Part shown: piece by piece, positions 1 through 64,000 of the stretch
Layout of the letters: the number at the start of each line of letters is the position of its first letter
How positions within the stretch are numbered: the first letter of the stretch is position 1
IMG/VR virus record: IMGVR_UViG_3300050821_003619
Coordinates: 45,251-109,250 of that record
DNA: 64,000 nucleotides
Source of the DNA: a virus
Reading direction: 5' to 3' (one strand)
Position numbers and translations under genes: made by a program
The notes under the pieces: generated by a model
What the model was told of the DNA's origin: nothing
The model's input: only the letters and a program-made list of their open reading frames with translations
Database searches by the model: none

Positions 1-105
1 TACGAACCGCACAACATCGCGGATAAACAGGCAGTCGATGCTCAGGGTGTAATTGAAAATTGGATTTGGTATAATACTTTGTATCGTATGAAAGTTGGAG
101 GTTAG
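1..105 (+). CDS. C-terminal fragment of an unknown protein, cut by the window edge
   Basis: Frame 1 is open from the first base to a TAG at 103-105 and encodes 34 residues ending in NTLYRMKVGG. The next gene starts only a few bases on, with its ribosome-binding GGAGG inside the last codons here. This is the usual spacing of the rightward genes, so the fragment is probably a real gene end. I see no recognisable domain. Confidence 0.5.
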   Translation, partial: YEPHNIADKQAVDAQGVIENWIWYNTLYRMKVGG

Positions 106-107
106 GA

Positions 108-296
108 TTGCCTATTGAAAACCAGAAAGACCTTGTGACCCGTCAAAGGGAAATGAAAGCACGCATGAAAGAACTGAGAAAAGCTGATCCTGACAAATGG
201 CGTAAACAGGAATTAGCTGATGCACGTATTCTAGATGCTAATTTTCCCAAAGACAATGCAGGCCACAGGAGAAGTGCCGACCGCCAATATGCCTAA
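108..296 (+). CDS. Small basic hypothetical protein
   Basis: This is a 62-residue protein starting at TTG, with GGAGG at 97-101 six bases upstream, which decides the start. It is very rich in Lys and Arg (about a quarter of residues) and predicted largely helical, with a QREMKARMKELRK stretch, so it could bind nucleic acid or pack as a small coiled coil. The family is unknown. Its end overlaps the start of the HNH gene by 8 bases. Confidence 0.5.
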   Translation: MPIENQKDLVTRQREMKARMKELRKADPDKWRKQELADARILDANFPKDNAGHRRSADRQYA

Positions 297-741
297 AGTA
301 CTTACTGCACCCGAGATGAAGGCACGCTTGTTCAAAAGATTTTGGAATAAGGTGCTTCTCGGGGATGAATGCTGGGAATGGCAAGGCTCCATAAACAACA
401 TGGGCTATGGAAAAATACAAGTACGTATGGACGACGGTTATCATGCAGTGTATGCTCATAGAGTATCTTGGTTTCTTGCTACAGGAGAATGGCCCACAGA
501 ACAAGTTTTGCATCGATGTGACAATACTAGATGTGTTCGCCATGGACATCATTTTCAGGGAACACAAAAAGACAACATGCAGGATGCCTCAGAAAAAGGC
601 AGAACCAGTGGAGGTGGAGCAAATAAAACTCACTGTAAACGTGGCCACAATTTAGACAATGCCTATTTAAATGGAGGCAAAAGACACTGTAGAATATGTC
701 GTAGAGATTATAAAAAGCTTAGGAGAATGAGTGAGTCTTGA
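289..741 (+). CDS. HNH homing-type endonuclease with C-terminal zinc module
   Basis: The protein follows the layout of free-standing phage HNH endonucleases of the HNH_3 type. There is an ECWEWQG entry, then HRVSWFLATGEWP, VLHRCDN and CVRHGHHFQGTQKDNMQD, carrying the His/Asn metal site and the Cys pair. A separate C-terminal module (HCKRGH...HCRICRRDY) has the CxRGH/CxxC spacing of a small zinc finger and is shared with the HNH at 59791-60297 on the other strand. The ATG at 289 is taken as start; an in-frame ATG at 235 lies deep inside the preceding gene. The 3' end overlaps the start of the next gene by 11 bases. Such genes usually cut cognate alleles lacking the insertion and spread as selfish elements. 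Confidence 0.85.
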   Translation: MPKVLTAPEMKARLFKRFWNKVLLGDECWEWQGSINNMGYGKIQVRMDDGYHAVYAHRVSWFLATGEWPTEQVLHRCDNTRCVRHGHHFQGTQKDNMQDASEKGRTSGGGANKTHCKRGHNLDNAYLNGGKRHCRICRRDYKKLRRMSES

Positions 742-2119
742 TGCATTTTTAGAAAAGTTTCATAAAGAAGAAACTTTTGATACAGAGCAGAACATGGCTT
801 ACTGTATGGCTGATGCTCCAAATGCATTAGCAACATTCATGTCTAAGTTTAGTCCAAACATGGAATCGATATGGTTCTATGAGGGTAAATGCGAGATCAG
901 ATTCGATAAAGAATCACATAGATATTACAGAGTTGAAGAACTAGGAAACCTAACTCTTCTACGTGGAGTAACAAACGTAGTCCACATCATAGATCGTTCC
1001 ATGGCTCTTATGCCGTGGGCAGCTAAGAAGGTGGCCGAGAAGATGATTAGGTTGGTAGCCACTGAAACAAGAGATGGGCAAATTTATCTTGTACCGATGA
1101 CTCTGGCGTACTTCACTCAGCTTGTTATGGAAGCTAAGAAGGCTCCTAACGAAGAGAAGGAAGAAGCAGGCGACATTGGGCACATGGCCCATGCATGCTT
1201 GGAAGATTCAATCCGGCATGCATTGGATCACACCGAAGACCACATTGTTCGTGAACTAAAAAATCTCCCCACAGATGAGAAGGCTGCAACCGCAGCTAAC
1301 TCAGCATTCAATTGGATGAAGGCGCATAATGTGCGCTGGATTGAAACAGAAGGGAAGATATATTCTAAACAGTATGGCTACGCGGGAACAATGGATGGCC
1401 TTGCTTACGTTGACTCTTGTACTGATCGTACATGTTGTCGTAGTAGTTTCACTAATCATCTCAGCCTTATCGATTGGAAATCTTCGAACTATCTTTATAT
1501 CGAGTTTCTTTTCCAGACTGCGAGCTATCAGCACGCGAAGCAAGAAGAATCTGGTATCAAGATTGAGGATCGCTGGGTTCTAAGGCTAGGAAAGAATGAA
1601 GACGAAGCTGGTAAATTCGAACCATGGTATATGGGACCGGAGGACTTCCAGCAAGACTTAGACGGTTTCTTAGCTTGTTTACGTCTGGTAGAATTGGTTG
1701 ACTCAGTTACAGATCGCATGAAGAACCAAAAAGCTCTTATTAAAGGAGTAAAGAAGGAAGTACGAGAGACTCAGAAAGCAATAGAGAAGGCAGAAGAAAA
1801 GCTGGAGAAAGCCCGAGCCAAAGCCTTTAAGAAGACTCAGAGAGAAGCCGAAAAGGAGTTGGCTAATAAGAAAGCCGAAGAGGATAAGAACGCTCTGCGT
1901 ATTGCTCGTGCTGCTGAGAAGGCACGCGTTAAAGAAGAAGCCCGAGCACTCAGGGAAACAGTTAAGCAAACCAACGCGGTAGCAAGCAAAACTATCCCAG
2001 AGCCTAAACCTGTAGAGATACCAGCAATTGTTAGTGCACGTCCCAAATCGGGATGGGCAGAGTTTGAAGAAGAAACCGTAGTTAAACCAAGAGTATTTAC
2101 TATACCGGAGGAAGATTGA
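731..2119 (+). CDS. PD-(D/E)XK exonuclease (RecB/Cas4-like) with long coiled-coil tail
   Basis: The protein has 462 residues and starts at GTG after AGGAGAATGA. The nuclease core is visible as GDIGHMAH (about 147-154), the metal-binding Asp in GTMDGLA (about 219-225), IDWKSS with the D-x-K pair (248-250), and FQTASYQHAK (261-270) in the place of the Q-x3-Y motif of RecB/Cas4-type nucleases. From about residue 330 to 430 the chain is a highly charged Lys/Glu/Ala coiled coil, unusual for this family and possibly an oligomerisation or partner-binding arm. The position directly before a probable DNA-binding protein and in the same block as RecA and RuvC fits a recombination exonuclease. Start codons of this gene and the next overlap (GATTGAG), indicating coupling. 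Confidence 0.8.
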   Translation: MSLDAFLEKFHKEETFDTEQNMAYCMADAPNALATFMSKFSPNMESIWFYEGKCEIRFDKESHRYYRVEELGNLTLLRGVTNVVHIIDRSMALMPWAAKKVAEKMIRLVATETRDGQIYLVPMTLAYFTQLVMEAKKAPNEEKEEAGDIGHMAHACLEDSIRHALDHTEDHIVRELKNLPTDEKAATAANSAFNWMKAHNVRWIETEGKIYSKQYGYAGTMDGLAYVDSCTDRTCCRSSFTNHLSLIDWKSSNYLYIEFLFQTASYQHAKQEESGIKIEDRWVLRLGKNEDEAGKFEPWYMGPEDFQQDLDGFLACLRLVELVDSVTDRMKNQKALIKGVKKEVRETQKAIEKAEEKLEKARAKAFKKTQREAEKELANKKAEEDKNALRIARAAEKARVKEEARALRETVKQTNAVASKTIPEPKPVEIPAIVSARPKSGWAEFEEETVVKPRVFTIPEED

Positions 2120-3090
2120 GCGATAGCAACGAATCATTAACCGTTCTGAACAATCAGAATGCGCTGGCTGTAGGTGGAGTAGGCCTCGGGTCAGCTTTGT
2201 TCAAGGCACGTCCTAGCACTATTCAGTTGGTTCCAAAGTCAACACGTCAAGAGGGAGCTATCCCCGGCACGTTCCGCAATATCACCACCGGCGAACGCCT
2301 AGGGGTTGCCGATGAAAACGGAAACATCGTTAAGGATGAAATCCGAGTAGTCATGCTGGCTGTGCCTCAAGAGAAGCGTGAGTATTACTTGAACGATGGC
2401 AAGACGTACAGCAAGGACATGAAGGAATGCTTCAGCGTAAACAACGTGACACCTCACGACCGCGCTAAGAATCCTCCTGCTATGTACTGCGCTACTTGCC
2501 CTATGGGGGATGTTAACTGGGAGAAGTGGCGTAAGGGTGGAAAGAATCCTAAGGACCTGCCACCTTGCCAGATGTATTACGGTTTGTTTCTGGCCGAACG
2601 CAATACGCAGACACCCTACAACATCGACGTGAAGGGCAAAAGCGTAGGGCCATTTAAGCAGGCCATGGAAACTCAGATGGCTGGTCTGTTGGCAAAGATT
2701 CAAACCAACGTAGTCATGCTGAACAAAAGCCGTGGTTATAAGCTGAATAAAACTTCAGGACAGTTTGAATTCGTTGGGTTACCTGAAGGTGTAACGGAGA
2801 AAGTTGCACCAGAACCAATGCCTAATATCTTTGACATCGTATTCACGATCTACTCTAACCGTAAGGACGGAGATATTGTGATGGGCTTCAAAGATTTTGC
2901 TCGCATGAAGGCAGAGGATCGTGCAGAGTTTGGCGACTTGTACAACGAATTCCTACAGCGTAAGCAGCAGGCAGCACAGGTTGCACAAGCTGAGCCTGAG
3001 GAAAGTGAAGAAGCACAAGGCAACGCGGCAGTAACTGAAGCAGTAGATGGGGAATACGTAGACACTAACGACGAACCCATCACAATTTAA
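2116..3090 (+). CDS. Probable single-stranded DNA-binding or recombination mediator protein, unassigned
   Basis: The protein has 324 residues and starts at TTG behind CGGAGGAAG, overlapping the nuclease stop by 4 bases. A central YCATCPMGDVNW...PPCQMYY segment (about 124-155) has three Cys in a zinc-like arrangement. The C-terminal 45 residues are acidic and Ala/Glu/Gln-rich and end in NDEPITI, as seen in acidic tails of phage ssDNA-binding proteins. I do not recognise a named family. The role is inferred from linkage to the exonuclease, the zinc-like site and the acidic tail; a structural search would settle it. Confidence 0.45.
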   Translation: MSDSNESLTVLNNQNALAVGGVGLGSALFKARPSTIQLVPKSTRQEGAIPGTFRNITTGERLGVADENGNIVKDEIRVVMLAVPQEKREYYLNDGKTYSKDMKECFSVNNVTPHDRAKNPPAMYCATCPMGDVNWEKWRKGGKNPKDLPPCQMYYGLFLAERNTQTPYNIDVKGKSVGPFKQAMETQMAGLLAKIQTNVVMLNKSRGYKLNKTSGQFEFVGLPEGVTEKVAPEPMPNIFDIVFTIYSNRKDGDIVMGFKDFARMKAEDRAEFGDLYNEFLQRKQQAAQVAQAEPEESEEAQGNAAVTEAVDGEYVDTNDEPITI

Positions 3091-3100
3091 AGGAGAATAC

Positions 3101-3442
3101 ATGAAAGCTTTGTTCACCACATTTGTACTTGCCCTCGCACTGCTGGCCTCGGCTCACACAGCCACGGCTAATGATGACGAGAACGTGTATGTTAACGGAC
3201 AGTATCTCAGTAGCGACGGAGACAACTACGGAATGACCTTCTCCGTAAGCAGTTCTGTTCCTGAGCCTACATGCGTGTTTCCATATGTCACCAGCAGTGA
3301 CAATGTGGTGGGCGGGGTTGGTAGCCCTTACCAACTCGGAGCTAATGAGCAGAACGTGCACATTGGTCAGTTTAACCGAGCCGATAGCTCTCGTGGCTGG
3401 TCGGTTCAAGTGAGTGCACGTTGGCATCGTGGAGGCTGCTAG
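3101..3442 (+). CDS. Small secreted protein of unknown function
   Basis: The protein has 113 residues with a clear Sec signal peptide: MKALF, then a hydrophobic core to about residue 20, and a likely signal peptidase cut after HTATA. The mature part (about 90 residues) is Ser/Val/Gly-rich, probably beta, with two Cys that could form a disulfide. The ribosome site AAGGAGAATACATG recurs before other genes of this phage. It is one of at least nine secreted proteins in the window. Confidence 0.65.
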   Translation: MKALFTTFVLALALLASAHTATANDDENVYVNGQYLSSDGDNYGMTFSVSSSVPEPTCVFPYVTSSDNVVGGVGSPYQLGANEQNVHIGQFNRADSSRGWSVQVSARWHRGGC

Positions 3443-3606
3443 TGCTCAAGTGGATTCGTAGTTTAGGATTCTGGGGCATGTTCGTTGGGGCAATGGGAGC
3501 GCTGAATGCTCTCATTCAGAATGACTGGGGGATCGTAGGGTTAGGTATTGTTTTCGTTTTGTTGTCCTACGGTTGGTACTGGTTATTCGGCAAGTTCACC
3601 ACGTAA
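3442..3606 (+). CDS. Small two-pass membrane protein
   Basis: The protein has 54 residues (MLKWIRSLGFWGMF...LFGKFTT) starting at GTG, chosen because GGAGG at 3431-3435 is six bases upstream. The GTG shares a base with the preceding stop. Two hydrophobic segments (about 8-22 and 29-48) are separated by a short polar turn. No family is recognised. The 3' end abuts the acceptor half of the tmRNA gene. Confidence 0.6.
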   Translation: MLKWIRSLGFWGMFVGAMGALNALIQNDWGIVGLGIVFVLLSYGWYWLFGKFTT

Positions 3607-3673
3607 AGTTACGCACGTATGAGGTAATCGCAAAGCCTATCGGACACGGGTTCGACTCCCGTCGCCTCCACCA

Positions 3674-3795
3674 AGCTACTCACGATGAATACCGGCTGAC
3701 CCCAGCGTCTAGCGCGGAATCACGGCTAGGCCCGAGACGAATGCATCGTTATCGGGAAAGTCGAGGATAATTCTCGTCTGGGTGAGTAGCTTAAT
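3674..3795 (+). other. Intervening segment of the permuted tmRNA precursor
   Basis: These 122 bases lie between the mature 3' CCA and the mature 5' G. The ends form a perfect ten-pair stem (AGCTACTCAC at 3674-3683 with GTGAGTAGCT at 3782-3791) that stacks below the acceptor stem, separated by ACCA/TTAAT-like unpaired bases. Inside, CCCGA..TCGGG with ACGA..TCGT, and CGAG..CTCG around GATAATT, can form further hairpins. It is expected to be cut out by RNase P on the 5' side and by 3' tRNA-processing nucleases. Confidence 0.8.
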
Positions 3796-3888
3796 GGGGG
3801 CGTCACGGCTTCGACGGTGGGAACTGAGGGATTTACTGACGTGCCGTTATCGTACGCCGTTCGTTATACGGAGTGCAAAAACACAAAT

Positions 3889-3969
3889 GCTAAGACTAAC
3901 AAGTCTCGCAAGGCCTATGGCATGTTCTTCGGTGGAAACACTGTTGGACAGCTTTCTGTAGCTGCCTAA
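3889..3969 (+). other. tmRNA-encoded proteolysis tag frame
   Basis: Reading from GCT at 3889, 26 codons give AKTNKSRKAY, GMFFGGNTVG and QLSVAA before TAA. The resume codon is inferred. GCT lies 12 bases after the GGAGTGC end of a hairpin region, behind A-rich AAAAACACAAAT, much like the 11-base spacer before GCA in E. coli tmRNA. Termination in VAA matches ClpXP-type degrons. The tag is longer than the usual 8-15 residues. The alternative frame from GCA at 3875 ends in DSFL and is less credible. Confidence 0.65.
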
Positions 3970-4029
3970 AAGGGTGGGAGCCTCACAAGGGCTCCCTTCC
4001 GATATCCTCCCCAACAAACAGGAGAAACC

Positions 4030-4488
4030 ATGAAGAAGCTTTTCGCTGCTGTACTGATGCTGGCGTCAGCATTTGCTGCTGCCCAAACCACAAACAATTT
4101 TACTTTTGGTCCGCGCCCTACCATCACTAACATTGCTCCGATGACTTCGGTTAACGGTGTTTCAGTCGATCCTGCTACCAATAGCACTGTAGATTTTCAG
4201 ACTTCGGACTTCAGCACTGCTCCGGGGTTCGCGTTGTATTTCCCTTACAGCATCGACGGTACCAGTGGTATTCTTGAAGGAGGAACGATTCAGTATGGTG
4301 TACGCGTTATTACCGGCGTGAACACTGCTACTCAGTCTGATACGTTCTCTTTCTTCGGTGGAGAATTTACCGGCACTGTAATTGAAACCTTCACCTTCGC
4401 TACGCAGCGTGTGTGCGGTGGTCGTAGTTGCCACAACGTGACGGTGTATACCAGCACGGGTGGAACGGGAACGTTGACAAAGAACTAA
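4030..4488 (+). CDS. Secreted beta-rich protein of unknown function
   Basis: The protein has 152 residues with a strong signal peptide (MKKLFAAVLMLASAFAAAQ, cut after FAAA). The mature chain is rich in Thr, Ser, Gly and Phe with alternating pattern, so probably a beta sandwich, with one CGGRSC Cys pair near residue 130. The ribosome site ACAGGAGAAACC precedes the ATG. The PSORT-type signal suggests periplasm or outside. I recognise no family. Confidence 0.65.
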   Translation: MKKLFAAVLMLASAFAAAQTTNNFTFGPRPTITNIAPMTSVNGVSVDPATNSTVDFQTSDFSTAPGFALYFPYSIDGTSGILEGGTIQYGVRVITGVNTATQSDTFSFFGGEFTGTVIETFTFATQRVCGGRSCHNVTVYTSTGGTGTLTKN

Positions 4489-4497
4489 GGGACAAAC

Positions 4498-4968
4498 ATG
4501 ACAAAGCAGGCTCAGAGCACGGGGGCTTCAAATGAAGCCCCTTACGAAGGTTCGTTGGAAGAAGTATTTGATAATCCTCCTACTCAAGAAGAAATTGAAG
4601 AGAATTCGCGCCCTATTGAAGAGATCGCTGAGGAAGAAGCACCTGTAAATGCAGGTACCATTACGTACGGTATCGATAGTCTAGCTCGCATAGAGATTAC
4701 TAAGCTGGCTCTATTAGCGCAGAATATTCTTGCACGACAAGAAAATGCACCGTCTACCACGACCGGCAGCTTGAACATTTTAGGGTTCGACTTTAACGTC
4801 CGTGTACTTCCTAAACAAGATGCTATGATTGGTGGAGAAAACAAAATTGGCCGACCGGGGCTGGTATTGGAAGTGAATGATGGTGACCGCACCTACGCTG
4901 TGGCTAAGCTGGAGTGGGATCACAACAAGCAAGTGTATGTACTATTCGCAGGCAAAGGAGTAAACTAA
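4498..4968 (+). CDS. Hypothetical acidic protein
   Basis: The protein has 156 residues. The first 50 residues are acidic and disordered-looking (EEVFDNPP, EEIEENSR, AEEEAP). The remainder looks folded, with a NILGFDFNVRVLP strand pattern and RPGLVLEVNDGDRTYAVAKLEWDH at the C-terminus. It starts at ATG nine bases after the previous stop, behind AAGGGACAAAC, and is immediately followed by the next ATG. No family is recognised. Confidence 0.55.
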   Translation: MTKQAQSTGASNEAPYEGSLEEVFDNPPTQEEIEENSRPIEEIAEEEAPVNAGTITYGIDSLARIEITKLALLAQNILARQENAPSTTTGSLNILGFDFNVRVLPKQDAMIGGENKIGRPGLVLEVNDGDRTYAVAKLEWDHNKQVYVLFAGKGVN

Positions 4969-5199
4969 ATGAACAAGTTTTTTGAAGCTATTGGATTGGG
5001 AATAGTGGCTTTTGTTGTAGTGATTGGCTTGTCTTTGTTGCTGGCTTTTCCTACCAAGTGGGCAATCAACTATGTGGTTAACCCAACGTTGTTGGCAACT
5101 GTTTTCACTACCGGCCACTTTAGTGTATGGCACGCATGGGCATTAAACTTCTTGGCAAGCTCGCTCGTTAAGTCTACAAACACAGGGAGCACGAAGTAG
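4969..5199 (+). CDS. Small membrane protein
   Basis: The protein has 76 residues with a first transmembrane helix at about 7-28 and a second, weaker amphipathic one around HAWALNFLASSLV (55-67). FPTKWAINYV lies between them. Similar two-helix proteins of this size occur in many phages without known role. The start directly abuts the previous stop and its own stop abuts the next ATG, so it is part of a tightly coupled run. Confidence 0.55.
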   Translation: MNKFFEAIGLGIVAFVVVIGLSLLLAFPTKWAINYVVNPTLLATVFTTGHFSVWHAWALNFLASSLVKSTNTGSTK

Positions 5200-5463
5200 A
5201 TGGTCACTGACACCGAATTTATCAATGCATTACGCAGCGCAAAAATGAGCACAGTAGAACTGGCTGATGGATTAGGTGTCAGTCAACCTACCATCCGTAG
5301 ATGGCGCAACGGTCGTAACCTGCCATATTCACCTATGAGACCGGCCATTATGCTGTTTCTTGGCAAAGTTGATAAACGCAGGGCTGGAGTAGTAAACCAG
5401 ATTCAACGTACAGCATTCGATGCTTACGAAGGATTAAACGGAAGGATGCCCACTAAGTTGTAG
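5200..5463 (+). CDS. Helix-turn-helix DNA-binding protein
   Basis: The protein has 87 residues. The stretch STVELADGLGVSQPTIRRW (about 17-35) is a good HTH, with Ala at position 5 and Gly at position 9 of the motif, followed by NGRNLP as in Cro/XRE-type regulators. It has no catalytic or ligand domain, so it is most likely a small repressor or activator. No palindromic operator is evident right beside it. Confidence 0.7.
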   Translation: MVTDTEFINALRSAKMSTVELADGLGVSQPTIRRWRNGRNLPYSPMRPAIMLFLGKVDKRRAGVVNQIQRTAFDAYEGLNGRMPTKL

Positions 5464-5472
5464 GAGAGATAA

Positions 5473-6282
5473 GTGCAAGATGATCACAAGTATGGTCCCG
5501 GTGAATGGGTAGTTCACAAAGAAAGAAGTGCACCGGGTGGGTTGAAAGACATAGTACTTCAAGATTTAATACCAACAACAGCAATACATGGGGAGGTAGT
5601 AGCTGGCCGAGCTACTACAGTACGTAAGGACCTTCAACGCCTTACGGCAAACATGCAACAAGATACATTTACGTTGGCAGACCTTTTCTATGAAGCCCAA
5701 GCGAACGCGTACTACCTACAGTGGGGGTTCGACAGCTTAGGTGACTACGCCACTAAGGAGCTAGGTATTAAGGAGCGCAAAGCCCAATACCTTGCTCGCA
5801 TAGTTAAGGTCTGCCGTGATGTTGGAGTGACCCGTAAGAACTACGAACCGGCAGGCATATCGAAGTTGAGAGAGATCACCACACTTGATCCTGACGGCTT
5901 CTATTTCGACAAAGAGAAGAACCAGAATTTTCCTCTAGATGAGATCATAGTTGATCTTATTCTTGATGCTCCTGACATGACAATGCAGCAAGTCAAAGAC
6001 AAGGTTGATCTGCTTAAAGGTCAAGTAGGGGAAGATAGGCAAGTCATCAGAAGCTTTGGTTGCACACAATCTTGCTGGACAAACGTCATCAGTAAAGCTT
6101 TAGAACTAGCAGCACGTAAGCTTGGCTCTGCTGGAAGAGATGAGTCAGGTAACGCAATAGAATTTTCTGAGGGTGCGAAGTGGGAGATAATTTGCGTTTC
6201 CTTCTTACAGGATCAGAACAACTATATAGAAGACCACGGAGAAACTAATGAAGACAATAGCGACCCTTCTATTACTGTGTAG
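5473..6282 (+). CDS. Hypothetical protein with conserved WGFxSLxxYxxxELG helix region
   Basis: The protein has 269 residues and starts at GTG behind GGAGAGATAA. Residues about 66-110 (LADLFYEAQ..., QWGFDSLGDYATKELGIKERKAQYLARI) follow a helical pattern seen in phage and plasmid proteins, in which a sterile-alpha-like segment precedes a basic helix. The C-terminus is acidic. It may bind DNA or act as an adaptor, but I cannot assign a function. The 3' 35 bases overlap the next gene. Confidence 0.55.
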   Translation: MQDDHKYGPGEWVVHKERSAPGGLKDIVLQDLIPTTAIHGEVVAGRATTVRKDLQRLTANMQQDTFTLADLFYEAQANAYYLQWGFDSLGDYATKELGIKERKAQYLARIVKVCRDVGVTRKNYEPAGISKLREITTLDPDGFYFDKEKNQNFPLDEIIVDLILDAPDMTMQQVKDKVDLLKGQVGEDRQVIRSFGCTQSCWTNVISKALELAARKLGSAGRDESGNAIEFSEGAKWEIICVSFLQDQNNYIEDHGETNEDNSDPSITV

Positions 6283-6487
6283 TCTGTACGGGCATGAGTC
6301 GCGCAACTCTAACCCTTGTGCTCAGATGTGTGGTTGCAAGAAGCAGCACTGGAATGAGTGCTCTGTGTATTGCTTCCAGATGTATAAGAGCGACGGTACA
6401 CCACGCTGCATGACTCAAGAAGAAATGGATGGTTGTTCTAGGTTGTGCTTAGGTAAAGGTCCGGCGAAACATGAAGGTGGAAAATGA
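6248..6487 (+). CDS. Small cysteine-rich secreted protein
   Basis: The protein has 79 residues. A short hydrophobic leader (MKTIATLLLLCSLYG) is followed by about 60 residues containing eight Cys (PCAQMCGC, ECSVYC, PRC, GCSRLC), a pattern suggesting several disulfides outside the cytoplasm. It starts inside the preceding gene at ATG, behind GGAGAAACTA. The leader is short, so confidence in export is moderate. Confidence 0.55.
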   Translation: MKTIATLLLLCSLYGHESRNSNPCAQMCGCKKQHWNECSVYCFQMYKSDGTPRCMTQEEMDGCSRLCLGKGPAKHEGGK

Positions 6488-6687
6488 AGACAGACGTTAA
6501 CAAAGCTTTATCACAGCTACAGAAACTCTACAATGATGCAGGGCTAGGTTCGTTAGATTTTATCTATCGTAACCACTCGTCATGGATTGCACTAAAATCG
6601 CGTCCCAACAGCTTCATGGACAACAAGAACATTCCGGCGATTGACTATCCTTCAAAGGTGAACATTGAGCCTGAGACTTCCGCCTGA
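6484..6687 (+). CDS. Hypothetical small protein
   Basis: The protein has 67 residues starting at an ATGA overlap with the previous stop, behind GAAGGTGGAAA. The N-terminal half is helical (VNKALSQLQKLYND) and the rest is polar. The 3' end overlaps the next start by 23 bases. No family is recognised. Confidence 0.5.
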   Translation: MKTDVNKALSQLQKLYNDAGLGSLDFIYRNHSSWIALKSRPNSFMDNKNIPAIDYPSKVNIEPETSA

Positions 6688-6952
6688 GGAGTACCATGCT
6701 CTGGTTCAGAGCGTACTTGTACGGGATAATTGGAAATGCCGACATTGCAAATCTAGAAACAATCTTCACGCCCATCACATTGTGTTTAGGAGCGAGATGG
6801 GACCTGATGCTTCTGGGAATCTTGTAATACTTTGTTTATATTGCCATGAAGGTGTGCATCAGTATAAGCTGTTTATTGACGAAACGCAGCCGGGTAAAGG
6901 GGCCGACTCAGAGCTTATCTTTACCCGGCAAGATGGATGGAAACCAAAATGA
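6665..6952 (+). CDS. HNH nuclease
   Basis: The protein has 95 residues and is a compact classical HNH domain: CRHCKSRNNLHAHHI (zinc Cys pair, then the catalytic HH), ASGNLVILCLYCHEGVHQ (Asn and second Cys/His cluster). It starts at TTG behind AAAGGTGA. The small size and lack of a DNA-recognition extension resemble short HNH proteins of phage early regions, which may act in packaging or recombination rather than as homing enzymes. It ends in an ATGA overlap with the next gene. Confidence 0.85.
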   Translation: MSLRLPPEEYHALVQSVLVRDNWKCRHCKSRNNLHAHHIVFRSEMGPDASGNLVILCLYCHEGVHQYKLFIDETQPGKGADSELIFTRQDGWKPK

Positions 6953-7236
6953 CTACAACATGGTATAGAGTTTCTACGTGGGGAAAACCAAAGATCACTA
7001 CAGTAGAGGTAACCAAAGAAACTGATAAGTACATCACGTATTTACAGCCTAGCTGGGATAACAAACGAATGGACGAACGTAGATCGTCTAAAAGTAATGA
7101 GTTCTGGCCGACCTTCGCTGCAGCACGGCAGGAATTGCTTGTTCGATATAAGCGAGATATGAATCAGGCGCAGATTGAGTACGAAGAAGCCAAAGAGCGC
7201 TTCCACAAAGTATACTTGATGGAGAAGCCGGAATGA
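6949..7236 (+). CDS. Hypothetical protein
   Basis: The protein has 95 residues from the ATG that overlaps the HNH stop (ATGA); an ATG four codons upstream is also possible. The N-terminal part is beta-like (WYRVSTWGKPKITTVEVTKETDKYITY), followed by a charged helix (ARQELLVRYKRDMNQAQIEYEEAKERFHKVY). This looks like a protein that converts a small beta domain into a coiled coil. No family is recognised. Confidence 0.55.
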   Translation: MTTTWYRVSTWGKPKITTVEVTKETDKYITYLQPSWDNKRMDERRSSKSNEFWPTFAAARQELLVRYKRDMNQAQIEYEEAKERFHKVYLMEKPE

Positions 7237-7289
7237 GTGATGAGTTTGAATTTCCCGAAGTAATAGGTGTTGGACATTTGGTGGCATGA
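7233..7289 (+). CDS. Tiny coupled reading frame (18 residues), possible
   Basis: An ATG in an ATGA overlap with the previous stop encodes MSDEFEFPEVIGVGHLVA, and its stop overlaps a second tiny frame (7286-7324, MIFSLGLLLEKR). Together they fill the 100-base gap before the helicase. They could be a leader, a gene remnant or chance. Confidence 0.2.
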   Translation: MSDEFEFPEVIGVGHLVA

Positions 7290-7337
7290 TATTCAGCTTA
7301 GGGCTTCTGTTAGAAAAAAGATAAAAAGGAGGATACC

Positions 7338-9170
7338 ATGTTTACTCTGTTTGACTACCAGCAAGAATGTGAACAGGCAGTCATAGACCATAGGAAACAG
7401 GGTATCCTGCAGCAACTGGTTGTGATGGCTACGGGCACAGGGAAGACCGTAGTCTTCTCCAGCATCATTAAGAGAATGCTACCCCTCCTAGGTGGCAAGG
7501 TGCTGGTATTTGCTCACCGTGAAGAGTTAGTTGATCAAGCTATTGACGCAATAAGAGAAATGAATCCCGGCCTTAAGGTCGGCAAGGAGATGGCTAATGA
7601 TTGGGCTGATATTGACTGCGACGTGGTTGTTAGTTGTGTTGCCTCTATTGGCAGGGCTGGGAGTACTAGGCTTACTCGTTTTGGAAGCTTCAATCTCGTT
7701 ATCTGCGATGAAGCGCACCACTCCATCGCGCAAAGCTACCTCAACGTCTTCGAAACCACCGGAGTACTCAAACCGGATTCTAAGGCGTTACTGATTGGTT
7801 TCACCGCTACGCCTAAGCGCCGTAATCTTACGCGTGCCGAGAAGAAAACTGTAACTCTCGATGACGAGCAGATTCTGTCTCTCAAGAGCGTGTATAAAAA
7901 GATTGTATATAGCTTTGACCTTCGCACAGCGGTTAAGAAGGGATGGCTGGCCCCTCCGCGAGGCTTTCGCGTGAAAACGGAGACAAGCCTTGATAATGTC
8001 AAAGTTACTGCCGGGGACTTTCAGCAGGACCAGCTTTCTGAAGCAGTCAACACCCCCGTGCGTAATGCACAAGTGGTCGATGCATGGGAACAATACGGTG
8101 AAGGCCGACAGACTGTGGGTTTTACCGTTGATATCAACCATGCAAAAGACTTGGCAAAAGCTTTCCAGAACCGTGGGCACCGTTTTGAAGCTGTCTGGGG
8201 TAATGACCCTGACCGTTCTGAGAAGCTACGACAACACAAATCCAAACTAATCACCGGCCTGCTAAATGCACAAGTACTAACAGAGGGCTATGACGATTGG
8301 CAAGTTTCGTGTGTAATTAGTGCGGCTCCAACACAAAGCCCTACTAAGTATCCTCAAGAAATTGGGCGTGGCACTCGTCTACAGAAAGGAGCAGGCAACC
8401 TTCTTGAAGCAATTCAGAAAGGGTACGCTCTCTCTAAGGTAGATTGTATTGTGATTGATATCGTTGACAACTATAGGCGCAACACATTGTCCACTCTCCC
8501 GTCCCTTGTTGGGCTCAATCCAGAGTTCGACCTTGGGGGAGAGAGTGCAATTAAAGCCGTAGAGAAACTGGAAGAGTTACAGGAGAAGTATCCCGGCGTA
8601 AACTTTACGCACCTGACTGATCTTAGCAAAGTCAAAGCATATGTAGAGTCTATCGACTTGTTTGCTGATCCATACACAGATGAGATTAAGCAGTTCTCTG
8701 AGTTCACATGGATGCCATTGCAGGACGGTTCGTTTGTTCTGTCTATCCCTGAGGACCAAGAGCTTGTAAAGCAAAAGAGATATTCTCAGTTCAAACACGA
8801 GAAACTTTTTATCCGGTCTAACGAACTGAGTGAATATGAAGTGTGGCACAAGAAGAGCCAGAATGAGAAGAAGCTGATTGAGTTCTCTACTCTGGAAGAG
8901 GCCTTCGCTGAAGCTGATGCTATAATGAAGCGTAGTCCTCGTGTAGCCAACCGGCTAAAGCCGATTACACGTACAGCAGCGTGGCTTGAGTATGCTGCTA
9001 CTCCTGCAGCCAAGAAGTATCTGTCTAAGCTGGCCCGTGGGAAATACGTTAACTGGTGCCTGTGTGATCGATTCGGTAACGCCGGGGAGACCTGCACAGT
9101 GTGCCAGAAACCTATGGGTGTGACGGCTGGGCAAGTAGCAACTGCAATTAATAGATTAAAGGCCAAATAA
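7338..9170 (+). CDS. SF2 DNA helicase (DEAH family) with C-terminal Cys cluster
   Basis: The protein has 610 residues. Helicase motifs are in order: Q-like FDYQQECEQAV at the N-terminus, motif I ATGTGKT (31-37), Ia VFAHREELVDQA, motif II DEAH (124-127), motif III TATP (156-159), and motif VI QEIGRGTRLQKG near residue 340. The architecture matches phage DEAD/DEAH helicases related to type I/III restriction subunits and RadD-like proteins. The extreme C-terminus has WCLCDRFGNAGETCTVCQKP, a four-Cys potential zinc site. It probably remodels replication or recombination intermediates. A very good ribosome site, AAAAAGGAGGATACC, precedes it. Confidence 0.88.
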   Translation: MFTLFDYQQECEQAVIDHRKQGILQQLVVMATGTGKTVVFSSIIKRMLPLLGGKVLVFAHREELVDQAIDAIREMNPGLKVGKEMANDWADIDCDVVVSCVASIGRAGSTRLTRFGSFNLVICDEAHHSIAQSYLNVFETTGVLKPDSKALLIGFTATPKRRNLTRAEKKTVTLDDEQILSLKSVYKKIVYSFDLRTAVKKGWLAPPRGFRVKTETSLDNVKVTAGDFQQDQLSEAVNTPVRNAQVVDAWEQYGEGRQTVGFTVDINHAKDLAKAFQNRGHRFEAVWGNDPDRSEKLRQHKSKLITGLLNAQVLTEGYDDWQVSCVISAAPTQSPTKYPQEIGRGTRLQKGAGNLLEAIQKGYALSKVDCIVIDIVDNYRRNTLSTLPSLVGLNPEFDLGGESAIKAVEKLEELQEKYPGVNFTHLTDLSKVKAYVESIDLFADPYTDEIKQFSEFTWMPLQDGSFVLSIPEDQELVKQKRYSQFKHEKLFIRSNELSEYEVWHKKSQNEKKLIEFSTLEEAFAEADAIMKRSPRVANRLKPITRTAAWLEYAATPAAKKYLSKLARGKYVNWCLCDRFGNAGETCTVCQKPMGVTAGQVATAINRLKAK

Positions 9171-9178
9171 GGAGACCC

Positions 9179-9526
9179 GTGGAAATCCATGAGTTAAACG
9201 AAACTCAGCTAGCGTTGCTTATAAACATTGTGACTCAAAACAACACCTTTGCAGTGGCTTCAATCCCAGAAGGGCACGATGATTACGCAGAAAAAGGCGT
9301 ACACTATGCAGAGGTTGCAAAGGATGTAGAGTACCTAGCCTTTATAGGGTTCATAGAGGACCTGTCAAATAAACCCGGCAGGCATCATGTGCTTAATGAC
9401 ATAGCCAGTAAGTCTACGGGCTACAACTATAAAGCGTACACAGCCACGGAAATGGCATTCTTGATGTTCCAAAGCTACCTTGATGAAACCGAAAAAGAAA
9501 TGAAGTACAAGTACAGCATCAACTAA
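9179..9526 (+). CDS. Hypothetical protein
   Basis: The protein has 115 residues and starts at GTG with GGAGACCC a few bases upstream. It reads as a small helical protein (ELNETQLALLINIVTQNNTF, YAEVAKDVEYLAFIGFIEDL), with a second helix near the C-terminus. The ALLINIV...VEYLAFIGFI layout resembles winged-helix-like small phage proteins, but I cannot assign it. Confidence 0.5.
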   Translation: MEIHELNETQLALLINIVTQNNTFAVASIPEGHDDYAEKGVHYAEVAKDVEYLAFIGFIEDLSNKPGRHHVLNDIASKSTGYNYKAYTATEMAFLMFQSYLDETEKEMKYKYSIN

Positions 9527-9538
9527 GTAGGAGAATAC

Positions 9539-9790
9539 ATGTTTTATGTGAGCATTTGCACAGTTTGTAACTGTGGACTTTCTGGGGATCGCTATGCTAG
9601 GGATCACTCCAATTCTCAATGCCGGGAGTTCATGAGACTTCGTGAACACTACAACGTTCCAATGACTATGAGAATTGACCAAGAAGACTTCTCTCTGGCA
9701 TTAGTTGTAGAAAAGGAATTGGGACATTTACCAAAACCAAAGAAGAAGCTGAACAGTACGCACAAAAGGAAAATTTATGAGCAAGATTGA
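9539..9790 (+). CDS. Hypothetical protein with N-terminal Cys/His cluster
   Basis: The protein has 83 residues. CTVCNCGLSGDRYARDHSNSQC at the N-terminus could bind zinc. The C-terminus is basic (KPKKKLNSTHKRK). It starts behind GTAGGAGAATAC, a ribosome site repeated elsewhere in this phage. The 3' end overlaps the next gene by 14 bases. Confidence 0.5.
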   Translation: MFYVSICTVCNCGLSGDRYARDHSNSQCREFMRLREHYNVPMTMRIDQEDFSLALVVEKELGHLPKPKKKLNSTHKRKIYEQD

Positions 9791-10304
9791 AGACGAAATT
9801 TCAAGACTGCATAGTGACATAACTGACAACGATCTATCAGTGCAGCACATTGAGTATGACCCTTATGGGCAACCCAACAGCCAAAACGCTATAAACCGTG
9901 CTCAGTTGGAAAACCTAACAGTAGTGTTCCCTCAACCTTACGAATTGTTTATAGATTTGGATAATGAACACAGTTATCAAATGTTCATTCGTTTATTCCA
10001 GATTTTTCTGAAGTTTGTTGATGGAGATGCGTCGTTTACAGAACGTCCTTCAAAGAGTGGTTTACCTAAACGTCACGTTACTGTGTACATGAGTAGAGAT
10101 GTAAAGGATGAAACTGAGCGCGTGATGTTTCAAGCGTTCCTTGGCTCAGATCGTGTACGCGAGCTTCTTGGTTATGTGCAGGCAGCCAACGGTGATCCAC
10201 ACCCCACTCTGTTTTTAGAGAAAGGACAAGACGTTTTACCTGCTGCACCTGAGCGTGCTATGCTTACTGGTGAAATCCTGAGTGATTCAGATATTCCTTT
10301 TTAA
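9777..10304 (+). CDS. Primase-polymerase-like protein with an SSB-type DIPF tail
   Basis: The protein has 175 residues. YELFIDLDNEHSYQMF (about 53-68), followed by RPSKSGLPKRHVTVYM and ERVMFQAFLGSDRVREL, resembles the minimal archaeo-eukaryotic-primase-type domain of phage proteins: acidic pair IDLD, then the SKSG...H strand and an LGSDR helix. The last residues SDSDIPF copy the acidic C-terminal tip of bacterial SSB (DDDIPF), which recruits SSB partners. This suggests a protein that docks on host SSB-binding enzymes, or an SSB mimic. The primase resemblance is my recollection of family pattern and needs a profile search. Confidence 0.55.
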   Translation: MSKIEDEISRLHSDITDNDLSVQHIEYDPYGQPNSQNAINRAQLENLTVVFPQPYELFIDLDNEHSYQMFIRLFQIFLKFVDGDASFTERPSKSGLPKRHVTVYMSRDVKDETERVMFQAFLGSDRVRELLGYVQAANGDPHPTLFLEKGQDVLPAAPERAMLTGEILSDSDIPF

Positions 10305-10305
10305 C

Positions 10306-10452
10306 ATGCACATCATACTATTCGTTTTACTCAGTGTGCCAAAGAAGGTAGCACATATGGTAAAAATGGGCGCAATCACAGTAGTGAAGGCCTACTCTCC
10401 TGATGGTGACCCTTATGCGGCTTCACAGAAAAAGAAAGATCATGGATACTAA
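10306..10452 (+). CDS. Small hypothetical protein
   Basis: A 48-codon frame ends in a TAATG overlap with the primase-helicase. An internal ATG at 10357 has AGAAGGTA at a good distance and would give 31 residues (MVKMGAITVV..., KKKDHGY), probably the real start. It fills the gap between two real genes, with no competing frame. Confidence 0.4.
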   Translation: MHIILFVLLSVPKKVAHMVKMGAITVVKAYSPDGDPYAASQKKKDHGY

Positions 10453-12512
10453 TGTCAAGAGCGATACCCGAGGAATTACGCAATAGCGCAGGCTTACAGT
10501 ATATTGTAAGCAAAGGATGGGACTGGGAAGGTCCTTCTTCTGGACAAGTAAAAGTGCGTGAGTGTCCCATCTGTCATAAAGGTGACTACAAATTCCTAAT
10601 GAACGTCAGTAGTCCCGAGCAGGGTTCCAGAGACGGACTTTTTATGTGTTTCCATGGAAGCTGCGGAGCAACTGGGAACTTAGTAAAGTTAAAAGAACTG
10701 ATGGGGGACCGTATAGCTGGTGTTCAATCCCGTGGAGATTGGGCCGGTAAGAAGGACAACAAACCTCCTGATCAACTACCAGATGTTGAAGTATGCCACG
10801 CTACCCTGCTAGGTGACGCCGAGGCTATGGATTACCTTATCCATGAGCGCGGGTTCACCGAAGAGATTATCAGGCAACAGAAACTAGGTATCAAAGAGAA
10901 GCAGTGGTTCAGAGAGGCCGGTGAAACCAGAGCGCTGGTGTACCCTTATTTGGTAAATGGTAACATCGTATACGCCAAGTATCGTACTCTGCCTCCTGAT
11001 CCTAAAGATTTCAGTGCTCCATCGGGCTGGGAGGCCCCACTGTATAATGGACAAATCCTCCAAGAAGGTCTTAAAGAAGTTATCTTCGTTGAAGGCGAAG
11101 CCAATGCAGTCGGAATGCTCTCGCATGGTATTAGCTGCGTTTGCGGAGTGCCGGGAGCCAATGTTAAGAAAGCTGCTTGGATTGAAGCCCTTGATCAAAT
11201 AGCACCAGAGAGGATTTATATATTCTATGACCACGACAAAGCAGGCAACAAAGCGGCACAAGAAATCGCCTCGCGTATCGGCATCGACAAGTGCCTCAAA
11301 ATCACGCTTCCTGCCTTTGAGGTGCAAGTACCCCTCGATGAGTGCAAGCTATGTGGAGAAGATGGACTCGATGTTAAAACAGGGCAACCCTGCTCTCATA
11401 GAAGAAGCGGCAAAGATTTTAATGAGTGGTTCCAAAAGGGAAAAGGTACGCTTGAAGGTTTTGAAGAGCTTAAAGAAAAAGCGAAACTCTTCGATGTCAC
11501 AGGCGTCACGTCCTCGAAAGACGCGTTAGAGCAATTAGAGGACGAACTTGCTGGTAAAGAGGACCTTGCCCCAAAGTACGTTACGCAGTATCCAGCACTA
11601 AACATGCTGGTAGGATTTGAAGATGGGGACATTGTAGATATCGTTGCACCGGGCAAGATTGGCAAAACTACTTTTGGTTTGAATTTAATTGACCATATGG
11701 TAGCTACATACGGTGAAGACGGGCTGGTCGTGTGCTTAGAAATGACTCAGGCACGACTGGCCCGTAAGTGGGTGAGCATTGTTACAGGGTTCGAAGAAGT
11801 GCCGCATCCACCCGGAAGCGATGAAGCCAAAGCTAAGCTTGCTGAATTGAAAGACTCAGTGATCAAAGCGAAGGAAATTCAACGTGAACGTGGAGCCGAC
11901 CTATACTTCGCGTACCCTCAACTTGTGAAAGAGCCAGAGGATGTTTTCAAGCTTATTAGAGATTGTATCCGTCGCTACGGCGTTAAGTGGGTCATGTTTG
12001 ATAACCTACAGCGTCTGTGTGATGATACTCTCAAGCATCAAGGTCACAGAACCGTCCATCTCTCCCAAATAAGCAAAGGGTTCGCTAAGCTAGCCAAGGA
12101 TTACAAAATAAAGCTGATCCGCATTGTGCAGCCTAAGCAAATCGATGCCGGTGAAGTGATCACCTCTCGCAGCGTAGATGGTTCATCACAAATTGAGAAA
12201 GATTGTGATGCTCAGATTCTATTGTGGAGAAAAAGCCTGAATAGCCCCAAAGCTAGTCAATATGATGATGAGCAAGAATCGGGAGAAGAAAAGCAGGAAA
12301 TCTTCGATAAAGATATGAAGGTTACGGTGTCTCTATCCCGCTATAGTTCTGGGGGCTGGTGCTGGCTTGTATTTGATGGCGCACGCTCTACGGTAAAATC
12401 GAAAGTAACTACTAAGGACAAGCAAAACTTTAATGCTATCATAAACGGTGCCGTGCCTGTAGAGGCTAGCCCAACTCCGATAGCTATACCTCAGGAAGAA
12501 ATAAATGTTTAA
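10452..12512 (+). CDS. Bifunctional DNA primase-helicase (T7 gp4 type)
   Basis: The protein has 686 residues. An N-terminal zinc-binding domain (CPIC at 38-41, CFHGSC at 66-71) is followed by a Toprim primase core (FVEGEAN with Glu214; FYDHDKAG with Asp260/Asp262) and a DnaB/gp4-type RecA helicase domain (Walker A APGKIGKT at 399-406; VCLEMT; Walker B WVMFDN). This unit unwinds the fork and primes lagging-strand synthesis. Unusual is an extra CKLC...CSH cluster (298-316) between Toprim and helicase, a candidate second zinc knuckle. The C-terminal tail beyond the helicase is polar. The start overlaps the preceding small frame. Confidence 0.92.
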   Translation: MSRAIPEELRNSAGLQYIVSKGWDWEGPSSGQVKVRECPICHKGDYKFLMNVSSPEQGSRDGLFMCFHGSCGATGNLVKLKELMGDRIAGVQSRGDWAGKKDNKPPDQLPDVEVCHATLLGDAEAMDYLIHERGFTEEIIRQQKLGIKEKQWFREAGETRALVYPYLVNGNIVYAKYRTLPPDPKDFSAPSGWEAPLYNGQILQEGLKEVIFVEGEANAVGMLSHGISCVCGVPGANVKKAAWIEALDQIAPERIYIFYDHDKAGNKAAQEIASRIGIDKCLKITLPAFEVQVPLDECKLCGEDGLDVKTGQPCSHRRSGKDFNEWFQKGKGTLEGFEELKEKAKLFDVTGVTSSKDALEQLEDELAGKEDLAPKYVTQYPALNMLVGFEDGDIVDIVAPGKIGKTTFGLNLIDHMVATYGEDGLVVCLEMTQARLARKWVSIVTGFEEVPHPPGSDEAKAKLAELKDSVIKAKEIQRERGADLYFAYPQLVKEPEDVFKLIRDCIRRYGVKWVMFDNLQRLCDDTLKHQGHRTVHLSQISKGFAKLAKDYKIKLIRIVQPKQIDAGEVITSRSVDGSSQIEKDCDAQILLWRKSLNSPKASQYDDEQESGEEKQEIFDKDMKVTVSLSRYSSGGWCWLVFDGARSTVKSKVTTKDKQNFNAIINGAVPVEASPTPIAIPQEEINV

Positions 12513-12870
12513 CGAAATTGACCGTATTGCAGCCTTATCTGTGATTGTAGGTATAGGCGCAGCGTTCTCAGCAGCACTGTATTACACATTGAAACCACCA
12601 ACACAACCAACACAAAGGACACAAGACGTGGATAAGAATCTGACTATTGCAACTTACATTAAGCAGTTCGTGAACGACCGTGCAACCTCAAATGAGCCTC
12701 ACTTCTTTGCCAACGCATTGCGTGAGTTCGTCTCCACCAATTCGGGCACTATTCCTGCACCCGGCACCACTGATCGTATCCTTCGTAAGCTTCGTCAGAA
12801 GGGCGAGATCGATTACGCAGTGGAAAACCGTAAGCTGTCCTATTACCTTGCTAAGCCGGTAGTGAAGTGA
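12505..12870 (+). CDS. Membrane-anchored protein with winged-helix-like domain
   Basis: The protein has 121 residues. A transmembrane helix at about 8-27 (ALSVIVGIGAAFSAALYYTL) is followed by a Pro/Thr/Gln linker and a folded part (TYIKQFVNDR..., TTDRILRKLRQKGEIDYAVENRKLSYYLA) with the helix and beta-wing pattern of a winged helix. A membrane-tethered DNA-binding protein beside the replicative helicase could attach phage DNA to the membrane; that is inference. The start overlaps the primase-helicase stop. Confidence 0.55.
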   Translation: MFNEIDRIAALSVIVGIGAAFSAALYYTLKPPTQPTQRTQDVDKNLTIATYIKQFVNDRATSNEPHFFANALREFVSTNSGTIPAPGTTDRILRKLRQKGEIDYAVENRKLSYYLAKPVVK

Positions 12871-13349
12871 TTTATATCGGCATTGATCCCGGTTTATCGG
12901 GAGCCGTTGCGATTATTGACGGCACAGATGTAAAGCTGTTTGATACACCCACGGCTGAAACTGGAAAAGGCAGCAAGAGAGACTATCTGATTGCCAATAT
13001 GTCTGACATCCTAAGGACTACTCAGCCCTTTTACATGTTTGCCGTATTAGAGGCTGTGCACTCCATGCCTAAACAAGGGGTAGCTTCTAGTTTTAGTTTT
13101 GGTCGTGGGTTGGGTATCTGGGAAGGCATCCTATCGGCGCATAGTATACCGTATGCTAAGGTAGCTCCTCAGACTTGGAAGAAAGCTATGTTAGGGGACA
13201 TGCCGAGAGACAATAAAGACTCATCTCGCATAGCAGCCACCCGGCTGTTCCCTAATGCATCAGACATGCTGGCACGTAAGAAAGATGACGGAAGAGCCGA
13301 GGCACTTTTGATGGCAGAATATGGAAAGAGACTAAGAGGAAAAGCATGA
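12867..13349 (+). CDS. RuvC-type Holliday junction resolvase
   Basis: The protein has 160 residues and starts at GTG overlapping the previous stop. IGIDPGLSGA at the N-terminus (Asp7), LEAVHSMPKQGVASSFSFGRGLG (Glu62) and KKDDGRAEALLMAEYG (Asp140/141, Glu145) reproduce the four-acid site and the GRGLG signature of phage RuvC-like resolvases. It would cut branched recombination intermediates before packaging, matching the RecA and exonuclease in the same block. Confidence 0.9.
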   Translation: MIYIGIDPGLSGAVAIIDGTDVKLFDTPTAETGKGSKRDYLIANMSDILRTTQPFYMFAVLEAVHSMPKQGVASSFSFGRGLGIWEGILSAHSIPYAKVAPQTWKKAMLGDMPRDNKDSSRIAATRLFPNASDMLARKKDDGRAEALLMAEYGKRLRGKA

Positions 13350-13510
13350 AAATTTATAAAATTGATATTAGCCACAAACAATGGGGCAACAACTGGGACT
13401 CACAAAAAATCGCGGCACGTAATTTTAATGAAGTTGTACGTAAGATTAAAAAGACACTTGGTCGCAATGAAAATATAGAGAGTGTACAGGTACTGGCCTC
13501 TACCAACTAA
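13346..13510 (+). CDS. Small hypothetical protein
   Basis: The protein has 54 residues (MKIYKIDISHKQWGNNWD..., VLASTN), starting in an ATGA overlap with the resolvase and ending in a TAATG overlap with the next gene. The ribosome site AGAGGAAAAGC is good. The NFNEVVRKIKKTLG helix between beta-like strands suggests a small alpha/beta fold. No family is recognised. Confidence 0.65.
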   Translation: MKIYKIDISHKQWGNNWDSQKIAARNFNEVVRKIKKTLGRNENIESVQVLASTN

Positions 13511-13929
13511 TGATTGATAAGTCCGAGAAGTATAAGCGCGTCTTCGAAGACGTGCGAGCCCTCTACTTAGTTGTGCGCGAGGCCCAAGAGGAACGTGGTT
13601 TACCGCTACGTAGGGCAGCGATTCGTTCCAATGGGGAAGTAGCCGCTGAAGCAATTGATTTTCTATGCGATGTAGAACTTAAAGCCAAGCGGGTGCTTCC
13701 TCCGGTAGAATTCGATATGTTACAATTAGGTCTGGAAATTACTTCCGGGTCCAAATCGGCGCTAGGCGAAGTATTCCTAAAATGCAAACTGGGAGTAAGC
13801 GGTGATTATAAAAGCCTCTATTTCCACACAAAGCAAGTGATGGATGGACAGCCGTTAAACAGCATAGAGTTCGGCAAGGTGTCTGATCCTGCACCGTCAC
13901 TGGAAGACTACGATAGGAGAACTGCGTAA
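13510..13929 (+). CDS. Hypothetical protein
   Basis: The protein has 139 residues and is mostly helical: KYKRVFEDVRALYLVVREAQEERG, then AIDFLCDVELKAKRVLPPVEFDMLQLGL, with an RSNGEV turn. It is coupled on both sides by start-stop overlaps (TAATG). The length and helical make-up do not match a family I can name; the WhiB-like Cys pattern is absent. It lies between resolvase and RecA, so a replication accessory role is possible. Confidence 0.5.
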   Translation: MIDKSEKYKRVFEDVRALYLVVREAQEERGLPLRRAAIRSNGEVAAEAIDFLCDVELKAKRVLPPVEFDMLQLGLEITSGSKSALGEVFLKCKLGVSGDYKSLYFHTKQVMDGQPLNSIEFGKVSDPAPSLEDYDRRTA

Positions 13930-14099
13930 TGAGTTATGATTTAAAAGCAACCGAGTTAGAATTTCTTCAATATTTCTATAGCGCAGCAGGAGAGTGCTTT
14001 GGTCCTGCCGACAATGAAATATACCAAGCAATAAAAGAAAATTTTAAGAAGTGGAAAGGTAAGGAATTACCTGATGGATACGCAATCGAACAGTGCTGA
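13929..14099 (+). CDS. Small hypothetical protein
   Basis: The protein has 56 residues (MSYDLKATELEFLQYF..., DGYAIEQC), starting in a TAATG overlap. Its last 26 bases overlap the next gene. It is acidic and helical. No family is recognised. Confidence 0.5.
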   Translation: MSYDLKATELEFLQYFYSAAGECFGPADNEIYQAIKENFKKWKGKELPDGYAIEQC

Positions 14100-14580
14100 G
14101 GTGCACCTTACAGCAGAGAACGTAGAAAATACCGATTTAGAGCATTTGAAAGAAGTGCCAGAGAAACCAAAGCAATTAACCAGAGCCGAAATTGGTAAAC
14201 TTCGTAGAGCATATATTACTGTGGTGCACGGCATCGTAAAAGCCTGTGGGCACAAGTTTGATCCCAAGGGTCAACCACGAATGTCAAATTGTCCATGGTG
14301 CTGGGAAGCGTATTTTATGGTGGCTGTAGATACGGCTGCTATCCACAACGATCTAATGAAGGGCGGGAAGAAGGCTCTGGAGGCAAAATTCGGCAAGACG
14401 TTCGTTAAGCAGTTTGGACAATTCCTGATTGAGCAGATGACGAAGGAAATGCATGAGAACAACAGTAGACCCACAAATAGTGATAGTGGAAGCACAGATC
14501 AACATACACACAGCGATCAATGCGATCATGGAGTTCGCGGTGAAGTACCCAGCGGAGAGACTCAGCCCATTGGAGGCTGA
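14074..14580 (+). CDS. Hypothetical protein with CxxH...CPWC site
   Basis: The protein has 168 residues. After a polar first 45 residues comes a helical folded part (AEIGKLRRAYITVVHGIVKACGHKF..., SNCPWCWEAYFMVAVDTAAIHND), whose Cys/His residues could form a zinc site. The C-terminal 35 residues are low-complexity (TDQHTHSDQCDHGVRG) and overlap the following gene by 128 bases. The start ATG lies behind AAGGAATTACC. Confidence 0.55.
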   Translation: MDTQSNSAEVHLTAENVENTDLEHLKEVPEKPKQLTRAEIGKLRRAYITVVHGIVKACGHKFDPKGQPRMSNCPWCWEAYFMVAVDTAAIHNDLMKGGKKALEAKFGKTFVKQFGQFLIEQMTKEMHENNSRPTNSDSGSTDQHTHSDQCDHGVRGEVPSGETQPIGG

Positions 14581-14758
14581 ACAACTTGAATACGCTGCAG
14601 GACGAATAAGAGAACGTATAAGCAAACACTATGCTGAGGAGAGCAATGGGAGAGATACTGGAATTCAAACGACCGGAACCGAAGATGCCTTCAAAGAAGC
14701 CTATAGACGCATCAATCCCGATAGTCTCCTCGATCACCACGGAGGAGACGGCAGATAG
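14453..14758 (+). CDS. Hypothetical protein overlapping both neighbours
   Basis: The protein has 101 residues from an ATG behind AAGGAAATGC. Residues 1-62 (VIVEAQINIHTAINAIMEF..., ERLSPLEAEQLEYAAGRIRERISKHY) look like a real helical protein. The remainder is in a region shared with the next gene and is low in pattern. Overlaps of about 128 and 113 bases on both sides are unusually long even for this gene-dense phage, so one of the three frames may be shorter than drawn. Confidence 0.45.
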   Translation: MRTTVDPQIVIVEAQINIHTAINAIMEFAVKYPAERLSPLEAEQLEYAAGRIRERISKHYAEESNGRDTGIQTTGTEDAFKEAYRRINPDSLLDHHGGDGR

Positions 14759-14990
14759 TCTTCCACGTAAAGTACTAGAAGATGTGCTTGAGTTTGCCGA
14801 TGACATAGCTGATATTCTGATTATGGTCAGAGGCACGGACGGTACGTTAGGGTTCGTTACAAGCACAGATGGGTTTGAATCAAGCTTAGCTTTAATTGAA
14901 TCCGTAAAATTTGGAATGCTCTTAAACAACGCAGTTAATAGCGGGTATAACCCCGGCACGGGGGACACTCCTCCGAAAGGATCAGCTTAA
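14646..14990 (+). CDS. Hypothetical protein
   Basis: The protein has 114 residues from the ATG behind GAGGAGAGCA. It begins with MGEILEFKRPEP, a common opening of small phage proteins, and has a helical core VLEDVLEFADDIADILIMVRG, then GTLGFVTSTDGFESSLALIESVKFGM. It ends in a TAATG overlap with the secreted propeller gene. No family is recognised. Confidence 0.6.
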   Translation: MGEILEFKRPEPKMPSKKPIDASIPIVSSITTEETADSLPRKVLEDVLEFADDIADILIMVRGTDGTLGFVTSTDGFESSLALIESVKFGMLLNNAVNSGYNPGTGDTPPKGSA

Positions 14991-16387
14991 TGCTCAAAAA
15001 ACTTTTATTGTTCTTGTTCGTCGTAGCTTGTACGGTAACCGGTGTAGCCCAGATGGGAACAGGCATTTCCCAATTTGCAACGGCTGTCACCGGAGATAAC
15101 TTCGCACTATGCAGTGTATCCACGGGACGAAACTGCTTTAACCTTAGTGGTCCTGCATCTCCTGTGACCTTTACCAAGGTTGGGGCAGGTGTGGATAAAT
15201 TCGCTCTTGCTTTGGATGTGAACGGAAACATCTACAAGTTTAACGAATACCCGTCTGGAATCTGGACGGCTCTGCCTAATTTGGGAACTGGTTACAAAGG
15301 CATTGCTGTAGGAGACGCTAATCACGTCTACGTTCTAAAGAATGCCCGAGGAGCCGACTTTTACATCTACCAGCTAAACATGTCTACTGGAGCGCTGACA
15401 GCAGTCGCCGGAGGAGCAGGACAGCAGATTTCTGCCAAGGGCTCAACCGTAACAACCGCCATTAGCAACGGGGACGCTTTTGTAAGTCAAAACGGGGGAG
15501 AGTGGACTCTACTCCCGTGTGTCGGATGTTGGCGGTATGTTTCTCCGGCTTCTATTGGATACAGTGATTTTGTAGGTGCTAAAACCGATGAAAGTCTTTG
15601 GTACTACAACGGGAGCACTTTGAAACAAATTACTCCCGGTGGAGGATTGGCTATAGAAATGTCGCTCGAAGGCGATATCTATGTCATTGGCGGGGATAAT
15701 CCTGATCACATCTATCACTTGATCCTGTACAACTTCCTTAGCGGGAAAATAGCATGGGATGAGCTTGGTGGTGGACCTATGAGTGCCATCGCTACTGGCG
15801 GTACGATGTTCAACTGGTTCATTGGACCCCCGGTGAACGGATACACTATCTATCGCTTCGCAGACCAAGCTATCGGTGGACAAACAACTTTAACCGAAAA
15901 TTCTGTACAATGCTCTGGTCCCGGCTGTCCGGCGACTCACGTAGGAAAAACTTCGGCAGGACTGAACTTGTCTTCTAGTAATACTCCCAGTCCCAATACG
16001 GTTCCCGGCTCTCTTACTCAATGGACCGGTAATCCTACCAATCCGTTCAACATTAAATCGATTGCATGGGATAGTAACCCTTTCGATTGTTTAGATGATT
16101 TTGGTTGCAACATGATTTTCGACAATTCCACAGTGAACTGCAGCGTGCTTGGAAACATCGACAATCAGACTCTGGCAGATGGTGGACCATTGCCCTTGTG
16201 CCCTCCAGACAATCAATGCTGTTCTCTGGCGGACCCCGGCAACAAGAGCCTGCATCAATGCAGTGCGTTTTGTCCGCAGTATTGTCCTCCTCCACCACCA
16301 AAGCCGCCTGTTCCACCAACTCCTCCGAAGCCGAAGCCTACACCGCTTCCTCTTCCGTATCCTTGTAAGATTCATTGCCGCAAGTAA
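14990..16387 (+). CDS. Secreted tectonin-like beta-propeller protein with Cys/Pro-rich tail
   Basis: The protein has 465 residues. A Sec signal peptide (MLKKLLLFLFVVACTVTGVA) precedes about 300 residues of repeated DxNGNIYKFNEY..., VGDANHVYVLKN, KTDESLWYYNGSTLKQI and LEGDIYVIGG segments. These are the Asp/Asn-Gly-x-hydrophobic-Tyr/Trp blades typical of tectonin-type beta-propellers. The last 90 residues hold about 14 Cys, a DGGPLPLCPPDNQCCSL motif also found in the leftward gene at 22028, and a Pro/Lys spacer ending in PCKIHCRK. A secreted lectin-like propeller is unusual for a phage; binding of host or competitor surface glycans is plausible but inferred. A hairpin follows the stop. Confidence 0.7.
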   Translation: MLKKLLLFLFVVACTVTGVAQMGTGISQFATAVTGDNFALCSVSTGRNCFNLSGPASPVTFTKVGAGVDKFALALDVNGNIYKFNEYPSGIWTALPNLGTGYKGIAVGDANHVYVLKNARGADFYIYQLNMSTGALTAVAGGAGQQISAKGSTVTTAISNGDAFVSQNGGEWTLLPCVGCWRYVSPASIGYSDFVGAKTDESLWYYNGSTLKQITPGGGLAIEMSLEGDIYVIGGDNPDHIYHLILYNFLSGKIAWDELGGGPMSAIATGGTMFNWFIGPPVNGYTIYRFADQAIGGQTTLTENSVQCSGPGCPATHVGKTSAGLNLSSSNTPSPNTVPGSLTQWTGNPTNPFNIKSIAWDSNPFDCLDDFGCNMIFDNSTVNCSVLGNIDNQTLADGGPLPLCPPDNQCCSLADPGNKSLHQCSAFCPQYCPPPPPKPPVPPTPPKPKPTPLPLPYPCKIHCRK

Positions 16388-16395
16388 CCTAATGG

Positions 16396-16413
16396 GGAGC
16401 CCTACGGGGCTCC
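16396..16413 (+). terminator. Hairpin between the secreted propeller gene and recA
   Basis: GGAGCCC and GGGCTCC pair around TACG with a seven-pair stem. No T-run follows (TCTAACTT), so it may be a weak terminator or an RNA-stabilising hairpin. It resembles the GGGAGCC/GGCTCCC hairpin that ends the tmRNA. Confidence 0.5.
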
Positions 16414-16434
16414 TCTAACTTAGAAAGGCATAGA

Positions 16435-17526
16435 TTGGCTTTTGGTAAAAAGAAAGAAAAAGAAGAGATTAAGAAAGAAAAAGTTGAAGCGCCCACAACT
16501 GAAGTAGAAAAGTTTAAGCGTCTCTTCGCCCTGTCTACCCAATTGGACAAGGACTTCAACACAGAAAATACATTGCAACGTATGGACAGCAAGGTTATAG
16601 TTGCTGTACCTAGCATTGCTACAGGTCTTCCAACTTTTGACTATACTGTAATGCAAAGTGGTGGCATTCCTCGTGGTCGAATCATAGAAATATTCGGCCC
16701 AGAATCCGCTGGCAAAACCAGTATCACTTTGCACATTATTGCCGAAGAGCAGCGTAACGGAGGCATAGCAGCCTTCGTTGACGCCGAGCACGCCCTTGAT
16801 CCGTCCTATGCCCGAAAGCTAGGGGTCAATGTCGATAAGCTGCTGATCAGTCAGCCCAGCTACGGCGAGCAGGCTCTAACCATTGTGGAGAGGCTGATTG
16901 AGTCTAAAGCCGTCAGCATAATCGTGGTGGATTCTGCCGCTGCTCTTACACCCAAGGCCGAATTAGAAGGAGAGATGGGAGATAACCATGTAGGGCTGCA
17001 ATCCCGTATGATGTCTCAGGCTATGCGTAAGCTGGCCGGTATCGCCTTCGACAACAAGGTCACAGTAATATTCATTAACCAGATACGCGAGAAGATTGGC
17101 ACCATGTACGGCAATCCAGAGACTACGCCCGGTGGACGTGCTCTAAAGCACTATGCCAGCGTGCGTATCGATGTGCGTCGTAGAGAAGCCATCACTTTGT
17201 CTGGTAGCAAGGAAGACAAAAACATCCTTGGGCACGGTATTAAATTGAAAGCCGTGAAGAACAAAGTGGGTGTACCTTTCCGTGAAACAGAAGTAAAGCT
17301 GTTCTATGAGGATGGGTTTGACAAGATCGACAACTTGATTGAGTTTGCTTCTGACCTAAATCTGTTTGAGAGAGCAGGAGCATGGTACACATATGAGGAG
17401 CAGAGATTTCAGGGCTTAGCCGCTTTGAAAGAAGCTCTGAGTAATGACCCAAAGATCGTTGCATCTATTCAAAATAAAGTTAAAAAGATTGTAGATGCTC
17501 AGGTAGTGGTACCCACAGGAGTATAA
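16435..17526 (+). CDS. recA: RecA recombinase (bacterial type)
   Basis: The protein has 363 residues and starts at TTG after AGAAAGGCATAGA. The core holds GRIIEIFGPESAGKTSI (Walker A 88-96), FVDAEHALDP, IIVVDSAAALTPKAELEGEMGDNHVGLQ (Walker B and L1), FINQIREKIGTMYGNPETTPGGRALKHYASVR (L2) and VKNKVGVPFRE. This is the bacterial RecA layout, not the UvsX type. An unusual N-terminal 20-residue Lys/Glu-rich extension precedes it. The C-terminus lacks the usual acidic tail and ends VVVPTGV. It catalyses strand exchange for phage recombination-dependent replication or repair. Confidence 0.95.
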   Translation: MAFGKKKEKEEIKKEKVEAPTTEVEKFKRLFALSTQLDKDFNTENTLQRMDSKVIVAVPSIATGLPTFDYTVMQSGGIPRGRIIEIFGPESAGKTSITLHIIAEEQRNGGIAAFVDAEHALDPSYARKLGVNVDKLLISQPSYGEQALTIVERLIESKAVSIIVVDSAAALTPKAELEGEMGDNHVGLQSRMMSQAMRKLAGIAFDNKVTVIFINQIREKIGTMYGNPETTPGGRALKHYASVRIDVRRREAITLSGSKEDKNILGHGIKLKAVKNKVGVPFRETEVKLFYEDGFDKIDNLIEFASDLNLFERAGAWYTYEEQRFQGLAALKEALSNDPKIVASIQNKVKKIVDAQVVVPTGV

Positions 17527-18047
17527 TGAAGAAGAAGCTCTGGATACAAACCTATTCGGGGCTGAGGTTTGATTATAGCAACATCAAGGGCAATAGAATC
17601 GTTATAGAGGATATTGCCCACTCTTTATCAAACATCGCCCGATTCACAGGCCACACAGATTTCTACTCAGTGGCTCAGCACTCGATATACGTATCACAAA
17701 ACGTTCCACCAGAGGATGCTCTTTGGGGCCTGCTGCACGATGCTTCAGAAGCGTACGCCGGGGATGTCAATAAACCGCTAAAGAATAAGCTGGGGGACAG
17801 CTATAGGGATATAGAAGGTAAGATTCACCGATTAGTAGCCAAGACCTTTAAACTTAAGGGCAGCATACCTATGTCAGTTCATCTTGCTGACCTTAGGCTG
17901 CTGCTTACAGAGAAAAGAGACCTGTTTCGAGATCAGATACCGTGGGATGGATATGTAGGACTAGAGCCGTTCGCATTCAAGATTAAACCGTGGTCTCCAA
18001 AAGTGGCAAAGAAGAAATTCTTAGAAAAATTCAAATACCTGTACTAG
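17526..18047 (+). CDS. HD-domain phosphohydrolase
   Basis: The protein has 173 residues overlapping the recA stop (TAATG). The conserved FTGHTDFYSVAQHSIYVS (first His near 52), LLHDASEAYAGDV (HD at 71-72) and HLADLRLLLTE follow the HD/YfbR-like pattern common in phages. Such proteins remove phosphate from deoxynucleoside monophosphates or related nucleotides and are thought to tune nucleotide pools. Its place next to recA and among replication genes agrees with that. Confidence 0.82.
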   Translation: MKKKLWIQTYSGLRFDYSNIKGNRIVIEDIAHSLSNIARFTGHTDFYSVAQHSIYVSQNVPPEDALWGLLHDASEAYAGDVNKPLKNKLGDSYRDIEGKIHRLVAKTFKLKGSIPMSVHLADLRLLLTEKRDLFRDQIPWDGYVGLEPFAFKIKPWSPKVAKKKFLEKFKYLY

Positions 18048-18056
18048 GAGAAAGTA

Positions 18057-18329
18057 ATGTATGCCGGACAATTCGAACCAGAGTGGGAAGAGCAATACAA
18101 CTCAGCAGAGCCAATTGACGCACTCAAATACCTTTTCTACCTCATCACAAGGAAAGCGGAAGAGAAAGCGCAACCGAGGAAAAAGAAATCCGGCACTGGC
18201 ACCAAAAAAGTTTCAAGCTCCAGTAAAAGAGTACGTAAGCAAGTGCTGCTCAGTAGCAGCGAAGAAACCGAGAACAGGAACTTCGACTGGAACGCGCTCC
18301 GAAGGATCAGGAAAGAAAGTAACTATTGA
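18057..18329 (+). CDS. Upstream frame of a possibly frameshifted zinc-ribbon gene
   Basis: The frame has 90 residues from the ATG nine bases after AGGAGAAAG. Residues 1-46 (MYAGQFEPEWEEQYNSAEP, IDALKYLFYLITRKAEEKAQ) look like a genuine protein start. After about codon 46 the chain turns into Ser/Lys/Arg low-complexity, while the +1 frame (18061-18447) turns protein-like and ends in a zinc ribbon. The simplest reading is one protein switching from this frame to the other near the A-runs at 18176-18190 or 18204-18210. Confidence 0.5.
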   Translation: MYAGQFEPEWEEQYNSAEPIDALKYLFYLITRKAEEKAQPRKKKSGTGTKKVSSSSKRVRKQVLLSSSEETENRNFDWNALRRIRKESNY

Positions 18330-18447
18330 CCCTACGCAAGTGAAAGGTCTTAGTGGCTGGCGTTGTGGTGCTTGCGGGAAAGCGTGTAAGGTGACGCCTC
18401 AGGCTCCAAAGCCAAAGGAGGATGCACCGGTTGAAACACACGTTTAG
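18061..18447 (+). CDS. Downstream frame of the same locus: C-terminal zinc ribbon
   Basis: The frame has 128 residues. The first half is Ser/Thr/Gln/Asn and Lys/Arg low-complexity as expected for an untranslated frame. The second half contains VKEYVSKCCSVAAK..., LSGWRCGACGKACKV, which is a CC...CxxC...C zinc ribbon common in small phage proteins. An independent ATG four bases after the other frame's ATG exists, so two overlapping proteins cannot be excluded. Its stop lies within the ribosome-site region of the next gene. Confidence 0.55.
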   Translation: MPDNSNQSGKSNTTQQSQLTHSNTFSTSSQGKRKRKRNRGKRNPALAPKKFQAPVKEYVSKCCSVAAKKPRTGTSTGTRSEGSGKKVTIDPTQVKGLSGWRCGACGKACKVTPQAPKPKEDAPVETHV

Positions 18448-18589
18448 GGGCTACATACTGTTTGTTTTTGGTTACATTTTCTTAGCCATTGCACATCGGT
18501 CCCCCAAACCGGAGTTATTTGCCGTTGCCATGTTTCTCTTTATTGTCGCTCTGGTTATGTTTGTTTACAGCATAGTGAGGAATCAATGA
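18431..18589 (+). CDS. Small two-pass membrane protein
   Basis: The protein has 52 residues and starts at TTG, with AAGGAGG nine bases upstream, which decides the start. Two hydrophobic helices are GYILFVFGYIFLAIAH and LFAVAMFLFIVALVMFVY, joined by RSPKPE. It overlaps the next start (ATGA). It could be a holin-like or antiholin-like protein because the following genes include lysis candidates; this is inference. Confidence 0.6.
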   Translation: MKHTFRGYILFVFGYIFLAIAHRSPKPELFAVAMFLFIVALVMFVYSIVRNQ

Positions 18590-18996
18590 AAAAGTTTTTA
18601 TTGCTAACCGTGCTTCTGTTAACGGGACTTACGGAGGCTGCTATACCGAAGCACGGTTCGAATTCATTGGGGGTAGTGATATCACAAGAGAACCCGTTTA
18701 CCTACCGTGCAGGATCAGTCATAACCGTATTTGATGTAGAAGAAGGTAAAGGGTACGTCATACGTATTCAGCCTTACAAAACCTATCTGTCATTCTTTGA
18801 AGACATTTTGGTTTGTGGGGAACATATTGATGCTGGTGGGCAGATCAGTGACGCCATAGATATGTTCGATCAGAAGCAGAACCCTCTTATGCTGGTGTAC
18901 CGTATCCGAGCATCACGCACCGTTGAAGGTGTAGGTTGCCACGAGTTGGTTGGGGTCAACGAGATTAAGGTTAAAAAGGACGACAAATGGAAGTAA
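18586..18996 (+). CDS. Secreted hypothetical protein
   Basis: The protein has 136 residues with a signal peptide (MKKFLLLTVLLLTGLTEAA, cut after TEA). The mature part is beta-like (SLGVVISQENPFTYRAGSVITVFDVEEG, KGYVIRIQPYKTYLSF), with two Cys that could pair. It is coupled by overlap to genes on both sides. It lies in the lysis region, so a periplasmic role is possible. No family is recognised. Confidence 0.6.
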   Translation: MKKFLLLTVLLLTGLTEAAIPKHGSNSLGVVISQENPFTYRAGSVITVFDVEEGKGYVIRIQPYKTYLSFFEDILVCGEHIDAGGQISDAIDMFDQKQNPLMLVYRIRASRTVEGVGCHELVGVNEIKVKKDDKWK

Positions 18997-19391
18997 AGAT
19001 TAAAGTACAGAGAAGTAAACCCACAGGCAAAAGTACTCCCGGCACCATGTCTCTCAATGGAGTTTTCGAATGCTTTACCATGGAGCCTGATCCGGTTACA
19101 CCAGCTATTGCCGGTCACCCTTCAATTCCTGCCGGTGTATATCCTGTGCAGCTAACCAAATCCCCGCATTTAGGTTACATTACTCCAGAACTACTGGCTG
19201 TTCCGGGGCGCTCAGCTATTCGCATTCATATCGCAAACTACCCTACTGAGCTTGAAGGATGCACAGCGGTAGGACAATCACAGGAGCAGGATTTTGTTGG
19301 GTTCAGCAAGAACGCATTCGAGGCGTTGATGCAAAAACTAACGAGCCTGCAGGTAACCACAATTACGGCAGAGTATGTGGATGCTGAGTAA
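18987..19391 (+). CDS. DUF5675-like protein, candidate lysis factor
   Basis: The protein has 134 residues. FECFTMEPD, SIPAGVYPVQLTKSPHLG, PELLAVPGRSAIRIHIANYPTELEGCTAVG match the order of conserved blocks of the DUF5675 family: an LD-transpeptidase-like beta fold with His and Cys in HIAN...EGC. Family members are often found beside endolysins and holins and are suspected to act on peptidoglycan; the activity is not established. No signal peptide is present. Its neighbours are a small membrane protein and a GH108 endolysin. Confidence 0.72.
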   Translation: MEVKIKVQRSKPTGKSTPGTMSLNGVFECFTMEPDPVTPAIAGHPSIPAGVYPVQLTKSPHLGYITPELLAVPGRSAIRIHIANYPTELEGCTAVGQSQEQDFVGFSKNAFEALMQKLTSLQVTTITAEYVDAE

Positions 19392-19536
19392 AATAAACTA
19401 CGGAGAATGGCTAGGATGGGCTGGTGCATTTTTGTCTCTAGGGTCATCAATTGGATACGCGGTGGTTGGAGACAAACGGCGAGCGATATACTACGCTCTG
19501 GCTTTTGGAATCAGCGCTACCGTCCTGTGGAGGTAG
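19381..19536 (+). CDS. Small membrane protein in the lysis region
   Basis: The protein has 51 residues (MLSKINYGEWLGWAGAF...ISATVLWR), overlapping the DUF5675-like stop by 11 bases. Two hydrophobic helices are separated by VVGDKRR. Size, topology and position before an endolysin fit a holin or a holin regulator, but nothing in the sequence proves it. The ribosome site is weak, so translation may depend on coupling. Confidence 0.55.
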   Translation: MLSKINYGEWLGWAGAFLSLGSSIGYAVVGDKRRAIYYALAFGISATVLWR

Positions 19537-19544
19537 GTGGAACA

Positions 19545-19793
19545 TTGAAGATAGTCTCAATGAACGATGTTGGAACACGAATGCAGCATCTTGCCGATTT
19601 GCATGAGCTTTGGACAGACGGCGTAGGTATACTATCTCAGTCAGCATATAAGACTGAATTCAACGATAACCTTGTGGAAGAGTTACACATCTGCATCAAG
19701 CATCTAGAAAACCACATGACAAAAGATTACATACAGAGCGATTACGCTGCGGAGATTAACAAGATCGGAACTACACCACCACCAGAAGAATAA
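19545..19793 (+). CDS. Hypothetical protein
   Basis: The protein has 82 residues from a TTG behind GGAGGTAGGTGG; an ATG at 19560 is an alternative. A longer frame from 19407 exists but its first part only shadows the membrane protein gene. The protein is helical (RMQHLADLHELWTDGVGILS, NLVEELHICIKHLENHM). No family is recognised. Confidence 0.5.
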   Translation: MKIVSMNDVGTRMQHLADLHELWTDGVGILSQSAYKTEFNDNLVEELHICIKHLENHMTKDYIQSDYAAEINKIGTTPPPEE

Positions 19794-19849
19794 AAATAGC
19801 AGTAAAACAAGTGCGCCTTGCTAGCGTACAAAAACACGAAGGAGAATAC

Positions 19850-20449
19850 ATGAAAAGCTTAGTAAAAATGATTGTGCTTGCTGCAATCATCTCATTAAGT
19901 GGTTCGTGCTTTGCCCAGTGCAATGTACGGTGTCAGGCCGCTTTTAAATTTGTTGTGTCCCATGAAGATCGTAACTTAACCGGCGTAGTTAGCCCAGAAC
20001 CATTCGGGGGAGTAGCCCGTTTTGGTGTCAATAGCCACGCGCACCCAGAAGCAATCCGTGCAGGGTTTTACCGTATGAGCAAATTGCGAGCCCTGCGCTA
20101 TGCACAGAACCTGTTCTATAAGCAGTACTGGTCAAAGATGGATTGCGATCAGATTCAGGATTACCACTTGGCATATCGTGTAGCAGACCTTGCTTATAAT
20201 CTTGGACCAATACGTGCTACAATACTTCTACAGCGTGCACTGAATGAGCTAGGATCAAACCTTGTCACTAAAGGATACCTTGGACAAGACACTATAGACG
20301 CTCTGTCAAATCAGCCCTCTTCAGCGGTGAATGTGTTGTTAAAGGTGCAAGCTGTGGGATTCTATTCAAGATTGGCCCGTAAACATACAGTAATGCGTGC
20401 ATGGAAAGCAGTATGGATGGCTAGATTAGCAGAGACTGAGGAGGTATAA
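19850..20449 (+). CDS. GH108-type endolysin (peptidoglycan muramidase) with signal peptide
   Basis: The protein has 199 residues from the ATG behind GAAGGAGAATAC. The N-terminal MKSLVKMIVLAAIISLSGSCFA is a signal peptide or signal-arrest anchor. The body (FKFVVSHEDRNLTGVVSPEPFGGVARFGVN, FYKQYWSKMDCDQIQDYHLAYRVADLAYNLGP, LQRALNELG, LGQDTIDAL) is the GH108 muramidase layout, with Glu39 as likely catalytic acid and the second peptidoglycan-binding-like half. Export by Sec would let it act without, or with only a pinholin-type, holin. The adjacent small membrane protein could control it. Confidence 0.88.
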   Translation: MKSLVKMIVLAAIISLSGSCFAQCNVRCQAAFKFVVSHEDRNLTGVVSPEPFGGVARFGVNSHAHPEAIRAGFYRMSKLRALRYAQNLFYKQYWSKMDCDQIQDYHLAYRVADLAYNLGPIRATILLQRALNELGSNLVTKGYLGQDTIDALSNQPSSAVNVLLKVQAVGFYSRLARKHTVMRAWKAVWMARLAETEEV

Positions 20450-20453
20450 AACT

Positions 20454-21056
20454 ATGACTGACACGGCGGAGTATTACCGCATAGAGGCTCTCAAGAAACA
20501 GTTGGCCGAGGGGCACACTCTCCCGCCTCAGGCTCCGCCAGCGCCGAGCCAATATGAGGTAGACCTTTGTTTGCGTGAGGGACACGCTGCCCATGAAGGC
20601 GTGTGTCGAAATGAAGGCTGCTATTGCACTGGACACGAACCCGCCGCCACGCCAGCAGTTCCTCGGAGCGCCGAGCCTGAGGCTGAGCCAGTTAAATCAT
20701 TCCACAATACGCCGGATTACATTAATGGTCAGAGGTCTATTTTCAGGTTCACAGCGCGATGTTTACAAGAAATTCCACAACAAAATTCCGAAGGCTGGAA
20801 TCGCTACGATACCGATACGGAGCACGTGTTACACGTATGGGCTGCTGGAAAATCCTATGATATTCGCGCTCCAAGGGTAGAATTTTTGCCGTTTGTTGAA
20901 CTTCGCTATGGCGTCTTGTGGGACATAAAAGACGAACCCGCCGCTACGCCAGCAGTTCCTCGGTCCTCACGTTTGGAACTCGCGGAGCAGAAGTTGGCCG
21001 AACAAGGAATCATTTGGGAGGAAGGGAAAGGGTATGTATTCAATGGAAAAGACTGA
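20454..21056 (+). CDS. Hypothetical protein with repeated PAATPAVPRS linkers
   Basis: The protein has 200 residues. It contains two copies of EPAATPAVPRS, one after a Cys-containing N-terminal part (CLREGHAAHEGVCRNEGCYC) and one near the C-terminus, flanking a compact central domain of about 90 residues (NTPDYINGQRSIFRF..., EHVLHVWAAGKSYDIRAPRVEFLPFVELRYGVLWD). Codon use and base composition here are GC-rich and unlike the neighbours, which hints at later acquisition. The function is unknown. Confidence 0.5.
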   Translation: MTDTAEYYRIEALKKQLAEGHTLPPQAPPAPSQYEVDLCLREGHAAHEGVCRNEGCYCTGHEPAATPAVPRSAEPEAEPVKSFHNTPDYINGQRSIFRFTARCLQEIPQQNSEGWNRYDTDTEHVLHVWAAGKSYDIRAPRVEFLPFVELRYGVLWDIKDEPAATPAVPRSSRLELAEQKLAEQGIIWEEGKGYVFNGKD

Positions 21057-21078
21057 GCGAGCGCCAGCAGTTCCTCGG
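20651..21078 (+). repeat. Three copies of a 16-base direct repeat
   Basis: GCCAGCAGTTCCTCGG occurs at 20651-20666, 20948-20963 and 21063-21078. The first two copies extend upstream to a shared GAACCCGCCGC-ACG run. The first two encode the PAVPR linker in one gene; the third lies at the start of the next gene, again reading PAVPR. Confidence 0.8.
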
Positions 21079-21423
21079 GACGCCGCGCGTTGGGAATTTA
21101 ACGGCTGCGGTGAGATATTTCGTAACGGGCAGAAGGTGGCGGTATGTTCTCGATCGATTGGCGGAAATCAGGAAGTATGCAGATTTATCGTGCGGGCCTG
21201 TAGCGATGACGCCACACTCCGCGAGCAGCTTGTCGCCGCACAGAAAGAGATCGAGCGGAAAGGAATTGCGTTGCGGCAACTAGTTGAAAAGCTCGACCAG
21301 ATGGAAAAGCCATTAATGGACCTGTGCATATTGAATCACACGCACGGAAGGCCATACACGGGGCCAAACTGGGCCGAAGAAATGAAGCTGGCCCGCGTCG
21401 CTCTCGCTCAGGAGAAGAAATGA
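21034..21423 (+). CDS. Hypothetical protein carrying a PAVPR motif
   Basis: The protein has 129 residues; the start is at 21034 or three codons later. The N-terminus (MEKTERAPAVPRDA) reuses the repeat found twice in the preceding gene. A small domain (WEFNGCGEIFRNGQKVAVCSRSIGGNQEVCRFIVRA) is followed by a coiled coil (REQLVAAQKEIERKGIALRQLVEKLDQMEK). It ends in an ATGA overlap. The composition matches the preceding gene, not the rest of the block. Confidence 0.5.
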   Translation: MYSMEKTERAPAVPRDAARWEFNGCGEIFRNGQKVAVCSRSIGGNQEVCRFIVRACSDDATLREQLVAAQKEIERKGIALRQLVEKLDQMEKPLMDLCILNHTHGRPYTGPNWAEEMKLARVALAQEKK

Positions 21424-21830
21424 AACTATTTAAACGTATGAGAGACGGGGGACCTGAATCCCCTGTCATTGGTTACTTCCTAATAGAAATTAAATCTCTG
21501 TTCTCAATTGTTCTGCTGCACTTCGGCGGGACCAGAGAGAACTTCCACAGCCACGCTTTCAATGCTGTAACGTTCTGGCTCAAAGGGCGTGTGCAAGAAA
21601 AAATAGTCTCCGCTTTGGGTAAAGAATATGGGCACGCTTGGACAGCAGGAAACTTGAAGTACACACCTCGTGGACTAATGCACAAGGTGGTTCCTATAAC
21701 CGACGCTTGGGCTATTTCATTTCGAGGGCCTTGGTCTAAGACGTGGCAGGAGTTCTCACCTACAGAGAATAAAACCACCACTCTTACGCATGGCCGTAAG
21801 GTGGTAGAGATTGAATATTTCGTAAAATAA
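21420..21830 (+). CDS. Cupin-like phage protein
   Basis: The protein has 136 residues from the ATG overlapping the previous stop; a longer frame upstream is out of place because it covers another gene. RDGGPESPVIGYFLIEIKSLFSI, then ENFHSHAFNAVTFWLKG, and LMHKVVPITDAWAISFRGPWSKTWQEF follow a small cupin-fold protein found in many phages, with His-x-His and a later His as potential metal ligands. The enzymatic role is unknown. It is the last rightward gene before the convergent terminator. Confidence 0.7.
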   Translation: MKLFKRMRDGGPESPVIGYFLIEIKSLFSIVLLHFGGTRENFHSHAFNAVTFWLKGRVQEKIVSALGKEYGHAWTAGNLKYTPRGLMHKVVPITDAWAISFRGPWSKTWQEFSPTENKTTTLTHGRKVVEIEYFVK

Positions 21831-21841
21831 ACAAAAAAAAT

Positions 21842-21882
21842 AGCCCCTGTAGACCTCCGATTTGGAGAAATCTACAGGGGCT
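21842..21882. terminator. Bidirectional intrinsic terminator between convergent gene blocks
   Basis: AGCCCCTGTAGA and TCTACAGGGGCT form a perfect 12-pair stem around an 17-base loop. Rightward it is followed by TTTTCTTATTT; on the other strand the complement of AACAAAAAAAA gives a T8 run. It therefore ends both the rightward block and the leftward block. Confidence 0.9.
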
Positions 21883-21886
21883 TTTC

Positions 21887-22027
21887 TTATTTGGTATGTG
21901 CAACGTCTGCTGCTTTGAAAGGACCGCAACCCTTTGTACGACAAAGAGGCATTGGATCACTTCCATCAGCAAACATATTCATTGGCACCATAGCCAACAT
22001 TAACAACAGGATTAAACGTACTTTCAT
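21887..22027 (-). CDS. Tiny secreted protein
   Basis: The protein has 46 residues, with ATG at 22027 behind GGAGGAAGCTAA. MKVRLILLLMLAMVPMNMFA is a signal peptide. The mature part is only about 25 residues (DGSDPMPLCRTKGCGPFK...), with two Cys likely paired. The DPMPLC motif resembles the GGPLPLC motif of the neighbouring gene and of the rightward propeller protein. It is the last leftward gene, and its stop touches the convergent terminator. Confidence 0.65.
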   Translation of the reverse strand: MKVRLILLLMLAMVPMNMFADGSDPMPLCRTKGCGPFKAADVAHTK

Positions 22028-22198
22028 TTAGCTTCCTCCACAATGTACTGGACCAGTTAAACTGCAGCACTTTTTAGAAGGCTCACAAAGAGGCAACGGG
22101 CCACCATCTTTGCGAACGTGAGAAGCACTGATTGCAGCCTGAGCGATACCGCAGCCTAGGACGCCGAACAGCACGTACAACATCAGTTCTTTCTTCAT
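22028..22198 (-). CDS. Small secreted Cys-rich protein
   Basis: The protein has 56 residues. MKKELMLYVLFGVLGCGIAQAA is a signal sequence; VLGC could be a lipobox, or AQA a signal peptidase I site. The mature part has HVRKDGGPLPLCEPSKKCCSLTG and a C-terminal HCGGS with four Cys. The DGGPLPLC...CCSL core is nearly identical to that in the tail of the propeller protein at 14990-16387. It is directly coupled to the next gene. Confidence 0.65.
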   Translation of the reverse strand: MKKELMLYVLFGVLGCGIAQAAISASHVRKDGGPLPLCEPSKKCCSLTGPVHCGGS

Positions 22199-22239
22199 GT
22201 TTTACTTCTTTCTCTCTGCATCGTTACCACAGAGGCCGT

Positions 22240-22998
22240 CTACAATACACCAGAACCGATCAAAATGCCAATAGCTAATACTGGGGGAGCAATTTTAGCC
22301 ACAGTCTTCGCCCCGGATATAAAGCGTTGCCATCTGGACGGCTTGACCACCCGCTTGTAATCAGCAATAGTCTTGTTGGCACCGGTTAAAGTGTCCTTGC
22401 ATTGATTTAAGTCGTTGGTAAGACTAGAGATATTGCCATTTTGTAGGTCAACGATCTGCTTCTCATCCTGAAAATTGGCCGTTTCGGTGTCTAACTGTAC
22501 CTTTGTAATAGCCACTTTTTGGGCCTGAGGCGTTGTCAGAGCGATAGTTGAGTCAGGGGAGGCAGTTACTGGCCCAAAGGCTGGGTCAGAGGCGTATAAC
22601 GCATCTAATGCGTTTTTGACCTGAATAACCGAAGCATTGGGCTGTAAACCGGTCTGAACTACCGGTGGAGGGGGAGCCGTAGCTCTACGGGCCACCTGAG
22701 CTTCAAGGTCGGCTATTTTAGCGTTAGCCTGCTGACGCTCTGCTGAATCCTGAGCTAGCTGCTGCCTAAAGGCGTCTAGTTGTGCCGTATATGCGGCTTG
22801 TTGAGTCTGTGCCTTGTCGAGCAAGGTGTTGAAGCCTTTGAGGGCCATGTAGCCACCGGCACATGCCATGCCGATGACCAGAACAAGAACTGCGAGCACG
22901 CCATAGGACAAAGTTAAAGTTCTATGAGCCAAGCTCGCAAATTCTCCGTGAAGGTCACTCAGTAGTTGGCTACTGCTTACTTGTGTTGGTTCCGCCAT
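22240..22998 (-). CDS. Membrane protein with long coiled coil
   Basis: The protein has 252 residues. A short polar N-terminus precedes a transmembrane helix (about 31-55, LSYGVLAVLVLVIGMACAGGYMAL). A coiled coil of about 60 residues (LLDKAQTQQAAYTAQLDAFRQQL..., QANAKIADLEAQVARR) and a Pro-rich spacer follow, then a second coiled coil. The C-terminus is basic and then hydrophobic (RWQRFISGAKTVAKIAPPVLAIGILIG). Topology resembles spanin-like or envelope-spanning proteins, but the double-anchored form is unusual. It overlaps the protease gene by 29 bases. Confidence 0.55.
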   Translation of the reverse strand: MAEPTQVSSSQLLSDLHGEFASLAHRTLTLSYGVLAVLVLVIGMACAGGYMALKGFNTLLDKAQTQQAAYTAQLDAFRQQLAQDSAERQQANAKIADLEAQVARRATAPPPPVVQTGLQPNASVIQVKNALDALYASDPAFGPVTASPDSTIALTTPQAQKVAITKVQLDTETANFQDEKQIVDLQNGNISSLTNDLNQCKDTLTGANKTIADYKRVVKPSRWQRFISGAKTVAKIAPPVLAIGILIGSGVL

Positions 22999-23692
22999 CT
23001 TGAGTCTCCGATGGATTAAAAGTACGTGCTACGTCTAAAGTTTTTTGTGTGAAATTAAGAATAAACCCTGCGGACTGGTGAACATTACGATGCCAGAACC
23101 ATAGAAACTTTTCTACTGATTCGGTTCTGTACGTCATCACAGCTACAATCTGATTTTGAGAGTTGTATACCGCCGAACCACTGTCACCTGCTATTGATAG
23201 AATAGTGTAGTAGCCAAGATGGGCATCCTGATCAACATCACTTACTGGGTCACCCTCTAGAAATTTTCCTTGCTTTAATGTGCAGGGAAAACCTCCTCCA
23301 CCACAACCGTAAATATACACTGCTTCTCCAGCAGATAAATCTTTGGGGTCAGCCTGTACAACAGCTAGGTTTCTAAACGGTGCTTCTGCTAGAACAACGA
23401 TCATATGGTCTCGACCGTCGCCTGTAGCAGCGATTACTTGGTATTTATGAACTGAAAAATCAATAGTAATATGATCAGCTATACGGTCATCTTCTGCACA
23501 ATGGCTGGCTGTGAGAAAAGCAGCCGGTCCAATAGCGGTTGCTGTACAGGAGTCTACTGGTTCACCGTCTTTATCTAAAAATGAAATAAGATGTGAGGCT
23601 CTTTGCTGAGCGGTTACGGGCGTATTCTTGGTACATCCGAGGGAGAAGAGAAGGGCCACCGACAATAACGCAGTGGCGATGCGCTGGTGCAT
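22970..23692 (-). CDS. Secreted trypsin-like serine protease, probable lipoprotein
   Basis: The protein has 240 residues. The N-terminal MHQRIATALLSVALLFSLGC ends in a lipobox-like Cys at 20. The S1 catalytic triad is visible: FLTASHC (His64), GRDHMIVVL (Asp95), and AGDSGSAVY (Ser171 in GDSGS). Four or more further Cys (SC, CGGGGFPC) suggest disulfides. Proteases of this fold outside the cytoplasm are rare on phages; possible targets are envelope proteins or superinfection receptors. A promoter may lie in the 70 bases upstream, after the terminator at 23766. Confidence 0.8.
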   Translation of the reverse strand: MHQRIATALLSVALLFSLGCTKNTPVTAQQRASHLISFLDKDGEPVDSCTATAIGPAAFLTASHCAEDDRIADHITIDFSVHKYQVIAATGDGRDHMIVVLAEAPFRNLAVVQADPKDLSAGEAVYIYGCGGGGFPCTLKQGKFLEGDPVSDVDQDAHLGYYTILSIAGDSGSAVYNSQNQIVAVMTYRTESVEKFLWFWHRNVHQSAGFILNFTQKTLDVARTFNPSETQDGGTNTSKQ

Positions 23693-23765
23693 TGGAGTTT
23701 CCTACAGGGCACATATTAAACTGGTACTCATTTTGAGCACCCCTGTTCCAGTTTGCAACAAAAAT

Positions 23766-23796
23766 GCCCACCCAGTTTCCTGAACTGTGGGTGGGC
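23766..23796 (-). terminator. Intrinsic terminator of the dNMP-kinase operon
   Basis: Leftward, GCCCACCCACAG and CTGGGTGGGC-type arms (plus strand GCCCACCCAG 23766-23775 and CTGTGGGTGGGC 23785-23796, one bulged base) are followed by ATTTTTGTTG. It ends the transcript of 23829-26603 and isolates the protease gene. Confidence 0.75.
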
Positions 23797-23828
23797 GTAT
23801 TGGCAGGCTATTTTTTTATGGACGTTTC

Positions 23829-24551
23829 TCAGGATGCCAAGCTATCAAATAACTTTACAGCTTTTGCTTTGAATTCTTCCAACGTAGAGTAGTTCTTCAA
23901 AATAGCTCCCCAGTCCCAATCGGGAACATCGGCCAGAGCTAATTCTGAAGCATGGACTCCAGCACTACCACTAAGAGAAGGCAGATTATTGCGATCCACC
24001 CTGATAGAGTACCCATGTTTTTCTACGAACTCCTTCTCATTGGGAAAACGCATATCAGAAATCAGAGCTACTTGCGGTTGCTCTTTAGAGATAATCTCAG
24101 CCAAACGATCTACCCAATAATTTGGATTAACATTGCGGCGGAATTCTGTGCCCCACCATTGCAAGAGTGTACGTTGTTTACCTAGAGGACACAATGGGTC
24201 ATCCATCGGTGCATCCGGTTCAAATACCACCCACTCTGGCAGCTTAATGAAGTTGCCGTTCTCTTGGTAGAATTCCATCTCTGGATTACACAAGCGATCC
24301 ATACCACCAGCATTAAGCGCAGCAGCAGTGACTTCTTCTTTGAGTGCGCGAGCGAATGAGTATGCTCGCGCATCGTAGAATGGACCTTTGTAATCACTTG
24401 AGAGATGGCCGGGATATTGACTTCCCCTGCGTTCAACTATAGTAGCTACGGCAGTGTCTTTACCTGAGCGAGCCCTATGTCCGAACCCGAGGATCAATGA
24501 CTTAATCTCTGGTTCAACCTTGGCTTTGGGGCGAAGGGGTTCAGGAAGCAT
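23829..24551 (-). CDS. Deoxynucleoside monophosphate kinase
   Basis: The protein has 240 residues. LILGFGHRARSGKDT (about 19-33) is the P-loop of phage dNMP kinases. LLQWWGTEFRR, NPNYWVDRL, ISDMRFPNE and VHASELAL are the family's conserved substrate and lid segments (T4 gp1-like). It phosphorylates dNMPs from host DNA breakdown and the HD enzyme's neighbourhood, feeding phage replication. It starts in a TAATG overlap with the previous small gene. Confidence 0.88.
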   Translation of the reverse strand: MLPEPLRPKAKVEPEIKSLILGFGHRARSGKDTAVATIVERRGSQYPGHLSSDYKGPFYDARAYSFARALKEEVTAAALNAGGMDRLCNPEMEFYQENGNFIKLPEWVVFEPDAPMDDPLCPLGKQRTLLQWWGTEFRRNVNPNYWVDRLAEIISKEQPQVALISDMRFPNEKEFVEKHGYSIRVDRNNLPSLSGSAGVHASELALADVPDWDWGAILKNYSTLEEFKAKAVKLFDSLAS

Positions 24552-24715
24552 TATTGCTTTCTCCCTGAGCGTTGTTTACGCAGTGACACCTCAGCTTCTT
24601 CTTTGGTCAATCCATGGTTACCGGCACGAAACAACGTTACGCCGGGGATAACAACTTCTCCGACACCGTAGGTACCGTCTGCATACTGACGAAAAACCAG
24701 TTCTACCTGAGTCAT
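24551..24715 (-). CDS. Small hypothetical protein
   Basis: The protein has 54 residues (MTQVELVFRQYADGTYGVGE..., SLRKQRSGRKQ), starting behind GGAGACCAA. The beta-rich middle (GVGEVVIPGVTLFRAG) is followed by a basic tail. Both ends overlap neighbours, so it is part of the same operon. Confidence 0.6.
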   Translation of the reverse strand: MTQVELVFRQYADGTYGVGEVVIPGVTLFRAGNHGLTKEEAEVSLRKQRSGRKQ

Positions 24716-25134
24716 TTGGTCTCCTGTCTATCTACTGTTACAAGATTGTCCCATGCATAATTACTAAGCATTTTACGGATGACTTCTCCCTCAGCTTGCG
24801 TGAAGGTTGCTACATCCTTATGCGCTCCCACACGAGCGCTGCCCTTTTCGGTCTTAAGCGCGTATTGATGCGCCAACAAGGAACCGGCGAGGGTAAAAGC
24901 TGTGTAGAAGATTCCGGCACCAATGGCAGGCAGTACACCTAATTTACCTGACAGGATGCCCATAAAGGCTCCTACAGCGAAAATCTGGGATACGAACCAT
25001 ACGCCATTGGAAAAGAAACCAGCGACGAGGTGCTTTGATAATGAGCCACTATTACGTGCGCGAGACACGAACGTAAAAGCAAAGTTTTGGGCGATCAAAA
25101 TGACCGCCCACATGAACCACATTTTTTCTGACAT
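24712..25134 (-). CDS. Multi-pass membrane protein
   Basis: The protein has 140 residues with about three transmembrane segments (MWFMWAVILIAQNFAFTFV; SNGVWFVSQIFAVGAFMGIL; VLPAIGAGIFYTAFTLAGSLLA) and a cytoplasmic polar C-terminus (about 90-140). Proteins of this type are conserved in many phages without a known role. It is in an operon with the metallophosphoesterase and dNMP kinase. Confidence 0.6.
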   Translation of the reverse strand: MSEKMWFMWAVILIAQNFAFTFVSRARNSGSLSKHLVAGFFSNGVWFVSQIFAVGAFMGILSGKLGVLPAIGAGIFYTAFTLAGSLLAHQYALKTEKGSARVGAHKDVATFTQAEGEVIRKMLSNYAWDNLVTVDRQETK

Positions 25135-25154
25135 GAGTCTGAGTCAATCTCCTG

Positions 25155-26603
25155 TTAAATGCGACCGAACTTCTCTTCATACTCAACTGCGAACTGAGCA
25201 TATCCATTGGGTTCCTCACGTTGAACGTGTGTACAATCAATGAAGTATTGCCAAGTCTGAATCTGCTTGTCCGATACACCGAATAACCACTGACCGGCTG
25301 GAATTACTTCTAGCCCCCAGTTAACGCCTAGTTCGTTCTGCCCATTGAGACTTCCGTTAGATAGAAGCCGAGGGAAAGAGACGGGGACGTGTATGTCACC
25401 GATGACGAAGCGGTCAAAGGTAGCTCCCTCCAATCCCGCATGGGCACGATAGGTTGGAGAATCAAACAAGGCTCGTGTGTGATTGATGAACGACGAGATA
25501 CTCTTTGCTTGAGCTTCTGGGCTGTTTTTGTAGCCCACTTCCATACCGTGGTTAAATCCATAACGATGTCCTCTGATGTTCTCAAATATGAACGGGCTCA
25601 TTGTGTCATGGACTGTGATTCCCTTGTGCCCTTTGAATTTATCAATGAGCATCTGGTAGATCAGCCAGTCAAACGTGCGCTGAGCTTGCAGCTTCGTAGG
25701 CATTTTGTGATCTTCCATCATTCGCATATGGTTTCCCACGCTGAACAACAGAACGATCTCTTCGATGACCCCTTCGTCAATCAAGGTCAAAAGGTCCTCG
25801 ATAACGAAGCGAAGCATGTGATACGAGAAGTGAATCTGAGGAGCAATGAAAAGCGCGTTGCTCTTTGGGGCATCGTGCAAATCCCCGTTACCAATGTCTC
25901 CCAGAATAGGCACATATAGACGCTTAATCGGGTACATTGCACGGTGAAGAGCCAGAATCTTCTTGGCCTTCTGCACTGTGTATCCCATACGGTTCCCAGC
26001 AATCTGCAAATCAAATTCAGGAAACCCGCTGGTATCGGCAGTTCTGATTACGTCACCGAAGTGGGTGTCAGAGATAACAAATACCGCATCTTCTGAGTGG
26101 GTAGACTTCACTGGAGGCTGAGCCTGAGGTTTCTGTGCTCTTACCAATGTGACCGGGGACTTAAAATCTCCCATGGCCTGTGTAAAGTCCTTAATGTTCT
26201 TTAGCAGGTCTTCCCATCCAGCATGGTTAGCGGAAAGATGCTCACGCATTGCTTTCTCAGCTTCCAACTGTTTACGAAGTCTAGCGATCTGGCGAGTCAG
26301 GGTAGCGTTTTGCTGCAAAACATAGCTCTGCAGGTTACCTGACGTATCGCCTATGGCAAACTGCGTTACTGCCTTGTCTTCTGCTTTGTCAGGTGCCGCT
26401 TGTAGTCTGTTTGCGACCTTTACTAATTTTTGTTCTTGAATGTAGCGTTGAATCTTTGTGGCACTTGTCGATCCGCATGAGAGATGTTCACGTAATCCAT
26501 CTCTGGTCAGTTCTTCTCCCTCAGCTTCTATCGACTGGGCGTACGGTAGGGCTTTTTTAAGCAACTCTAACTCGTGCGCCGATAGCTCAACTTTCGGCAT
26601 CAT
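25155..26603 (-). CDS. Calcineurin-like metallophosphoesterase with N-terminal HTH and coiled coil
   Basis: The protein has 482 residues. The C-terminal 300 residues hold the metal site in order: VISDTHFGD (Asp179, His181), PILGDIGNGD (Asp236), SVGNHMRM (Asn291, His292), GFNHG and VIGDIHVP. The N-terminal 70 residues (LTRDGLREHLSCGSTSATKIQRYIQEQKLV) have a winged-helix or HTH look, then a coiled coil (LTRQIARLRKQLEAEKAMREHL). The combination suggests a phosphoesterase acting on nucleic acids, but substrate is unknown. It has its own promoter and a palindrome just upstream. Confidence 0.85.
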   Translation of the reverse strand: MMPKVELSAHELELLKKALPYAQSIEAEGEELTRDGLREHLSCGSTSATKIQRYIQEQKLVKVANRLQAAPDKAEDKAVTQFAIGDTSGNLQSYVLQQNATLTRQIARLRKQLEAEKAMREHLSANHAGWEDLLKNIKDFTQAMGDFKSPVTLVRAQKPQAQPPVKSTHSEDAVFVISDTHFGDVIRTADTSGFPEFDLQIAGNRMGYTVQKAKKILALHRAMYPIKRLYVPILGDIGNGDLHDAPKSNALFIAPQIHFSYHMLRFVIEDLLTLIDEGVIEEIVLLFSVGNHMRMMEDHKMPTKLQAQRTFDWLIYQMLIDKFKGHKGITVHDTMSPFIFENIRGHRYGFNHGMEVGYKNSPEAQAKSISSFINHTRALFDSPTYRAHAGLEGATFDRFVIGDIHVPVSFPRLLSNGSLNGQNELGVNWGLEVIPAGQWLFGVSDKQIQTWQYFIDCTHVQREEPNGYAQFAVEYEEKFGRI

Positions 26604-26620
26604 TCACCTTTTTTGGAAAT

Positions 26621-26674
26621 CCTCTAAGAATTTAGAGGTAAAATTATGGTAACACGGGTTCGCTGAAAAGTCAA
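26621..26674 (-). promoter_or_regulatory. Sigma70-like promoter with overlapping palindrome, upstream of the metallophosphoesterase
   Basis: On the minus strand TTGACT (26674-26669), a 17-base spacer and TACCAT (26651-26646) form a good promoter. At the expected start site lies CCTCTAAATTCTTAGAGG (26638-26621), a perfect 7-base inverted repeat. It could be an operator or a 5' hairpin. The ribosome site AAAAAAGGTGA follows. Confidence 0.65.
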
Positions 26675-26675
26675 G

Positions 26676-26876
26676 CTAATTCTTAGGCGCAGGGCAGGTT
26701 GTACCTGAGTACGGCTGTCCATCATAGGTATATGTGCAGTGCTTTACTCGCATTTCATATCCTATAACGGCACCTGCTGCCGCACCTACCACTAAACCGG
26801 TAACTACCGGGTGGCGTCTGATTGTCGCGCATCCTGTCAAGGAGAGACAAAGGATGGCTACTAGTATCTTTTTCAT
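26676..26876 (-). CDS. Small lipoprotein with glycine-zipper
   Basis: The protein has 66 residues. MKKILVAILCLSLTGC is a lipobox (LTGC). The mature part begins ATIRRHPVVTGLVVGAAAGAVIGYEM, a glycine-rich helix of the glycine-zipper type. The C-terminus has two Cys (KHC, TTC). Together with the membrane proteins at 26873 and 27192 this could be the outer-membrane half of a spanin pair, but o-spanins are usually Pro-rich. That is inference. Confidence 0.6.
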   Translation of the reverse strand: MKKILVAILCLSLTGCATIRRHPVVTGLVVGAAAGAVIGYEMRVKHCTYTYDGQPYSGTTCPAPKN

Positions 26877-27190
26877 TGTTGATCCTGAGGAGGCACCGGA
26901 GCAGCGGCGTCTCGGGTTGGGGCTCCCTTAATTGCTGAGGCCACTTTCTTAGCTTGGTTTGCAGCGTATGCAGATTGGCCGGTAGCCACCCACGTAGCGG
27001 CTCCACCAAGATCAGGAAGGTGCCCTGTGCGAATAACGAGGTAGGTTATCCAGAAAGAAGCGATTACGATGCTAAAAGCTCCGGCATAGCGGCTGTAGGA
27101 ACCTACACCATCTTCTGACAGAGCTTCTTTTATGTGCTGCGGTAAAATAGAGAAGAGCTTGCTTAGCAGCAACTTAAACTTGTTGATCAT
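26873..27190 (-). CDS. Holin-like membrane protein
   Basis: The protein has 105 residues. An N-terminal amphipathic helix is followed by a membrane segment (about 37-56, FSIVIASFWITYLVI) and a second hydrophobic stretch (LGGAATWVATGQSAYAANQA). The C-terminus is polar and Pro/Gln-rich. Similar proteins with FWITYLVIRTG are annotated as holin-like in other phages. Its place in a small-membrane-protein cluster supports a lysis role but does not prove it. Confidence 0.5.
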   Translation of the reverse strand: MINKFKLLLSKLFSILPQHIKEALSEDGVGSYSRYAGAFSIVIASFWITYLVIRTGHLPDLGGAATWVATGQSAYAANQAKKVASAIKGAPTRDAAAPVPPQDQQ

Positions 27191-27191
27191 T

Positions 27192-27491
27192 TTACTTTTC
27201 CAGTCGTCCCATCAACGTACGCTGGTCGAGGTGCATATCACTGAGGGTTTTTGCTACGTCTTGTAGCACTGTCACTGTTGCTTGTGTATTTGCTTCAATG
27301 TGGGTGAGATGGTTAGTTCTTTGTGTTTGTAGTTCATCTTTCAAAACTAATAATTGATTCTTAGCTTCAACCCATTCTTTCTTAACTTTTCTAAAAGGCC
27401 ACAATAGGGCACCTCCTACTACGCCCACGACAGCGGACACAATAAGTTTATCCGCTATCACCTCCACAAACGATGCTGGCATAAAAAACAT
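27192..27491 (-). CDS. Membrane protein with periplasmic coiled coil, spanin-like
   Basis: The protein has 99 residues. A membrane helix near the N-terminus (VSAVVGVVGGALLWPF) precedes a charged coiled coil (KKEWVEAKNQLLVLKDELQTQ..., ANTQATVTVLQDVAKTL). The one-helix plus coiled-coil layout suits an inner-membrane spanin or a structural tether. With its lipoprotein neighbour it could form an envelope bridge. This is inference. Confidence 0.5.
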   Translation of the reverse strand: MFFMPASFVEVIADKLIVSAVVGVVGGALLWPFRKVKKEWVEAKNQLLVLKDELQTQRTNHLTHIEANTQATVTVLQDVAKTLSDMHLDQRTLMGRLEK

Positions 27492-27501
27492 CTTTCTTTT
27501 A

Positions 27502-29070
27502 TTAATTTTGAAACACTAGCAAATAATTTACTTTGTTTGTACCTGTACCAGTTACAGTTAAGGTAGTGTTAGTCACTACAAAACTCACACCGGCACCGGT
27601 TGGGTCTTGTACAAAAGCTATCGGAGGAGATGTGTTGGATGTGTTCTTAAACGTGTACGTTGCTGTACCGCCTGATAAAGTCAGTTGTCCAACAAAATCA
27701 GTGTTACCCGGAGCAGAAGCTGCTGTATGTGTTAGTCGTAAAGCCTGCCCCAAAATCAGTGGTCCCTGTAATTCTGTATAAGAACTGTCTTGAGCTACTG
27801 ATTGAACAAAAATAGCACGGTCTCTATGGTCGGTTCCGTAGTCATTTATGTAGACACCAGCTATCCCATCAGGATACCGCGCAGCATTCTGCACACCTTC
27901 TACGTATATGTTAGCTCCAGATATACCAGATGTTGCCGAGCTATCATTATGTGATTTAAAATACGCTCCCACTAACCAACTTGCCGGTGAAGTAGTAGAG
28001 TTTGCCATTTCACAACGCAAAACAGATGCTGTGTACGGTCCTCCAACTACTGAACCAGAACTTGCTCTAAATGTCGTTAATCGTAGGGCATTTACTCCAT
28101 ATTGATTAGGATATGTGAGTTGATTAGTGTTCCCAAGATATAGCTCAAATGAAGCAGTGCTTATTTCAGAGTCAGGGGAACCAAACATAGTAGGTGCCCC
28201 ATATAAATCTAGCTCGCCTTGTATACCCGCTATGCCCTTATGACTAGAAGTATCGGCAGAGGGAGTTTGCGTGGTAAAATACATCGCTCTGTCTTGGTTA
28301 TTCTGGTCTGTGCCACTCCCTGTGGTATGAAAAATTGTAAATGCAGCATTCTTACCGTATAAAGGAGTTTGACCGGTATCATTGATGCCGACTTTGTTAT
28401 AAAACACTACAGTAGCATTTTGTGTTCCAGCTACTAGGGTCTCTATACCCATCAACGCACGCCAAGCATTGTTCTGATCCTGAAACCACCAAAATGGATT
28501 GTTTCCATTCCCTGTTGGTGCTGCACTTACTGCGCCGGGTGGAGCAGTTTGAGCAGTATTAGGAGAAAGTATTCTATTGCTAGTTGCCCCTGAGGTAATC
28601 TGGCTTTGAACCCAAGCCGTAGTAGCTATGGACGTAGAATTGTCAGATGACAACACCGTAGGTGCCGTGGGCGTACCAGTCAACGCAGGTGAAGCAAGAG
28701 TTGCAAAATTCTGTCCTTTAACAAATGCTGTAGTAGCAATAAGTGTTGAAGAGTCAGACAGTGTAGGGGTAGGTGCAGTAGGTGTACCAGTTAGTGCCGG
28801 TGAAGCTAAGGGAGCCGCCCCTGTAATCTGAGCAACTACATAGTCTCCGGCAGAAGATACAACTGTACCAAAACGACCAAATACGCTATTAACTGCTCCT
28901 GTGCCTGCTCCTCCAGAATATCCTTGTCCTTTTACCCAAGCTGTGGTGGCAACTTGTGTAGAGTTGTCGGATAAAGGGGGAGACTGTGGTAAAGCTGTGC
29001 TGCTCAAGTCTGAAATAGTTTGTGGTATAGTTACAACAGTTACGTCACCATTGCGAAAAACTTGGCTCAC
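27502..29070 (-). CDS. Tail fibre or receptor-binding protein with repeats
   Basis: The protein has 522 residues and starts at GTG. The first half has three SDxSTxIATTAWVxxQ units spaced by ASPALTGTPTAPT, a known phage fibre repeat. The second half (from about 170) is a beta-rich domain with NNPFWWFQDQNNAWRALMG, many Gly/Ser/Thr and no recognisable enzyme motif. A C-terminal beta-sandwich-like end (TFKNTSNTSPPIAFV...YLLVFQN) follows. It probably binds a host surface structure. Confidence 0.7.
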   Translation of the reverse strand: MSQVFRNGDVTVVTIPQTISDLSSTALPQSPPLSDNSTQVATTAWVKGQGYSGGAGTGAVNSVFGRFGTVVSSAGDYVVAQITGAAPLASPALTGTPTAPTPTLSDSSTLIATTAFVKGQNFATLASPALTGTPTAPTVLSSDNSTSIATTAWVQSQITSGATSNRILSPNTAQTAPPGAVSAAPTGNGNNPFWWFQDQNNAWRALMGIETLVAGTQNATVVFYNKVGINDTGQTPLYGKNAAFTIFHTTGSGTDQNNQDRAMYFTTQTPSADTSSHKGIAGIQGELDLYGAPTMFGSPDSEISTASFELYLGNTNQLTYPNQYGVNALRLTTFRASSGSVVGGPYTASVLRCEMANSTTSPASWLVGAYFKSHNDSSATSGISGANIYVEGVQNAARYPDGIAGVYINDYGTDHRDRAIFVQSVAQDSSYTELQGPLILGQALRLTHTAASAPGNTDFVGQLTLSGGTATYTFKNTSNTSPPIAFVQDPTGAGVSFVVTNTTLTVTGTGTNKVNYLLVFQN

Positions 29071-29107
29071 AAAGATTTCTTTCCGAATCTAAAAATGTGT
29101 AACTAGA

Positions 29108-29138
29108 CCTAACCCAATGAAGTTTCCACTGGGTTAGG
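29108..29138 (-). terminator. Hairpin between two fibre genes
   Basis: CCTAACCCA and TGGGTTAGG form a nine-pair stem around a 13-base loop. On the minus strand it is followed by TCTAGTTACACATTTTTAG, so the T-run is not directly adjacent. It is a possible attenuator rather than a strong terminator. Confidence 0.4.
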
Positions 29139-29154
29139 ACTTGAAAATAGAGGA

Positions 29155-31623
29155 CTATAGTGCCTCTAATTTTATATGCAGTTCATACACCATTTGTCCG
29201 GGCGTATTTGAAGTGTAGCCATACTGATATTGAATAGCTGTCCCTGTTTTAGCATAAACAATAATAGACCCACCAAGAGCGGTGCCCGTTGTGTTTGCTG
29301 CCGATGTAATAGAGTTCCCAGCTACCGTAGTCTTGACCACAGAATCTGTAGGAGAGGTAAATACTACTTGGAATCCATTTGCTCCACCAAGAGTTGAGGA
29401 TGACCCATCAGCGGTAGTAATGTCCGCTGACCATGAAATTCTGTACATACCTGATCTTGGTGCTGAAGCAATTAGGTTAGTAGCAGAAATTGCCGCAGAT
29501 TGAGCAGTCAAATCAACAGTAACAATCTCTGAAGGTACACCTTGAGATACTGTAGCTGTACCTCCATAAGAGGTAATTGTGCCCAACTGAAGGTTACCGG
29601 TAATGTTCCCGGCACTTCCATTGCCTATACCTACCACTCCAGCAGAGATTCTTGATAAACCAGTATCACTGTTCCATGCAATAGTTGTTGCTGATGGAAG
29701 AGCTAAACTAGTAGAACCAGATGATCCAGAGTGAACAAAAGTAAGTGCACTAGCACCGTTTGTTCCGTTGGATATTATGTTCTGTATAGCCCATGAATCT
29801 GTAGACGAAACTGTTCCATTCCAGTAATTGCCCTGAAGAGACAAATTAGGGCTACTTTGAGAAGTAGCAGCATTTGCCAAAGTAAGACTCATAACAGTTA
29901 CAGCAGAAGAGATGGATGGTATGGATAAAGTAGCATTTCCGGTTGATCCGTTGTGAGATACAGTTAATGTGCTATTAGAATTGTCTACTCCATTCGTTCC
30001 TACAACGTTTTGTATAGTCCACGAGTCAGTGGCCGAAGCTGTTCCGTTCCAATATGTACCATTTAAATTAAACACTGGGGAACTGCTATTTGTTTGAGTT
30101 CCTCCAATTAAAAACGCTGCAATAGGAGAACCAACAGTTTTTCCGTTGTTAGTAATAGTCCATGTTGGATTATAGGTTGTTCCAGAAATTCCAGTTAGCA
30201 AGTAAGACGCTGATCCACACTCAGAGGTTGTGACTGCTTGTGTATCTGGTGTGCTAAATCCTTCATTTATGGTTGATACCATACCGTTAGTGGCATTATC
30301 ACAACCAAAACCTGATACAATTACCGCTGCTCCTGTAGGAACAACCGATGCACTAACAAACCCTGTATTTGCTTGAGTATTAAGGCCGGTTGAAGCGTTA
30401 AGTACCGTAGCGTCTGTTACCATTCCAGAAAATGCGTACACTATACCAAAAGGGGCCGTTCCTCCTGTCAATGTAAAAGTATGGCCTGACCCTACCGTAG
30501 CATTAAATGCATAAGCAATTCTAGTAAGACTTGAGTTTGCTCCAGAAAAATTAGGTAAAAAATTCCAAGTATTTCCTTTAGAATCTGATATAGATGTCCC
30601 AGAAATAGCGCAGATAACAGCAACTAGTAAATTAGCACCAGTAGTATTTATGGCACTAGAAGCAGAAGTTCCGGTCCATACTCTACTAGCTACAAAACCA
30701 GCCGTACCAGAAAAAGTGGCTGGCGTAGTATTCGCCCAAGTCCAATTCACTGGGGAAGTCTGATTAAACGTAGTTGCGTTCCCTGCATTTGCAAGGGTTA
30801 ATGCTCCGCTTGCGTTTCCAATTTGATTCCACAACACTGCGCCAGAAGGTATATCTGCGCTTACTAGTGCTCTGAACGTAGGTGCCGCTGCGCCACCAGA
30901 GGTTGGTCCAGCAAAAACAGTATTTGCTGTTTGATTCTGAGGCGTAGGAATAGTTAAAGTCCCTGCTGCCGATGCTAATTGTAGGGAGCTTGCATAAATT
31001 ACGCCATCTCCAGCTAGTTGTCCAGCCAAAACATTTGAAGTAGTTGGCAAAGTCAACGTAGGGGTGGCAGCATTAGCGGGTGCCGTAAGAGTATACTTAC
31101 CAGAAGCTGTAGAACTAGCTAAGGCAATGGTTCCTGTTGATGTTCCGGGTATGCCCAACACAGGAGCGATTGTATAAGAAGGCGCAGCCGCTGATGTGGT
31201 GTTGTTTCCAAATACTGTACCCCCACCGGCATTGCTAAGTGTAAACGTTAGTGCAGGTGTAGTTGTAGGGGTGGCTACGCTGGTAGTAAATAGTGGAGAC
31301 AAATTACCAGAAGAGAATGAGCTAACTGTACCAGAACTTAAAGGTACATAGGCAGATACGCTTGAACCTGATACTTGCCACGTAACATTGACATTACCAC
31401 CCGGAGCGGCTGGAGTTGTGCCATTGAAGTTAGGGTTAGTAACTTGGCTACCGTTTACGTTTACCGAGCCACCCCCACCTCCACCTGCAGCGAACACATC
31501 AATTAACCAAAAATTCTCTGCAACTGTAGGGTCCATGCCTGCTAAAGATAGACCTAAATTTGGCGTTAGAGGGCTTCCTTTCCCTATGTAACTTGGCGGT
31601 AAACCATCATATCCGATTGGCAT
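29155..31623 (-). CDS. Long tail fibre protein with internal repeats
   Basis: The protein has 822 residues. An N-terminal Pro/Gly portion with GGGGGG is followed by Gly/Ser/Thr-rich beta repeats. Two tandem units of about 55 residues contain YWNGTASATDSWTIQN and YWNGTVSSTDSWAIQN, each followed by THNGSTG-like or HSGSSGS strands. A central sandwich (INTTGANLLVAVICAISG...) resembles that of the protein at 58267. The C-terminus has VYAKTGTAIQYQYG. It shares the FAGPTSGGAAAPTFRALVSADIPSG linker with the fibre at 57108. It probably forms a trimeric fibre. Confidence 0.68.
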   Translation of the reverse strand: MPIGYDGLPPSYIGKGSPLTPNLGLSLAGMDPTVAENFWLIDVFAAGGGGGGSVNVNGSQVTNPNFNGTTPAAPGGNVNVTWQVSGSSVSAYVPLSSGTVSSFSSGNLSPLFTTSVATPTTTPALTFTLSNAGGGTVFGNNTTSAAAPSYTIAPVLGIPGTSTGTIALASSTASGKYTLTAPANAATPTLTLPTTSNVLAGQLAGDGVIYASSLQLASAAGTLTIPTPQNQTANTVFAGPTSGGAAAPTFRALVSADIPSGAVLWNQIGNASGALTLANAGNATTFNQTSPVNWTWANTTPATFSGTAGFVASRVWTGTSASSAINTTGANLLVAVICAISGTSISDSKGNTWNFLPNFSGANSSLTRIAYAFNATVGSGHTFTLTGGTAPFGIVYAFSGMVTDATVLNASTGLNTQANTGFVSASVVPTGAAVIVSGFGCDNATNGMVSTINEGFSTPDTQAVTTSECGSASYLLTGISGTTYNPTWTITNNGKTVGSPIAAFLIGGTQTNSSSPVFNLNGTYWNGTASATDSWTIQNVVGTNGVDNSNSTLTVSHNGSTGNATLSIPSISSAVTVMSLTLANAATSQSSPNLSLQGNYWNGTVSSTDSWAIQNIISNGTNGASALTFVHSGSSGSTSLALPSATTIAWNSDTGLSRISAGVVGIGNGSAGNITGNLQLGTITSYGGTATVSQGVPSEIVTVDLTAQSAAISATNLIASAPRSGMYRISWSADITTADGSSSTLGGANGFQVVFTSPTDSVVKTTVAGNSITSAANTTGTALGGSIIVYAKTGTAIQYQYGYTSNTPGQMVYELHIKLEAL

Positions 31624-31637
31624 GTCATTCTCCTACC

Positions 31638-32159
31638 TTAAGTGTTGTTGCTTTGTACAAAGCGTCGTAGTGGGTTCTTATTTCCATCTGTGTTATTTAC
31701 TACTTCTTTTGGGGACGAACCATCTAGAACTAATTGTTCTTCGGTTTGAAGATTGTCCTTGGATTTTCTTAAGGTTTCAGCAACCGCTAAGCTATCCTGT
31801 GCAGCTTTTAAAGCTTGCTCGTGCATAAATTGCAGTTCAGAAATTTTCTGCTTTAATTCAGCCGCTAGCTTTTCATCATGTTGTTTTTTGGACAATGAAG
31901 AGTTTAACTTCTGTTCTTCTAAAATACGTCTTTCAGTTTCTTGTTTCTCTATGCTCTTTGCTAAGGCAATGGCTTCTCGTTCTTTTTGTCGATGAGCTTC
32001 TTCTGCTTTTCTGTATACTTCCTCGGCAGCTATGCGACTACGTTCTTTTTCTAATTTAGCCTGTTCCAGCTTAGCAGTGGCTTGAGCTATCAAATCTTGT
32101 TCTTCTTTTATTTGTTCTGAAACTGCCTGCTCAATTTGCTGTTGTATCTTATCTAGCAT
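31638..32159 (-). CDS. Coiled-coil protein
   Basis: The protein has 173 residues. Almost the whole chain (about 5-140) is a Lys/Glu/Gln-rich coiled coil (LIAQATAKLEQAKLEKERSR..., AELKQKISELQFMHEQALKAAQ). The C-terminus is short and polar. Its place between virion and fibre genes suggests an assembly factor or spacer. It has its own upstream terminator and ribosome site (CAGGAGAGAAAC). Confidence 0.55.
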   Translation of the reverse strand: MLDKIQQQIEQAVSEQIKEEQDLIAQATAKLEQAKLEKERSRIAAEEVYRKAEEAHRQKEREAIALAKSIEKQETERRILEEQKLNSSLSKKQHDEKLAAELKQKISELQFMHEQALKAAQDSLAVAETLRKSKDNLQTEEQLVLDGSSPKEVVNNTDGNKNPLRRFVQSNNT

Positions 32160-32175
32160 TGTTTCTCTCCTGAGT

Positions 32176-32200
32176 CAAAAAGAAAGGCCCCGAAGGGCCT
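32176..32200 (-). terminator. Intrinsic terminator with UUCG tetraloop
   Basis: On the minus strand AGGCCC-TTCG-GGGCCT is followed by TTTCTTTTTG. It lies between the 32205 gene and the coiled-coil gene, so the two probably have separate transcript levels. Confidence 0.85.
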
Positions 32201-32204
32201 TATC

Positions 32205-32915
32205 TTAGCAAGTGATCTTTGCTACAACTTTATTGTTAACTCCACCTGTTACGTTTGCATAACGTACACGGTAGAATCTATAGGCCGAATCAGCAACTTC
32301 CAAAGTTGGTCCCGTTCCCGGTGAACCAGAATTGGTAATAACTCCAATATCTTCGTATTCACTGTCAATGTCGAAGATTGAACCTTGCAGATACGCAGTA
32401 GCTGTAGTTGGGCTGCCTGTAAAACGTACTGTAGCATTTACAGTCTTGCTTTGATTAGCCATCAACTGGGTTGATGGGACAGCGACTGGAACAGTGGCTG
32501 TGTTATTAACCAAAGCTTCACCAATTTCAGAACGAGGTATTATTACCTGTCCCGCATCTGCTGTGCCTGAGGCAACTGTTCCAGATGTCTTAGTGAATGT
32601 AACAGTTACTACTCCATTTTGTACACCCGAAGCATCTACACCAGCAGAGACGGTCAGAATAGACGCATTAGTTACGTTAAAGTGTCCGCTATCGTTGCTG
32701 GTACCGACTACGGTAATCAAGTCTCCAACCAAAGGCACGTTGCCTTGAGTGGTCATATAGGTTAGTGTACCTGTAGTGGTCACAGATGAATCAGAAATAA
32801 CAAACCCCTGAGTAGGGGCCGATTTGTCATCAAACGAGCCTGAAACATAGTATGGAATACCCGCAATCAATAGCGCGGGTACAGGCTTAAACGGCGATGT
32901 AACATATGCTGGCAT
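32205..32915 (-). CDS. Beta-rich virion protein
   Basis: The protein has 236 residues, high in Thr, Val, Ser and Gly, with only one Cys at the very end. NTATVPVAVPSTQLMANQSKTVNATVRFTGSPTTA and SIFDIDSEYEDIGVI, YRFYRVRYANVTGG look like two beta sandwiches, compatible with a tail, head-decoration or spike protein. There is no signal peptide. It shares an SVTVxSQP-like theme with the gene at 32957. Confidence 0.6.
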   Translation of the reverse strand: MPAYVTSPFKPVPALLIAGIPYYVSGSFDDKSAPTQGFVISDSSVTTTGTLTYMTTQGNVPLVGDLITVVGTSNDSGHFNVTNASILTVSAGVDASGVQNGVVTVTFTKTSGTVASGTADAGQVIIPRSEIGEALVNNTATVPVAVPSTQLMANQSKTVNATVRFTGSPTTATAYLQGSIFDIDSEYEDIGVITNSGSPGTGPTLEVADSAYRFYRVRYANVTGGVNNKVVAKITC

Positions 32916-32956
32916 AAATTAATTCACTCCGACCGGATATACGGTCTCCTTCACGG

Positions 32957-33316
32957 TTATTGTTGGCTTGTAGAACGGCAGGCACCGGCACTTACTGTCA
33001 CCGAGGTACCATCATTAATTGTAACTGTTAACTGTGCAGTATTGCCGTTTCCTGACACAGCCGTAACTACACCCGGCAACGTAAACTGTCCGTTACCGAT
33101 TGCACCCACCAAGTCTCCTGTTGGTTGACTAGTTACCGTCACAGAAGACGGTTCTGGTGCTAATACGTTGGCAGATTTGCATGAGATGCTGTCATTGAAC
33201 AACGAGGTAAACGTAACAGTGGCAGTTGCACCTGTGCCTGATACGGTTCCGCTACCAACAATGGTTACGGAATCTCCTACTGCTACCACTTTCCCATCGG
33301 CTGAAAACGCGCTCAT
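32957..33316 (-). CDS. Small beta-rich virion protein
   Basis: The protein has 119 residues and is dominated by Val, Ser, Thr and Gly (SVTIVGSGTVSGTGATATVTF, SSVTVTSQPTGDLVGAIGNGQFTLPGVVTAV). It is typical of a decoration or fibre-associated beta sandwich. There is no signal peptide. No family is recognised. Confidence 0.5.
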   Translation of the reverse strand: MSAFSADGKVVAVGDSVTIVGSGTVSGTGATATVTFTSLFNDSISCKSANVLAPEPSSVTVTSQPTGDLVGAIGNGQFTLPGVVTAVSGNGNTAQLTVTINDGTSVTVSAGACRSTSQQ

Positions 33317-33318
33317 AG

Positions 33319-34200
33319 TTATTTTCCTTTATCAGCAACGGTGTCATTGATCTTGTTTGCCTTGCTGTCTTTAAATATAATCTTGTATTCTAGGTCCCCG
33401 TGATCTTGGCTTAGCATTATGATTCCACCCGGCTCAACAGAATCGGGAGAATCATTGGTGCTTTCCAAGGTATTGGAATCTTGAGTTTTTTGTTCTTGCA
33501 CGTATCTCTGTAGCTGCTTAATATTGGAATTGTGCATTACCAATAGCAACGCACCGGTATTACGAGCTTTGCAGATGAAGTGTTCAAGAGCTTCATCACA
33601 ACGGTTCTCAAACTGGTAGTGGCTTTCGCCCTCCGGCACTTTACGGTGTGGATGCTCTTTAAACCAGTTTAGCTTTTCTTTGTTTTCTTCAGTTTTCTCT
33701 TGTCCGTTGTATACACCTTTGTTCCACGTACGCATACGAACATCTGTTACGATTTCATTATTGCTTAACCCGAGAGCTTTAGCTAGAATTTTAGCCGTCT
33801 CCATCGTGCGCTTCATATCCGAAGCTATAATGTATCGTATACCCTTATTCTTCAGCTTATCGGCGGCTTCTTCTGCATCTTTAATACCGGCTGGGTCAAT
33901 CTCAGCGTTCTCCCAACCCCCAATTAAATGGTCAGCCGCGTCTTCTCCGTGACGCACAGCGTACAGAAGAACGCGCTTAGGAGAACGGAAATATCCACAA
34001 CACCAGTTGTCTCTAACTGGTTTGGGCTCCCCGTGTGGTCCCACCACCTCTGGATCAATTTGAACCACAGGATGGTGGCAATGGTCGTGTTTGTACCAAA
34101 TGCAGTTGTGGCATTCTCGTGGTGGCTGGTTCTCTTCATTCGTAACCAATCCACTCATCTTTGTGCCATCAATCTGCACTAATTTCCAATCTTCGGCCAT
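33319..34200 (-). CDS. Histidine phosphatase with N-terminal Cys cluster
   Basis: The protein has 293 residues. LLYAVRHGED (RHG at 83-85), IIASDMKRTMETA, GESHYQFENRCDEAL and LLVMHNSN are the phosphohistidine, substrate-binding and second catalytic His of the histidine phosphatase (phosphoglycerate mutase-like) superfamily. The first 72 residues carry CHNC...HCHHP...WCCGYF (Cys30, 33, 41, 67, 68), a metal-binding-like cluster not usual for the family. It is placed between virion genes, so a role on the particle or on host nucleotide or sugar phosphates is open. Confidence 0.8.
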   Translation of the reverse strand: MAEDWKLVQIDGTKMSGLVTNEENQPPRECHNCIWYKHDHCHHPVVQIDPEVVGPHGEPKPVRDNWCCGYFRSPKRVLLYAVRHGEDAADHLIGGWENAEIDPAGIKDAEEAADKLKNKGIRYIIASDMKRTMETAKILAKALGLSNNEIVTDVRMRTWNKGVYNGQEKTEENKEKLNWFKEHPHRKVPEGESHYQFENRCDEALEHFICKARNTGALLLVMHNSNIKQLQRYVQEQKTQDSNTLESTNDSPDSVEPGGIIMLSQDHGDLEYKIIFKDSKANKINDTVADKGK

Positions 34201-34210
34201 TGCCTTCTCC

Positions 34211-37200
34211 TTAACGCTTCATTCTTGCTTTCTTTATGATCGGTTCATTCGCACCGAAGTCAAAGCTTGTGTCTTCGGTTTCTCTTGGCTTGAAGAAGCT
34301 TTCTCTTTCGTCGGTTTTAACTCTGTCGAAGGGTCCGCTGTCTTTTGTCTGGGGGAGCTTGCCTCTTTGTTTTTCGAGACGCTTAGCAAGTTTCCCAATA
34401 CTGTTTTCAGTAGTAGGGCGCTCTCCTGCTGAGACTTCGGGTTTGCGCTCAATCTGTCTGAGGTGTTCATCAAGTTCTCCTAGATCAATTCCAAGGTCTG
34501 ATAATTGCTGGCGTACATGAGGATCGTGGGCCATCAAATCAGCAAAGTCCTCAGAATAATCTCGTACTCTTTCTGGAGACTTCTCACCATGTTCAGTTAA
34601 CGTCTTTGTAAAAGCCCAGATTGCAGCCTGAGCTTCGGCAGGTTCCCAACCTAATTCTTTAGCGGCTGCTCGTGTAAGAACCGACAAAGGATGGTATGAA
34701 TGGGATTTTCCTATAACCGTGCTAGCATCAGCAAAGGCTGCTTGCCAACCATCGTTGGTTACAGCATCCATGAATCCTTTCAAATTCTTAGCAAAGCTAG
34801 GAACTTTAAAGTTTTCATTCTTGCTAATATCAGGCCATAGTTCTTCGCCTTTAAGGGCACGCACTGCGTTGCCTACCTTGGCTTTTGGAAGCGCCAACTC
34901 TTGGTTAAGCATGGTCTCCAGAGGTTTACCCTCGGGACGGCCCATATCAACGTATTTAGACCAAGCATGCAGAGCTTCTTGCAGATTCATCTTCACAGAT
35001 TGCTGTGGAGACAAAGCAGCTACGAAGTCTGTAAACTTTTGGCGGTCACCCTCTTGGAAATAACGAGGAGCCGCTTTTACCAGTGAGTCAAAAGCTGCTT
35101 GACTACGCTGGTACCATTTACGTCCGCTTTCACCGGCCTTAGCAATATCAGCAAATTCTTGCACTGATGGAGCACTCATGATGTTCTTAATGAACTTATC
35201 ACGACTGTTCTCAGTCTTAAACTGCTCGCCTTCTTTCAGATGCTCTTTAGCTAAAGCCTCAGCTTCAGCTTTGGTGGTCTTTCCACCAGCTACAGAAGGT
35301 AGGTGTTCGCCGTTCTCAATCTGCTCAGGGGTAAACCCGGCAGACTTAAGTTCAGCGTCACTCATACGGGATGTCTGCATTGAAGCTTTAGGTGTACTCT
35401 TAGTCTCTCCAGAGAAATCGACTGGAATACTGAATGCCTCTCCACCAATCTTCGAGAAGTAGTCTTGGTTTTCTGCATCTTTGCCCGTGACAATTTTTGA
35501 ATCATCAATAGGTATAGTAGTGTCATTCTTTAGGTCATATAGACCCTTGGAAGTCATCACCGATGCTTGACCGTACTTCTCTCCTAAGGCTTTAATGTCC
35601 TTAGGGCTGATGTCAGGGATAAAGAACGAGTGCTCATGCTGGCCGGGAACGTCTTTTACGTGTCCCTCAACCGGCACCGGCTTGTAACCTTTATCTCTAA
35701 GTTCCTTTAAGAACTCCTGATTACGAGCTAGGTTGTCTTCATCAGACAGGCGCTCGTTGCCGGGGTTTTCAGCCGTTAACAATGCGTAGTTTTTGCCAGA
35801 CTTAATGTGATCGAATACTTTCTTGGCATCCGATGCATCACTCATAGCATAATCTGGAGGAATAGTCGCTTTCTGTTCAGGGAACGTATTGCTGTTCTTG
35901 AAGAACGATGAAGTTTGAGAACGAGTCTCATTCGTCATAGCGGGAACAGCTTCTGGACTCAAGGTTTGACGATGGGTTTTCCATGCGCCTTCTTCTCCCA
36001 ATTGAGAGAAGTCGTTGTCTCCAGATAGATGTCCAAAGATGTCGTGTACGGCCCTAAACATGGTATTATATGTTTCACCTGTCTTAGGGTCCACCTTAGC
36101 CATAGGATGGTCTTCAGGCAAAGAGTTACCGCCAGTGAACACCTTCAGTCTATGATTTTTCTCTACATCCTGCTTCATCTCTTCAAAGCTGCTATATGGG
36201 TCTTCCTCTTGAGGTTCAATACTGATTCCCATTTTCTTTTGGATGTAATTCCACTGCTTCTTTACATCATCAACCAAAGAATTATAGGATTTCTTAACCT
36301 CTGGGTTATCAGGTTCATGCTTGGCTTGGTCATAGGCATCAGCAATTCTGCTAGTATCCTTGCCTAGCTCTTGAGGCTTGGACCAATCTACGGGCTCTCG
36401 GCCTTCCTTCTTGTTGGCAGCTTCCACTAGCTTTGTTAAATCAGTTTGTGGCGGCTTAGGCATATTCTTGTCTGACTCTATAGTCTTAGATGCACCTTCA
36501 GTCACGTCAAACGGCGTAGCAACGGTTTTACGCTGCTTAATAGCCTCTTCAAGCTCCTTAGCTCCCAGAGGTGCCGTTCTTGGCGTAGCTCTACGCTCAG
36601 ACCCAACCGGTCTGGTTAAAGGTCTAGCACTAGCTCCAGAGTCGAGTATTGTCTCTTCTCCGTTTGGTCCAACTTGAACTATATGATCAAACTTGCCTGC
36701 AGTAGCATCTACAGCATCAGGTCCAATTAAAGGAACGGCGTTACCGGTTCTTGAATCTACTCTATAACGCTTAATTCCTTGGTTCTTCTCTGATGCTTGT
36801 CGATTAATGGCTTCTTGGCTGGCTGCGCTCTCTCCTGAAGCATTGTTGTTCACATTCTTCAGTTCATCCTTCATAGCCTGTGCAGTCTTGGCTACGTCAG
36901 ATAAAGATGCATCAGGTCCAAGAGCTTCTTTAGCCCTACGGAACAAATCTGTATCTAAATCAGCAGCTTCCTTAGTAAAAGGAGCGACTGCTGCACCTTG
37001 GCTACCGCCAGATACTGGAGGAAGGTGCTTGCCATCATCCACCATCTGAGCTAACTCTTCAGGAGTATGATTATTCAACAAGCGCTGGAACACTTCTTGA
37101 CGAGGGGTCTTGCCGCTCGCCTTAGGATTCTTGCCGCTTCCAATGGCTTCCTGACCCATGTCTTCACCAGCTGATATAGCCAGTTGACGTAGCTCAACTT

Positions 37201-39289
37201 GAGTAAGATTCAGAAGCTTCTCCATTGTCTCTGGACCGGCTCCTGCCTTCTGTAGTTCAGCTTTGTCTGGGCGGGATGAAAGCTTTGGTTCTCCTTCAAT
37301 AGTCTTCTCTTCCCCTGTTTCGTCTTGACCCATATCTCTCAGCGCGGTCTCCCATGCTTTTTGAGATTGTGTCTGTTCTTTTTCAGGAGGAAGTATTTCA
37401 CCTTCTGGTTTAGCAGGAATCTGCTCACGTAAAGGTTTGTTGCGTTCTAATTCTTGTCCTCCAAGACCCTCTCTGGTTAAATCACCAATCTTATTTACGG
37501 TCTTGGATACTGGAGCCTCGATAGGAGCATCATAGGCACCGGCAGCTTCTTTAGCCGGTACCATACGTGATCGGATATCTTCCACATTGTCGAATGCGGA
37601 CGAATCACCAACCTGACCGGGTAGCTGTAGAGGCTTACCCATGGTTCCACCATGAGGCAACTCATGTTGTCCTCCACGGATGGTAGGTATAGGTTCAGTA
37701 TCGAACCCTTTGTTCATTCTCACAGGAGCAATGCGCTCTGGGGCAACTTCACCGGATTTCTTGACGTTCTCTGGAACCTTTTCAGTTTCAGGTTGGTAAG
37801 CACCGGCAGCTTCTTTAGCCGGTACTAGCTTTTCTCTTATATCTTGCGCTTGTTCTGGGGCTTCCTTGCCATTCAGCGCTGTTTCATAATGAAACTGGGC
37901 TTCTTCTAAAGCTTTTTCAGCCTTTTCAAACGCCTTTTGTACGGCAGCAGGAGGTTGTACTCCTTGGTCCATAGATGCACGATAAGCTTCACGAGCATCA
38001 AACGCCTTCTGATAAGCAGAATTAGCTTTATCATAAGCGTCTTGCAGAACCTTCAACCCTTTATCTTCTTGTGGAACTGGTGCTTGCTCTTTAGGCTCAG
38101 TATATTCACCGGCAGCTTGCTTAGCAGGAACCAAATTCTGTCTTATCTGTTCCGCCGTAGCAGGGCTAGATGCCTGTGCTGTAGGCTCTGGAGCGGCCTG
38201 TGGAGTATGTATTGAATCACTCCACTGCGCTTTATCTATTGGAGCCTCTGGTTTAAAGTTGGTCATCTTAGGCACGCGTACTATAGGCTCAAATGGGCTC
38301 TTACCCATTGATTGAGCTATACCACTAGCAACGGTACCACCTGCGACTTCAGACGCTCCATGTGGTAATCCAATTTTTGGACCTAAGAAAGCTCCTGCTG
38401 CTCCACCTGCCACTGCCGGGGTGGACATACCCTCTACGGTGTGTCCCAGCATACGTACGGTCGGTGCTGCGGTTGTTTTTAATTTGTCTCTCACTACTTC
38501 AGGCACACCAGTGTGTCCCAGAGCCTTAGCTCCAAAGTATCCACTCAGACCTGCATCAGTAATCATTTGAGCACGCTGTTCAGGAGTGTACTTTCCCCAA
38601 TTATGTGCTAGATCGGCTGCTACGCCAATTGCGTGTGCGCCCATCTGTAAGCCAAACCCACCGGAAGCGATCTTGCTTAATACTGGGGCTACATCTCCTG
38701 CTCCACCACTAGCGATAGCGAGTATTGCCATTCTAGGATCAGCAAACCCTCCGGCAAATTCTCCTACGGCTCTGCCTGCTCCCCGGCTGATGCCCATAGC
38801 AAGAGGGTGTTCCTCTTCGGCTATTTGCTCAGGAGTCTGTGTAACAGGTTGAGGTTGAAACTGCGAACGCATAGGGTTAGAAAAATCTGTGCCAGTTGCT
38901 TTCTCAAAAGAGCGAATAGGATGACTTAGGATATCGGCACCAGTTACGGCTGCCTCTCCTACGTTAGCTCCTACTTCTCCTAAAGCTTGTGCGCCTTTTT
39001 GGCCTAATTCCTCAGACATGCGAATAGGGGCAGAGTCAGTTATAGACTTCATGAACCCTGTTGCACCCTGAGGCACAAGCTTACCAACCCAATGGTTCTC
39101 TTCTTGTGCTTCTTGGTGAGGGTACTTCGCAACGTTGGCTTTAGCTGTTTCCAACGCTGGATTATTAGGGGCAGGGAGAGCCTCCTCGGTCAGACCTTCA
39201 GGCACACCTTGCACGGATTGTGTATTTTGTTGAGGAATTTCTTCCTCTACCAAACCTTGTGGTACGCCTTGTACTTGTGTGCCTGCCAT
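34211..39289 (-). CDS. Giant polyvalent-protein-like internal virion (ejection) protein
   Basis: The protein has about 1692 residues; the ATG behind GGGAGAGATC at 39289 is preferred over the one four codons upstream. The N-terminal third is Gly/Ala-rich with membrane-like helices (MAILAIASGGAGDVAPVL). Then come three copies of IRxxLVPAKEAAGAY. Further on, a domain with AVHDIFGHL..., GAWKTHRQTLSPEAVPAMTNETRSQ has conserved His/Asp/Glu of an enzyme type seen in mobile-element polyvalent proteins. HEHSFFIPD...KYGQASVM follows, and a C-terminal segment (KFTDFVAALSPQQSVKMNLQEALHAW) looks like DUF7178. Such proteins are thought to be injected with DNA. The assignment of modules is by pattern only. 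Confidence 0.65.
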   Translation of the reverse strand: MAGTQVQGVPQGLVEEEIPQQNTQSVQGVPEGLTEEALPAPNNPALETAKANVAKYPHQEAQEENHWVGKLVPQGATGFMKSITDSAPIRMSEELGQKGAQALGEVGANVGEAAVTGADILSHPIRSFEKATGTDFSNPMRSQFQPQPVTQTPEQIAEEEHPLAMGISRGAGRAVGEFAGGFADPRMAILAIASGGAGDVAPVLSKIASGGFGLQMGAHAIGVAADLAHNWGKYTPEQRAQMITDAGLSGYFGAKALGHTGVPEVVRDKLKTTAAPTVRMLGHTVEGMSTPAVAGGAAGAFLGPKIGLPHGASEVAGGTVASGIAQSMGKSPFEPIVRVPKMTNFKPEAPIDKAQWSDSIHTPQAAPEPTAQASSPATAEQIRQNLVPAKQAAGEYTEPKEQAPVPQEDKGLKVLQDAYDKANSAYQKAFDAREAYRASMDQGVQPPAAVQKAFEKAEKALEEAQFHYETALNGKEAPEQAQDIREKLVPAKEAAGAYQPETEKVPENVKKSGEVAPERIAPVRMNKGFDTEPIPTIRGGQHELPHGGTMGKPLQLPGQVGDSSAFDNVEDIRSRMVPAKEAAGAYDAPIEAPVSKTVNKIGDLTREGLGGQELERNKPLREQIPAKPEGEILPPEKEQTQSQKAWETALRDMGQDETGEEKTIEGEPKLSSRPDKAELQKAGAGPETMEKLLNLTQVELRQLAISAGEDMGQEAIGSGKNPKASGKTPRQEVFQRLLNNHTPEELAQMVDDGKHLPPVSGGSQGAAVAPFTKEAADLDTDLFRRAKEALGPDASLSDVAKTAQAMKDELKNVNNNASGESAASQEAINRQASEKNQGIKRYRVDSRTGNAVPLIGPDAVDATAGKFDHIVQVGPNGEETILDSGASARPLTRPVGSERRATPRTAPLGAKELEEAIKQRKTVATPFDVTEGASKTIESDKNMPKPPQTDLTKLVEAANKKEGREPVDWSKPQELGKDTSRIADAYDQAKHEPDNPEVKKSYNSLVDDVKKQWNYIQKKMGISIEPQEEDPYSSFEEMKQDVEKNHRLKVFTGGNSLPEDHPMAKVDPKTGETYNTMFRAVHDIFGHLSGDNDFSQLGEEGAWKTHRQTLSPEAVPAMTNETRSQTSSFFKNSNTFPEQKATIPPDYAMSDASDAKKVFDHIKSGKNYALLTAENPGNERLSDEDNLARNQEFLKELRDKGYKPVPVEGHVKDVPGQHEHSFFIPDISPKDIKALGEKYGQASVMTSKGLYDLKNDTTIPIDDSKIVTGKDAENQDYFSKIGGEAFSIPVDFSGETKSTPKASMQTSRMSDAELKSAGFTPEQIENGEHLPSVAGGKTTKAEAEALAKEHLKEGEQFKTENSRDKFIKNIMSAPSVQEFADIAKAGESGRKWYQRSQAAFDSLVKAAPRYFQEGDRQKFTDFVAALSPQQSVKMNLQEALHAWSKYVDMGRPEGKPLETMLNQELALPKAKVGNAVRALKGEELWPDISKNENFKVPSFAKNLKGFMDAVTNDGWQAAFADASTVIGKSHSYHPLSVLTRAAAKELGWEPAEAQAAIWAFTKTLTEHGEKSPERVRDYSEDFADLMAHDPHVRQQLSDLGIDLGELDEHLRQIERKPEVSAGERPTTENSIGKLAKRLEKQRGKLPQTKDSGPFDRVKTDERESFFKPRETEDTSFDFGANEPIIKKARMKR
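37536..38133 (-). repeat. Three direct repeats in the giant virion gene
   Basis: The 26-base unit GCACCGGCAGCTTCTTTAGC-CGGTAC (plus-strand sense) lies at 37536-37561 and 37800-37825, with a diverged copy at about 38107-38130. On the coding strand they encode the VPAKEAAGAY units spaced about 88 and 100 residues apart. Confidence 0.75.
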
Positions 39290-39300
39290 GATCTCTCCCA

Positions 39301-41961
39301 TTACTTAGTTGTTAATGCGTGATACTGTCCGTTTAAAGCGTAACCCTTTACGTTGCCTTTATCATCTTTATAGATGTGCGTTGCCCCGGCTGGAACTCCA
39401 GCGGGTACATTAGGTGGAGAATTAGGAGTTGCCTTTTTAGGCGTAACCGTTGTGCCACCCTTAGGGTTATTCTTTACTTCGGTGTTTTGTGCGTGCGTGC
39501 CAAAGTTCTTATCGATAGATTGGGTAGAAGTCTTCCAAACATCGTTTTGTTCTTTGATCATTTGATCCAGCAATCCACCAACTTCCTGCTTATAACCATC
39601 AGGCAATTGACCAGCGGAAAGTTTATCAGCATGCGCTGCTGCCCAACGATACATTGATCCTTGTGCAGGAGACAAAGCCTGAATTTCAATCGGGCTAAGT
39701 CTTCTTACTTTACCTTCTGTACTGATCATACCTAATGTGGTAAGCATAGGAATTACGTTGGCAGCAACGGTACTATCGTCTGCTGTTGCCAGAATATTCT
39801 TAATAGACTGGAACTGTGCGATAGCATTATTGTGCTCAGCATCAGCTTTTTGCTGAAGTTCGGCACCTTTTAGGCCGTACTCGCTGGCTTTAGCACTGTT
39901 CTGTACCAGCAATGCACGCTGTGTAGCATAGCCATTCTGAATTGCTTCTTTGGTTTTCCAAACAGGCAATCCACCTTGAGCTTTAGAAGCAACCTTCTTG
40001 CTCTCGTAATCCTGCATAGCCTTATCGTACTGTGTAGGATCATCTGGATCGAGACCCATGGTTTTAGCATGGTCAATAATTTCTCTACGTCTATCCGTAA
40101 GCTTCTGACCCTGTTGCGCCTGTTTTTGCATAAAGGCCAAGTCAGCCTCTGCTTGAGCACGCTCAGGTGAACCTTCTGGTAAGCTAAGAACCTTCTTAGT
40201 TTGAGCGTCGATTTGCTCAGGAAGCTTCTCGCGCTTTCCTCCAAGCTTAGCGTTTTCCAAATCTTGATTCTGTTTCTGGTATTCCGCTAAGTTTTGTTTT
40301 GCAGATTCATACTCTGGTGTACCCGGAGCGCTATGGTTCATACGGAAGGTCTCAAAGGCGATACCTTGCTTTGGGTCCTTAGGACGCCCAGCCATTGTAG
40401 CCTGAGCATTTTTCAAGCTAGTCTCAGCTTCTGATGCCTTTCCTGCTAAGCCTTGGGTGACTTGTTGTTGTCCACCCGCCTCTTGAGCATTCAAGTTCTC
40501 ACGGGTGCCGGGAATACGTTCAGTAATCGCGGGTCCAAGAACTACATCTGAAGCAATTTCTCCAGCTTGAGCTAGCCCATGACCTAGCTTACCGAAAAAA
40601 CCTTCGTGATTGCCGGGTTGTCCCCACGGATGCGCTTTATTAAGGTCAGCCAAGGCCATCTTAGCTTCACCGTACGCAACGTGATCGAACTTACCGTTAT
40701 TAAACTTTCCTTCAGCCGCGTCAACCATTTTCTGTTTTAACGCTGCTCTTTCACCTTCTAGCTTTTCACGCTCATTAGGTAGAGGTTGTGCCGAAGCAGT
40801 TGTGGCCATAGAGTTATGCTCTGGTTGAACTGGTTGTGCAGCGGCATTTGGGTCCTGTGGATTAGGCTGATCCTGTGGTTGTCCCATAGGAGCCATTTTT
40901 GGTGCAACAGGAGGAACTTTATTGCTTGCCGCACTCATCATAGCTGGCTGTTGTTCAGCAGATGCCTGTGTAGGTTCTGGTGAAACTCCACCTTTGCCGT
41001 CTGGCTGCGCTACGTCACCGTGCGCTCCTGCAGTAAACTGCTCAGTCGAAGGGTGCTCTGTGTCCATAGTAGGACGTACTGGAGGATTAGGCTGTTGTAG
41101 AATTGGTCCACCAAAATCTGCCGGTGCACCATGCTCAGTTTCATACTGTGCATTCTGTTCTGGAGTTAACACTCTCTCGCCTTCTTCCAATACCGCTAGC
41201 TGATGGTGTCCATCTTCTGGGTCATTCTTTACTGGCCCACCGTCATCGTAAATTGGAGCCATACGGGGCGAACCCAAAGGCTTCAAGTAAGATGACACAT
41301 CAATTCTCTTTTCACCGGGCTTATCACCATACTTAGCACTAGGATTAATCTTGTCAGATTCCGTGGATTCGTGGTGTACAGCCGTTTCTTGTTTAGGAGC
41401 AGTAGCGTTCTCGTACTCCTGAATGTTCTGATTCTTAGCCGCAATTCCAGCAGCGCTATCGTCATCTGGAACAACTACTTTTGATCCTACCTTACTAACC
41501 ACTCCACCATCATCCATAATAGGTGCAGTATTAGATAGACCAGACACTGGATACATACGTGTCTGTGCTCCTTGACCGGGCATAGAATTAGGATCAATAT
41601 CCCCTCCATCCTGCTGGGTAACTGGCTGCTTAGATGCAGGAGCCAAAGGAGTAGACATCATAGATGCTTCTAATGCTGAATCCGGTCTTTGCAGAGTAAG
41701 GTTAGACGTATCAGGTACGCCACCATCATCATACACTGGCAAACTCTTCATCTGAGTTGGTGCCAAATGAATATGAATCTGAGGCATACCCGATTCTTGT
41801 TCTTGTGGTGCTACATTGAACTTATTAGCACCTGTTTGAGTCATCTGGGTTGGTTCATCTTCAGATGGCTGAACTAAGTAACGTGGCGATGGCTGTTGAG
41901 GCTTCTTCTGCTCCTCTTCGGAGTCATCTTGGCCTATACTACGTAATTTTGGTACTGCCAT
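39301..41961 (-). CDS. Large internal virion protein with PIYDDGG repeats
   Basis: The protein has 886 residues. The first 320 residues are Gln/Pro/Asp-rich and disordered, with PVYDDGGVPD, PIMDDGGVVS and PIYDDGGPVK repeats. A GHHQLAVLEEGERVLTPEQNAQY segment follows the last one, a pattern known from phage virion proteins (an H-x-AVL-EGERVL loop). The second half is helical (MVDAAEGKFNNGK..., EYQKQNQDLENAKLGGKR...). The order small, large, very large (41977, 39301, 34211) mirrors the T7 internal core set gp14-gp15-gp16. Confidence 0.6.
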   Translation of the reverse strand: MAVPKLRSIGQDDSEEEQKKPQQPSPRYLVQPSEDEPTQMTQTGANKFNVAPQEQESGMPQIHIHLAPTQMKSLPVYDDGGVPDTSNLTLQRPDSALEASMMSTPLAPASKQPVTQQDGGDIDPNSMPGQGAQTRMYPVSGLSNTAPIMDDGGVVSKVGSKVVVPDDDSAAGIAAKNQNIQEYENATAPKQETAVHHESTESDKINPSAKYGDKPGEKRIDVSSYLKPLGSPRMAPIYDDGGPVKNDPEDGHHQLAVLEEGERVLTPEQNAQYETEHGAPADFGGPILQQPNPPVRPTMDTEHPSTEQFTAGAHGDVAQPDGKGGVSPEPTQASAEQQPAMMSAASNKVPPVAPKMAPMGQPQDQPNPQDPNAAAQPVQPEHNSMATTASAQPLPNEREKLEGERAALKQKMVDAAEGKFNNGKFDHVAYGEAKMALADLNKAHPWGQPGNHEGFFGKLGHGLAQAGEIASDVVLGPAITERIPGTRENLNAQEAGGQQQVTQGLAGKASEAETSLKNAQATMAGRPKDPKQGIAFETFRMNHSAPGTPEYESAKQNLAEYQKQNQDLENAKLGGKREKLPEQIDAQTKKVLSLPEGSPERAQAEADLAFMQKQAQQGQKLTDRRREIIDHAKTMGLDPDDPTQYDKAMQDYESKKVASKAQGGLPVWKTKEAIQNGYATQRALLVQNSAKASEYGLKGAELQQKADAEHNNAIAQFQSIKNILATADDSTVAANVIPMLTTLGMISTEGKVRRLSPIEIQALSPAQGSMYRWAAAHADKLSAGQLPDGYKQEVGGLLDQMIKEQNDVWKTSTQSIDKNFGTHAQNTEVKNNPKGGTTVTPKKATPNSPPNVPAGVPAGATHIYKDDKGNVKGYALNGQYHALTTK

Positions 41962-41976
41962 GAATTCTCCTTAGAC

Positions 41977-42633
41977 CTACTGCATTGCACCTTTGGCGTT
42001 CTTAGCGCCTTGTGTTAGAGCCGTAATAGTTGCGTTCATATTCTGCAACCAACCGCTCTTTCCAGCTTCAATCTCTGTATTAATGTCGTTAGTCTGTAGA
42101 CCCATTGCCTTAAGAGCAGCATCGGTATTAGTACCAAACAACGATTGCTCACCAGCCGCACCTTCTTGGTTAAGCTGCTTGGCCCCCATAACGTCTTGAG
42201 CCGCAATATTCTCGGACGTACCAGCGGCGTTCTTCATCTTGTCACGGGCTGCTTCTTGCAGACTCTTGGTTAGCGCGGTAGCGTTGTGGGTGGTCGCCGC
42301 ATTACGATTTAGAGCAGCTTGCTCTTCCCCGGCAACTCCACCTGCACCGGCACCGGCTGCTGTTAGTAGCTCATCGGTTTGTCCGGGTGTAAATAGATGC
42401 TCCGCTCCCATTTCTTGTTTAAAGAACGGGTTAAGAGTTTGTTGTCCTTGGTTAGCTAGGTTCTGATCATTAGCTGCCGTATTACCTGCTGTTGCTGCGG
42501 CATTTTTGGCTGCTGCTTGTGCAGCACGGTCGCACAAAGCCAAGGGTCCTTGATAATCAAAACCCTCTTCGTGTACTAGGGCGTATTTCTCTCCGTCCCA
42601 AATATACTCTAATTTAGTGTGTATTCTTGTCAT
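41977..42633 (-). CDS. Small internal virion protein (gp14-like position)
   Basis: The protein has 218 residues. A short N-terminal MTRIHTKLEYIWDGEKYALVHEEGFDYQGP is followed by Ala/Gly/Asn-rich helices (AAQAAAKNAAATAGNTAANDQNLA..., GAGAGGVAGEEQAALNRNAAT). Composition and order suggest the small member of an internal core complex that crosses the host envelope during DNA ejection. The first 30 residues recur in several unrelated phages as I recall. It overlaps the GNAT gene by 4 bases. Confidence 0.55.
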   Translation of the reverse strand: MTRIHTKLEYIWDGEKYALVHEEGFDYQGPLALCDRAAQAAAKNAAATAGNTAANDQNLANQGQQTLNPFFKQEMGAEHLFTPGQTDELLTAAGAGAGGVAGEEQAALNRNAATTHNATALTKSLQEAARDKMKNAAGTSENIAAQDVMGAKQLNQEGAAGEQSLFGTNTDAALKAMGLQTNDINTEIEAGKSGWLQNMNATITALTQGAKNAKGAMQ

Positions 42634-43055
42634 ATCCCTTTATCCCTAGTGTGTCTCGACCAAGAGTGCCAGCCGTCACGGTCCTTGGACCACCCTAGCT
42701 GTGTCATTCTCTTTGCAAAAAACTTATCAATATTCTCTGGTACCCAGCAGACACAAGTATCTATGCCTCTCGTCATGAGATCATGCATTGATTCTGCTTG
42801 TAGTGCTTGCAGGCCCAAAAACTTTTCTTCTGGTAGAGCCCAGTCTGAAGCGTCAGACCACAAATATGTTTCTACCTCTAATCTAAATCCCACAGCCTGT
42901 CTTACAACCCCGTCTACTTCTAATACTTTTTTGACTATGAAGAGGCGTGAATCAATGCATGGCATTTTGTAATCAATATTGGTAGACTCGTGTATCTTGG
43001 CTATTTGATCGAAATCTGAAGGCTTATATTCGCGTACAATGGCACCTTGGCTCAT
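42630..43055 (-). CDS. GNAT-family acetyltransferase
   Basis: The protein has 141 residues: VREYKPSDFDQIAKIHES at the start, VVRQAVGFRLEVETYLWSDA in the middle, and QLGWSKDRDGWHSWSRH at the end, in the shape of a small GNAT fold (the core N-acetyltransferase). The acetyl-CoA motif is weak. It is found at this place, beside small internal virion proteins, in other phages. The target is unknown. Confidence 0.6.
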   Translation of the reverse strand: MSQGAIVREYKPSDFDQIAKIHESTNIDYKMPCIDSRLFIVKKVLEVDGVVRQAVGFRLEVETYLWSDASDWALPEEKFLGLQALQAESMHDLMTRGIDTCVCWVPENIDKFFAKRMTQLGWSKDRDGWHSWSRHTRDKGI

Positions 43056-43693
43056 TAGTGTTGTACCACGTTTCTTTTTGGTGCAGGTGCAGGACGAGTT
43101 AAAACGTCGCCTAAACCTTTTCCACCTTGTTGACCTGTTGTAGACGCTGTACCGCTACCAGTTGATGGTAGAAGAGACATTTTGCTGGTACCGGTCAATT
43201 GAATTCCTGTTGGATTGCTTAGTCCACCTAGCACTGTTGGTTCTGATGGATCGCTTCCTTGTGTCTGCGGGTAGCTACGCATATAGTACGTTACCGGCGC
43301 ACCGTTATTGTCCAGTGCTGGCAAATGCAAAAATCCTGATCTAGAACCGTTGTGTGGGACTACGTGTGGCTGAGTAAAATTTGGAGAAGTATCGATTTCG
43401 GTGAAATATTGTGTACCCTTGTGCACTTGTTGGTTATGTTCCAACGTCCAATGCAAATGCTCAGACGTAGTAGTTATAATGTTGGTGTTAGAACTAAATG
43501 TTCCTGCTACATTAATGGAATCTACTTTTGGAGGGGTAGGAAATAGTCCCACCGATGACACAGCCGCATTGTTGGCAGTAGTGTTTACAGCTTCAATTAT
43601 TCGGCGTAATATCTTGCCCAAGAATGCATCTTTTTGAGAAAGATATGTTAGTTCCGATCCACCTTCTAATTGCTGGTTTTTACCTTGCGCCAT
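43055..43693 (-). CDS. Virion-associated protein
   Basis: The protein has 212 residues from the ATG behind GAGAGGACTC; an in-frame ATG eight codons upstream is less likely. A helical first part (GSELTYLSQKDAFLGKILRRIIEAVNTTANN) precedes a beta region (TTSEHLHWTLEHNQQVHKGTQYFTEIDTSPNF, APVTYYMRSYPQTQGS), a fibronectin-III-like strand order. Its C-terminus is Gly/Ser/Pro-rich and disordered. It probably attaches to tail or fibre components. Confidence 0.5.
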   Translation of the reverse strand: MAQGKNQQLEGGSELTYLSQKDAFLGKILRRIIEAVNTTANNAAVSSVGLFPTPPKVDSINVAGTFSSNTNIITTTSEHLHWTLEHNQQVHKGTQYFTEIDTSPNFTQPHVVPHNGSRSGFLHLPALDNNGAPVTYYMRSYPQTQGSDPSEPTVLGGLSNPTGIQLTGTSKMSLLPSTGSGTASTTGQQGGKGLGDVLTRPAPAPKRNVVQH

Positions 43694-43717
43694 GAGTCCT
43701 CTCAAATTAAATAACAA

Positions 43718-43737
43718 AGGGACGCCGAAGCGCCCCT
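43718..43737 (-). terminator. Intrinsic terminator after the giant tail gene
   Basis: On the minus strand AGGGGCGC-TTCG-GCGTCCCT (one G-T pair) is followed by TTGTTATTTAATTT. It lies just downstream of the 1686-residue tail gene and within the leader of the next one. Confidence 0.75.
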
Positions 43738-43745
43738 CTGTAAAG

Positions 43746-46700
43746 TTACGACGATGGGAACCCTATGTTTCCACCACCTGTAGCCGGTAGTGTAGACCAT
43801 GGAGACCCTCTGCCTGTTAACAATGACTTATCCATCTGGAACCATGCTCCAACAGCATTCGTTGAGAATTCTAAGAAAGCTCGTTGAGCCTGTACATTGA
43901 TTGGACGGAAGTAATCGTTTTGTGCAGGGTAGTTAAGCGTGATGCCAACCGGCACCTGATACGGATAACGTGCGTCAAGCGTATTAGGCAAAATACGCAA
44001 AGACATCAGACCTGCACCGTGACCTGTGATTTGCAGCACAGTATACGATTTGTTGTGGAAACCAAATATAGGTAACGTTGCAGCCTTAGCTGCATTAACG
44101 TGCCCATAAGTAGTGTACACACTGTGAATTGCTGCTCCATCATCACTTAACTGGTCGGGGTCTAACTGGTAGACCTTTGAAGATGCTATGCCGTTGCATA
44201 TGAACAGCGGTTGATCTATACCGTTTTGTCTAGTGATGAAATCCATATATGGAGAAGGAATCTGCCATATGGTCCATTTTCTCTTCATATCCACTGCAGC
44301 TAACGTACCAAACATCGTTGTATGCATTTCAGCTTGACTTACCAGTTCCTCGAAAGTACCGAGACCCTGATAGTTCAAACAAAGCATAACGTTCGGGCTA
44401 GTAGGTGTAGGGTTGTATACAGAGTTAGGAAGCCACTTTACAGATGTTGTTTTCTCTCCAGTGATAGGATTGGTGCCTGTAGGCAACGGAATCGCGCAAA
44501 GAATACGCTTATTGATAATGTCGTTACGAAGTACAATCGTGTTACCGGCATTCCAATTGATTGCGTCCCATACCTGATAGATTTCCTGCATCATCTTCTG
44601 TGGTTGCCCACCATTGAAACCAAATATACCCGCACGGCACGCCATCACAGCCCATTCTTCACCAACATCATAAGCGTGGATACCAATGGCACCCACCTTG
44701 TTACTCACCTCGTGTAGGCCCCAGCCTCCGGGTTCGGAGTTAGGATTGTTTTCGGTTGAGTACATGCTTTGTGTCTTCATCAAGAATAGCTGATCATGCA
44801 TTACGAACCCTCCCATAACTGATTGAGAGTTCTCAGGCGTAGTATCTATGATGCCTCCTTGATCGGCAGAGGCGTCAACAGACTCAGGTCGATTAATATA
44901 CGAACCGTAGACTTGAGCCAAGATGTTTGGTGTCTTGGTAGGATAAACTTCCACACGATCTATTTCGACTCCTGCACCTGATGCCAGATTGCTGGCGTAG
45001 ATGCGTAAAAGTAGAGTAGAAGGTACGGAACCCACGATGCTGGCTGCTCCACCTTGGTTTACCGAATTGGTAAACGGAGTGGTTAACAGTGCACCAGAGA
45101 ATACTGCAGTAGAAGTTGTCATGCTTGAGAAAGGCACTACGAACGATCCGTACTGTGTGCTTCCGTCTGACAAATCTACCACCAGATTACCATTAGTGTT
45201 AGCAGAGGTTATACGAGCAGCTATACGCACAGAATAGGTTGTATTCTGAGCAATAATAGGAGTACCAAAACTGTCTTGGTATGCCGTCTGCTGTATCAAT
45301 CCTGCCCCGCTTAAGGTGCTGGCTGATGTGTTATTAATTGCGTACGCAAATCCAGTAACTGTGCTGTTAACCAGTGACCCGGTGAAATCTGGAGCACTCC
45401 AACCAGATGGTTGGTTAGGAACAATGTAGCTATCAAATGACATAGCAACAAAGTTTTGAACCTTGTTAAGCTGCAATCCGTAGAACATACGATTAGCGTA
45501 TGGAACGGCCCAAGCTGAGCTTCCCAGTTCAATAAGGTTAAACAGGTTGTCACCCTGCACGTCAATTTCTCGTGAATTAAGAAGAACTGCATCTGTGAAC
45601 GAGAAAGTAGCACTTTGCGTAGTGTTGTCTCTAATAATGGTTGACTGAGCTAGAGTAGTTGTAACCGTACCAATGGTCTGCGTTACGGGGTTTTCGATAA
45701 CGTAGAAGTTAGCTCCGGGTACACCATTTTGTCCTGCTTCAGTGAACGCTATAGCTCTAGCAATTACATACGAAGGACCAATAGGAATGTTGCTAACCTG
45801 AATGGAGTTGGTTCCTGCTGCCACATTAAACACAATAGGTGTATTTGGGGCGCTTTCGTAACCTGTCTCTGTAATGAAGTAGCACACTGCTTGTCGCGTA
45901 CCAGCGGCAATTTGTGTTGTGCCACCGGGTGTAGTACCGATTACGTTTAAGGTTCCTGTGGTTCCATTTCCATAGATTGGGTTAGTTGTGGTTCCTGTAG
46001 CGTTTGCACCGGGATCGATCAAAAACTGTGTACCATAAACTACGGCTTGACCGTTTTGGGTTACGCTAGAATTTGGCGTAGCTCCAGCAGGTGCAACAAC
46101 AGTAAATGTACCGCTCGATCCAAGAGGCAATGCGCCAGAAGGGGCCACACTCTGTACTACATAGGTTCCATTCAGATCGGTACCAGTGTCTACCAGAGTA
46201 TTTGTGACCTTAACAATTTCTCCTGCCGTAGGTCCTACTCCGGTTGCTACCGTAAACGTGAATGTAACAGTGCTGCCTGATACGTCAACTGCTGAGTTAG
46301 TTATACTCATAGTGCCGCTATTTAAAGGCTGCACAACAGTGAAAGTTTGATTCCATCCTGCTGGAGATTCTCCAGTGATAGTTATCTGGCTTCCTGCAGT
46401 TATATTTGGCACACCGGTTGTAGTGGTTACTACTGCTAGTGAGCGCTCGTATGTCATACCAGCCGTTGAATTGGTCTGGAAGTGTCCCGAAGAGGTAAAG
46501 TTGAACGTAAAATAGTAACGCTCTCCTGATCCACCGGGAGGAATACCGATACCCACGCTGGTTACCTGCCATGTGCCATTAAAGGTACCTGTGCCAGTTA
46601 TATACACATACGTTGGTATGCCTAACTTCATTTGCTCAACCAAGTTGTCGTCACCCGGTATACCGCTTCCGCCAATTGAGGCGTTTGCGTAGTATACGGT

Positions 46701-48806
46701 AACAACGCTACCCGGTTGTGTGTTTCCTACACCTGCACTTTGCAATAGAGTTATCCAAGGTCCTTTAGGATTAGGCCCGTCTGGATTGTTGTAGTGTCCC
46801 GCACTGCCGCCGTTTGTTGGGGTGGGTAGAACTGTGAATGAATTAGGCTGTTTAATGCTTGATATGCCAAAATTTGGTGCCAAAGTAGCAGTTGCAGTAG
46901 ACACCAAGTTAGTAGAAATTAGATTAGCATGAGAAGGCACTGAGATTTCAAATTGAGTAGGTGATAGTCCAGCGGACAAAATCACAAACGGCAGATTATT
47001 AAGCTGCGTATCAGTTACGCTGCCGGGTGCCGATGGAATAATATTGCTCAGAACATATACTGTTCCTGCTGCGGGTTCTGTGCCTGTGTACTGAAAAGTA
47101 GCTACTCCACCTGACACTGCATAAGAAGTCAATGAGAGGTTAGTAGCAGTAGAACTAGATGTAGCAGTTACGCTAAGCTGACCACCGGGAGCATACATAG
47201 ACAATGGAAGGAACTGAGTGCCATCATAAATGCGAGGACGATCTGTTCCTACGGTAAGATTAGAGAACATAATGTACTCTTGATCTAAAGCCGTAACACT
47301 CTTTGCATATGAGCCGGGTAAAATACCTGTCAAAGCAACAGAAAGTGCACCGGGGTTACCCGTTACATCCTCCTGCCACAAAATACCTGCGGCGTCCAGT
47401 GCCAGCGTGTCTATCTGTCCATCATCTTGCACAAAAGACTTGATGTAGTTAAAGTTCTCTAAGGCAGGGGTGATATACGTCAACATGTCCAAATCATTGA
47501 TGAATGTTGTGCCTGTGCCAGTAGAAACTACCTGAACTCCAAATGCGTTAGCGTTTACATCAGATGCCAGCCATGTGCTGCCCCATAGATCATTAGATGT
47601 GCCTAAAGAATATATCGTAGGAGTCGTAGTCAAAAGCTGCGTCTTTGGCGTGCCGACCGTTAGGCCGTTTTTTAACAACTGCAAAGACACCGTAGTTGCT
47701 TGGCTTGAATACGCTTGGAATGTTACACCAAAACCAGATATACCAGAAGTAGCAGGTACCGTAAATGTAAAATTCTGCACATTCAAAGAATTAGAGCTAC
47801 CGGAAGTGGTGTAATACAAAGTCACCGACAACTGATCTATAGAAAATGATCCTGTACCGCTGTTCTGCTGTGCATCGATCAGTATGCCGAATGGCGTACC
47901 ATTAACTATCTCAGGAGTTAAAGTTGTACCCCATTGATAGGCCGATGAACCTTTTGTGTACACCGCTAACGAAGGTCCAATAGGCACATTAACTGCCGTA
48001 CCAATTGGGAATCCGTTCTGTGCTAATTGCAGGTTGATAGAAGAACTTCCTGCTGATCCAGTAGAACTGGCCCTAAACGTAATTGAGATGCCAGTAACCG
48101 TAGCATTATTAGTGATCGCATACCCAACATTATTTGCTAGAATAGGAGAAGACGTTGCGCCTGTTAACGTGATCGTAGCAAACTGTGTTGACGATAAAAT
48201 ATTAGCAGGATTAGTAAATGTTAGGGTAGTTCCAGAATTAGCAGCAGAACCGGGAACAGCAGGCTGAGTCACTGTACTGCCCGTACTTACTGTTGCATAC
48301 GCTGTGTTACCTAGAATATTGTTAGGAGATACCCATGAACTGCTGCCGCCTGTTTGTTCTGTGGCTGAGGACGGTACGTTGGGTCCTACAAACAGACCGG
48401 TCAAAGAAATAGCGGTTGCACCGGGAGAAGCTGTGGTTATGATGTCATGTACTCCCACAAGTATAGCAGTAAATGTTGTGGGGTTGCTGGCCTCAACTAC
48501 TACCTGTAAACCATTCAAAAATGTTAATGCTCCAGTGAAACCCTGAAGCAATAAAAGCTCATTCACTACAGGCTGTGTTCCTGTGTACGTGAATAGCGCT
48601 GTGCCGTAAGTAATGCTTACGGAAGAAATCTTAATTGTAGTGCTGTATGTGTAGACAGATGATAGACCGTCTCGTGTGAATACGCTACCTACGATAAAAT
48701 CCACGTCTTGGCAACGTGGGCTGGCTCCTTCTGGTACGTTCTCAGGAGAAGCTAAGGTAACCATACCCCCAAAAGTGTCTAAAGAGGCGGTTCCTAGTGC
48801 TTGCAA
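43746..48806 (-). CDS. Very large beta-rich tail protein (nozzle-like), start uncertain
   Basis: The protein has 1686 residues. The N-terminus (DTFGGMVTLASPENVPEGASPRCQDVDFIVGSVFTRDGL) matches the opening of podovirus tail nozzle or tubular-B-type proteins, which begin by lining up with an adaptor. The middle is a long series of Ig-like Ser/Thr/Val/Gly beta sandwiches. The last 400 residues (VYPTKTPNILAQVYGSY..., GGFVMHDQLFLMKTQSMYSTENNPNSEPGGWGLHEVSNKVG) look like a folded propeller-type tail domain. The TTG at 48806 has no ribosome site; codons continue open upstream (GTYIGHN...), so the true start may lie further up behind GAGGGT, possibly at a non-standard codon. Confidence 0.65.
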   Translation of the reverse strand: MQALGTASLDTFGGMVTLASPENVPEGASPRCQDVDFIVGSVFTRDGLSSVYTYSTTIKISSVSITYGTALFTYTGTQPVVNELLLLQGFTGALTFLNGLQVVVEASNPTTFTAILVGVHDIITTASPGATAISLTGLFVGPNVPSSATEQTGGSSSWVSPNNILGNTAYATVSTGSTVTQPAVPGSAANSGTTLTFTNPANILSSTQFATITLTGATSSPILANNVGYAITNNATVTGISITFRASSTGSAGSSSINLQLAQNGFPIGTAVNVPIGPSLAVYTKGSSAYQWGTTLTPEIVNGTPFGILIDAQQNSGTGSFSIDQLSVTLYYTTSGSSNSLNVQNFTFTVPATSGISGFGVTFQAYSSQATTVSLQLLKNGLTVGTPKTQLLTTTPTIYSLGTSNDLWGSTWLASDVNANAFGVQVVSTGTGTTFINDLDMLTYITPALENFNYIKSFVQDDGQIDTLALDAAGILWQEDVTGNPGALSVALTGILPGSYAKSVTALDQEYIMFSNLTVGTDRPRIYDGTQFLPLSMYAPGGQLSVTATSSSTATNLSLTSYAVSGGVATFQYTGTEPAAGTVYVLSNIIPSAPGSVTDTQLNNLPFVILSAGLSPTQFEISVPSHANLISTNLVSTATATLAPNFGISSIKQPNSFTVLPTPTNGGSAGHYNNPDGPNPKGPWITLLQSAGVGNTQPGSVVTVYYANASIGGSGIPGDDNLVEQMKLGIPTYVYITGTGTFNGTWQVTSVGIGIPPGGSGERYYFTFNFTSSGHFQTNSTAGMTYERSLAVVTTTTGVPNITAGSQITITGESPAGWNQTFTVVQPLNSGTMSITNSAVDVSGSTVTFTFTVATGVGPTAGEIVKVTNTLVDTGTDLNGTYVVQSVAPSGALPLGSSGTFTVVAPAGATPNSSVTQNGQAVVYGTQFLIDPGANATGTTTNPIYGNGTTGTLNVIGTTPGGTTQIAAGTRQAVCYFITETGYESAPNTPIVFNVAAGTNSIQVSNIPIGPSYVIARAIAFTEAGQNGVPGANFYVIENPVTQTIGTVTTTLAQSTIIRDNTTQSATFSFTDAVLLNSREIDVQGDNLFNLIELGSSAWAVPYANRMFYGLQLNKVQNFVAMSFDSYIVPNQPSGWSAPDFTGSLVNSTVTGFAYAINNTSASTLSGAGLIQQTAYQDSFGTPIIAQNTTYSVRIAARITSANTNGNLVVDLSDGSTQYGSFVVPFSSMTTSTAVFSGALLTTPFTNSVNQGGAASIVGSVPSTLLLRIYASNLASGAGVEIDRVEVYPTKTPNILAQVYGSYINRPESVDASADQGGIIDTTPENSQSVMGGFVMHDQLFLMKTQSMYSTENNPNSEPGGWGLHEVSNKVGAIGIHAYDVGEEWAVMACRAGIFGFNGGQPQKMMQEIYQVWDAINWNAGNTIVLRNDIINKRILCAIPLPTGTNPITGEKTTSVKWLPNSVYNPTPTSPNVMLCLNYQGLGTFEELVSQAEMHTTMFGTLAAVDMKRKWTIWQIPSPYMDFITRQNGIDQPLFICNGIASSKVYQLDPDQLSDDGAAIHSVYTTYGHVNAAKAATLPIFGFHNKSYTVLQITGHGAGLMSLRILPNTLDARYPYQVPVGITLNYPAQNDYFRPINVQAQRAFLEFSTNAVGAWFQMDKSLLTGRGSPWSTLPATGGGNIGFPSS

Positions 48807-48844
48807 ATTGTGGCCGATATAGGTACCCTCGATTCTTTTATAAA

Positions 48845-48871
48845 GGGGAAGGCTACCTAAACGTCTTCCCC
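48845..48871 (-). terminator. Hairpin in front of the giant tail gene
   Basis: GGGGAAG and CTTCCCC (plus strand 48845-48851 and 48865-48871) form a seven-pair stem followed leftward by TTTATAAAAG. The short T-run makes it a modest terminator or attenuator. Confidence 0.55.
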
Positions 48872-48903
48872 TAGCCCGATATTTTCTCAGGATGTTCTTT
48901 TTA

Positions 48904-49119
48904 CTACTCTGTTATAGAGCCTTCTTTTAATGCATAGCAAGGCACATTATTAACGGTAATACGTTGTGCAGTAGTGGTCGCGTACTGATCATTAAGTAGA
49001 ATGCTTGCAAGCCCATTGGACACTGACAAGATTTTACATGAAATAGAACGGCCATCCCCCACAACCACTAATCTACCGTTAGAATCTGTATTAGTTGTAG
49101 GTGCTCCGGGTACAGACAT
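48904..49119 (-). CDS. Small virion-associated protein
   Basis: The protein has 71 residues (MSVPGAPTTNTDSNGRLVVVG..., NVPCYALKEGSITE), strand-rich, with Thr/Asn/Val content typical of small head or tail decoration proteins. The ribosome site AAGGAGAACACC is good. No family is recognised. Confidence 0.5.
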   Translation of the reverse strand: MSVPGAPTTNTDSNGRLVVVGDGRSISCKILSVSNGLASILLNDQYATTTAQRITVNNVPCYALKEGSITE

Positions 49120-49131
49120 ATGGTGTTCTCC

Positions 49132-49485
49132 TTATAATCTGTTGTAGATGAATTCACCAACGATGATATCATTAAGGACCTGAGCAGGGATGATAGCTGA
49201 TGCTGATAGCTCAGTGCCATTCAAGAAGATCATAAGTTCATCGACAGCAGGGATATACTTGTAGGTATACCCATTAGAGGTTTCTCCAACTACTGTAGCC
49301 TGCAAAAACTGCTTGGTGTCAATGGTCTGTGCGTTAGCATAGGCAACCATTCCGACAGGAATTCCACCAACGTTATACACGCCTGCTCCAATAGAAAGCT
49401 GAACCCACAAAGTAGATGTCTTAGCATCAAATGAAGGTCCCGCAACTAGAGCGGCTATAGTAACTGAAGGTAACAAACTAGACAT
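49132..49485 (-). CDS. Small virion-associated protein
   Basis: The protein has 117 residues from the ATG behind GGGAGAAAATAAT. It is beta-rich (SVTIAALVAGPSFDAKTSTLWVQLSIGAGVYNVGG, TYKYIPAVDELMIFLNGTELSASAIIP). Probably a minor capsid or tail protein, as the genes on both sides are virion or glycan genes. An inverted repeat AGGCTATAAGCCT lies between it and the glycan cassette. Confidence 0.5.
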   Translation of the reverse strand: MSSLLPSVTIAALVAGPSFDAKTSTLWVQLSIGAGVYNVGGIPVGMVAYANAQTIDTKQFLQATVVGETSNGYTYKYIPAVDELMIFLNGTELSASAIIPAQVLNDIIVGEFIYNRL

Positions 49486-49570
49486 ATTATTTTCTCCCAC
49501 GATTCACCAGAGTGTATCTGGCTTACGTATACTAAGGCTTATAGCCTCGGTTTAATTTAATTGTACAACT

Positions 49571-50284
49571 TTACGTCTTTCCATTTAGCTTGTTAAACAA
49601 ACGATGGAACTCCGCAATCTTTTTTTCAACGGGAATAGAGTTACCACTATCGGCCTCAAGGAATACCGTCCAACTAAAAGTATCTTTGGTAGACACGTCT
49701 TTAGGCTTTGGTGGTCTTAAGGGCCTATGAAATGGGTAATCCTCTCGTAGATCGATGCAATCCCCTATGTAAATCTCGTAGCGATGGTCATTAACTATGT
49801 GTATACCGTGTTGATGCAAAGTTTCTGCTACCCATTTCTCATCGTCATTGTTATCGGGTAACGGAGAACCGACCATGATTTCCATGCATTGTCTGGAAAC
49901 CCACCAATTAAATCCTACTGGAACATTGTACCCCTGATTAAGGTATCTATTAATCTTTCCTGAGTACTGGTGCTTTTCGTAGCCTGACAGCAGCAACTCT
50001 ACAGGTCTTAGAACGACATCATCATCACACTTCAACATGTAGTCGTAGCCGTGATCCAATGCCCACTTCATGATCTGTCTTACCTTCTCTGGAAGGTCTT
50101 TATACAAGTCACCGCAATTTAACGGTACAACATTGGGTTCATCTGAAGTATCTGCCCCTATAAAGAATCTTACATCGGCTTTTCCTTCCGGTACCATAGC
50201 CAGCCATGTACTTCTTATAGCATCTCTCCAGTTTTTTCTATGCTGTGCTGAGACCACCGCTATCAATGTTTTAGTCTGAGCCAT
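49571..50284 (-). CDS. GT31-like glycosyltransferase (metal DxD motif kept)
   Basis: The protein has 237 residues. KTLIAVVSAQHRKNWRDAIRSTWL at the start, WALDHGYDYMLKCDDDVVLRP in the middle (DDD metal motif near 95-97) and GFNWWVSRQCMEIM follow the GT31 (beta-1,3-galactosyltransferase, fringe-like) plan. It would add a sugar, probably galactose or GlcNAc, from a UDP-sugar. It is the first of four related proteins in the cassette (with 51532, 52913 and 56401). Confidence 0.78.
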   Translation of the reverse strand: MAQTKTLIAVVSAQHRKNWRDAIRSTWLAMVPEGKADVRFFIGADTSDEPNVVPLNCGDLYKDLPEKVRQIMKWALDHGYDYMLKCDDDVVLRPVELLLSGYEKHQYSGKINRYLNQGYNVPVGFNWWVSRQCMEIMVGSPLPDNNDDEKWVAETLHQHGIHIVNDHRYEIYIGDCIDLREDYPFHRPLRPPKPKDVSTKDTFSWTVFLEADSGNSIPVEKKIAEFHRLFNKLNGKT

Positions 50285-50292
50285 TGATGTTG

Positions 50293-51126
50293 CTACTCCA
50301 AAAGGTTTCTGTTCTTCTCTACAAAATATTCGTTAGTGAACACTTTGAAACGCTCTTTATTTTGAAGAAAGTATGATGGTAGCCTAGGATCGTCTGTTTC
50401 CCATCTCTGAGCGTCACCTATACCAGATCGATGGTACAAATCTCTTCCGTTCACCACATCGTCTGCTATTTGTCTGTCCGTGCGGGACTTTATGTAGGGG
50501 TGAAGATCATCATGAGAAATAGCGTACACTTTTCTTCTTAATCTATCTAGGTTGTCTGAGAAATAAGAACAGTGCCAGCCGCCGTTTTCTATAGACGGCC
50601 AGTTGGGGTCCATATCTCCCGGACCACCTCTAAAACTACAGATGCCTTCCCTGCGCTTAATGTCTCCTACAACTCCTATACGGGCACGAGACCATGCTCG
50701 CTGGCCGTAGTTAAACATGTGGTTAAAATTGTAGTAAAAGGTGTACTGTAGCAGGTTTCTCAACCCTAAGTCTGGTGTATACGACTTTACTACCTCTGGA
50801 TTGGGTATCTCATCCAAATCAGAAAAAGACAAAGTGTCATTTTCATTGGGATTCAAGCCATATATCGCAGGAACCAGTGCTTCTCTAAACTCTCTCTCAA
50901 AATCCCATGAACCATAAGGAGGAAGCTCTGGGACAATGCAAGTTATTTTATGGTTCCACTTGTCAAACCGGCTTTTATTCTCTGAGTAGTACAAAGGCTT
51001 AGGTGCGTCCATGAATGTTCGTCTAGACTCAGCGAATACAAATCTGTCTACTACTTCGTCAAGTTGACCTAAGCGAAGTTCTAGCAGGTCCAACTCGTCG
51101 TTAAAGATAAAAGAGTCAATTACCAT
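50293..51126 (-). CDS. GT17-family glycosyltransferase
   Basis: The protein has 277 residues. VIDSFIFNDELDLLELRLGQL, VDRFVFAESRRTFMDAPKPLYY, LSFSDLDEIPNPEVV (the acidic SDLDE site), and GWHCSYF define GT17, related to beta-1,4-GlcNAc transferases. It is coupled to the cytidylyltransferase gene by an 11-base overlap. The acceptor is unknown. Confidence 0.85.
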   Translation of the reverse strand: MVIDSFIFNDELDLLELRLGQLDEVVDRFVFAESRRTFMDAPKPLYYSENKSRFDKWNHKITCIVPELPPYGSWDFEREFREALVPAIYGLNPNENDTLSFSDLDEIPNPEVVKSYTPDLGLRNLLQYTFYYNFNHMFNYGQRAWSRARIGVVGDIKRREGICSFRGGPGDMDPNWPSIENGGWHCSYFSDNLDRLRRKVYAISHDDLHPYIKSRTDRQIADDVVNGRDLYHRSGIGDAQRWETDDPRLPSYFLQNKERFKVFTNEYFVEKNRNLLE

Positions 51127-51541
51127 TTAGTATCCTGTTTCTCAATTCAGTAGTAGACAAATTTCTAACCAGCGGACACAAGGCTATAACAATCTTGTGG
51201 TCCTTTAGAAATTCATCAGACAATCCCATCTGAGTTTTTAATTTTTCTTCTGTCCAATCACTGCCATTTACAACATGAGTTGGATTCACTTCTTTTATAG
51301 TAATGGTTGAGTCTTCATCGCCACGGTTTATAACCACGTTATCTACGTAGCGGCAGGATAACACCATTTCCATACGCTCTGCTAAAGATTGAGTAGGTAG
51401 AACACCTTTGTATCTCAAAACAAACTCATCTCTATTGAGAGCAACAACTACTTTATCGAAGGTCTGCCAGCACCACTTAAAGAATCTCACATGCCCCGGG
51501 TGAAACAAATCAAATGTGCCACCACAATAAGCTATCGACAT
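51116..51541 (-). CDS. Cytidylyltransferase-type nucleotidyltransferase
   Basis: The protein has 141 residues from the ATG behind CAGGACTC; a longer frame upstream overlaps the neighbouring gene. SIAYCGGTFDLFHPGHVRFF holds the HxGH nucleotide site. NLSTTELRNRI near the C-terminus stands for the usual RTxGISTT motif. This is the layout of glycerol-3-phosphate or ethanolamine-phosphate cytidylyltransferases (TagD-like). It could activate a polyol or phosphate group for the glycan. Confidence 0.8.
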   Translation of the reverse strand: MSIAYCGGTFDLFHPGHVRFFKWCWQTFDKVVVALNRDEFVLRYKGVLPTQSLAERMEMVLSCRYVDNVVINRGDEDSTITIKEVNPTHVVNGSDWTEEKLKTQMGLSDEFLKDHKIVIALCPLVRNLSTTELRNRILNGN

Positions 51542-52263
51542 GAGTCCTGCCATTCTCTGTGCAGTTTGTGCATGTACTCTGGACGATATTTCCACTCTGT
51601 TTCTCTACCGTTACCGTCCCACTTTTGTCCGTGAGGATATATGGTAGACAGGTGGCAAGAAATGATCTCGTTATCTCGTCTAGGTCCTAAATCGTTAGTC
51701 GTTAGGTTACAAGTCATAAAACGAGTGTCGCAAATGACTAATTCTTCATGCCCTCTAATTATGCGTCCAGTCCACAAATCTTCTTCCCATATACCGGGGT
51801 TCTGAGCCTCTAATAGAGGAAACTCCTGCACAGCATACGTTAAGGCTTTTTTGCTTAAGAATGCCCCGGCACCGCTCTGGCAGTGTTGACCATGGCTTAC
51901 GTGCGGCCATGGCTGTCTTGGGTCTTCATGGTAAAAATCACCCAGATAATCAGAGCGATCTGCACCGCACGACAGAAGCCTTTCGACACAAGCATAGGTG
52001 TCGTGGTAACAATGGAATACTAAATCGTAACCGTTGTTTACGGTCCAACGGTACTTTTCTCTGGTCTTAGCTATTAATCCATAGTAGGAATCATCTACAG
52101 GGAGAACTACAGTGTCGTCACACTCTTTCGATCCCGTTCCAGAGAAGAATTTGTAATCTACACCTAAATTCTTAGCATCAACTAGCCAAGTATCACGGAG
52201 AGCGTTGTTCCACCCGTTACTCTCAAACTTGGAGCAACTGCTTATTGCTATCAACAATTTCAT
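51532..52263 (-). CDS. GT31-like glycosyltransferase paralogue with altered metal motif
   Basis: The protein has 243 residues. MKLLIAISSCSKFESNGWNNALRDTWL and YRWTVNNGYDLVFHCYHDTYA mirror the paralogues, but the DDD motif is replaced by HCYHDTYA. A region with GAGAFLSKKALTY and EEDLWTGRI keeps the later GT31 blocks. It either works with a different metal site or has changed function. It is adjacent to a second paralogue with the same change (52913). Confidence 0.72.
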   Translation of the reverse strand: MKLLIAISSCSKFESNGWNNALRDTWLVDAKNLGVDYKFFSGTGSKECDDTVVLPVDDSYYGLIAKTREKYRWTVNNGYDLVFHCYHDTYACVERLLSCGADRSDYLGDFYHEDPRQPWPHVSHGQHCQSGAGAFLSKKALTYAVQEFPLLEAQNPGIWEEDLWTGRIIRGHEELVICDTRFMTCNLTTNDLGPRRDNEIISCHLSTIYPHGQKWDGNGRETEWKYRPEYMHKLHREWQDSCR

Positions 52264-52916
52264 TTTGCACCGTAATCAATAGGTTGTAGTTTAGCCCACT
52301 CTATGTGGTCTTGACCGATTACATCGTATGCTTCGGGTGTAACTCTTGTAACTGAGGACTCTTCATGATAGCAACGAGCTTCATCCATCAAAACTATTTT
52401 GAAACCATTTGTTGTCAGCCTGTAATACATGTAGGTATCGCCATACCAATGCTTAACGGTACGGGGTATAGGGTAAGCTAACTTTGCTGCCTCTCTAGAC
52501 ATAAAAGAGAAGTACCATGCCGGTGTGTTATACGATACCGCCATATAATTAGGGTTTGGTACCGGTTGTCCTATGGCCGGAATCAGCACTTCATTAGGAA
52601 ACTCTTGCATACGCCGAGCTACCACATTGTACCACCCCGGATGGAGTGTTACGTCTGAAGTGCCTAAACCAATCACATCGTATCCGTGATTTATTCCATA
52701 CTCTAATATCTGGTTCCACGCCCCGTTACAGTAGCCATTAGCAGAGTTTACTATAGTAAGTATTCTGTTGCCAAACTCACTCATTACGTGCCTTACGTCT
52801 CTGTCGGCAGCGTTATCTACTGCTAGAACATCGGCTGGGGTATCGACTAAGGCTTTAAGACAGCGCTTTACCGAGTGGCCTAGCCTGAATACTGGGGTAC
52901 CCACTAAAATCTTCAT
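52260..52916 (-). CDS. GT2-like glycosyltransferase
   Basis: The protein has 218 residues from the ATG overlapping the previous stop; a TTG seven codons upstream is an alternative. MKILVGTPVFRLGHSVKRCLKAL, VLAVDNAADRD, NSANGYCNGAWNQI, GLGTSDVTLHPGW and a CYHEES close match GT-A GT2-family enzymes (rhamnosyl or mannosyl type). The TSD stands in for DxD. The acceptor is unknown. Confidence 0.75.
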   Translation of the reverse strand: MKILVGTPVFRLGHSVKRCLKALVDTPADVLAVDNAADRDVRHVMSEFGNRILTIVNSANGYCNGAWNQILEYGINHGYDVIGLGTSDVTLHPGWYNVVARRMQEFPNEVLIPAIGQPVPNPNYMAVSYNTPAWYFSFMSREAAKLAYPIPRTVKHWYGDTYMYYRLTTNGFKIVLMDEARCYHEESSVTRVTPEAYDVIGQDHIEWAKLQPIDYGAK

Positions 52917-53548
52917 TGTTCTAAGCTCTCCAACCAAAGTTTATGTTCTGAAAACACATTAGTACCTACATATCCCCCCGGCTGAGTGGAAAGATGGTTA
53001 GTTATGGTATGGTTGGTCTTTAAAGGGCCGGGACCGCAGTATGAGAAGGCTTTAGAATCTCCTCTGTGTATTTCGTAATTATTGTGGAGTTGGTCCCCTA
53101 CCCAACAATCCTCGTTTGGATAGTTACTTTCTTTTTTATCTAAAACTTCACAAGCTTTACGACTCAGAAAATACCCCGGTCCTCCTTGGCAATAAGGACT
53201 ACCTCCGGGGTGCTGATGCACACACCCAAAGTAATCAAACTGCTCAAATCCAGAGGTTAACAACCGGCTCGCACACACATATGTATCAGGAAAGCACATA
53301 AACACGTAGTCATAGCCGTTATCCAATGACCATTTAATCTTTAGCTTGGTCTTGCTGGTTAAATCCCAATAACCATCATCACAATCCACCAAAACAACGT
53401 CATCCTTAGGCGTTGCTCCCCTGCCATGAAAAAATTTATAGTCTATACCCAACCGTGTTAGGTCTTTGAGCCATGTTTCTCGTAAGGGAGCGTTTAAACC
53501 AGAATTTTCATAGGCTTGACAACTGCTTATTGCGACCAGTAGTCTCAT
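52913..53548 (-). CDS. GT31-like glycosyltransferase paralogue with altered metal motif
   Basis: The protein has 211 residues and is a close relative of 51532: [59 protein letters not shown], and DYVFMCFPDTYV where DDD is expected. GGPGYFLSRKACEVL and NEDCWVGDQL match the later blocks. It overlaps the GDP-fucose synthase gene by 41 bases. Confidence 0.72.
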   Translation of the reverse strand: MRLLVAISSCQAYENSGLNAPLRETWLKDLTRLGIDYKFFHGRGATPKDDVVLVDCDDGYWDLTSKTKLKIKWSLDNGYDYVFMCFPDTYVCASRLLTSGFEQFDYFGCVHQHPGGSPYCQGGPGYFLSRKACEVLDKKESNYPNEDCWVGDQLHNNYEIHRGDSKAFSYCGPGPLKTNHTITNHLSTQPGGYVGTNVFSEHKLWLESLEQ

Positions 53549-54467
53549 ACCACTCCACGGTCTCCTTCAGGCCCTGAATAAAAGGTGTTTTCGCTTCGAA
53601 ACCAAACTCTTTCAATGCTCTGTTGGTATCCAGAAGTCTTCTTGGCTGTCCATCAGGCTTTGTAGTGTCGTAAGTTATTTCCCCATGGTATCCAGTGGCA
53701 TGAGCTACCGCATGCACTAGATACTCTATGGATATTTCCATGCCGTTACCCAAATTTACAGGGTCTGCACCATCATACTTTTCAGCGGCCAGCACTATTC
53801 CTTCAGCAGCATCTTTAACATACAAGAATTCTCTAGTGGCTCTGCCCGTACCCCATATAGATACGTTAGTTTCTCCTACGTCTTTAGCGTCCATCATTTT
53901 CTTAATAAGAGCAGGAATCACATGGGACGAGGACGGATCGAAATTATCTCCCGGCCCATATAAGTTAACCGGTACAACGTAGATGGCGTTGAACCCGTAT
54001 TGCTGACGATAGGCTTGGGCCTGAACCAGCAGCGCTTTCTTCGCAATGCCGTAGGGCGCATTCGTTTCCTCAGGGTAGCCATTCCAAATATCATCCTCTT
54101 TGAAGGGTGCAGGGCAATACTTAGGATACGAGCACACCGTGCCTACCTGAACAAACTTTCCAACATTAAAAAAATGAGCCGCTTCTATAAGCTCCATGCC
54201 CATCTTTAAATTTTGATAAAAGAACATGCCGGGAGACTTTTGATTAGCCCCTATGCCGCCACACTTCGCAGCTAGGTGAATTATGATATCAGGTTTATAT
54301 AAACCTAACATATCATAAATGCTGTCGGTATCTAGTAAGTCCAGTTCACTATGAGAAGGAGTTATGATCCACTCTGGGTTGCCTTGTTTCAGTCTCTCCA
54401 CAACATGTTTGCCGAGAAAACCAGAAGCTCCCGTAACAAGCACTTTCTTGTTCTCAATTGCGTTCAT
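53508..54467 (-). CDS. fcl: GDP-L-fucose synthase
   Basis: The protein has 319 residues. [18 protein letters not shown] binds NADP(H). [36 protein letters not shown] holds the catalytic Ser, Tyr and Lys in the exact family wording. [20 protein letters not shown] and [20 protein letters not shown] follow. It performs the epimerase-reductase step that turns GDP-4-keto-6-deoxymannose into GDP-L-fucose. Its partner dehydratase lies directly upstream (54454). The length is family-typical. Confidence 0.95.
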
Positions 54468-55431
54468 TCTGAGTCACCTTTTGTAAGTCTGAGTCAACCA
54501 TTAGCTTAACTAATTCTTCGAATGTTGTATTAGGTTCCCATCCAAGAACTTGTTTTACTTTAGAAGCATCACCTTGTAGTATATCGACTTCTGCTGGTCT
54601 GTAATATCTTGGATCAATTGTGACATATCTGGTCCAATCAAGATTAAGGTATCCGAACGCCACATCAAGGAATTCCTTGACGGTCTTCGTTGTCCCAGTT
54701 GCAACCACGAAATCATCGGGTCTACTGTGCTGAAGTATTCTCCACATGCATTCGACATATTCTTTTGCGTATCCCCAGTCTCTTTTTGCATCAAGGTTTC
54801 CCAAAGCAAGCTCATGTTGTAACCCTAACTTTATTCTGGCTGCTGCTTTGGTGATTTTACGTGATACAAAGGTTTCACCCCTGCGCGGAGACTCATGGTT
54901 GAATAGGATTCCATTACTAGCAAACGTCCCATAACTTTCTCTGTAGTTGACGGCTGTCCAGTAGGCAAATTGCTTTGCGACTCCGTACGGGCTACGGGGA
55001 TAAAAGGGAGTATTTTCATTTTGTGGTACCTCTAGTGGTTTACCAAACAACTCACTGGAGCTTGCTTGGTACACCTTAGTGTCAGGCTTTATAGACTTGA
55101 TTGCCTGCAGTAAATTAAGGGTTCCAATCGCATCCACGTCGGCGGTATATCTTGGGGAATCAAAACTAACCCTAACATGAGATTGTGCTCCAAGATTGTA
55201 TACTTCGTCTGGTCTAACTGTGGAAATTGTTTCTGCAATTGCTCCAGAGTCGGTAAGGTCGCCATAAACGAGATGTAGTTTGGACAAAATATGGTCGATT
55301 CGTCCAGTATTGAATGAACTTGATCTTCGAAGGATGCCATGTACTTCATAGTCCTTTTCTAAAAGAAGCTCTGCAAGGTATGAACCGTCTTGCCCGGTAA
55401 TTCCAGTTATTAGTGCTTTTTTCTGAGTCAT
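54454..55431 (-). CDS. gmd: GDP-mannose 4,6-dehydratase
   Basis: The protein has 325 residues. [39 protein letters not shown] is the family's NADP site. [44 protein letters not shown] (Tyr/Lys pair) and [17 protein letters not shown] follow. It makes GDP-4-keto-6-deoxymannose for GDP-fucose (or GDP-rhamnose type) sugars. It starts behind AAGGATTGAT, and its stop overlaps the fcl start. Confidence 0.96.
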
Positions 55432-55439
55432 ATCAATCC

Positions 55440-56429
55440 TTACGACAACAACGGTCTACGAAGGTTAGCGGCTCTGTATGCAGACACAACATTTCTCTTC
55501 TGTTCCATGTATGGGGTTTCCGTGATAACTTGAGAAGTTGGTTCTGACTTACCCGTCTTTTTATTGTGTATACCTTCCGTAATGTACTGCTCGATCAAAT
55601 CCCATTGATGCACGCTTTTTAGGGCTATTTGATAATTTTCTTCTATAGCCTCTATACGTTGGGCGTACATTTTTGGATGAATAGAGTGCAGCCTCTCCCA
55701 TAGATGTCCTAGATTTTCAAACATCAGGAACCCTTCAGGATTGAAGTAATCCTTAAGATTAGGACAGCCCCAATAAATAGGAAACGTCTTAGCTATGAAG
55801 CAATCTACTATCTTCTCCGTGTAGTAACCGGTGTTCTGGCAGTTTTCCACCACTACGCTGTATTGATAAGGTTCCAACGTGGATTTCTTATCGTCAATTC
55901 GTGGAGGAGATTTGTGCTTCCACACATTTAAATCCTCGTACGACTCTTTTGATCTAAAAGAAGCAAGCTGATCAAATATTTGTTGTCTTAACTGGTGTCC
56001 CGGTAACCATCCTTTAGAGCTTGTCAAAAAAGACACACCAAACTGTTTTTTATTTATGTCGCACGGGGTATACTCGGCCACTGAAGGATAAAATTCAGGG
56101 GAGAAGTGAGCCTTAGCGTTACCACTCTTTCTGCCTATCCAACTACATGCTGATTCTGTCAAGAATCTGGCATTGGGGCACTCTCTGAGAACTCTTTCAT
56201 CGTACGCCAATATCAAGTCGTAGAACTTGTGGTTTCTAATCAGGATGTCGATGATGTTCAATACTGCTGGCGGCTCACACTGGTGAAATACCTTAAAATA
56301 AGCGTCATCAGAGAAATTAAATCCATCATCCCAAGTGATAGAAACCGTTTCTTCTCTCTCAAGGAAATTTTGTGGCAATCCCGGTGCAGGTCCTATAGAA
56401 CTAGATGTGTAACATGTTGGATAAGGCAT
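55440..56429 (-). CDS. GT10-type fucosyltransferase
   Basis: The protein has 329 residues. [47 protein letters not shown] (about 190-240) is the GT10 alpha-1,3/4-fucosyltransferase signature. The acceptor-binding first half is divergent. It would use the GDP-fucose made by gmd and fcl next door. There is no membrane helix or signal peptide, so it works in the cytoplasm. Its first 29 bases overlap the end of the GT31-like gene. Confidence 0.88.
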
Positions 56430-57102
56430 TCTGAGTCTTCACCTCTTTTTCAAACACTCTCTTAAATTCTTTTTGCATGAGTTCCTCGGGAACGTCATGG
56501 TTATGCATGCACCATGAAAAATACATAGAAGACTTAGAACTAGCTGGTGCACTTCTTCTAAGAGGTCTTTTATCTGTGTATAGTCCTAAATTTCTTCCGT
56601 AATGCAAATTATATCTTGGGTCATGATTTAGATAGATTCCTTCTTTTATCAAAGAGTGGGCAACCCACGCCTCATCATTATTCCCCTGAGGCAGGTCCTT
56701 GGTTGCCATGATACGCATGGCTCTATTAGATAGCCAATAATTAAATCCCCACGGTACATGGCTGTTTTCCGCACATCTATGGGCAGTAAAGTCGCTCTTT
56801 TCAAATCCTGAGGCTAAAATTTTGTGGGGGCTGAGCACTACATCGTCGTCACATTTTAACAGGTAATCATATTCGTGATTTAGTGCCCATCTAATGATTG
56901 ACTGGACCTTATCAGGAAGCCCTTGGTAGGAATCGTCACAATCTAAAACTATTTCGTCTTCCAGTGCTACTTTTACCGTTCCTCTACCGTAAAAAAATAT
57001 AACATCAACAGTTGAAGGTACTAACTTTACCCATGTACTACGCACTAGGTCAGTCCAACCTGACCTAGTGTGGCAACTTACTATAGCAATGAGTATTTTC
57101 AT
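56401..57102 (-). CDS. GT31-like glycosyltransferase (metal DxD motif kept)
   Basis: The protein has 233 residues. MKILIAIVSCHTRSGWTDLVRSTWVKL, IIRWALNHEYDYLLKCDDDVVLSPHKI and GFNYWLSNRAMRIM match 49571 closely. The DDD motif is intact. It is the first glycosyltransferase reached by leftward transcription after the fibre genes, and its stop overlaps the fucosyltransferase start. It may prime or extend the acceptor glycan. Confidence 0.78.
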   Translation of the reverse strand: MKILIAIVSCHTRSGWTDLVRSTWVKLVPSTVDVIFFYGRGTVKVALEDEIVLDCDDSYQGLPDKVQSIIRWALNHEYDYLLKCDDDVVLSPHKILASGFEKSDFTAHRCAENSHVPWGFNYWLSNRAMRIMATKDLPQGNNDEAWVAHSLIKEGIYLNHDPRYNLHYGRNLGLYTDKRPLRRSAPASSKSSMYFSWCMHNHDVPEELMQKEFKRVFEKEVKTQNALSNMLHI

Positions 57103-57107
57103 ATAGG

Positions 57108-58265
57108 CTACACCAAGAATATAAAACCGGGCAAATCAAACGCTGAGGAAGCTGTTAGTGCTCCCAAAGTGGCAGGCATTGCTCCACCAGACATAGCATT
57201 TGCTGCAGTTCCTACCGCAACTGAAGTTATTGGTGTCAATGTTTGAGCTATGGTAGCACTTGTGTATGTGTGCGCCAAAGATGCTGATCCAGAATTATTT
57301 GCTGTTCCTGACCAAGCAACTATGTAGGTGCCGGGTCCTATAACTACAGGAGAACCTAAAGTAACAGACAATGCTGTGTTACCATTCTGTGTATTAAACG
57401 CGTTAGCTCCAGCATCTATAAGTTTAGTATTTCCATCGGATGTGTACACTGCACACGAGGCAAAGGTTGAAGAACCTGACCCTGAACCAACACGAGTAGC
57501 TATTTGTCTAACTGTGTAAGTTGCCAGCAAATTCAGCAAACAATAAGACACTACGTTTGCTGTGTTAGTAGAAGCAAACCCATTGTTTCCAGCAGTTACG
57601 CCGTTTATGGTTTGTCCACTATAGAAAAAAGCAGAGCCTGCGGTAGAAAACACGTTTCCACCGGCTGTGGCCCACGATCCATCTCCACGCCAAAATGTGC
57701 TGGACGTAGCTCCTGTGCCCGAATTCATCTGATTTACAGCTATATTGCCAGTAAGATTAGAGAATCCTATGCTAGGAAGATCGCCTAAAACTAATGATCT
57801 AAAAGTAGGTGTAGCTGCAGGCCCAGAAGCTGGTCCCGCCAGTACTTTATTCGCACTCTCATTTGAGAATGATAACCCTATCGTTCCAGATGTTGTGATT
57901 GGTGACCCTGATACAGTTAGTATGCTTCCTGAATCTGCTGTCAATCCTACGCTCGTAACCGATCCACCTCCACCGGCTACGCCTATGGACTGGTCTGGAT
58001 ATACTTGCTGGATAACGGAATTCAAGGCCACTACAGCTGTGTAGGTTCCCGGTAAAACATAAAAGTCATAATGACCAAAACCATCAGTAATGATTGGCTG
58101 AGCAATGGGCACTAAACCTGCTGGGTCAGAAAAGATGCTCGCCAGAGGTGAAGGTGGTGCGAATGCCACGTTAGCCGGTTGTAACGCAACGTATACTTGT
58201 GCACCCGGTATGGCTTGGCCGGTAACGGCTTTTACCCACCCGTCTGACCGAAAATACGTTGGCAT
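57108..58265 (-). CDS. Fibre-like virion protein with shared N-terminal anchor
   Basis: The protein has 385 residues. The first 100 residues (YFRSDGWVKAVTGQAIPGAQVYVALQPANV..., PIITDGFGHYDFYVLPGTYTAVV) form a carboxypeptidase-regulatory-like beta fold and are paralogous to the start of 59031-59771. Then follow Gly/Ser/Thr-rich fibre linkers and a C-terminal beta domain (FLSGQTINGVTAGNNGF...). It probably attaches to the tail through the shared N-terminus while its C-terminus binds a receptor. Confidence 0.65.
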   Translation of the reverse strand: MPTYFRSDGWVKAVTGQAIPGAQVYVALQPANVAFAPPSPLASIFSDPAGLVPIAQPIITDGFGHYDFYVLPGTYTAVVALNSVIQQVYPDQSIGVAGGGGSVTSVGLTADSGSILTVSGSPITTSGTIGLSFSNESANKVLAGPASGPAATPTFRSLVLGDLPSIGFSNLTGNIAVNQMNSGTGATSSTFWRGDGSWATAGGNVFSTAGSAFFYSGQTINGVTAGNNGFASTNTANVVSYCLLNLLATYTVRQIATRVGSGSGSSTFASCAVYTSDGNTKLIDAGANAFNTQNGNTALSVTLGSPVVIGPGTYIVAWSGTANNSGSASLAHTYTSATIAQTLTPITSVAVGTAANAMSGGAMPATLGALTASSAFDLPGFIFLV

Positions 58266-58266
58266 T

Positions 58267-59031
58267 TTATGCTCCTATGATGCTACCAAAGTTTACTGGG
58301 GTAGCCGATGGTGCTGGTGCCGCGAATAAACCTGCTGCACTTGCTCTGTAATTAGCTTGTGATCCACTTCCAAATGCAGTTGCATTCCCGCCTGATACAC
58401 CGCTTAGATTGTACTGCATAGTGCTAAATGTAACTTGCACCATGTTTATTCCTAAGGAATAACCAGAACCAGCCGTACAATTTACTGTGTCTCCAATGAA
58501 TCCAGCAAGAACTAGGTCACCTGCGATTGAAAGGGTCAGGGTTCCTGCGCTGGGTACACCTGATCCGGTAGAATTGGGTGCCCGTTGTGCATCTAATACC
58601 AAAGATGGGTTTACATTAGTTTTAACGCCAGAGAATTCATATACTGCAAATTCACCAACCACATCTTGAACGTTTCCTGAACCACCGGTAGAAAATGTAA
58701 CAGTAAGTGTTGTTCCTGCACTTAAACCGCTAGGTGCATTTTGCAAGTAATTTATGCTATGACTTACTTGTACAGTAGTACTCTCATTAAACTGGTTACC
58801 AGTAGCTTGTCTCCAATTTGCTGAGGGAGCCAATAAAAAACTAGGAGCAACAGCTACACCATCAAATGTACTTGCATGATGCGTGGTGTTTTTTACGGCA
58901 CTAAAGACTACTATACAGTTACCCGGAGTAATGCTGTTGGGTATATTGATAGTTGCAGTCATAGAACCGGGAGAAGTCCATGTAGAAGAGTTGAAGCTTC
59001 CGTAAAAAGTCTGTACTAAAGCTATGCTCAT
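58267..59031 (-). CDS. Beta-sandwich virion protein
   Basis: The protein has 254 residues. MSIALVQTFYGSFNSSTWTSPGSMTATINIPNSITPGNCIVVFSAVKN, VVGEFAVYEFSGVKT and GDLVLAGFIGD are blocks of a jelly-roll-like fold that also occurs inside the long fibre at 29155. It lies between two fibre-anchor genes, so it is probably part of the same fibre complex. It overlaps the next gene by one base. Confidence 0.6.
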   Translation of the reverse strand: MSIALVQTFYGSFNSSTWTSPGSMTATINIPNSITPGNCIVVFSAVKNTTHHASTFDGVAVAPSFLLAPSANWRQATGNQFNESTTVQVSHSINYLQNAPSGLSAGTTLTVTFSTGGSGNVQDVVGEFAVYEFSGVKTNVNPSLVLDAQRAPNSTGSGVPSAGTLTLSIAGDLVLAGFIGDTVNCTAGSGYSLGINMVQVTFSTMQYNLSGVSGGNATAFGSGSQANYRASAAGLFAAPAPSATPVNFGSIIGA

Positions 59032-59771
59032 TAAGGTATGCTAATGTTCAAAGTAACATTAATTCTCTGCACCGTAGTAACAGAGTTTAAGTTAAACTGA
59101 ACAATATCTCCTGCTGAAATCGCCGTGGTGCCCCAACCAGTCAGAGTTAAATCCTCATTCTTCTGAGCACTGGTTAATGTGGGCTTATCGGAACCAGCTA
59201 TGCTAACCGTTGTTGGGAACCCTGCATACGTTGATTTTAAAACGTCTACCACGCATGAACCCGACTGATCGGCTGTTATTATCCACCCTTTAACAGTGCA
59301 CGCAAAAGGAATACTCAACTGTCCTTTTGCTCCCAGAGAAGGAGTGGCTCCTCCACCGTCAATGGTGTACTGAATAGAAGCAGTTCGTGTCGTAGATATT
59401 GTGTTACCCACGATAGTTATGCCATTACCGGGAACTAAGGATGCTCCACCAGAAGACAACCCTATAGTCTGGTCTGGGTAAAACTGCTGCAGCATACCAG
59501 ATAGGTATACCGCTACTGTATAGGTTCCGGGTAAAACATAAAAATTATAGTGTCCAAAGCCGTCTGTAATTATCGGCTGAGACAGAGGAACCAATCCATT
59601 AGGATCGCTATACACTTGCTGCAATGGAGTAGGTGTAGGTACCTGTGCACTCAATCCTGAGGGAATGTTGGCAGGCTGCTGGCAGACAAACACCTGTGCG
59701 CCGGGAACAGCATTGCCGATGGCACTCTTCACCCAGCCATCACTTCTAAAATCAATAGGTATTGTTGCCAT
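59031..59771 (-). CDS. Fibre-like virion protein sharing the anchor domain
   Basis: The protein has 246 residues. Residues 5-100 (DFRSDGWVKSAIGNAVPGAQVFVCQQPANI..., PIITDGFGHYNFYVLPGTYTVAVYL) are clearly paralogous to 57108-58265. The second half is different (IQYTIDGGGATPSLGAKGQLSIPFACTVKGWIITADQSGSCVVDV), a beta fold recalling other phage head or tail decoration domains. Two anchors with different tips suggest two receptor-binding or decoration modules. Confidence 0.65.
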   Translation of the reverse strand: MATIPIDFRSDGWVKSAIGNAVPGAQVFVCQQPANIPSGLSAQVPTPTPLQQVYSDPNGLVPLSQPIITDGFGHYNFYVLPGTYTVAVYLSGMLQQFYPDQTIGLSSGGASLVPGNGITIVGNTISTTRTASIQYTIDGGGATPSLGAKGQLSIPFACTVKGWIITADQSGSCVVDVLKSTYAGFPTTVSIAGSDKPTLTSAQKNEDLTLTGWGTTAISAGDIVQFNLNSVTTVQRINVTLNISIP

Positions 59772-59790
59772 TTATTACTCCCACGTAAAA

Positions 59791-60297
59791 TTACTGTCTT
59801 AAACCCATTGCTGATTCTTGTGCTGTTTTTTCAAATTCACTTAAGGGTTTTGCATCAAATTGTTTAAAAGCTCTTTTAACTGCCCACCCTGTGGATTGTT
59901 TTTCTCTCACTGATAAACTATTGGCAGTACGTATTCTGTGACAGTTAGCGCACACTAAGTCGCATTTATCAGCCTCTAGTTTTAATTCTTCTATAGGTTT
60001 GTATATTTTAGCACCTATATTAAAGCTTTTAGAAAAAGTATCTCTATGATCGAAGTCATACACACACTCAGGAAATATTCCTCCACAATCCATACATTTA
60101 CTTCCTTTGTATTGTACTAATTGGGTCTTTTTGGCTCTATGGTCATCTTTAGACCTTTGACTTCTTTCTTCTCTATGACCCGTTCTGTAGTCCACCATGT
60201 TCTTCCTACGGCATTGTCTACAAACTTTGGTGTTTTTCCATAAATACGTGTTTTCTTCGGTGAATTCGTGACCACGTTTACAATGTGTTTTTGACAT
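59791..60297 (-). CDS. HNH endonuclease with N-terminal CKRGH zinc module
   Basis: The protein has 168 residues from the ATG behind GGAAGGAAAAT; a longer frame upstream is less likely. SKTHCKRGHEFTEENTYLWKNTKVCRQCRRKN is a small zinc module also found at the C-terminus of the HNH at 289-741. The second half (KCMDCGGIFPECVYDFDHRDTFSKSFNIG, CDLVCANCHRIRTANSLS) is an HNH-like domain. It sits between virion genes with hairpins upstream, as free-standing homing enzymes often do. Confidence 0.8.
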   Translation of the reverse strand: MSKTHCKRGHEFTEENTYLWKNTKVCRQCRRKNMVDYRTGHREERSQRSKDDHRAKKTQLVQYKGSKCMDCGGIFPECVYDFDHRDTFSKSFNIGAKIYKPIEELKLEADKCDLVCANCHRIRTANSLSVREKQSTGWAVKRAFKQFDAKPLSEFEKTAQESAMGLRQ

Positions 60298-60322
60298 ATT
60301 TTCCTTCCGATTAAGTCGGGAA

Positions 60323-60373
60323 GAGGAGTGAATCGGCACTCCTCAACCCTAGCCCGAGGTAATTAGTCTCGGG
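60323..60373 (-). terminator. Tandem hairpins upstream of the HNH gene
   Basis: On the minus strand CCCGAG/CTCGGG (60373-60353) is followed by GAGGAGTG/CACTCCTC around CCGATT (60344-60323) and TTCCC. The second has eight pairs. They may end the transcript of the adaptor-like gene, or keep the HNH ribosome site structured. Confidence 0.55.
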
Positions 60374-60381
60374 TTAAGCTG

Positions 60382-61245
60382 TTATTGCCAATAGCAAGAG
60401 TATCCAGAACCAGAGTAATTATACCCGCTGTTATAAGCGCCGTATGGTTGTCCCATAAAATTTTGACTCTGCTGTCTACGTGTAGTTCCATTTTTTAGCT
60501 GAAACATTTGTTCTTTAGCGTCTTGCTTCAGGTCGGCTAAGCCGGGACTACCAAGCATGGTTGCGTATTTCACAGCGGTCTTATACGCCACTGCATCAGC
60601 GCAATCAATGATGGGAACAAATGTTGACGCAAAATCTAATGTCTGACTGAAAAACTGTGGCAAAGTTGCCCAGTATCTCATACGAATATCATTGGTCTGT
60701 ATTGACCCTAACATCCAAATGTTGTCGTTGCGCCATTCCCACATACTTAAACGAGATGCTTGATATACAGAAGGTAAACCAAACTCTGGTTGAGACATAG
60801 GAACAAACTGATCATTGCTACCAGTTTGTCTTTCCCATACTCTCTCTGGATAAATCATATCGCTTGGAAGCTTAAGGTTAGAATTGATAGTTACACCATC
60901 GAAGTAGCCACCGAACCCCAGATATACCTGTACGGCGGGATCAGGTGAACCCAATCCATTCGTAGGGCTATTCACAGGAGTCAAACCGGATACGATAACG
61001 TTATCCTTCAAAAGAGTTGGTTGCCCAACGTTTCTAAGCTCTCGGTACAATTCACGAATAGCGCTATTTAGGAACGGTTGGGTAAAAGGTGAAATAGCAG
61101 GATTATCTGTAAAAACCTGACCTTCTCCGGGTGTGCCGGTAGCTCCTGCTTGGCTATCGTTAACTAGGGCACGCACCAAATTCATAATTGTCAGTAAAGA
61201 TGTATCCCCAGTATTGCCGGGGACATTAATAGTCGGACTGGACAT
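60382..61245 (-). CDS. Adaptor-like virion protein
   Basis: The protein has 287 residues. The start (NTGDTSLLTIMNLVRALVNDSQAG..., FTQPFLNSAIRELYRELRNVG) is helical, as in head-tail adaptors of short-tailed phages. LPSDMIYPERVWERQTGSNDQFVPMS, SRLSMWEWRNDNIWML and MRYWATLP are beta segments typical of the T7 gp11-like or related family. The C-terminus is Gly/Tyr/Ser/Gln-rich (PYGAYNSGYNYSGSGYSCYWQ). It probably sits between portal and tail. Confidence 0.65.
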   Translation of the reverse strand: MSSPTINVPGNTGDTSLLTIMNLVRALVNDSQAGATGTPGEGQVFTDNPAISPFTQPFLNSAIRELYRELRNVGQPTLLKDNVIVSGLTPVNSPTNGLGSPDPAVQVYLGFGGYFDGVTINSNLKLPSDMIYPERVWERQTGSNDQFVPMSQPEFGLPSVYQASRLSMWEWRNDNIWMLGSIQTNDIRMRYWATLPQFFSQTLDFASTFVPIIDCADAVAYKTAVKYATMLGSPGLADLKQDAKEQMFQLKNGTTRRQQSQNFMGQPYGAYNSGYNYSGSGYSCYWQ

Positions 61246-61269
61246 GCATGCTCCATAAACGAAAATAGC

Positions 61270-61306
61270 CCCACTCTACCGGAATGTTACCTCTCGGCAG
61301 AGTGGG
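61270..61306 (-). terminator. Hairpin terminator candidate
   Basis: CCCACTCT and AGAGTGGG (61270-61277 and 61299-61306) form an eight-pair stem with inner CCG/CGG. Leftward it is followed by GCTATTTTCG. It lies in the 154-base gap between the 61400 gene and the adaptor-like gene, where I see no other feature. Confidence 0.6.
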
Positions 61307-61399
61307 ACAGATATTACATGGCGCTCTAGTCTCCTAACGCTCATCGGGACTCAGAACCGCTTACTAGAAAGTACATTCAAGCGCCAAGCTTGTTGATGT

Positions 61400-62302
61400 T
61401 TACTCCGTTGGAATAGTGTTCTTAGGCTTCTGCGTCTGCTGTCCAGCCTGTGAAATTGGTGCTGGCTGAGAAGCAGGGGCGGCTTGCGGAACAGGTGCTG
61501 GAGCAAACTGTGGATCACCGGTAGCTTCAAACGCCTGAGCGCGTGTACGCTTGCCAGCTTTAACGGTACGTGCCCAATCAATAACGCACAAGTCACCGTC
61601 CACAACGTGAAACGCAATTCCTTCCTTAACACGGGTACCGCAATTAGGACAATCCATTGGCTTGGTTTTCTTACCGTGCCATGTACGTTCCATACCAAAA
61701 TAATCACATGCGGTGTGGTGTTCAGGGGTCAATGTCAACTGAAGAGTTTGTGGAGAAGCTACGGCCACAGCATCTGCTTCCTGCAGAAGGTACTCGTAAT
61801 ACTTTTCCATGCGATTTACAGCACTGTTAATCTCTTGTTCAGTTGGTGGATTATTCAGAGACCAGAATACTCCCTTTTTACCTAGGTTGGCTCCAGAACT
61901 CAAAGCAAATCTGGCATCAGGTACGGCATCTTGATCTAACCCAAGGTTCTCTGGGTTACAAATATCCATTGCAAATCTTTTAGCATCCTGAGGAACTACT
62001 GACAAATCTGGTTTGTCAGGGGTTGATTCAGGAATCCAAATTGGTTGAGGAAACTGTCCAGCCAACGCATACTTTTCACCGACCTTACGACCGGGAATCT
62101 TGATCTTTAATGCAATAGGAGGACGTGATACCTCATAAGCTTGCTCAGAAACGTTATACAGGTAAACGAAATACTCAGGCTTACGGCTCAAAAGGTAGTC
62201 GTTTACGTTGAAGTTGAATTGAAAATTATTAGCAGTAGTCTGCGCTAAGCTGAGGTCTGGTCTCGCAGTTACTGAGTGTGTTGCTGGTCCATCGTATGGC
62301 AT
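61400..62302 (-). CDS. Virion-associated protein with zinc ribbon
   Basis: The protein has 300 residues from the ATG behind AAGGAGATTTA. The first half includes NNFQFNFNVNDYLLSRKPEYFVYLYNVSEQAYEVSRPP, and IPGRKVGEKYALAGQFPQPIWIPES. A C-terminal part has HTACDYFGM and PMDCPNCGTRVKEGIAFHV (zinc-ribbon-like), then a Pro/Ala/Gln-rich tail. The family is found with phage head genes as I recall, but no function is established. Confidence 0.55.
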   Translation of the reverse strand: MPYDGPATHSVTARPDLSLAQTTANNFQFNFNVNDYLLSRKPEYFVYLYNVSEQAYEVSRPPIALKIKIPGRKVGEKYALAGQFPQPIWIPESTPDKPDLSVVPQDAKRFAMDICNPENLGLDQDAVPDARFALSSGANLGKKGVFWSLNNPPTEQEINSAVNRMEKYYEYLLQEADAVAVASPQTLQLTLTPEHHTACDYFGMERTWHGKKTKPMDCPNCGTRVKEGIAFHVVDGDLCVIDWARTVKAGKRTRAQAFEATGDPQFAPAPVPQAAPASQPAPISQAGQQTQKPKNTIPTE

Positions 62303-62327
62303 TAAATCTCCTTGAGTCAAACTGAGT

Positions 62328-63071
62328 CTATATAACAGGTCCGTGTGCGCCAGCTTCTCTTGTGCTGAGTCCGCGCCCTAAGGACTTTGCGTTCGTTACC
62401 ATACTATTCCAATGTCTGGTCATTTGCTCGACTTTTTTGTCGATTAGGGAAGTACGGCAACCCTGTCTTGCGTAGGAAACAGGTCCTTTGAATGACAATG
62501 AAGCATCCCTCATTGCATCCTCGATCAAATTTACATCAGCTTGATCGTCTTTTTCCTTCTGAAGTCTTACTGCCTCTTTTACTTTAACTAGAGCAATATC
62601 TTTAGCGGCAATAATGATCGGCACTACCGTGTCAATCAGGAACGAGTTTAGTGGCATAGCCTCAATTTTCATTTTGCCTTGAGACATATCACGCCAACAA
62701 AGGTTATACAAAAGCTTATATTTGCCTTGGTAAGGGTACTCACCTAGGTCTTGCAGGTTAGTTTCAGCATCATAGTTGGCAACGTAATAACTTTCTGGTG
62801 TGCCATACACTACTGCGTCTTCCCACTGCATAAGCATCCAACATGGTGTACCGCCACCTACTAAAAGATCGCGGTATCCAGTGTAAGATGGTTGTCCATC
62901 AACGTGCCATGCTCCACCTGAGCGAAATGTGCATTCAGGTTCTCCACCTTGACCCCAACGTATGATAAAATTGGGCTGATCGTAGCGGTTGTAGCCTCCT
63001 ACTTCATTTAAACGCTCTTGAAACTCTTCAGGGCACTGATATTGCTGATAATTATCCGTTTGATGGCTCAT
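62328..63071 (-). CDS. Virion-associated protein of unknown function
   Basis: The protein has 247 residues; the start may be three codons upstream (GTG). FQERLNEVGGYNRYDQPNFIIRWGQGGEPECTFRSGGAWHVDGQP and KYKLLYNLCWRDMSQGKMKIEAMPLNSFLIDTVVPIII suggest a mixed alpha/beta fold, with a helical, basic last third. It is found among head genes. It overlaps the next upstream gene by 20 bases. Confidence 0.55.
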   Translation of the reverse strand: MSHQTDNYQQYQCPEEFQERLNEVGGYNRYDQPNFIIRWGQGGEPECTFRSGGAWHVDGQPSYTGYRDLLVGGGTPCWMLMQWEDAVVYGTPESYYVANYDAETNLQDLGEYPYQGKYKLLYNLCWRDMSQGKMKIEAMPLNSFLIDTVVPIIIAAKDIALVKVKEAVRLQKEKDDQADVNLIEDAMRDASLSFKGPVSYARQGCRTSLIDKKVEQMTRHWNSMVTNAKSLGRGLSTREAGAHGPVI

Positions 63072-63375
63072 CTGTTGCACCTACCTGAGCAACGGCTGCT
63101 TCTCTGAGTTTTTGTAGCTGATCTTTCTTCTTTTCTACGTACTTTTCGACTTCCGCACGTAAATCTTCTGGTTTTTCGTCCTTCATCAAGCGCTCTTCCA
63201 TGATAAAGTTCAAAAGAATACCGGCAGTGTCTGCTGCAGCCCACAAATCAGCTATATGCTTGCCAATTGCGTTCAATTGCGCCTGAAAAGCACGTCTAGT
63301 AACCGGTTTATCCCAAAATCCATCTGGTGGAGCTTGAATGGGGCTGTCACTGGGGTCAATAATGAGATTACTCAT
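63052..63375 (-). CDS. Small helical hypothetical protein
   Basis: The protein has 107 residues. After a polar N-terminus the chain is helical and charged (RRAFQAQLNAIGKHIADLWAAADTAGILLNFIMEERLM, EDLRAEVEKYVEKKKDQLQKLREA). It may be a head-assembly accessory. It overlaps both neighbours, so it is translationally coupled to the GroES-like gene. Confidence 0.5.
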   Translation of the reverse strand: MSNLIIDPSDSPIQAPPDGFWDKPVTRRAFQAQLNAIGKHIADLWAAADTAGILLNFIMEERLMKDEKPEDLRAEVEKYVEKKKDQLQKLREAAVAQVGATDEPSNG

Positions 63376-64000
63376 TGTTGCTACCCTCCGTTTTACCTTT
63401 TAAGCTCTCCAACACTGGATTAAGAGCCGGTGTACCGTTGTTTTTATTCATTTCAGAAGCGCGGTAGTAGTTGTTTCTAAATTCTTCTTGCTCTTCTGTC
63501 GATGGCAGAGGCTTCTCTATGCCTCTAACGTCTTGAATACGTACCAAACGCAGGCCTGCTTCACTATACTCATAGTTCACACCTAGCTTACGGCACATTT
63601 GACGTATTTTCTGCTCATCCATCGGGAACAATTCTGAGTTATAGTCACCGTAGAACACTCTATCGCCGGGATTAACTATGTCGGATAGAGCAGTTTTGAC
63701 TCCACCCATGACAACGAACTGACCTACGGCCAAAACTATGCCATTATTGGTGTGTTGTCTGTATTGTTGAGGAATAATGAACTTAGTTTTTTTGTTTCTA
63801 ACTGATCCGTCTTCTAAAATCTCTTCATCTTCGTTAGTAGAAACACGCATCACTAGAATTCTATCCAGAATTGGACTCATTGGAGAGTACGTACGGTCTG
63901 GAAATTCTTTGGTCTCTGCCTCTGCTACCTTGGCTTCGTCAAAAATGTTATCTAAATAATTGTGTCTCTTGTCAATTACCTTAAGAGATGGCTCTTCTGG
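63368..64000 (-). CDS. GroES-like co-chaperonin, 5' end beyond the window
   Basis: From the ATG at 63880 the protein has 170 residues: SPILDRILVMRV, KTKFIIPQQYRQHTNNGIVLAVGQFV, IVNPGDRVFYGDYNSE and RLVRIQDVRGIE follow the Cpn10 barrel (PLxDRVLV, GxVVAVG, GDxVxF...). The reading frame stays open for another 40 codons to the window edge (EEPSLKVIDKRHNYLDNIFDEAKV...), and no ribosome site precedes 63880. The real start is therefore probably outside, giving an N-terminal extension. Phage GroES homologues work with host GroEL to fold capsid proteins. A C-terminal 60-residue polar extension is unusual. Confidence 0.75.
   Translation of the reverse strand, partial: PEEPSLKVIDKRHNYLDNIFDEAKVAEAETKEFPDRTYSPMSPILDRILVMRVSTNEDEEILEDGSVRNKKTKFIIPQQYRQHTNNGIVLAVGQFVVMGGVKTALSDIVNPGDRVFYGDYNSELFPMDEQKIRQMCRKLGVNYEYSEAGLRLVRIQDVRGIEKPLPSTEEQEEFRNNYYRASEMNKNNGTPALNPVLESLKGKTEGSNNE

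Follow-up and report, generated by a model that had tools for sequence, protein, structure and literature searches.

A circularly permuted tmRNA gene in a phage of likely Acidobacteriota hosts and its probable part in host-assisted ribosome rescue

Results and Discussion

Anatomy of the locus

The window analysed here is a stretch of 64,000 nucleotides, positions 45,251-109,250 of a 109,250-bp IMG/VR virus record. A 25-bp direct repeat is common to both ends of the record, which may therefore be complete, and phage genes for DNA polymerase A, terminase, a primase-helicase and a tail fibre are present on the contig. Between two open reading frames without Pfam match (3421-3606 and 4030-4488) lies a tmRNA gene in two pieces on the plus strand, the tRNA-like 3' piece being the first. 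This acceptor piece extends over 3607-3673, with a putative 5' end (the match to the permuted tmRNA model starts at 3613), and is formed in order by the 3' strand of P2, the T arm, the acceptor strand CGCCUCC (3663-3669), A3670 and CCA (3671-3673). The T arm shows a stem ACGGG/CCCGT with the loop TTCGACT, and is followed by CGCCTCC-ACCA. A segment of 122 nt (3674-3795), presumed to be excised, separates the CCA end from G1 of the acceptor stem. Its fold energy is -50.8 kcal/mol, and it is closed beside the acceptor stem by a clamp helix in which AGCTACTCAC (3674-3683, plus strand) forms ten perfect pairs with GTGAGTAGCT (3782-3791, plus strand).

The coding (5') piece starts with the acceptor strand GGGGGCG (3796-3802), which pairs with 3663-3669. 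The acceptor stem so formed has seven pairs including G3-U70 (G3798-U3667), with A3670 as discriminator and an encoded CCA. A D-loop-like segment, TCACGGCTTCGAC (3803-3815), follows; it fits the consensus of the permuted tmRNA model RF04321 and its (T)TCGA motif is kept in homologues. The 5' strand of P2 (3815-3844) is predicted by cofolding to pair with 3613-3642. The tag frame AKTNKSRKAYGMFFGGNTVGQLSVAA occupies 3889-3969 with 26 codons, from the resume codon GCU (3889-3891) to the stop codon UAA (3967-3969); its AAAUGC resume context agrees with RF04321, and the reading was confirmed by ARAGORN and by direct translation. Downstream of the stop codon, direct reading and folding reveal a terminal hairpin, GGGAGCC-TCACAAG-GGCTCCC (3976-3996), which possibly ends the coding piece as a terminator. 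Similar hairpins are found 3' of the stop codon in several homologues.

Identification as a permuted tmRNA

The Rfam model RF04321 (tmRNA_permuted) matches positions 3613-3969 of the plus strand over its complete length (model positions 1-213) with 92.8 bits and an E-value of 1.2e-16, the gathering score being 47 bits, and this is the sole Rfam match in the window. ARAGORN independently calls one permuted tmRNA with the tag AKTNKSRKAYGMFFGGNTVGQLSVAA*. An earlier note, prepared from the letters of the DNA, had read the locus as a phage-encoded permuted tmRNA with the tRNA-like 3' half upstream of the 5' half. Both points are borne out, the first by RF04321, ARAGORN and the covariation across homologues described below, and the second by the acceptor stem, which joins both halves. 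The seven-pair acceptor stem with G3-U70 proposed in the same note was found as described (3796-3802 with 3663-3669). A P2 helix is also predicted in the zone where it had been placed (3830-3844 with 3613-3629); the 13 pairs assigned to it become 12, with bulges. The note had further suggested a search with Rfam tmRNA models, and the outcome depends on the model: the permuted one clearly exceeds its cut-off, whereas alpha_tmRNA, beta_tmRNA and cyano_tmRNA (RF01849-RF01851) give no match over their own cut-offs in the window. The alpha cut-off is reached by a few relatives (L044, L243 and L257). With RF00023 only two halves in reversed order are obtained at the locus (3400-3673 and 3796-4200), each below the cut-off. 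Viral contigs with permuted tmRNAs of the proteobacterial type score higher (147 bits) than the present locus (92.8 bits). That the phage carries a genuine circularly permuted tmRNA (ssrA) gene is confirmed.

Compensatory changes in the joining helices

Twenty-three distinct phage homologues were aligned as motif-anchored pieces with a 4-base linker replacing P2, leaving out L258 (mis-registered), L260 (no convincing 3' piece), L257, L261 and duplicates. All seven acceptor pairs are formed in 100% of the cells of this alignment, in which G3-U70 and CCA are invariant. Changes on both sides of the helix occur at acceptor pairs 4, 5 and 6 in 12, 10 and 12 of the 23 sequences, respectively, and the observed covariation score was reached by none of 500 shuffles. 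In an independent test, T-loop and D-loop motifs alone served to place the pieces of 30 phage tmRNAs. The 14 distinct acceptor combinations obtained give 56 cases at positions 4-7, of which 52 are paired compared with 33.7 expected after partner shuffling, and 0 of 20,000 partner shuffles matched or beat the observed value. Because the joining helix covaries across the 23 phage homologues, it is neither a product of chance nor an artefact of a tRNA next to a standard tmRNA.

Most homologues whose intervening segment is long possess a clamp; its sequence differs between them and its complementarity is kept, with a mean duplex energy of -13.2 kcal/mol versus -5.5 kcal/mol for shuffled partners. 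The fold energy of P2 and the joined pieces is unexceptional (19 of 300 shuffles were equally stable) and constitutes weak evidence when taken alone.

Distribution among phages and form of the host gene

Comparison of DNA polymerases identifies Tunturi_4 (43% identity) and Tunturi_3 (41%) as the closest isolates, every other isolate being far lower. Both were isolated on Tunturiibacter (Acidobacteriota), and the host of the present phage is therefore likely to be a soil member of the Acidobacteriota. Bacterial genomes searched for homologues of the polymerase as a host linkage gave none, and DNA similarity to phage records yielded no match for the tmRNA locus or for 25 kb of the window.

RF04321 exceeds its cut-off in 21 of the 30 viral contigs that encode a related DNA polymerase. 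Tunturi_4 and Tunturi_3 carry permuted tmRNAs (79.2 and 63.3 bits with RF04321) that are unannotated in their records, and another one (86.4 bits) was found in the jumbo myophage Tunturi_5, which according to its describers is unrelated to the other Tunturi phages (PMC11924767). A search of that paper found no mention of tmRNA (PMC11924767). The occurrence in 21 of 30 relatives and in Tunturi_3, Tunturi_4 and Tunturi_5 indicates that the gene is maintained. These three phages (PP885686, PP885687 and PP885688) resemble ours in the permuted gene, the G3-U70 pair and the lack of SmpB, and Tunturi_4 and Tunturi_5 also in the long tag; unlike ours, they have no RNase P RNA. SmpB is absent from the whole 109-kb record and from 29 other phages, so that the earlier remark on the missing SmpB, made for the DNA then in view, extends to all of them.

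Tunturi_3 and Tunturi_4 differ from our phage in a GGQ release-factor-like protein, possibly a second ribosome-rescue factor. In Tunturi_4 the gene (L292, 43946-44293, minus strand) immediately precedes the tmRNA, its end lying 4 bases ahead of the model match, and the Tunturi_3 homologue is located about 5 kb from the tmRNA. A phmmer search for an ArfB-like or GGQ release factor in the present phage found none.

The likely hosts have a different form of the gene. A standard one-piece tmRNA scoring 155-200 bits is present in 17 of 20 Acidobacteriota genomes, and the tag read from the Edaphobacter/Tunturiibacter and Granulicella genomes studied is AEPQFALAA. This one-piece tmRNA (RF00023) has the same expected function as the phage RNA, with standard gene order and a tag of nine residues. 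No genuine permuted gene was found in 297 Acidobacteriota genomes, where all nine RF04321 matches over the cut-off are artefacts, which leaves an origin from permuted ssrA of Acidobacteriota without support among the genomes sampled. At L282, L283 and L285-L290 a tRNA-Asp immediately precedes a standard tmRNA and causes the false match. A Granulicella metagenome-assembled genome (G054, C13:201907-202671; L278 and L284) has two standard tmRNA genes in tandem, and their junction scores as permuted. This tandem duplicate shows that the juxtaposition needed for permutation does occur in nature.

The comparison with host ssrA proposed in the earlier note thus gives a form unlike the phage gene, and the idea considered in the note, that the gene was taken from a host lineage whose ssrA is permuted, finds no support for the likely current host. 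Since the Acidobacteriota form is one-piece, the phage gene is no recent copy of the ssrA of its likely host. Proteobacteria, cyanobacteria or a permutation arising in phages are candidate origins.

Relation to known two-piece tmRNAs

The note had also regarded a copy within a phage as unusual. This view needs qualifying, as in data from 2021 ARAGORN called 53 of 133 phage tmRNA structures two-piece, most of them from marine or aquatic settings (PMC9004378). Marine phages, Methylophilales phage Melnitz among them, have, as here, a complete permuted ssrA in a tailed phage that differs from that of the host, and the proposal made for them, rescue of ribosomes or targeted tagging at an early stage of infection, is shared by our phage (PMC9004378). 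Melnitz is marine, its host lineage itself has a permuted tmRNA, and a glutamine riboswitch lies near its gene (PMC9004378); our phage belongs instead to a group of Acidobacteriota phages with probable one-piece hosts; its tag is long and basic, its intervening segment long and clamped, and its genome includes an RNase P RNA. With the alpha, beta and cyano two-piece tmRNAs gathered in RF04321 (PMC11915505) the present gene shares the order of the pieces, the G3-U70 acceptor, the T arm, the CCA and the tag frame. It differs from them in a tag of 26 residues, the most frequent length being 10, and in scores below the cut-offs of the lineage-specific models. The phage two-piece tmRNA is hence of a kind already known; what sets it apart is a phage group whose hosts probably have one-piece tmRNA, together with the unusual tags, the clamp on the intervening segment and the presence of an RNase P RNA in the genome.

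Proposed role in ribosome rescue

We consider it very probable that the locus is a functional phage-encoded permuted tmRNA gene engaged in host-assisted ribosome rescue, an activity that we infer from its sequence. Rescue during infection by means of the SmpB, AlaRS and proteases of the host is the likeliest role. RNase P is the enzyme expected to make a cut of the 3795/3796 type in the processing of permuted tmRNAs. A single precursor would be transcribed with the tRNA-like 3' piece first, and the CCA 3' end would adjoin the 5' end of the coding piece, both closed off by the clamped loop of 122 nt. RNase P would cleave before G3796, and other nucleases would cut the loop and trim it back to the CCA (position 3673). 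Pairing in the acceptor stem and in P2 would keep the two pieces together. The acceptor with its G3-U70 pair would be charged by the host AlaRS and delivered to stalled ribosomes by the host SmpB and EF-Tu. The lack of SmpB in the phages is consistent with this use of the host protein, whose presence we presume. Translation would resume at GCU 3889, the rescued chain gaining Ala and AKTNKSRKAYGMFFGGNTVGQLSVAA, and the tagged chain would be degraded through its -VAA end by host proteases. For the phage, the benefit may be to keep ribosomes circulating and to clear broken products during the expression of its genes, beside its large set of tRNAs.

The fate of the tag is uncertain because 26 residues are many more than the usual 10. 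The tag has a net charge of +4 and ends in -VAA; that of Tunturi_4 has 33 residues, a net charge of +3 and the end -VAA, and that of Tunturi_5 has 34 residues, +6 and -MAA, the latter being read by hand, like some others, and less secure than a tag called by ARAGORN. Two rough kinds of phage tag can be told apart, the first long, often basic and usually with an AA-type end, and the second short to medium, with several members ending in -AAAGR, -AAAGV or -AAAGA where -AA would be usual (L048, L049, L050, L248, L254, L256 and L261). As tags of the second kind have no C-terminal AA, their proteolysis may differ.

These tags are the basis of the main rival explanation, a modified or decoy tmRNA whose long basic or altered tag would redirect rescued proteins or compete with the host tmRNA, so that its main role would be to alter host quality control and not to copy the host tmRNA. 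The length and positive charge frequent in the phage group, as opposed to the host AEPQFALAA, and the relatives without terminal AA speak for it, and the tag-less tmRNA of phage DS6A has been reported to inhibit host tmRNA (PMC11915505). However, the ends -VAA in our phage and in Tunturi_4, and -MAA in Tunturi_5, resemble ordinary proteolysis signals, and both the tag frame and the alanine identity pair are intact; we judge this explanation unlikely. A functionless relic carried along by the phage would agree with the moderate bit score and the long intervening segment, but every tested element is intact, the helices are maintained by compensatory change and the gene is found in 21 of 30 relatives, which makes such a relic very improbable. 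Finally, a model artefact, in which an ordinary tmRNA immediately preceded by a tRNA or by another tmRNA scores as permuted, is a real type of error that accounts for all nine matches over cut-off in Acidobacteriota genomes, but it can be practically dismissed here. The programs find no tRNA at 3607-3673 and no 3' half of a standard tmRNA further downstream, and twenty phage homologues of the locus contain neither a full-length standard tmRNA nor a tRNA overlapping the T arm.

The difference in form between phage and host is useful. A two-piece phage tmRNA and the likely one-piece host tmRNA are distinguishable in an infected cell by size, ends and tag, and which tmRNA rescues which ribosomes is directly testable with the culturable Tunturiibacter phages carrying the gene.

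RNase P RNA and tRNA genes elsewhere in the record

Outside the window, at record positions 18,952-19,273 on the minus strand, a class A RNase P RNA (RF00010) was detected over the full model with 147.6 bits; the cut-off is 100 bits and the match includes the conserved core. It sits inside the tRNA array of the phage, between terminase and DNA polymerase, where at least 26 tRNA genes (record positions 12571-19460) all have an encoded CCA. The gene of an RNA-binding protein with a TROVE domain (Ro60-like) adjoins the array (record positions 15003-16325, minus strand). No gene for the RNase P protein was found in the phage. Another contig of this phage type (G007) likewise has the RNase P RNA, which is absent from all 30 DNA polymerase relatives and from Tunturi_1, 3, 4 and 5. 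Two very large viral contigs (G001 and G002) combine RNase P RNA in tRNA-rich regions with a permuted tmRNA. We found no report of a phage-encoded RNase P RNA in the open-access papers searched.

A link between RNase P RNA and tmRNA is plausible because RNase P is expected to cut at 3795/3796. We advance, tentatively and as something that may well prove otherwise, that Acidobacteriota phages maintain a pool of two-piece tmRNAs of their own, differing in form from the one-piece gene of the host and having a separate tag code, and that some, the present phage among them, add an RNase P RNA that would mature tRNAs and tmRNA together with the host protein, resulting in a largely self-supplied set of RNAs for rescue and for the upkeep of translation. 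If so, the enzyme that processes the tRNAs of some phages would have a phage-encoded RNA subunit.

About eleven further viral contigs (L302, L307, L311, L315, L317, L320, L323, L325, L329, L330 and L332) gave RNase P RNA beside tRNAs in a pattern scan with subsequent Rfam comparison; the list is uncurated, and cellular or prophage-flanking sequence may be among its IMG/VR contigs. Among deposited phage records with RNase P RNA by DNA similarity, Microcystis MaAM05 and Acinetobacter MD-2021a were rejected as bacterial or prophage-flanking sequence; the other matches were one Salmonella record and two unannotated faecal records. The record deposited as Microcystis phage MaAM05 (MW495066, L333) contains fabI, engB, glyS and the RNase P-like sequence in a region that looks bacterial. 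A GOLLD RNA was observed at positions 5070-5488 of L328, a viral contig of 385 kb with tRNAs.
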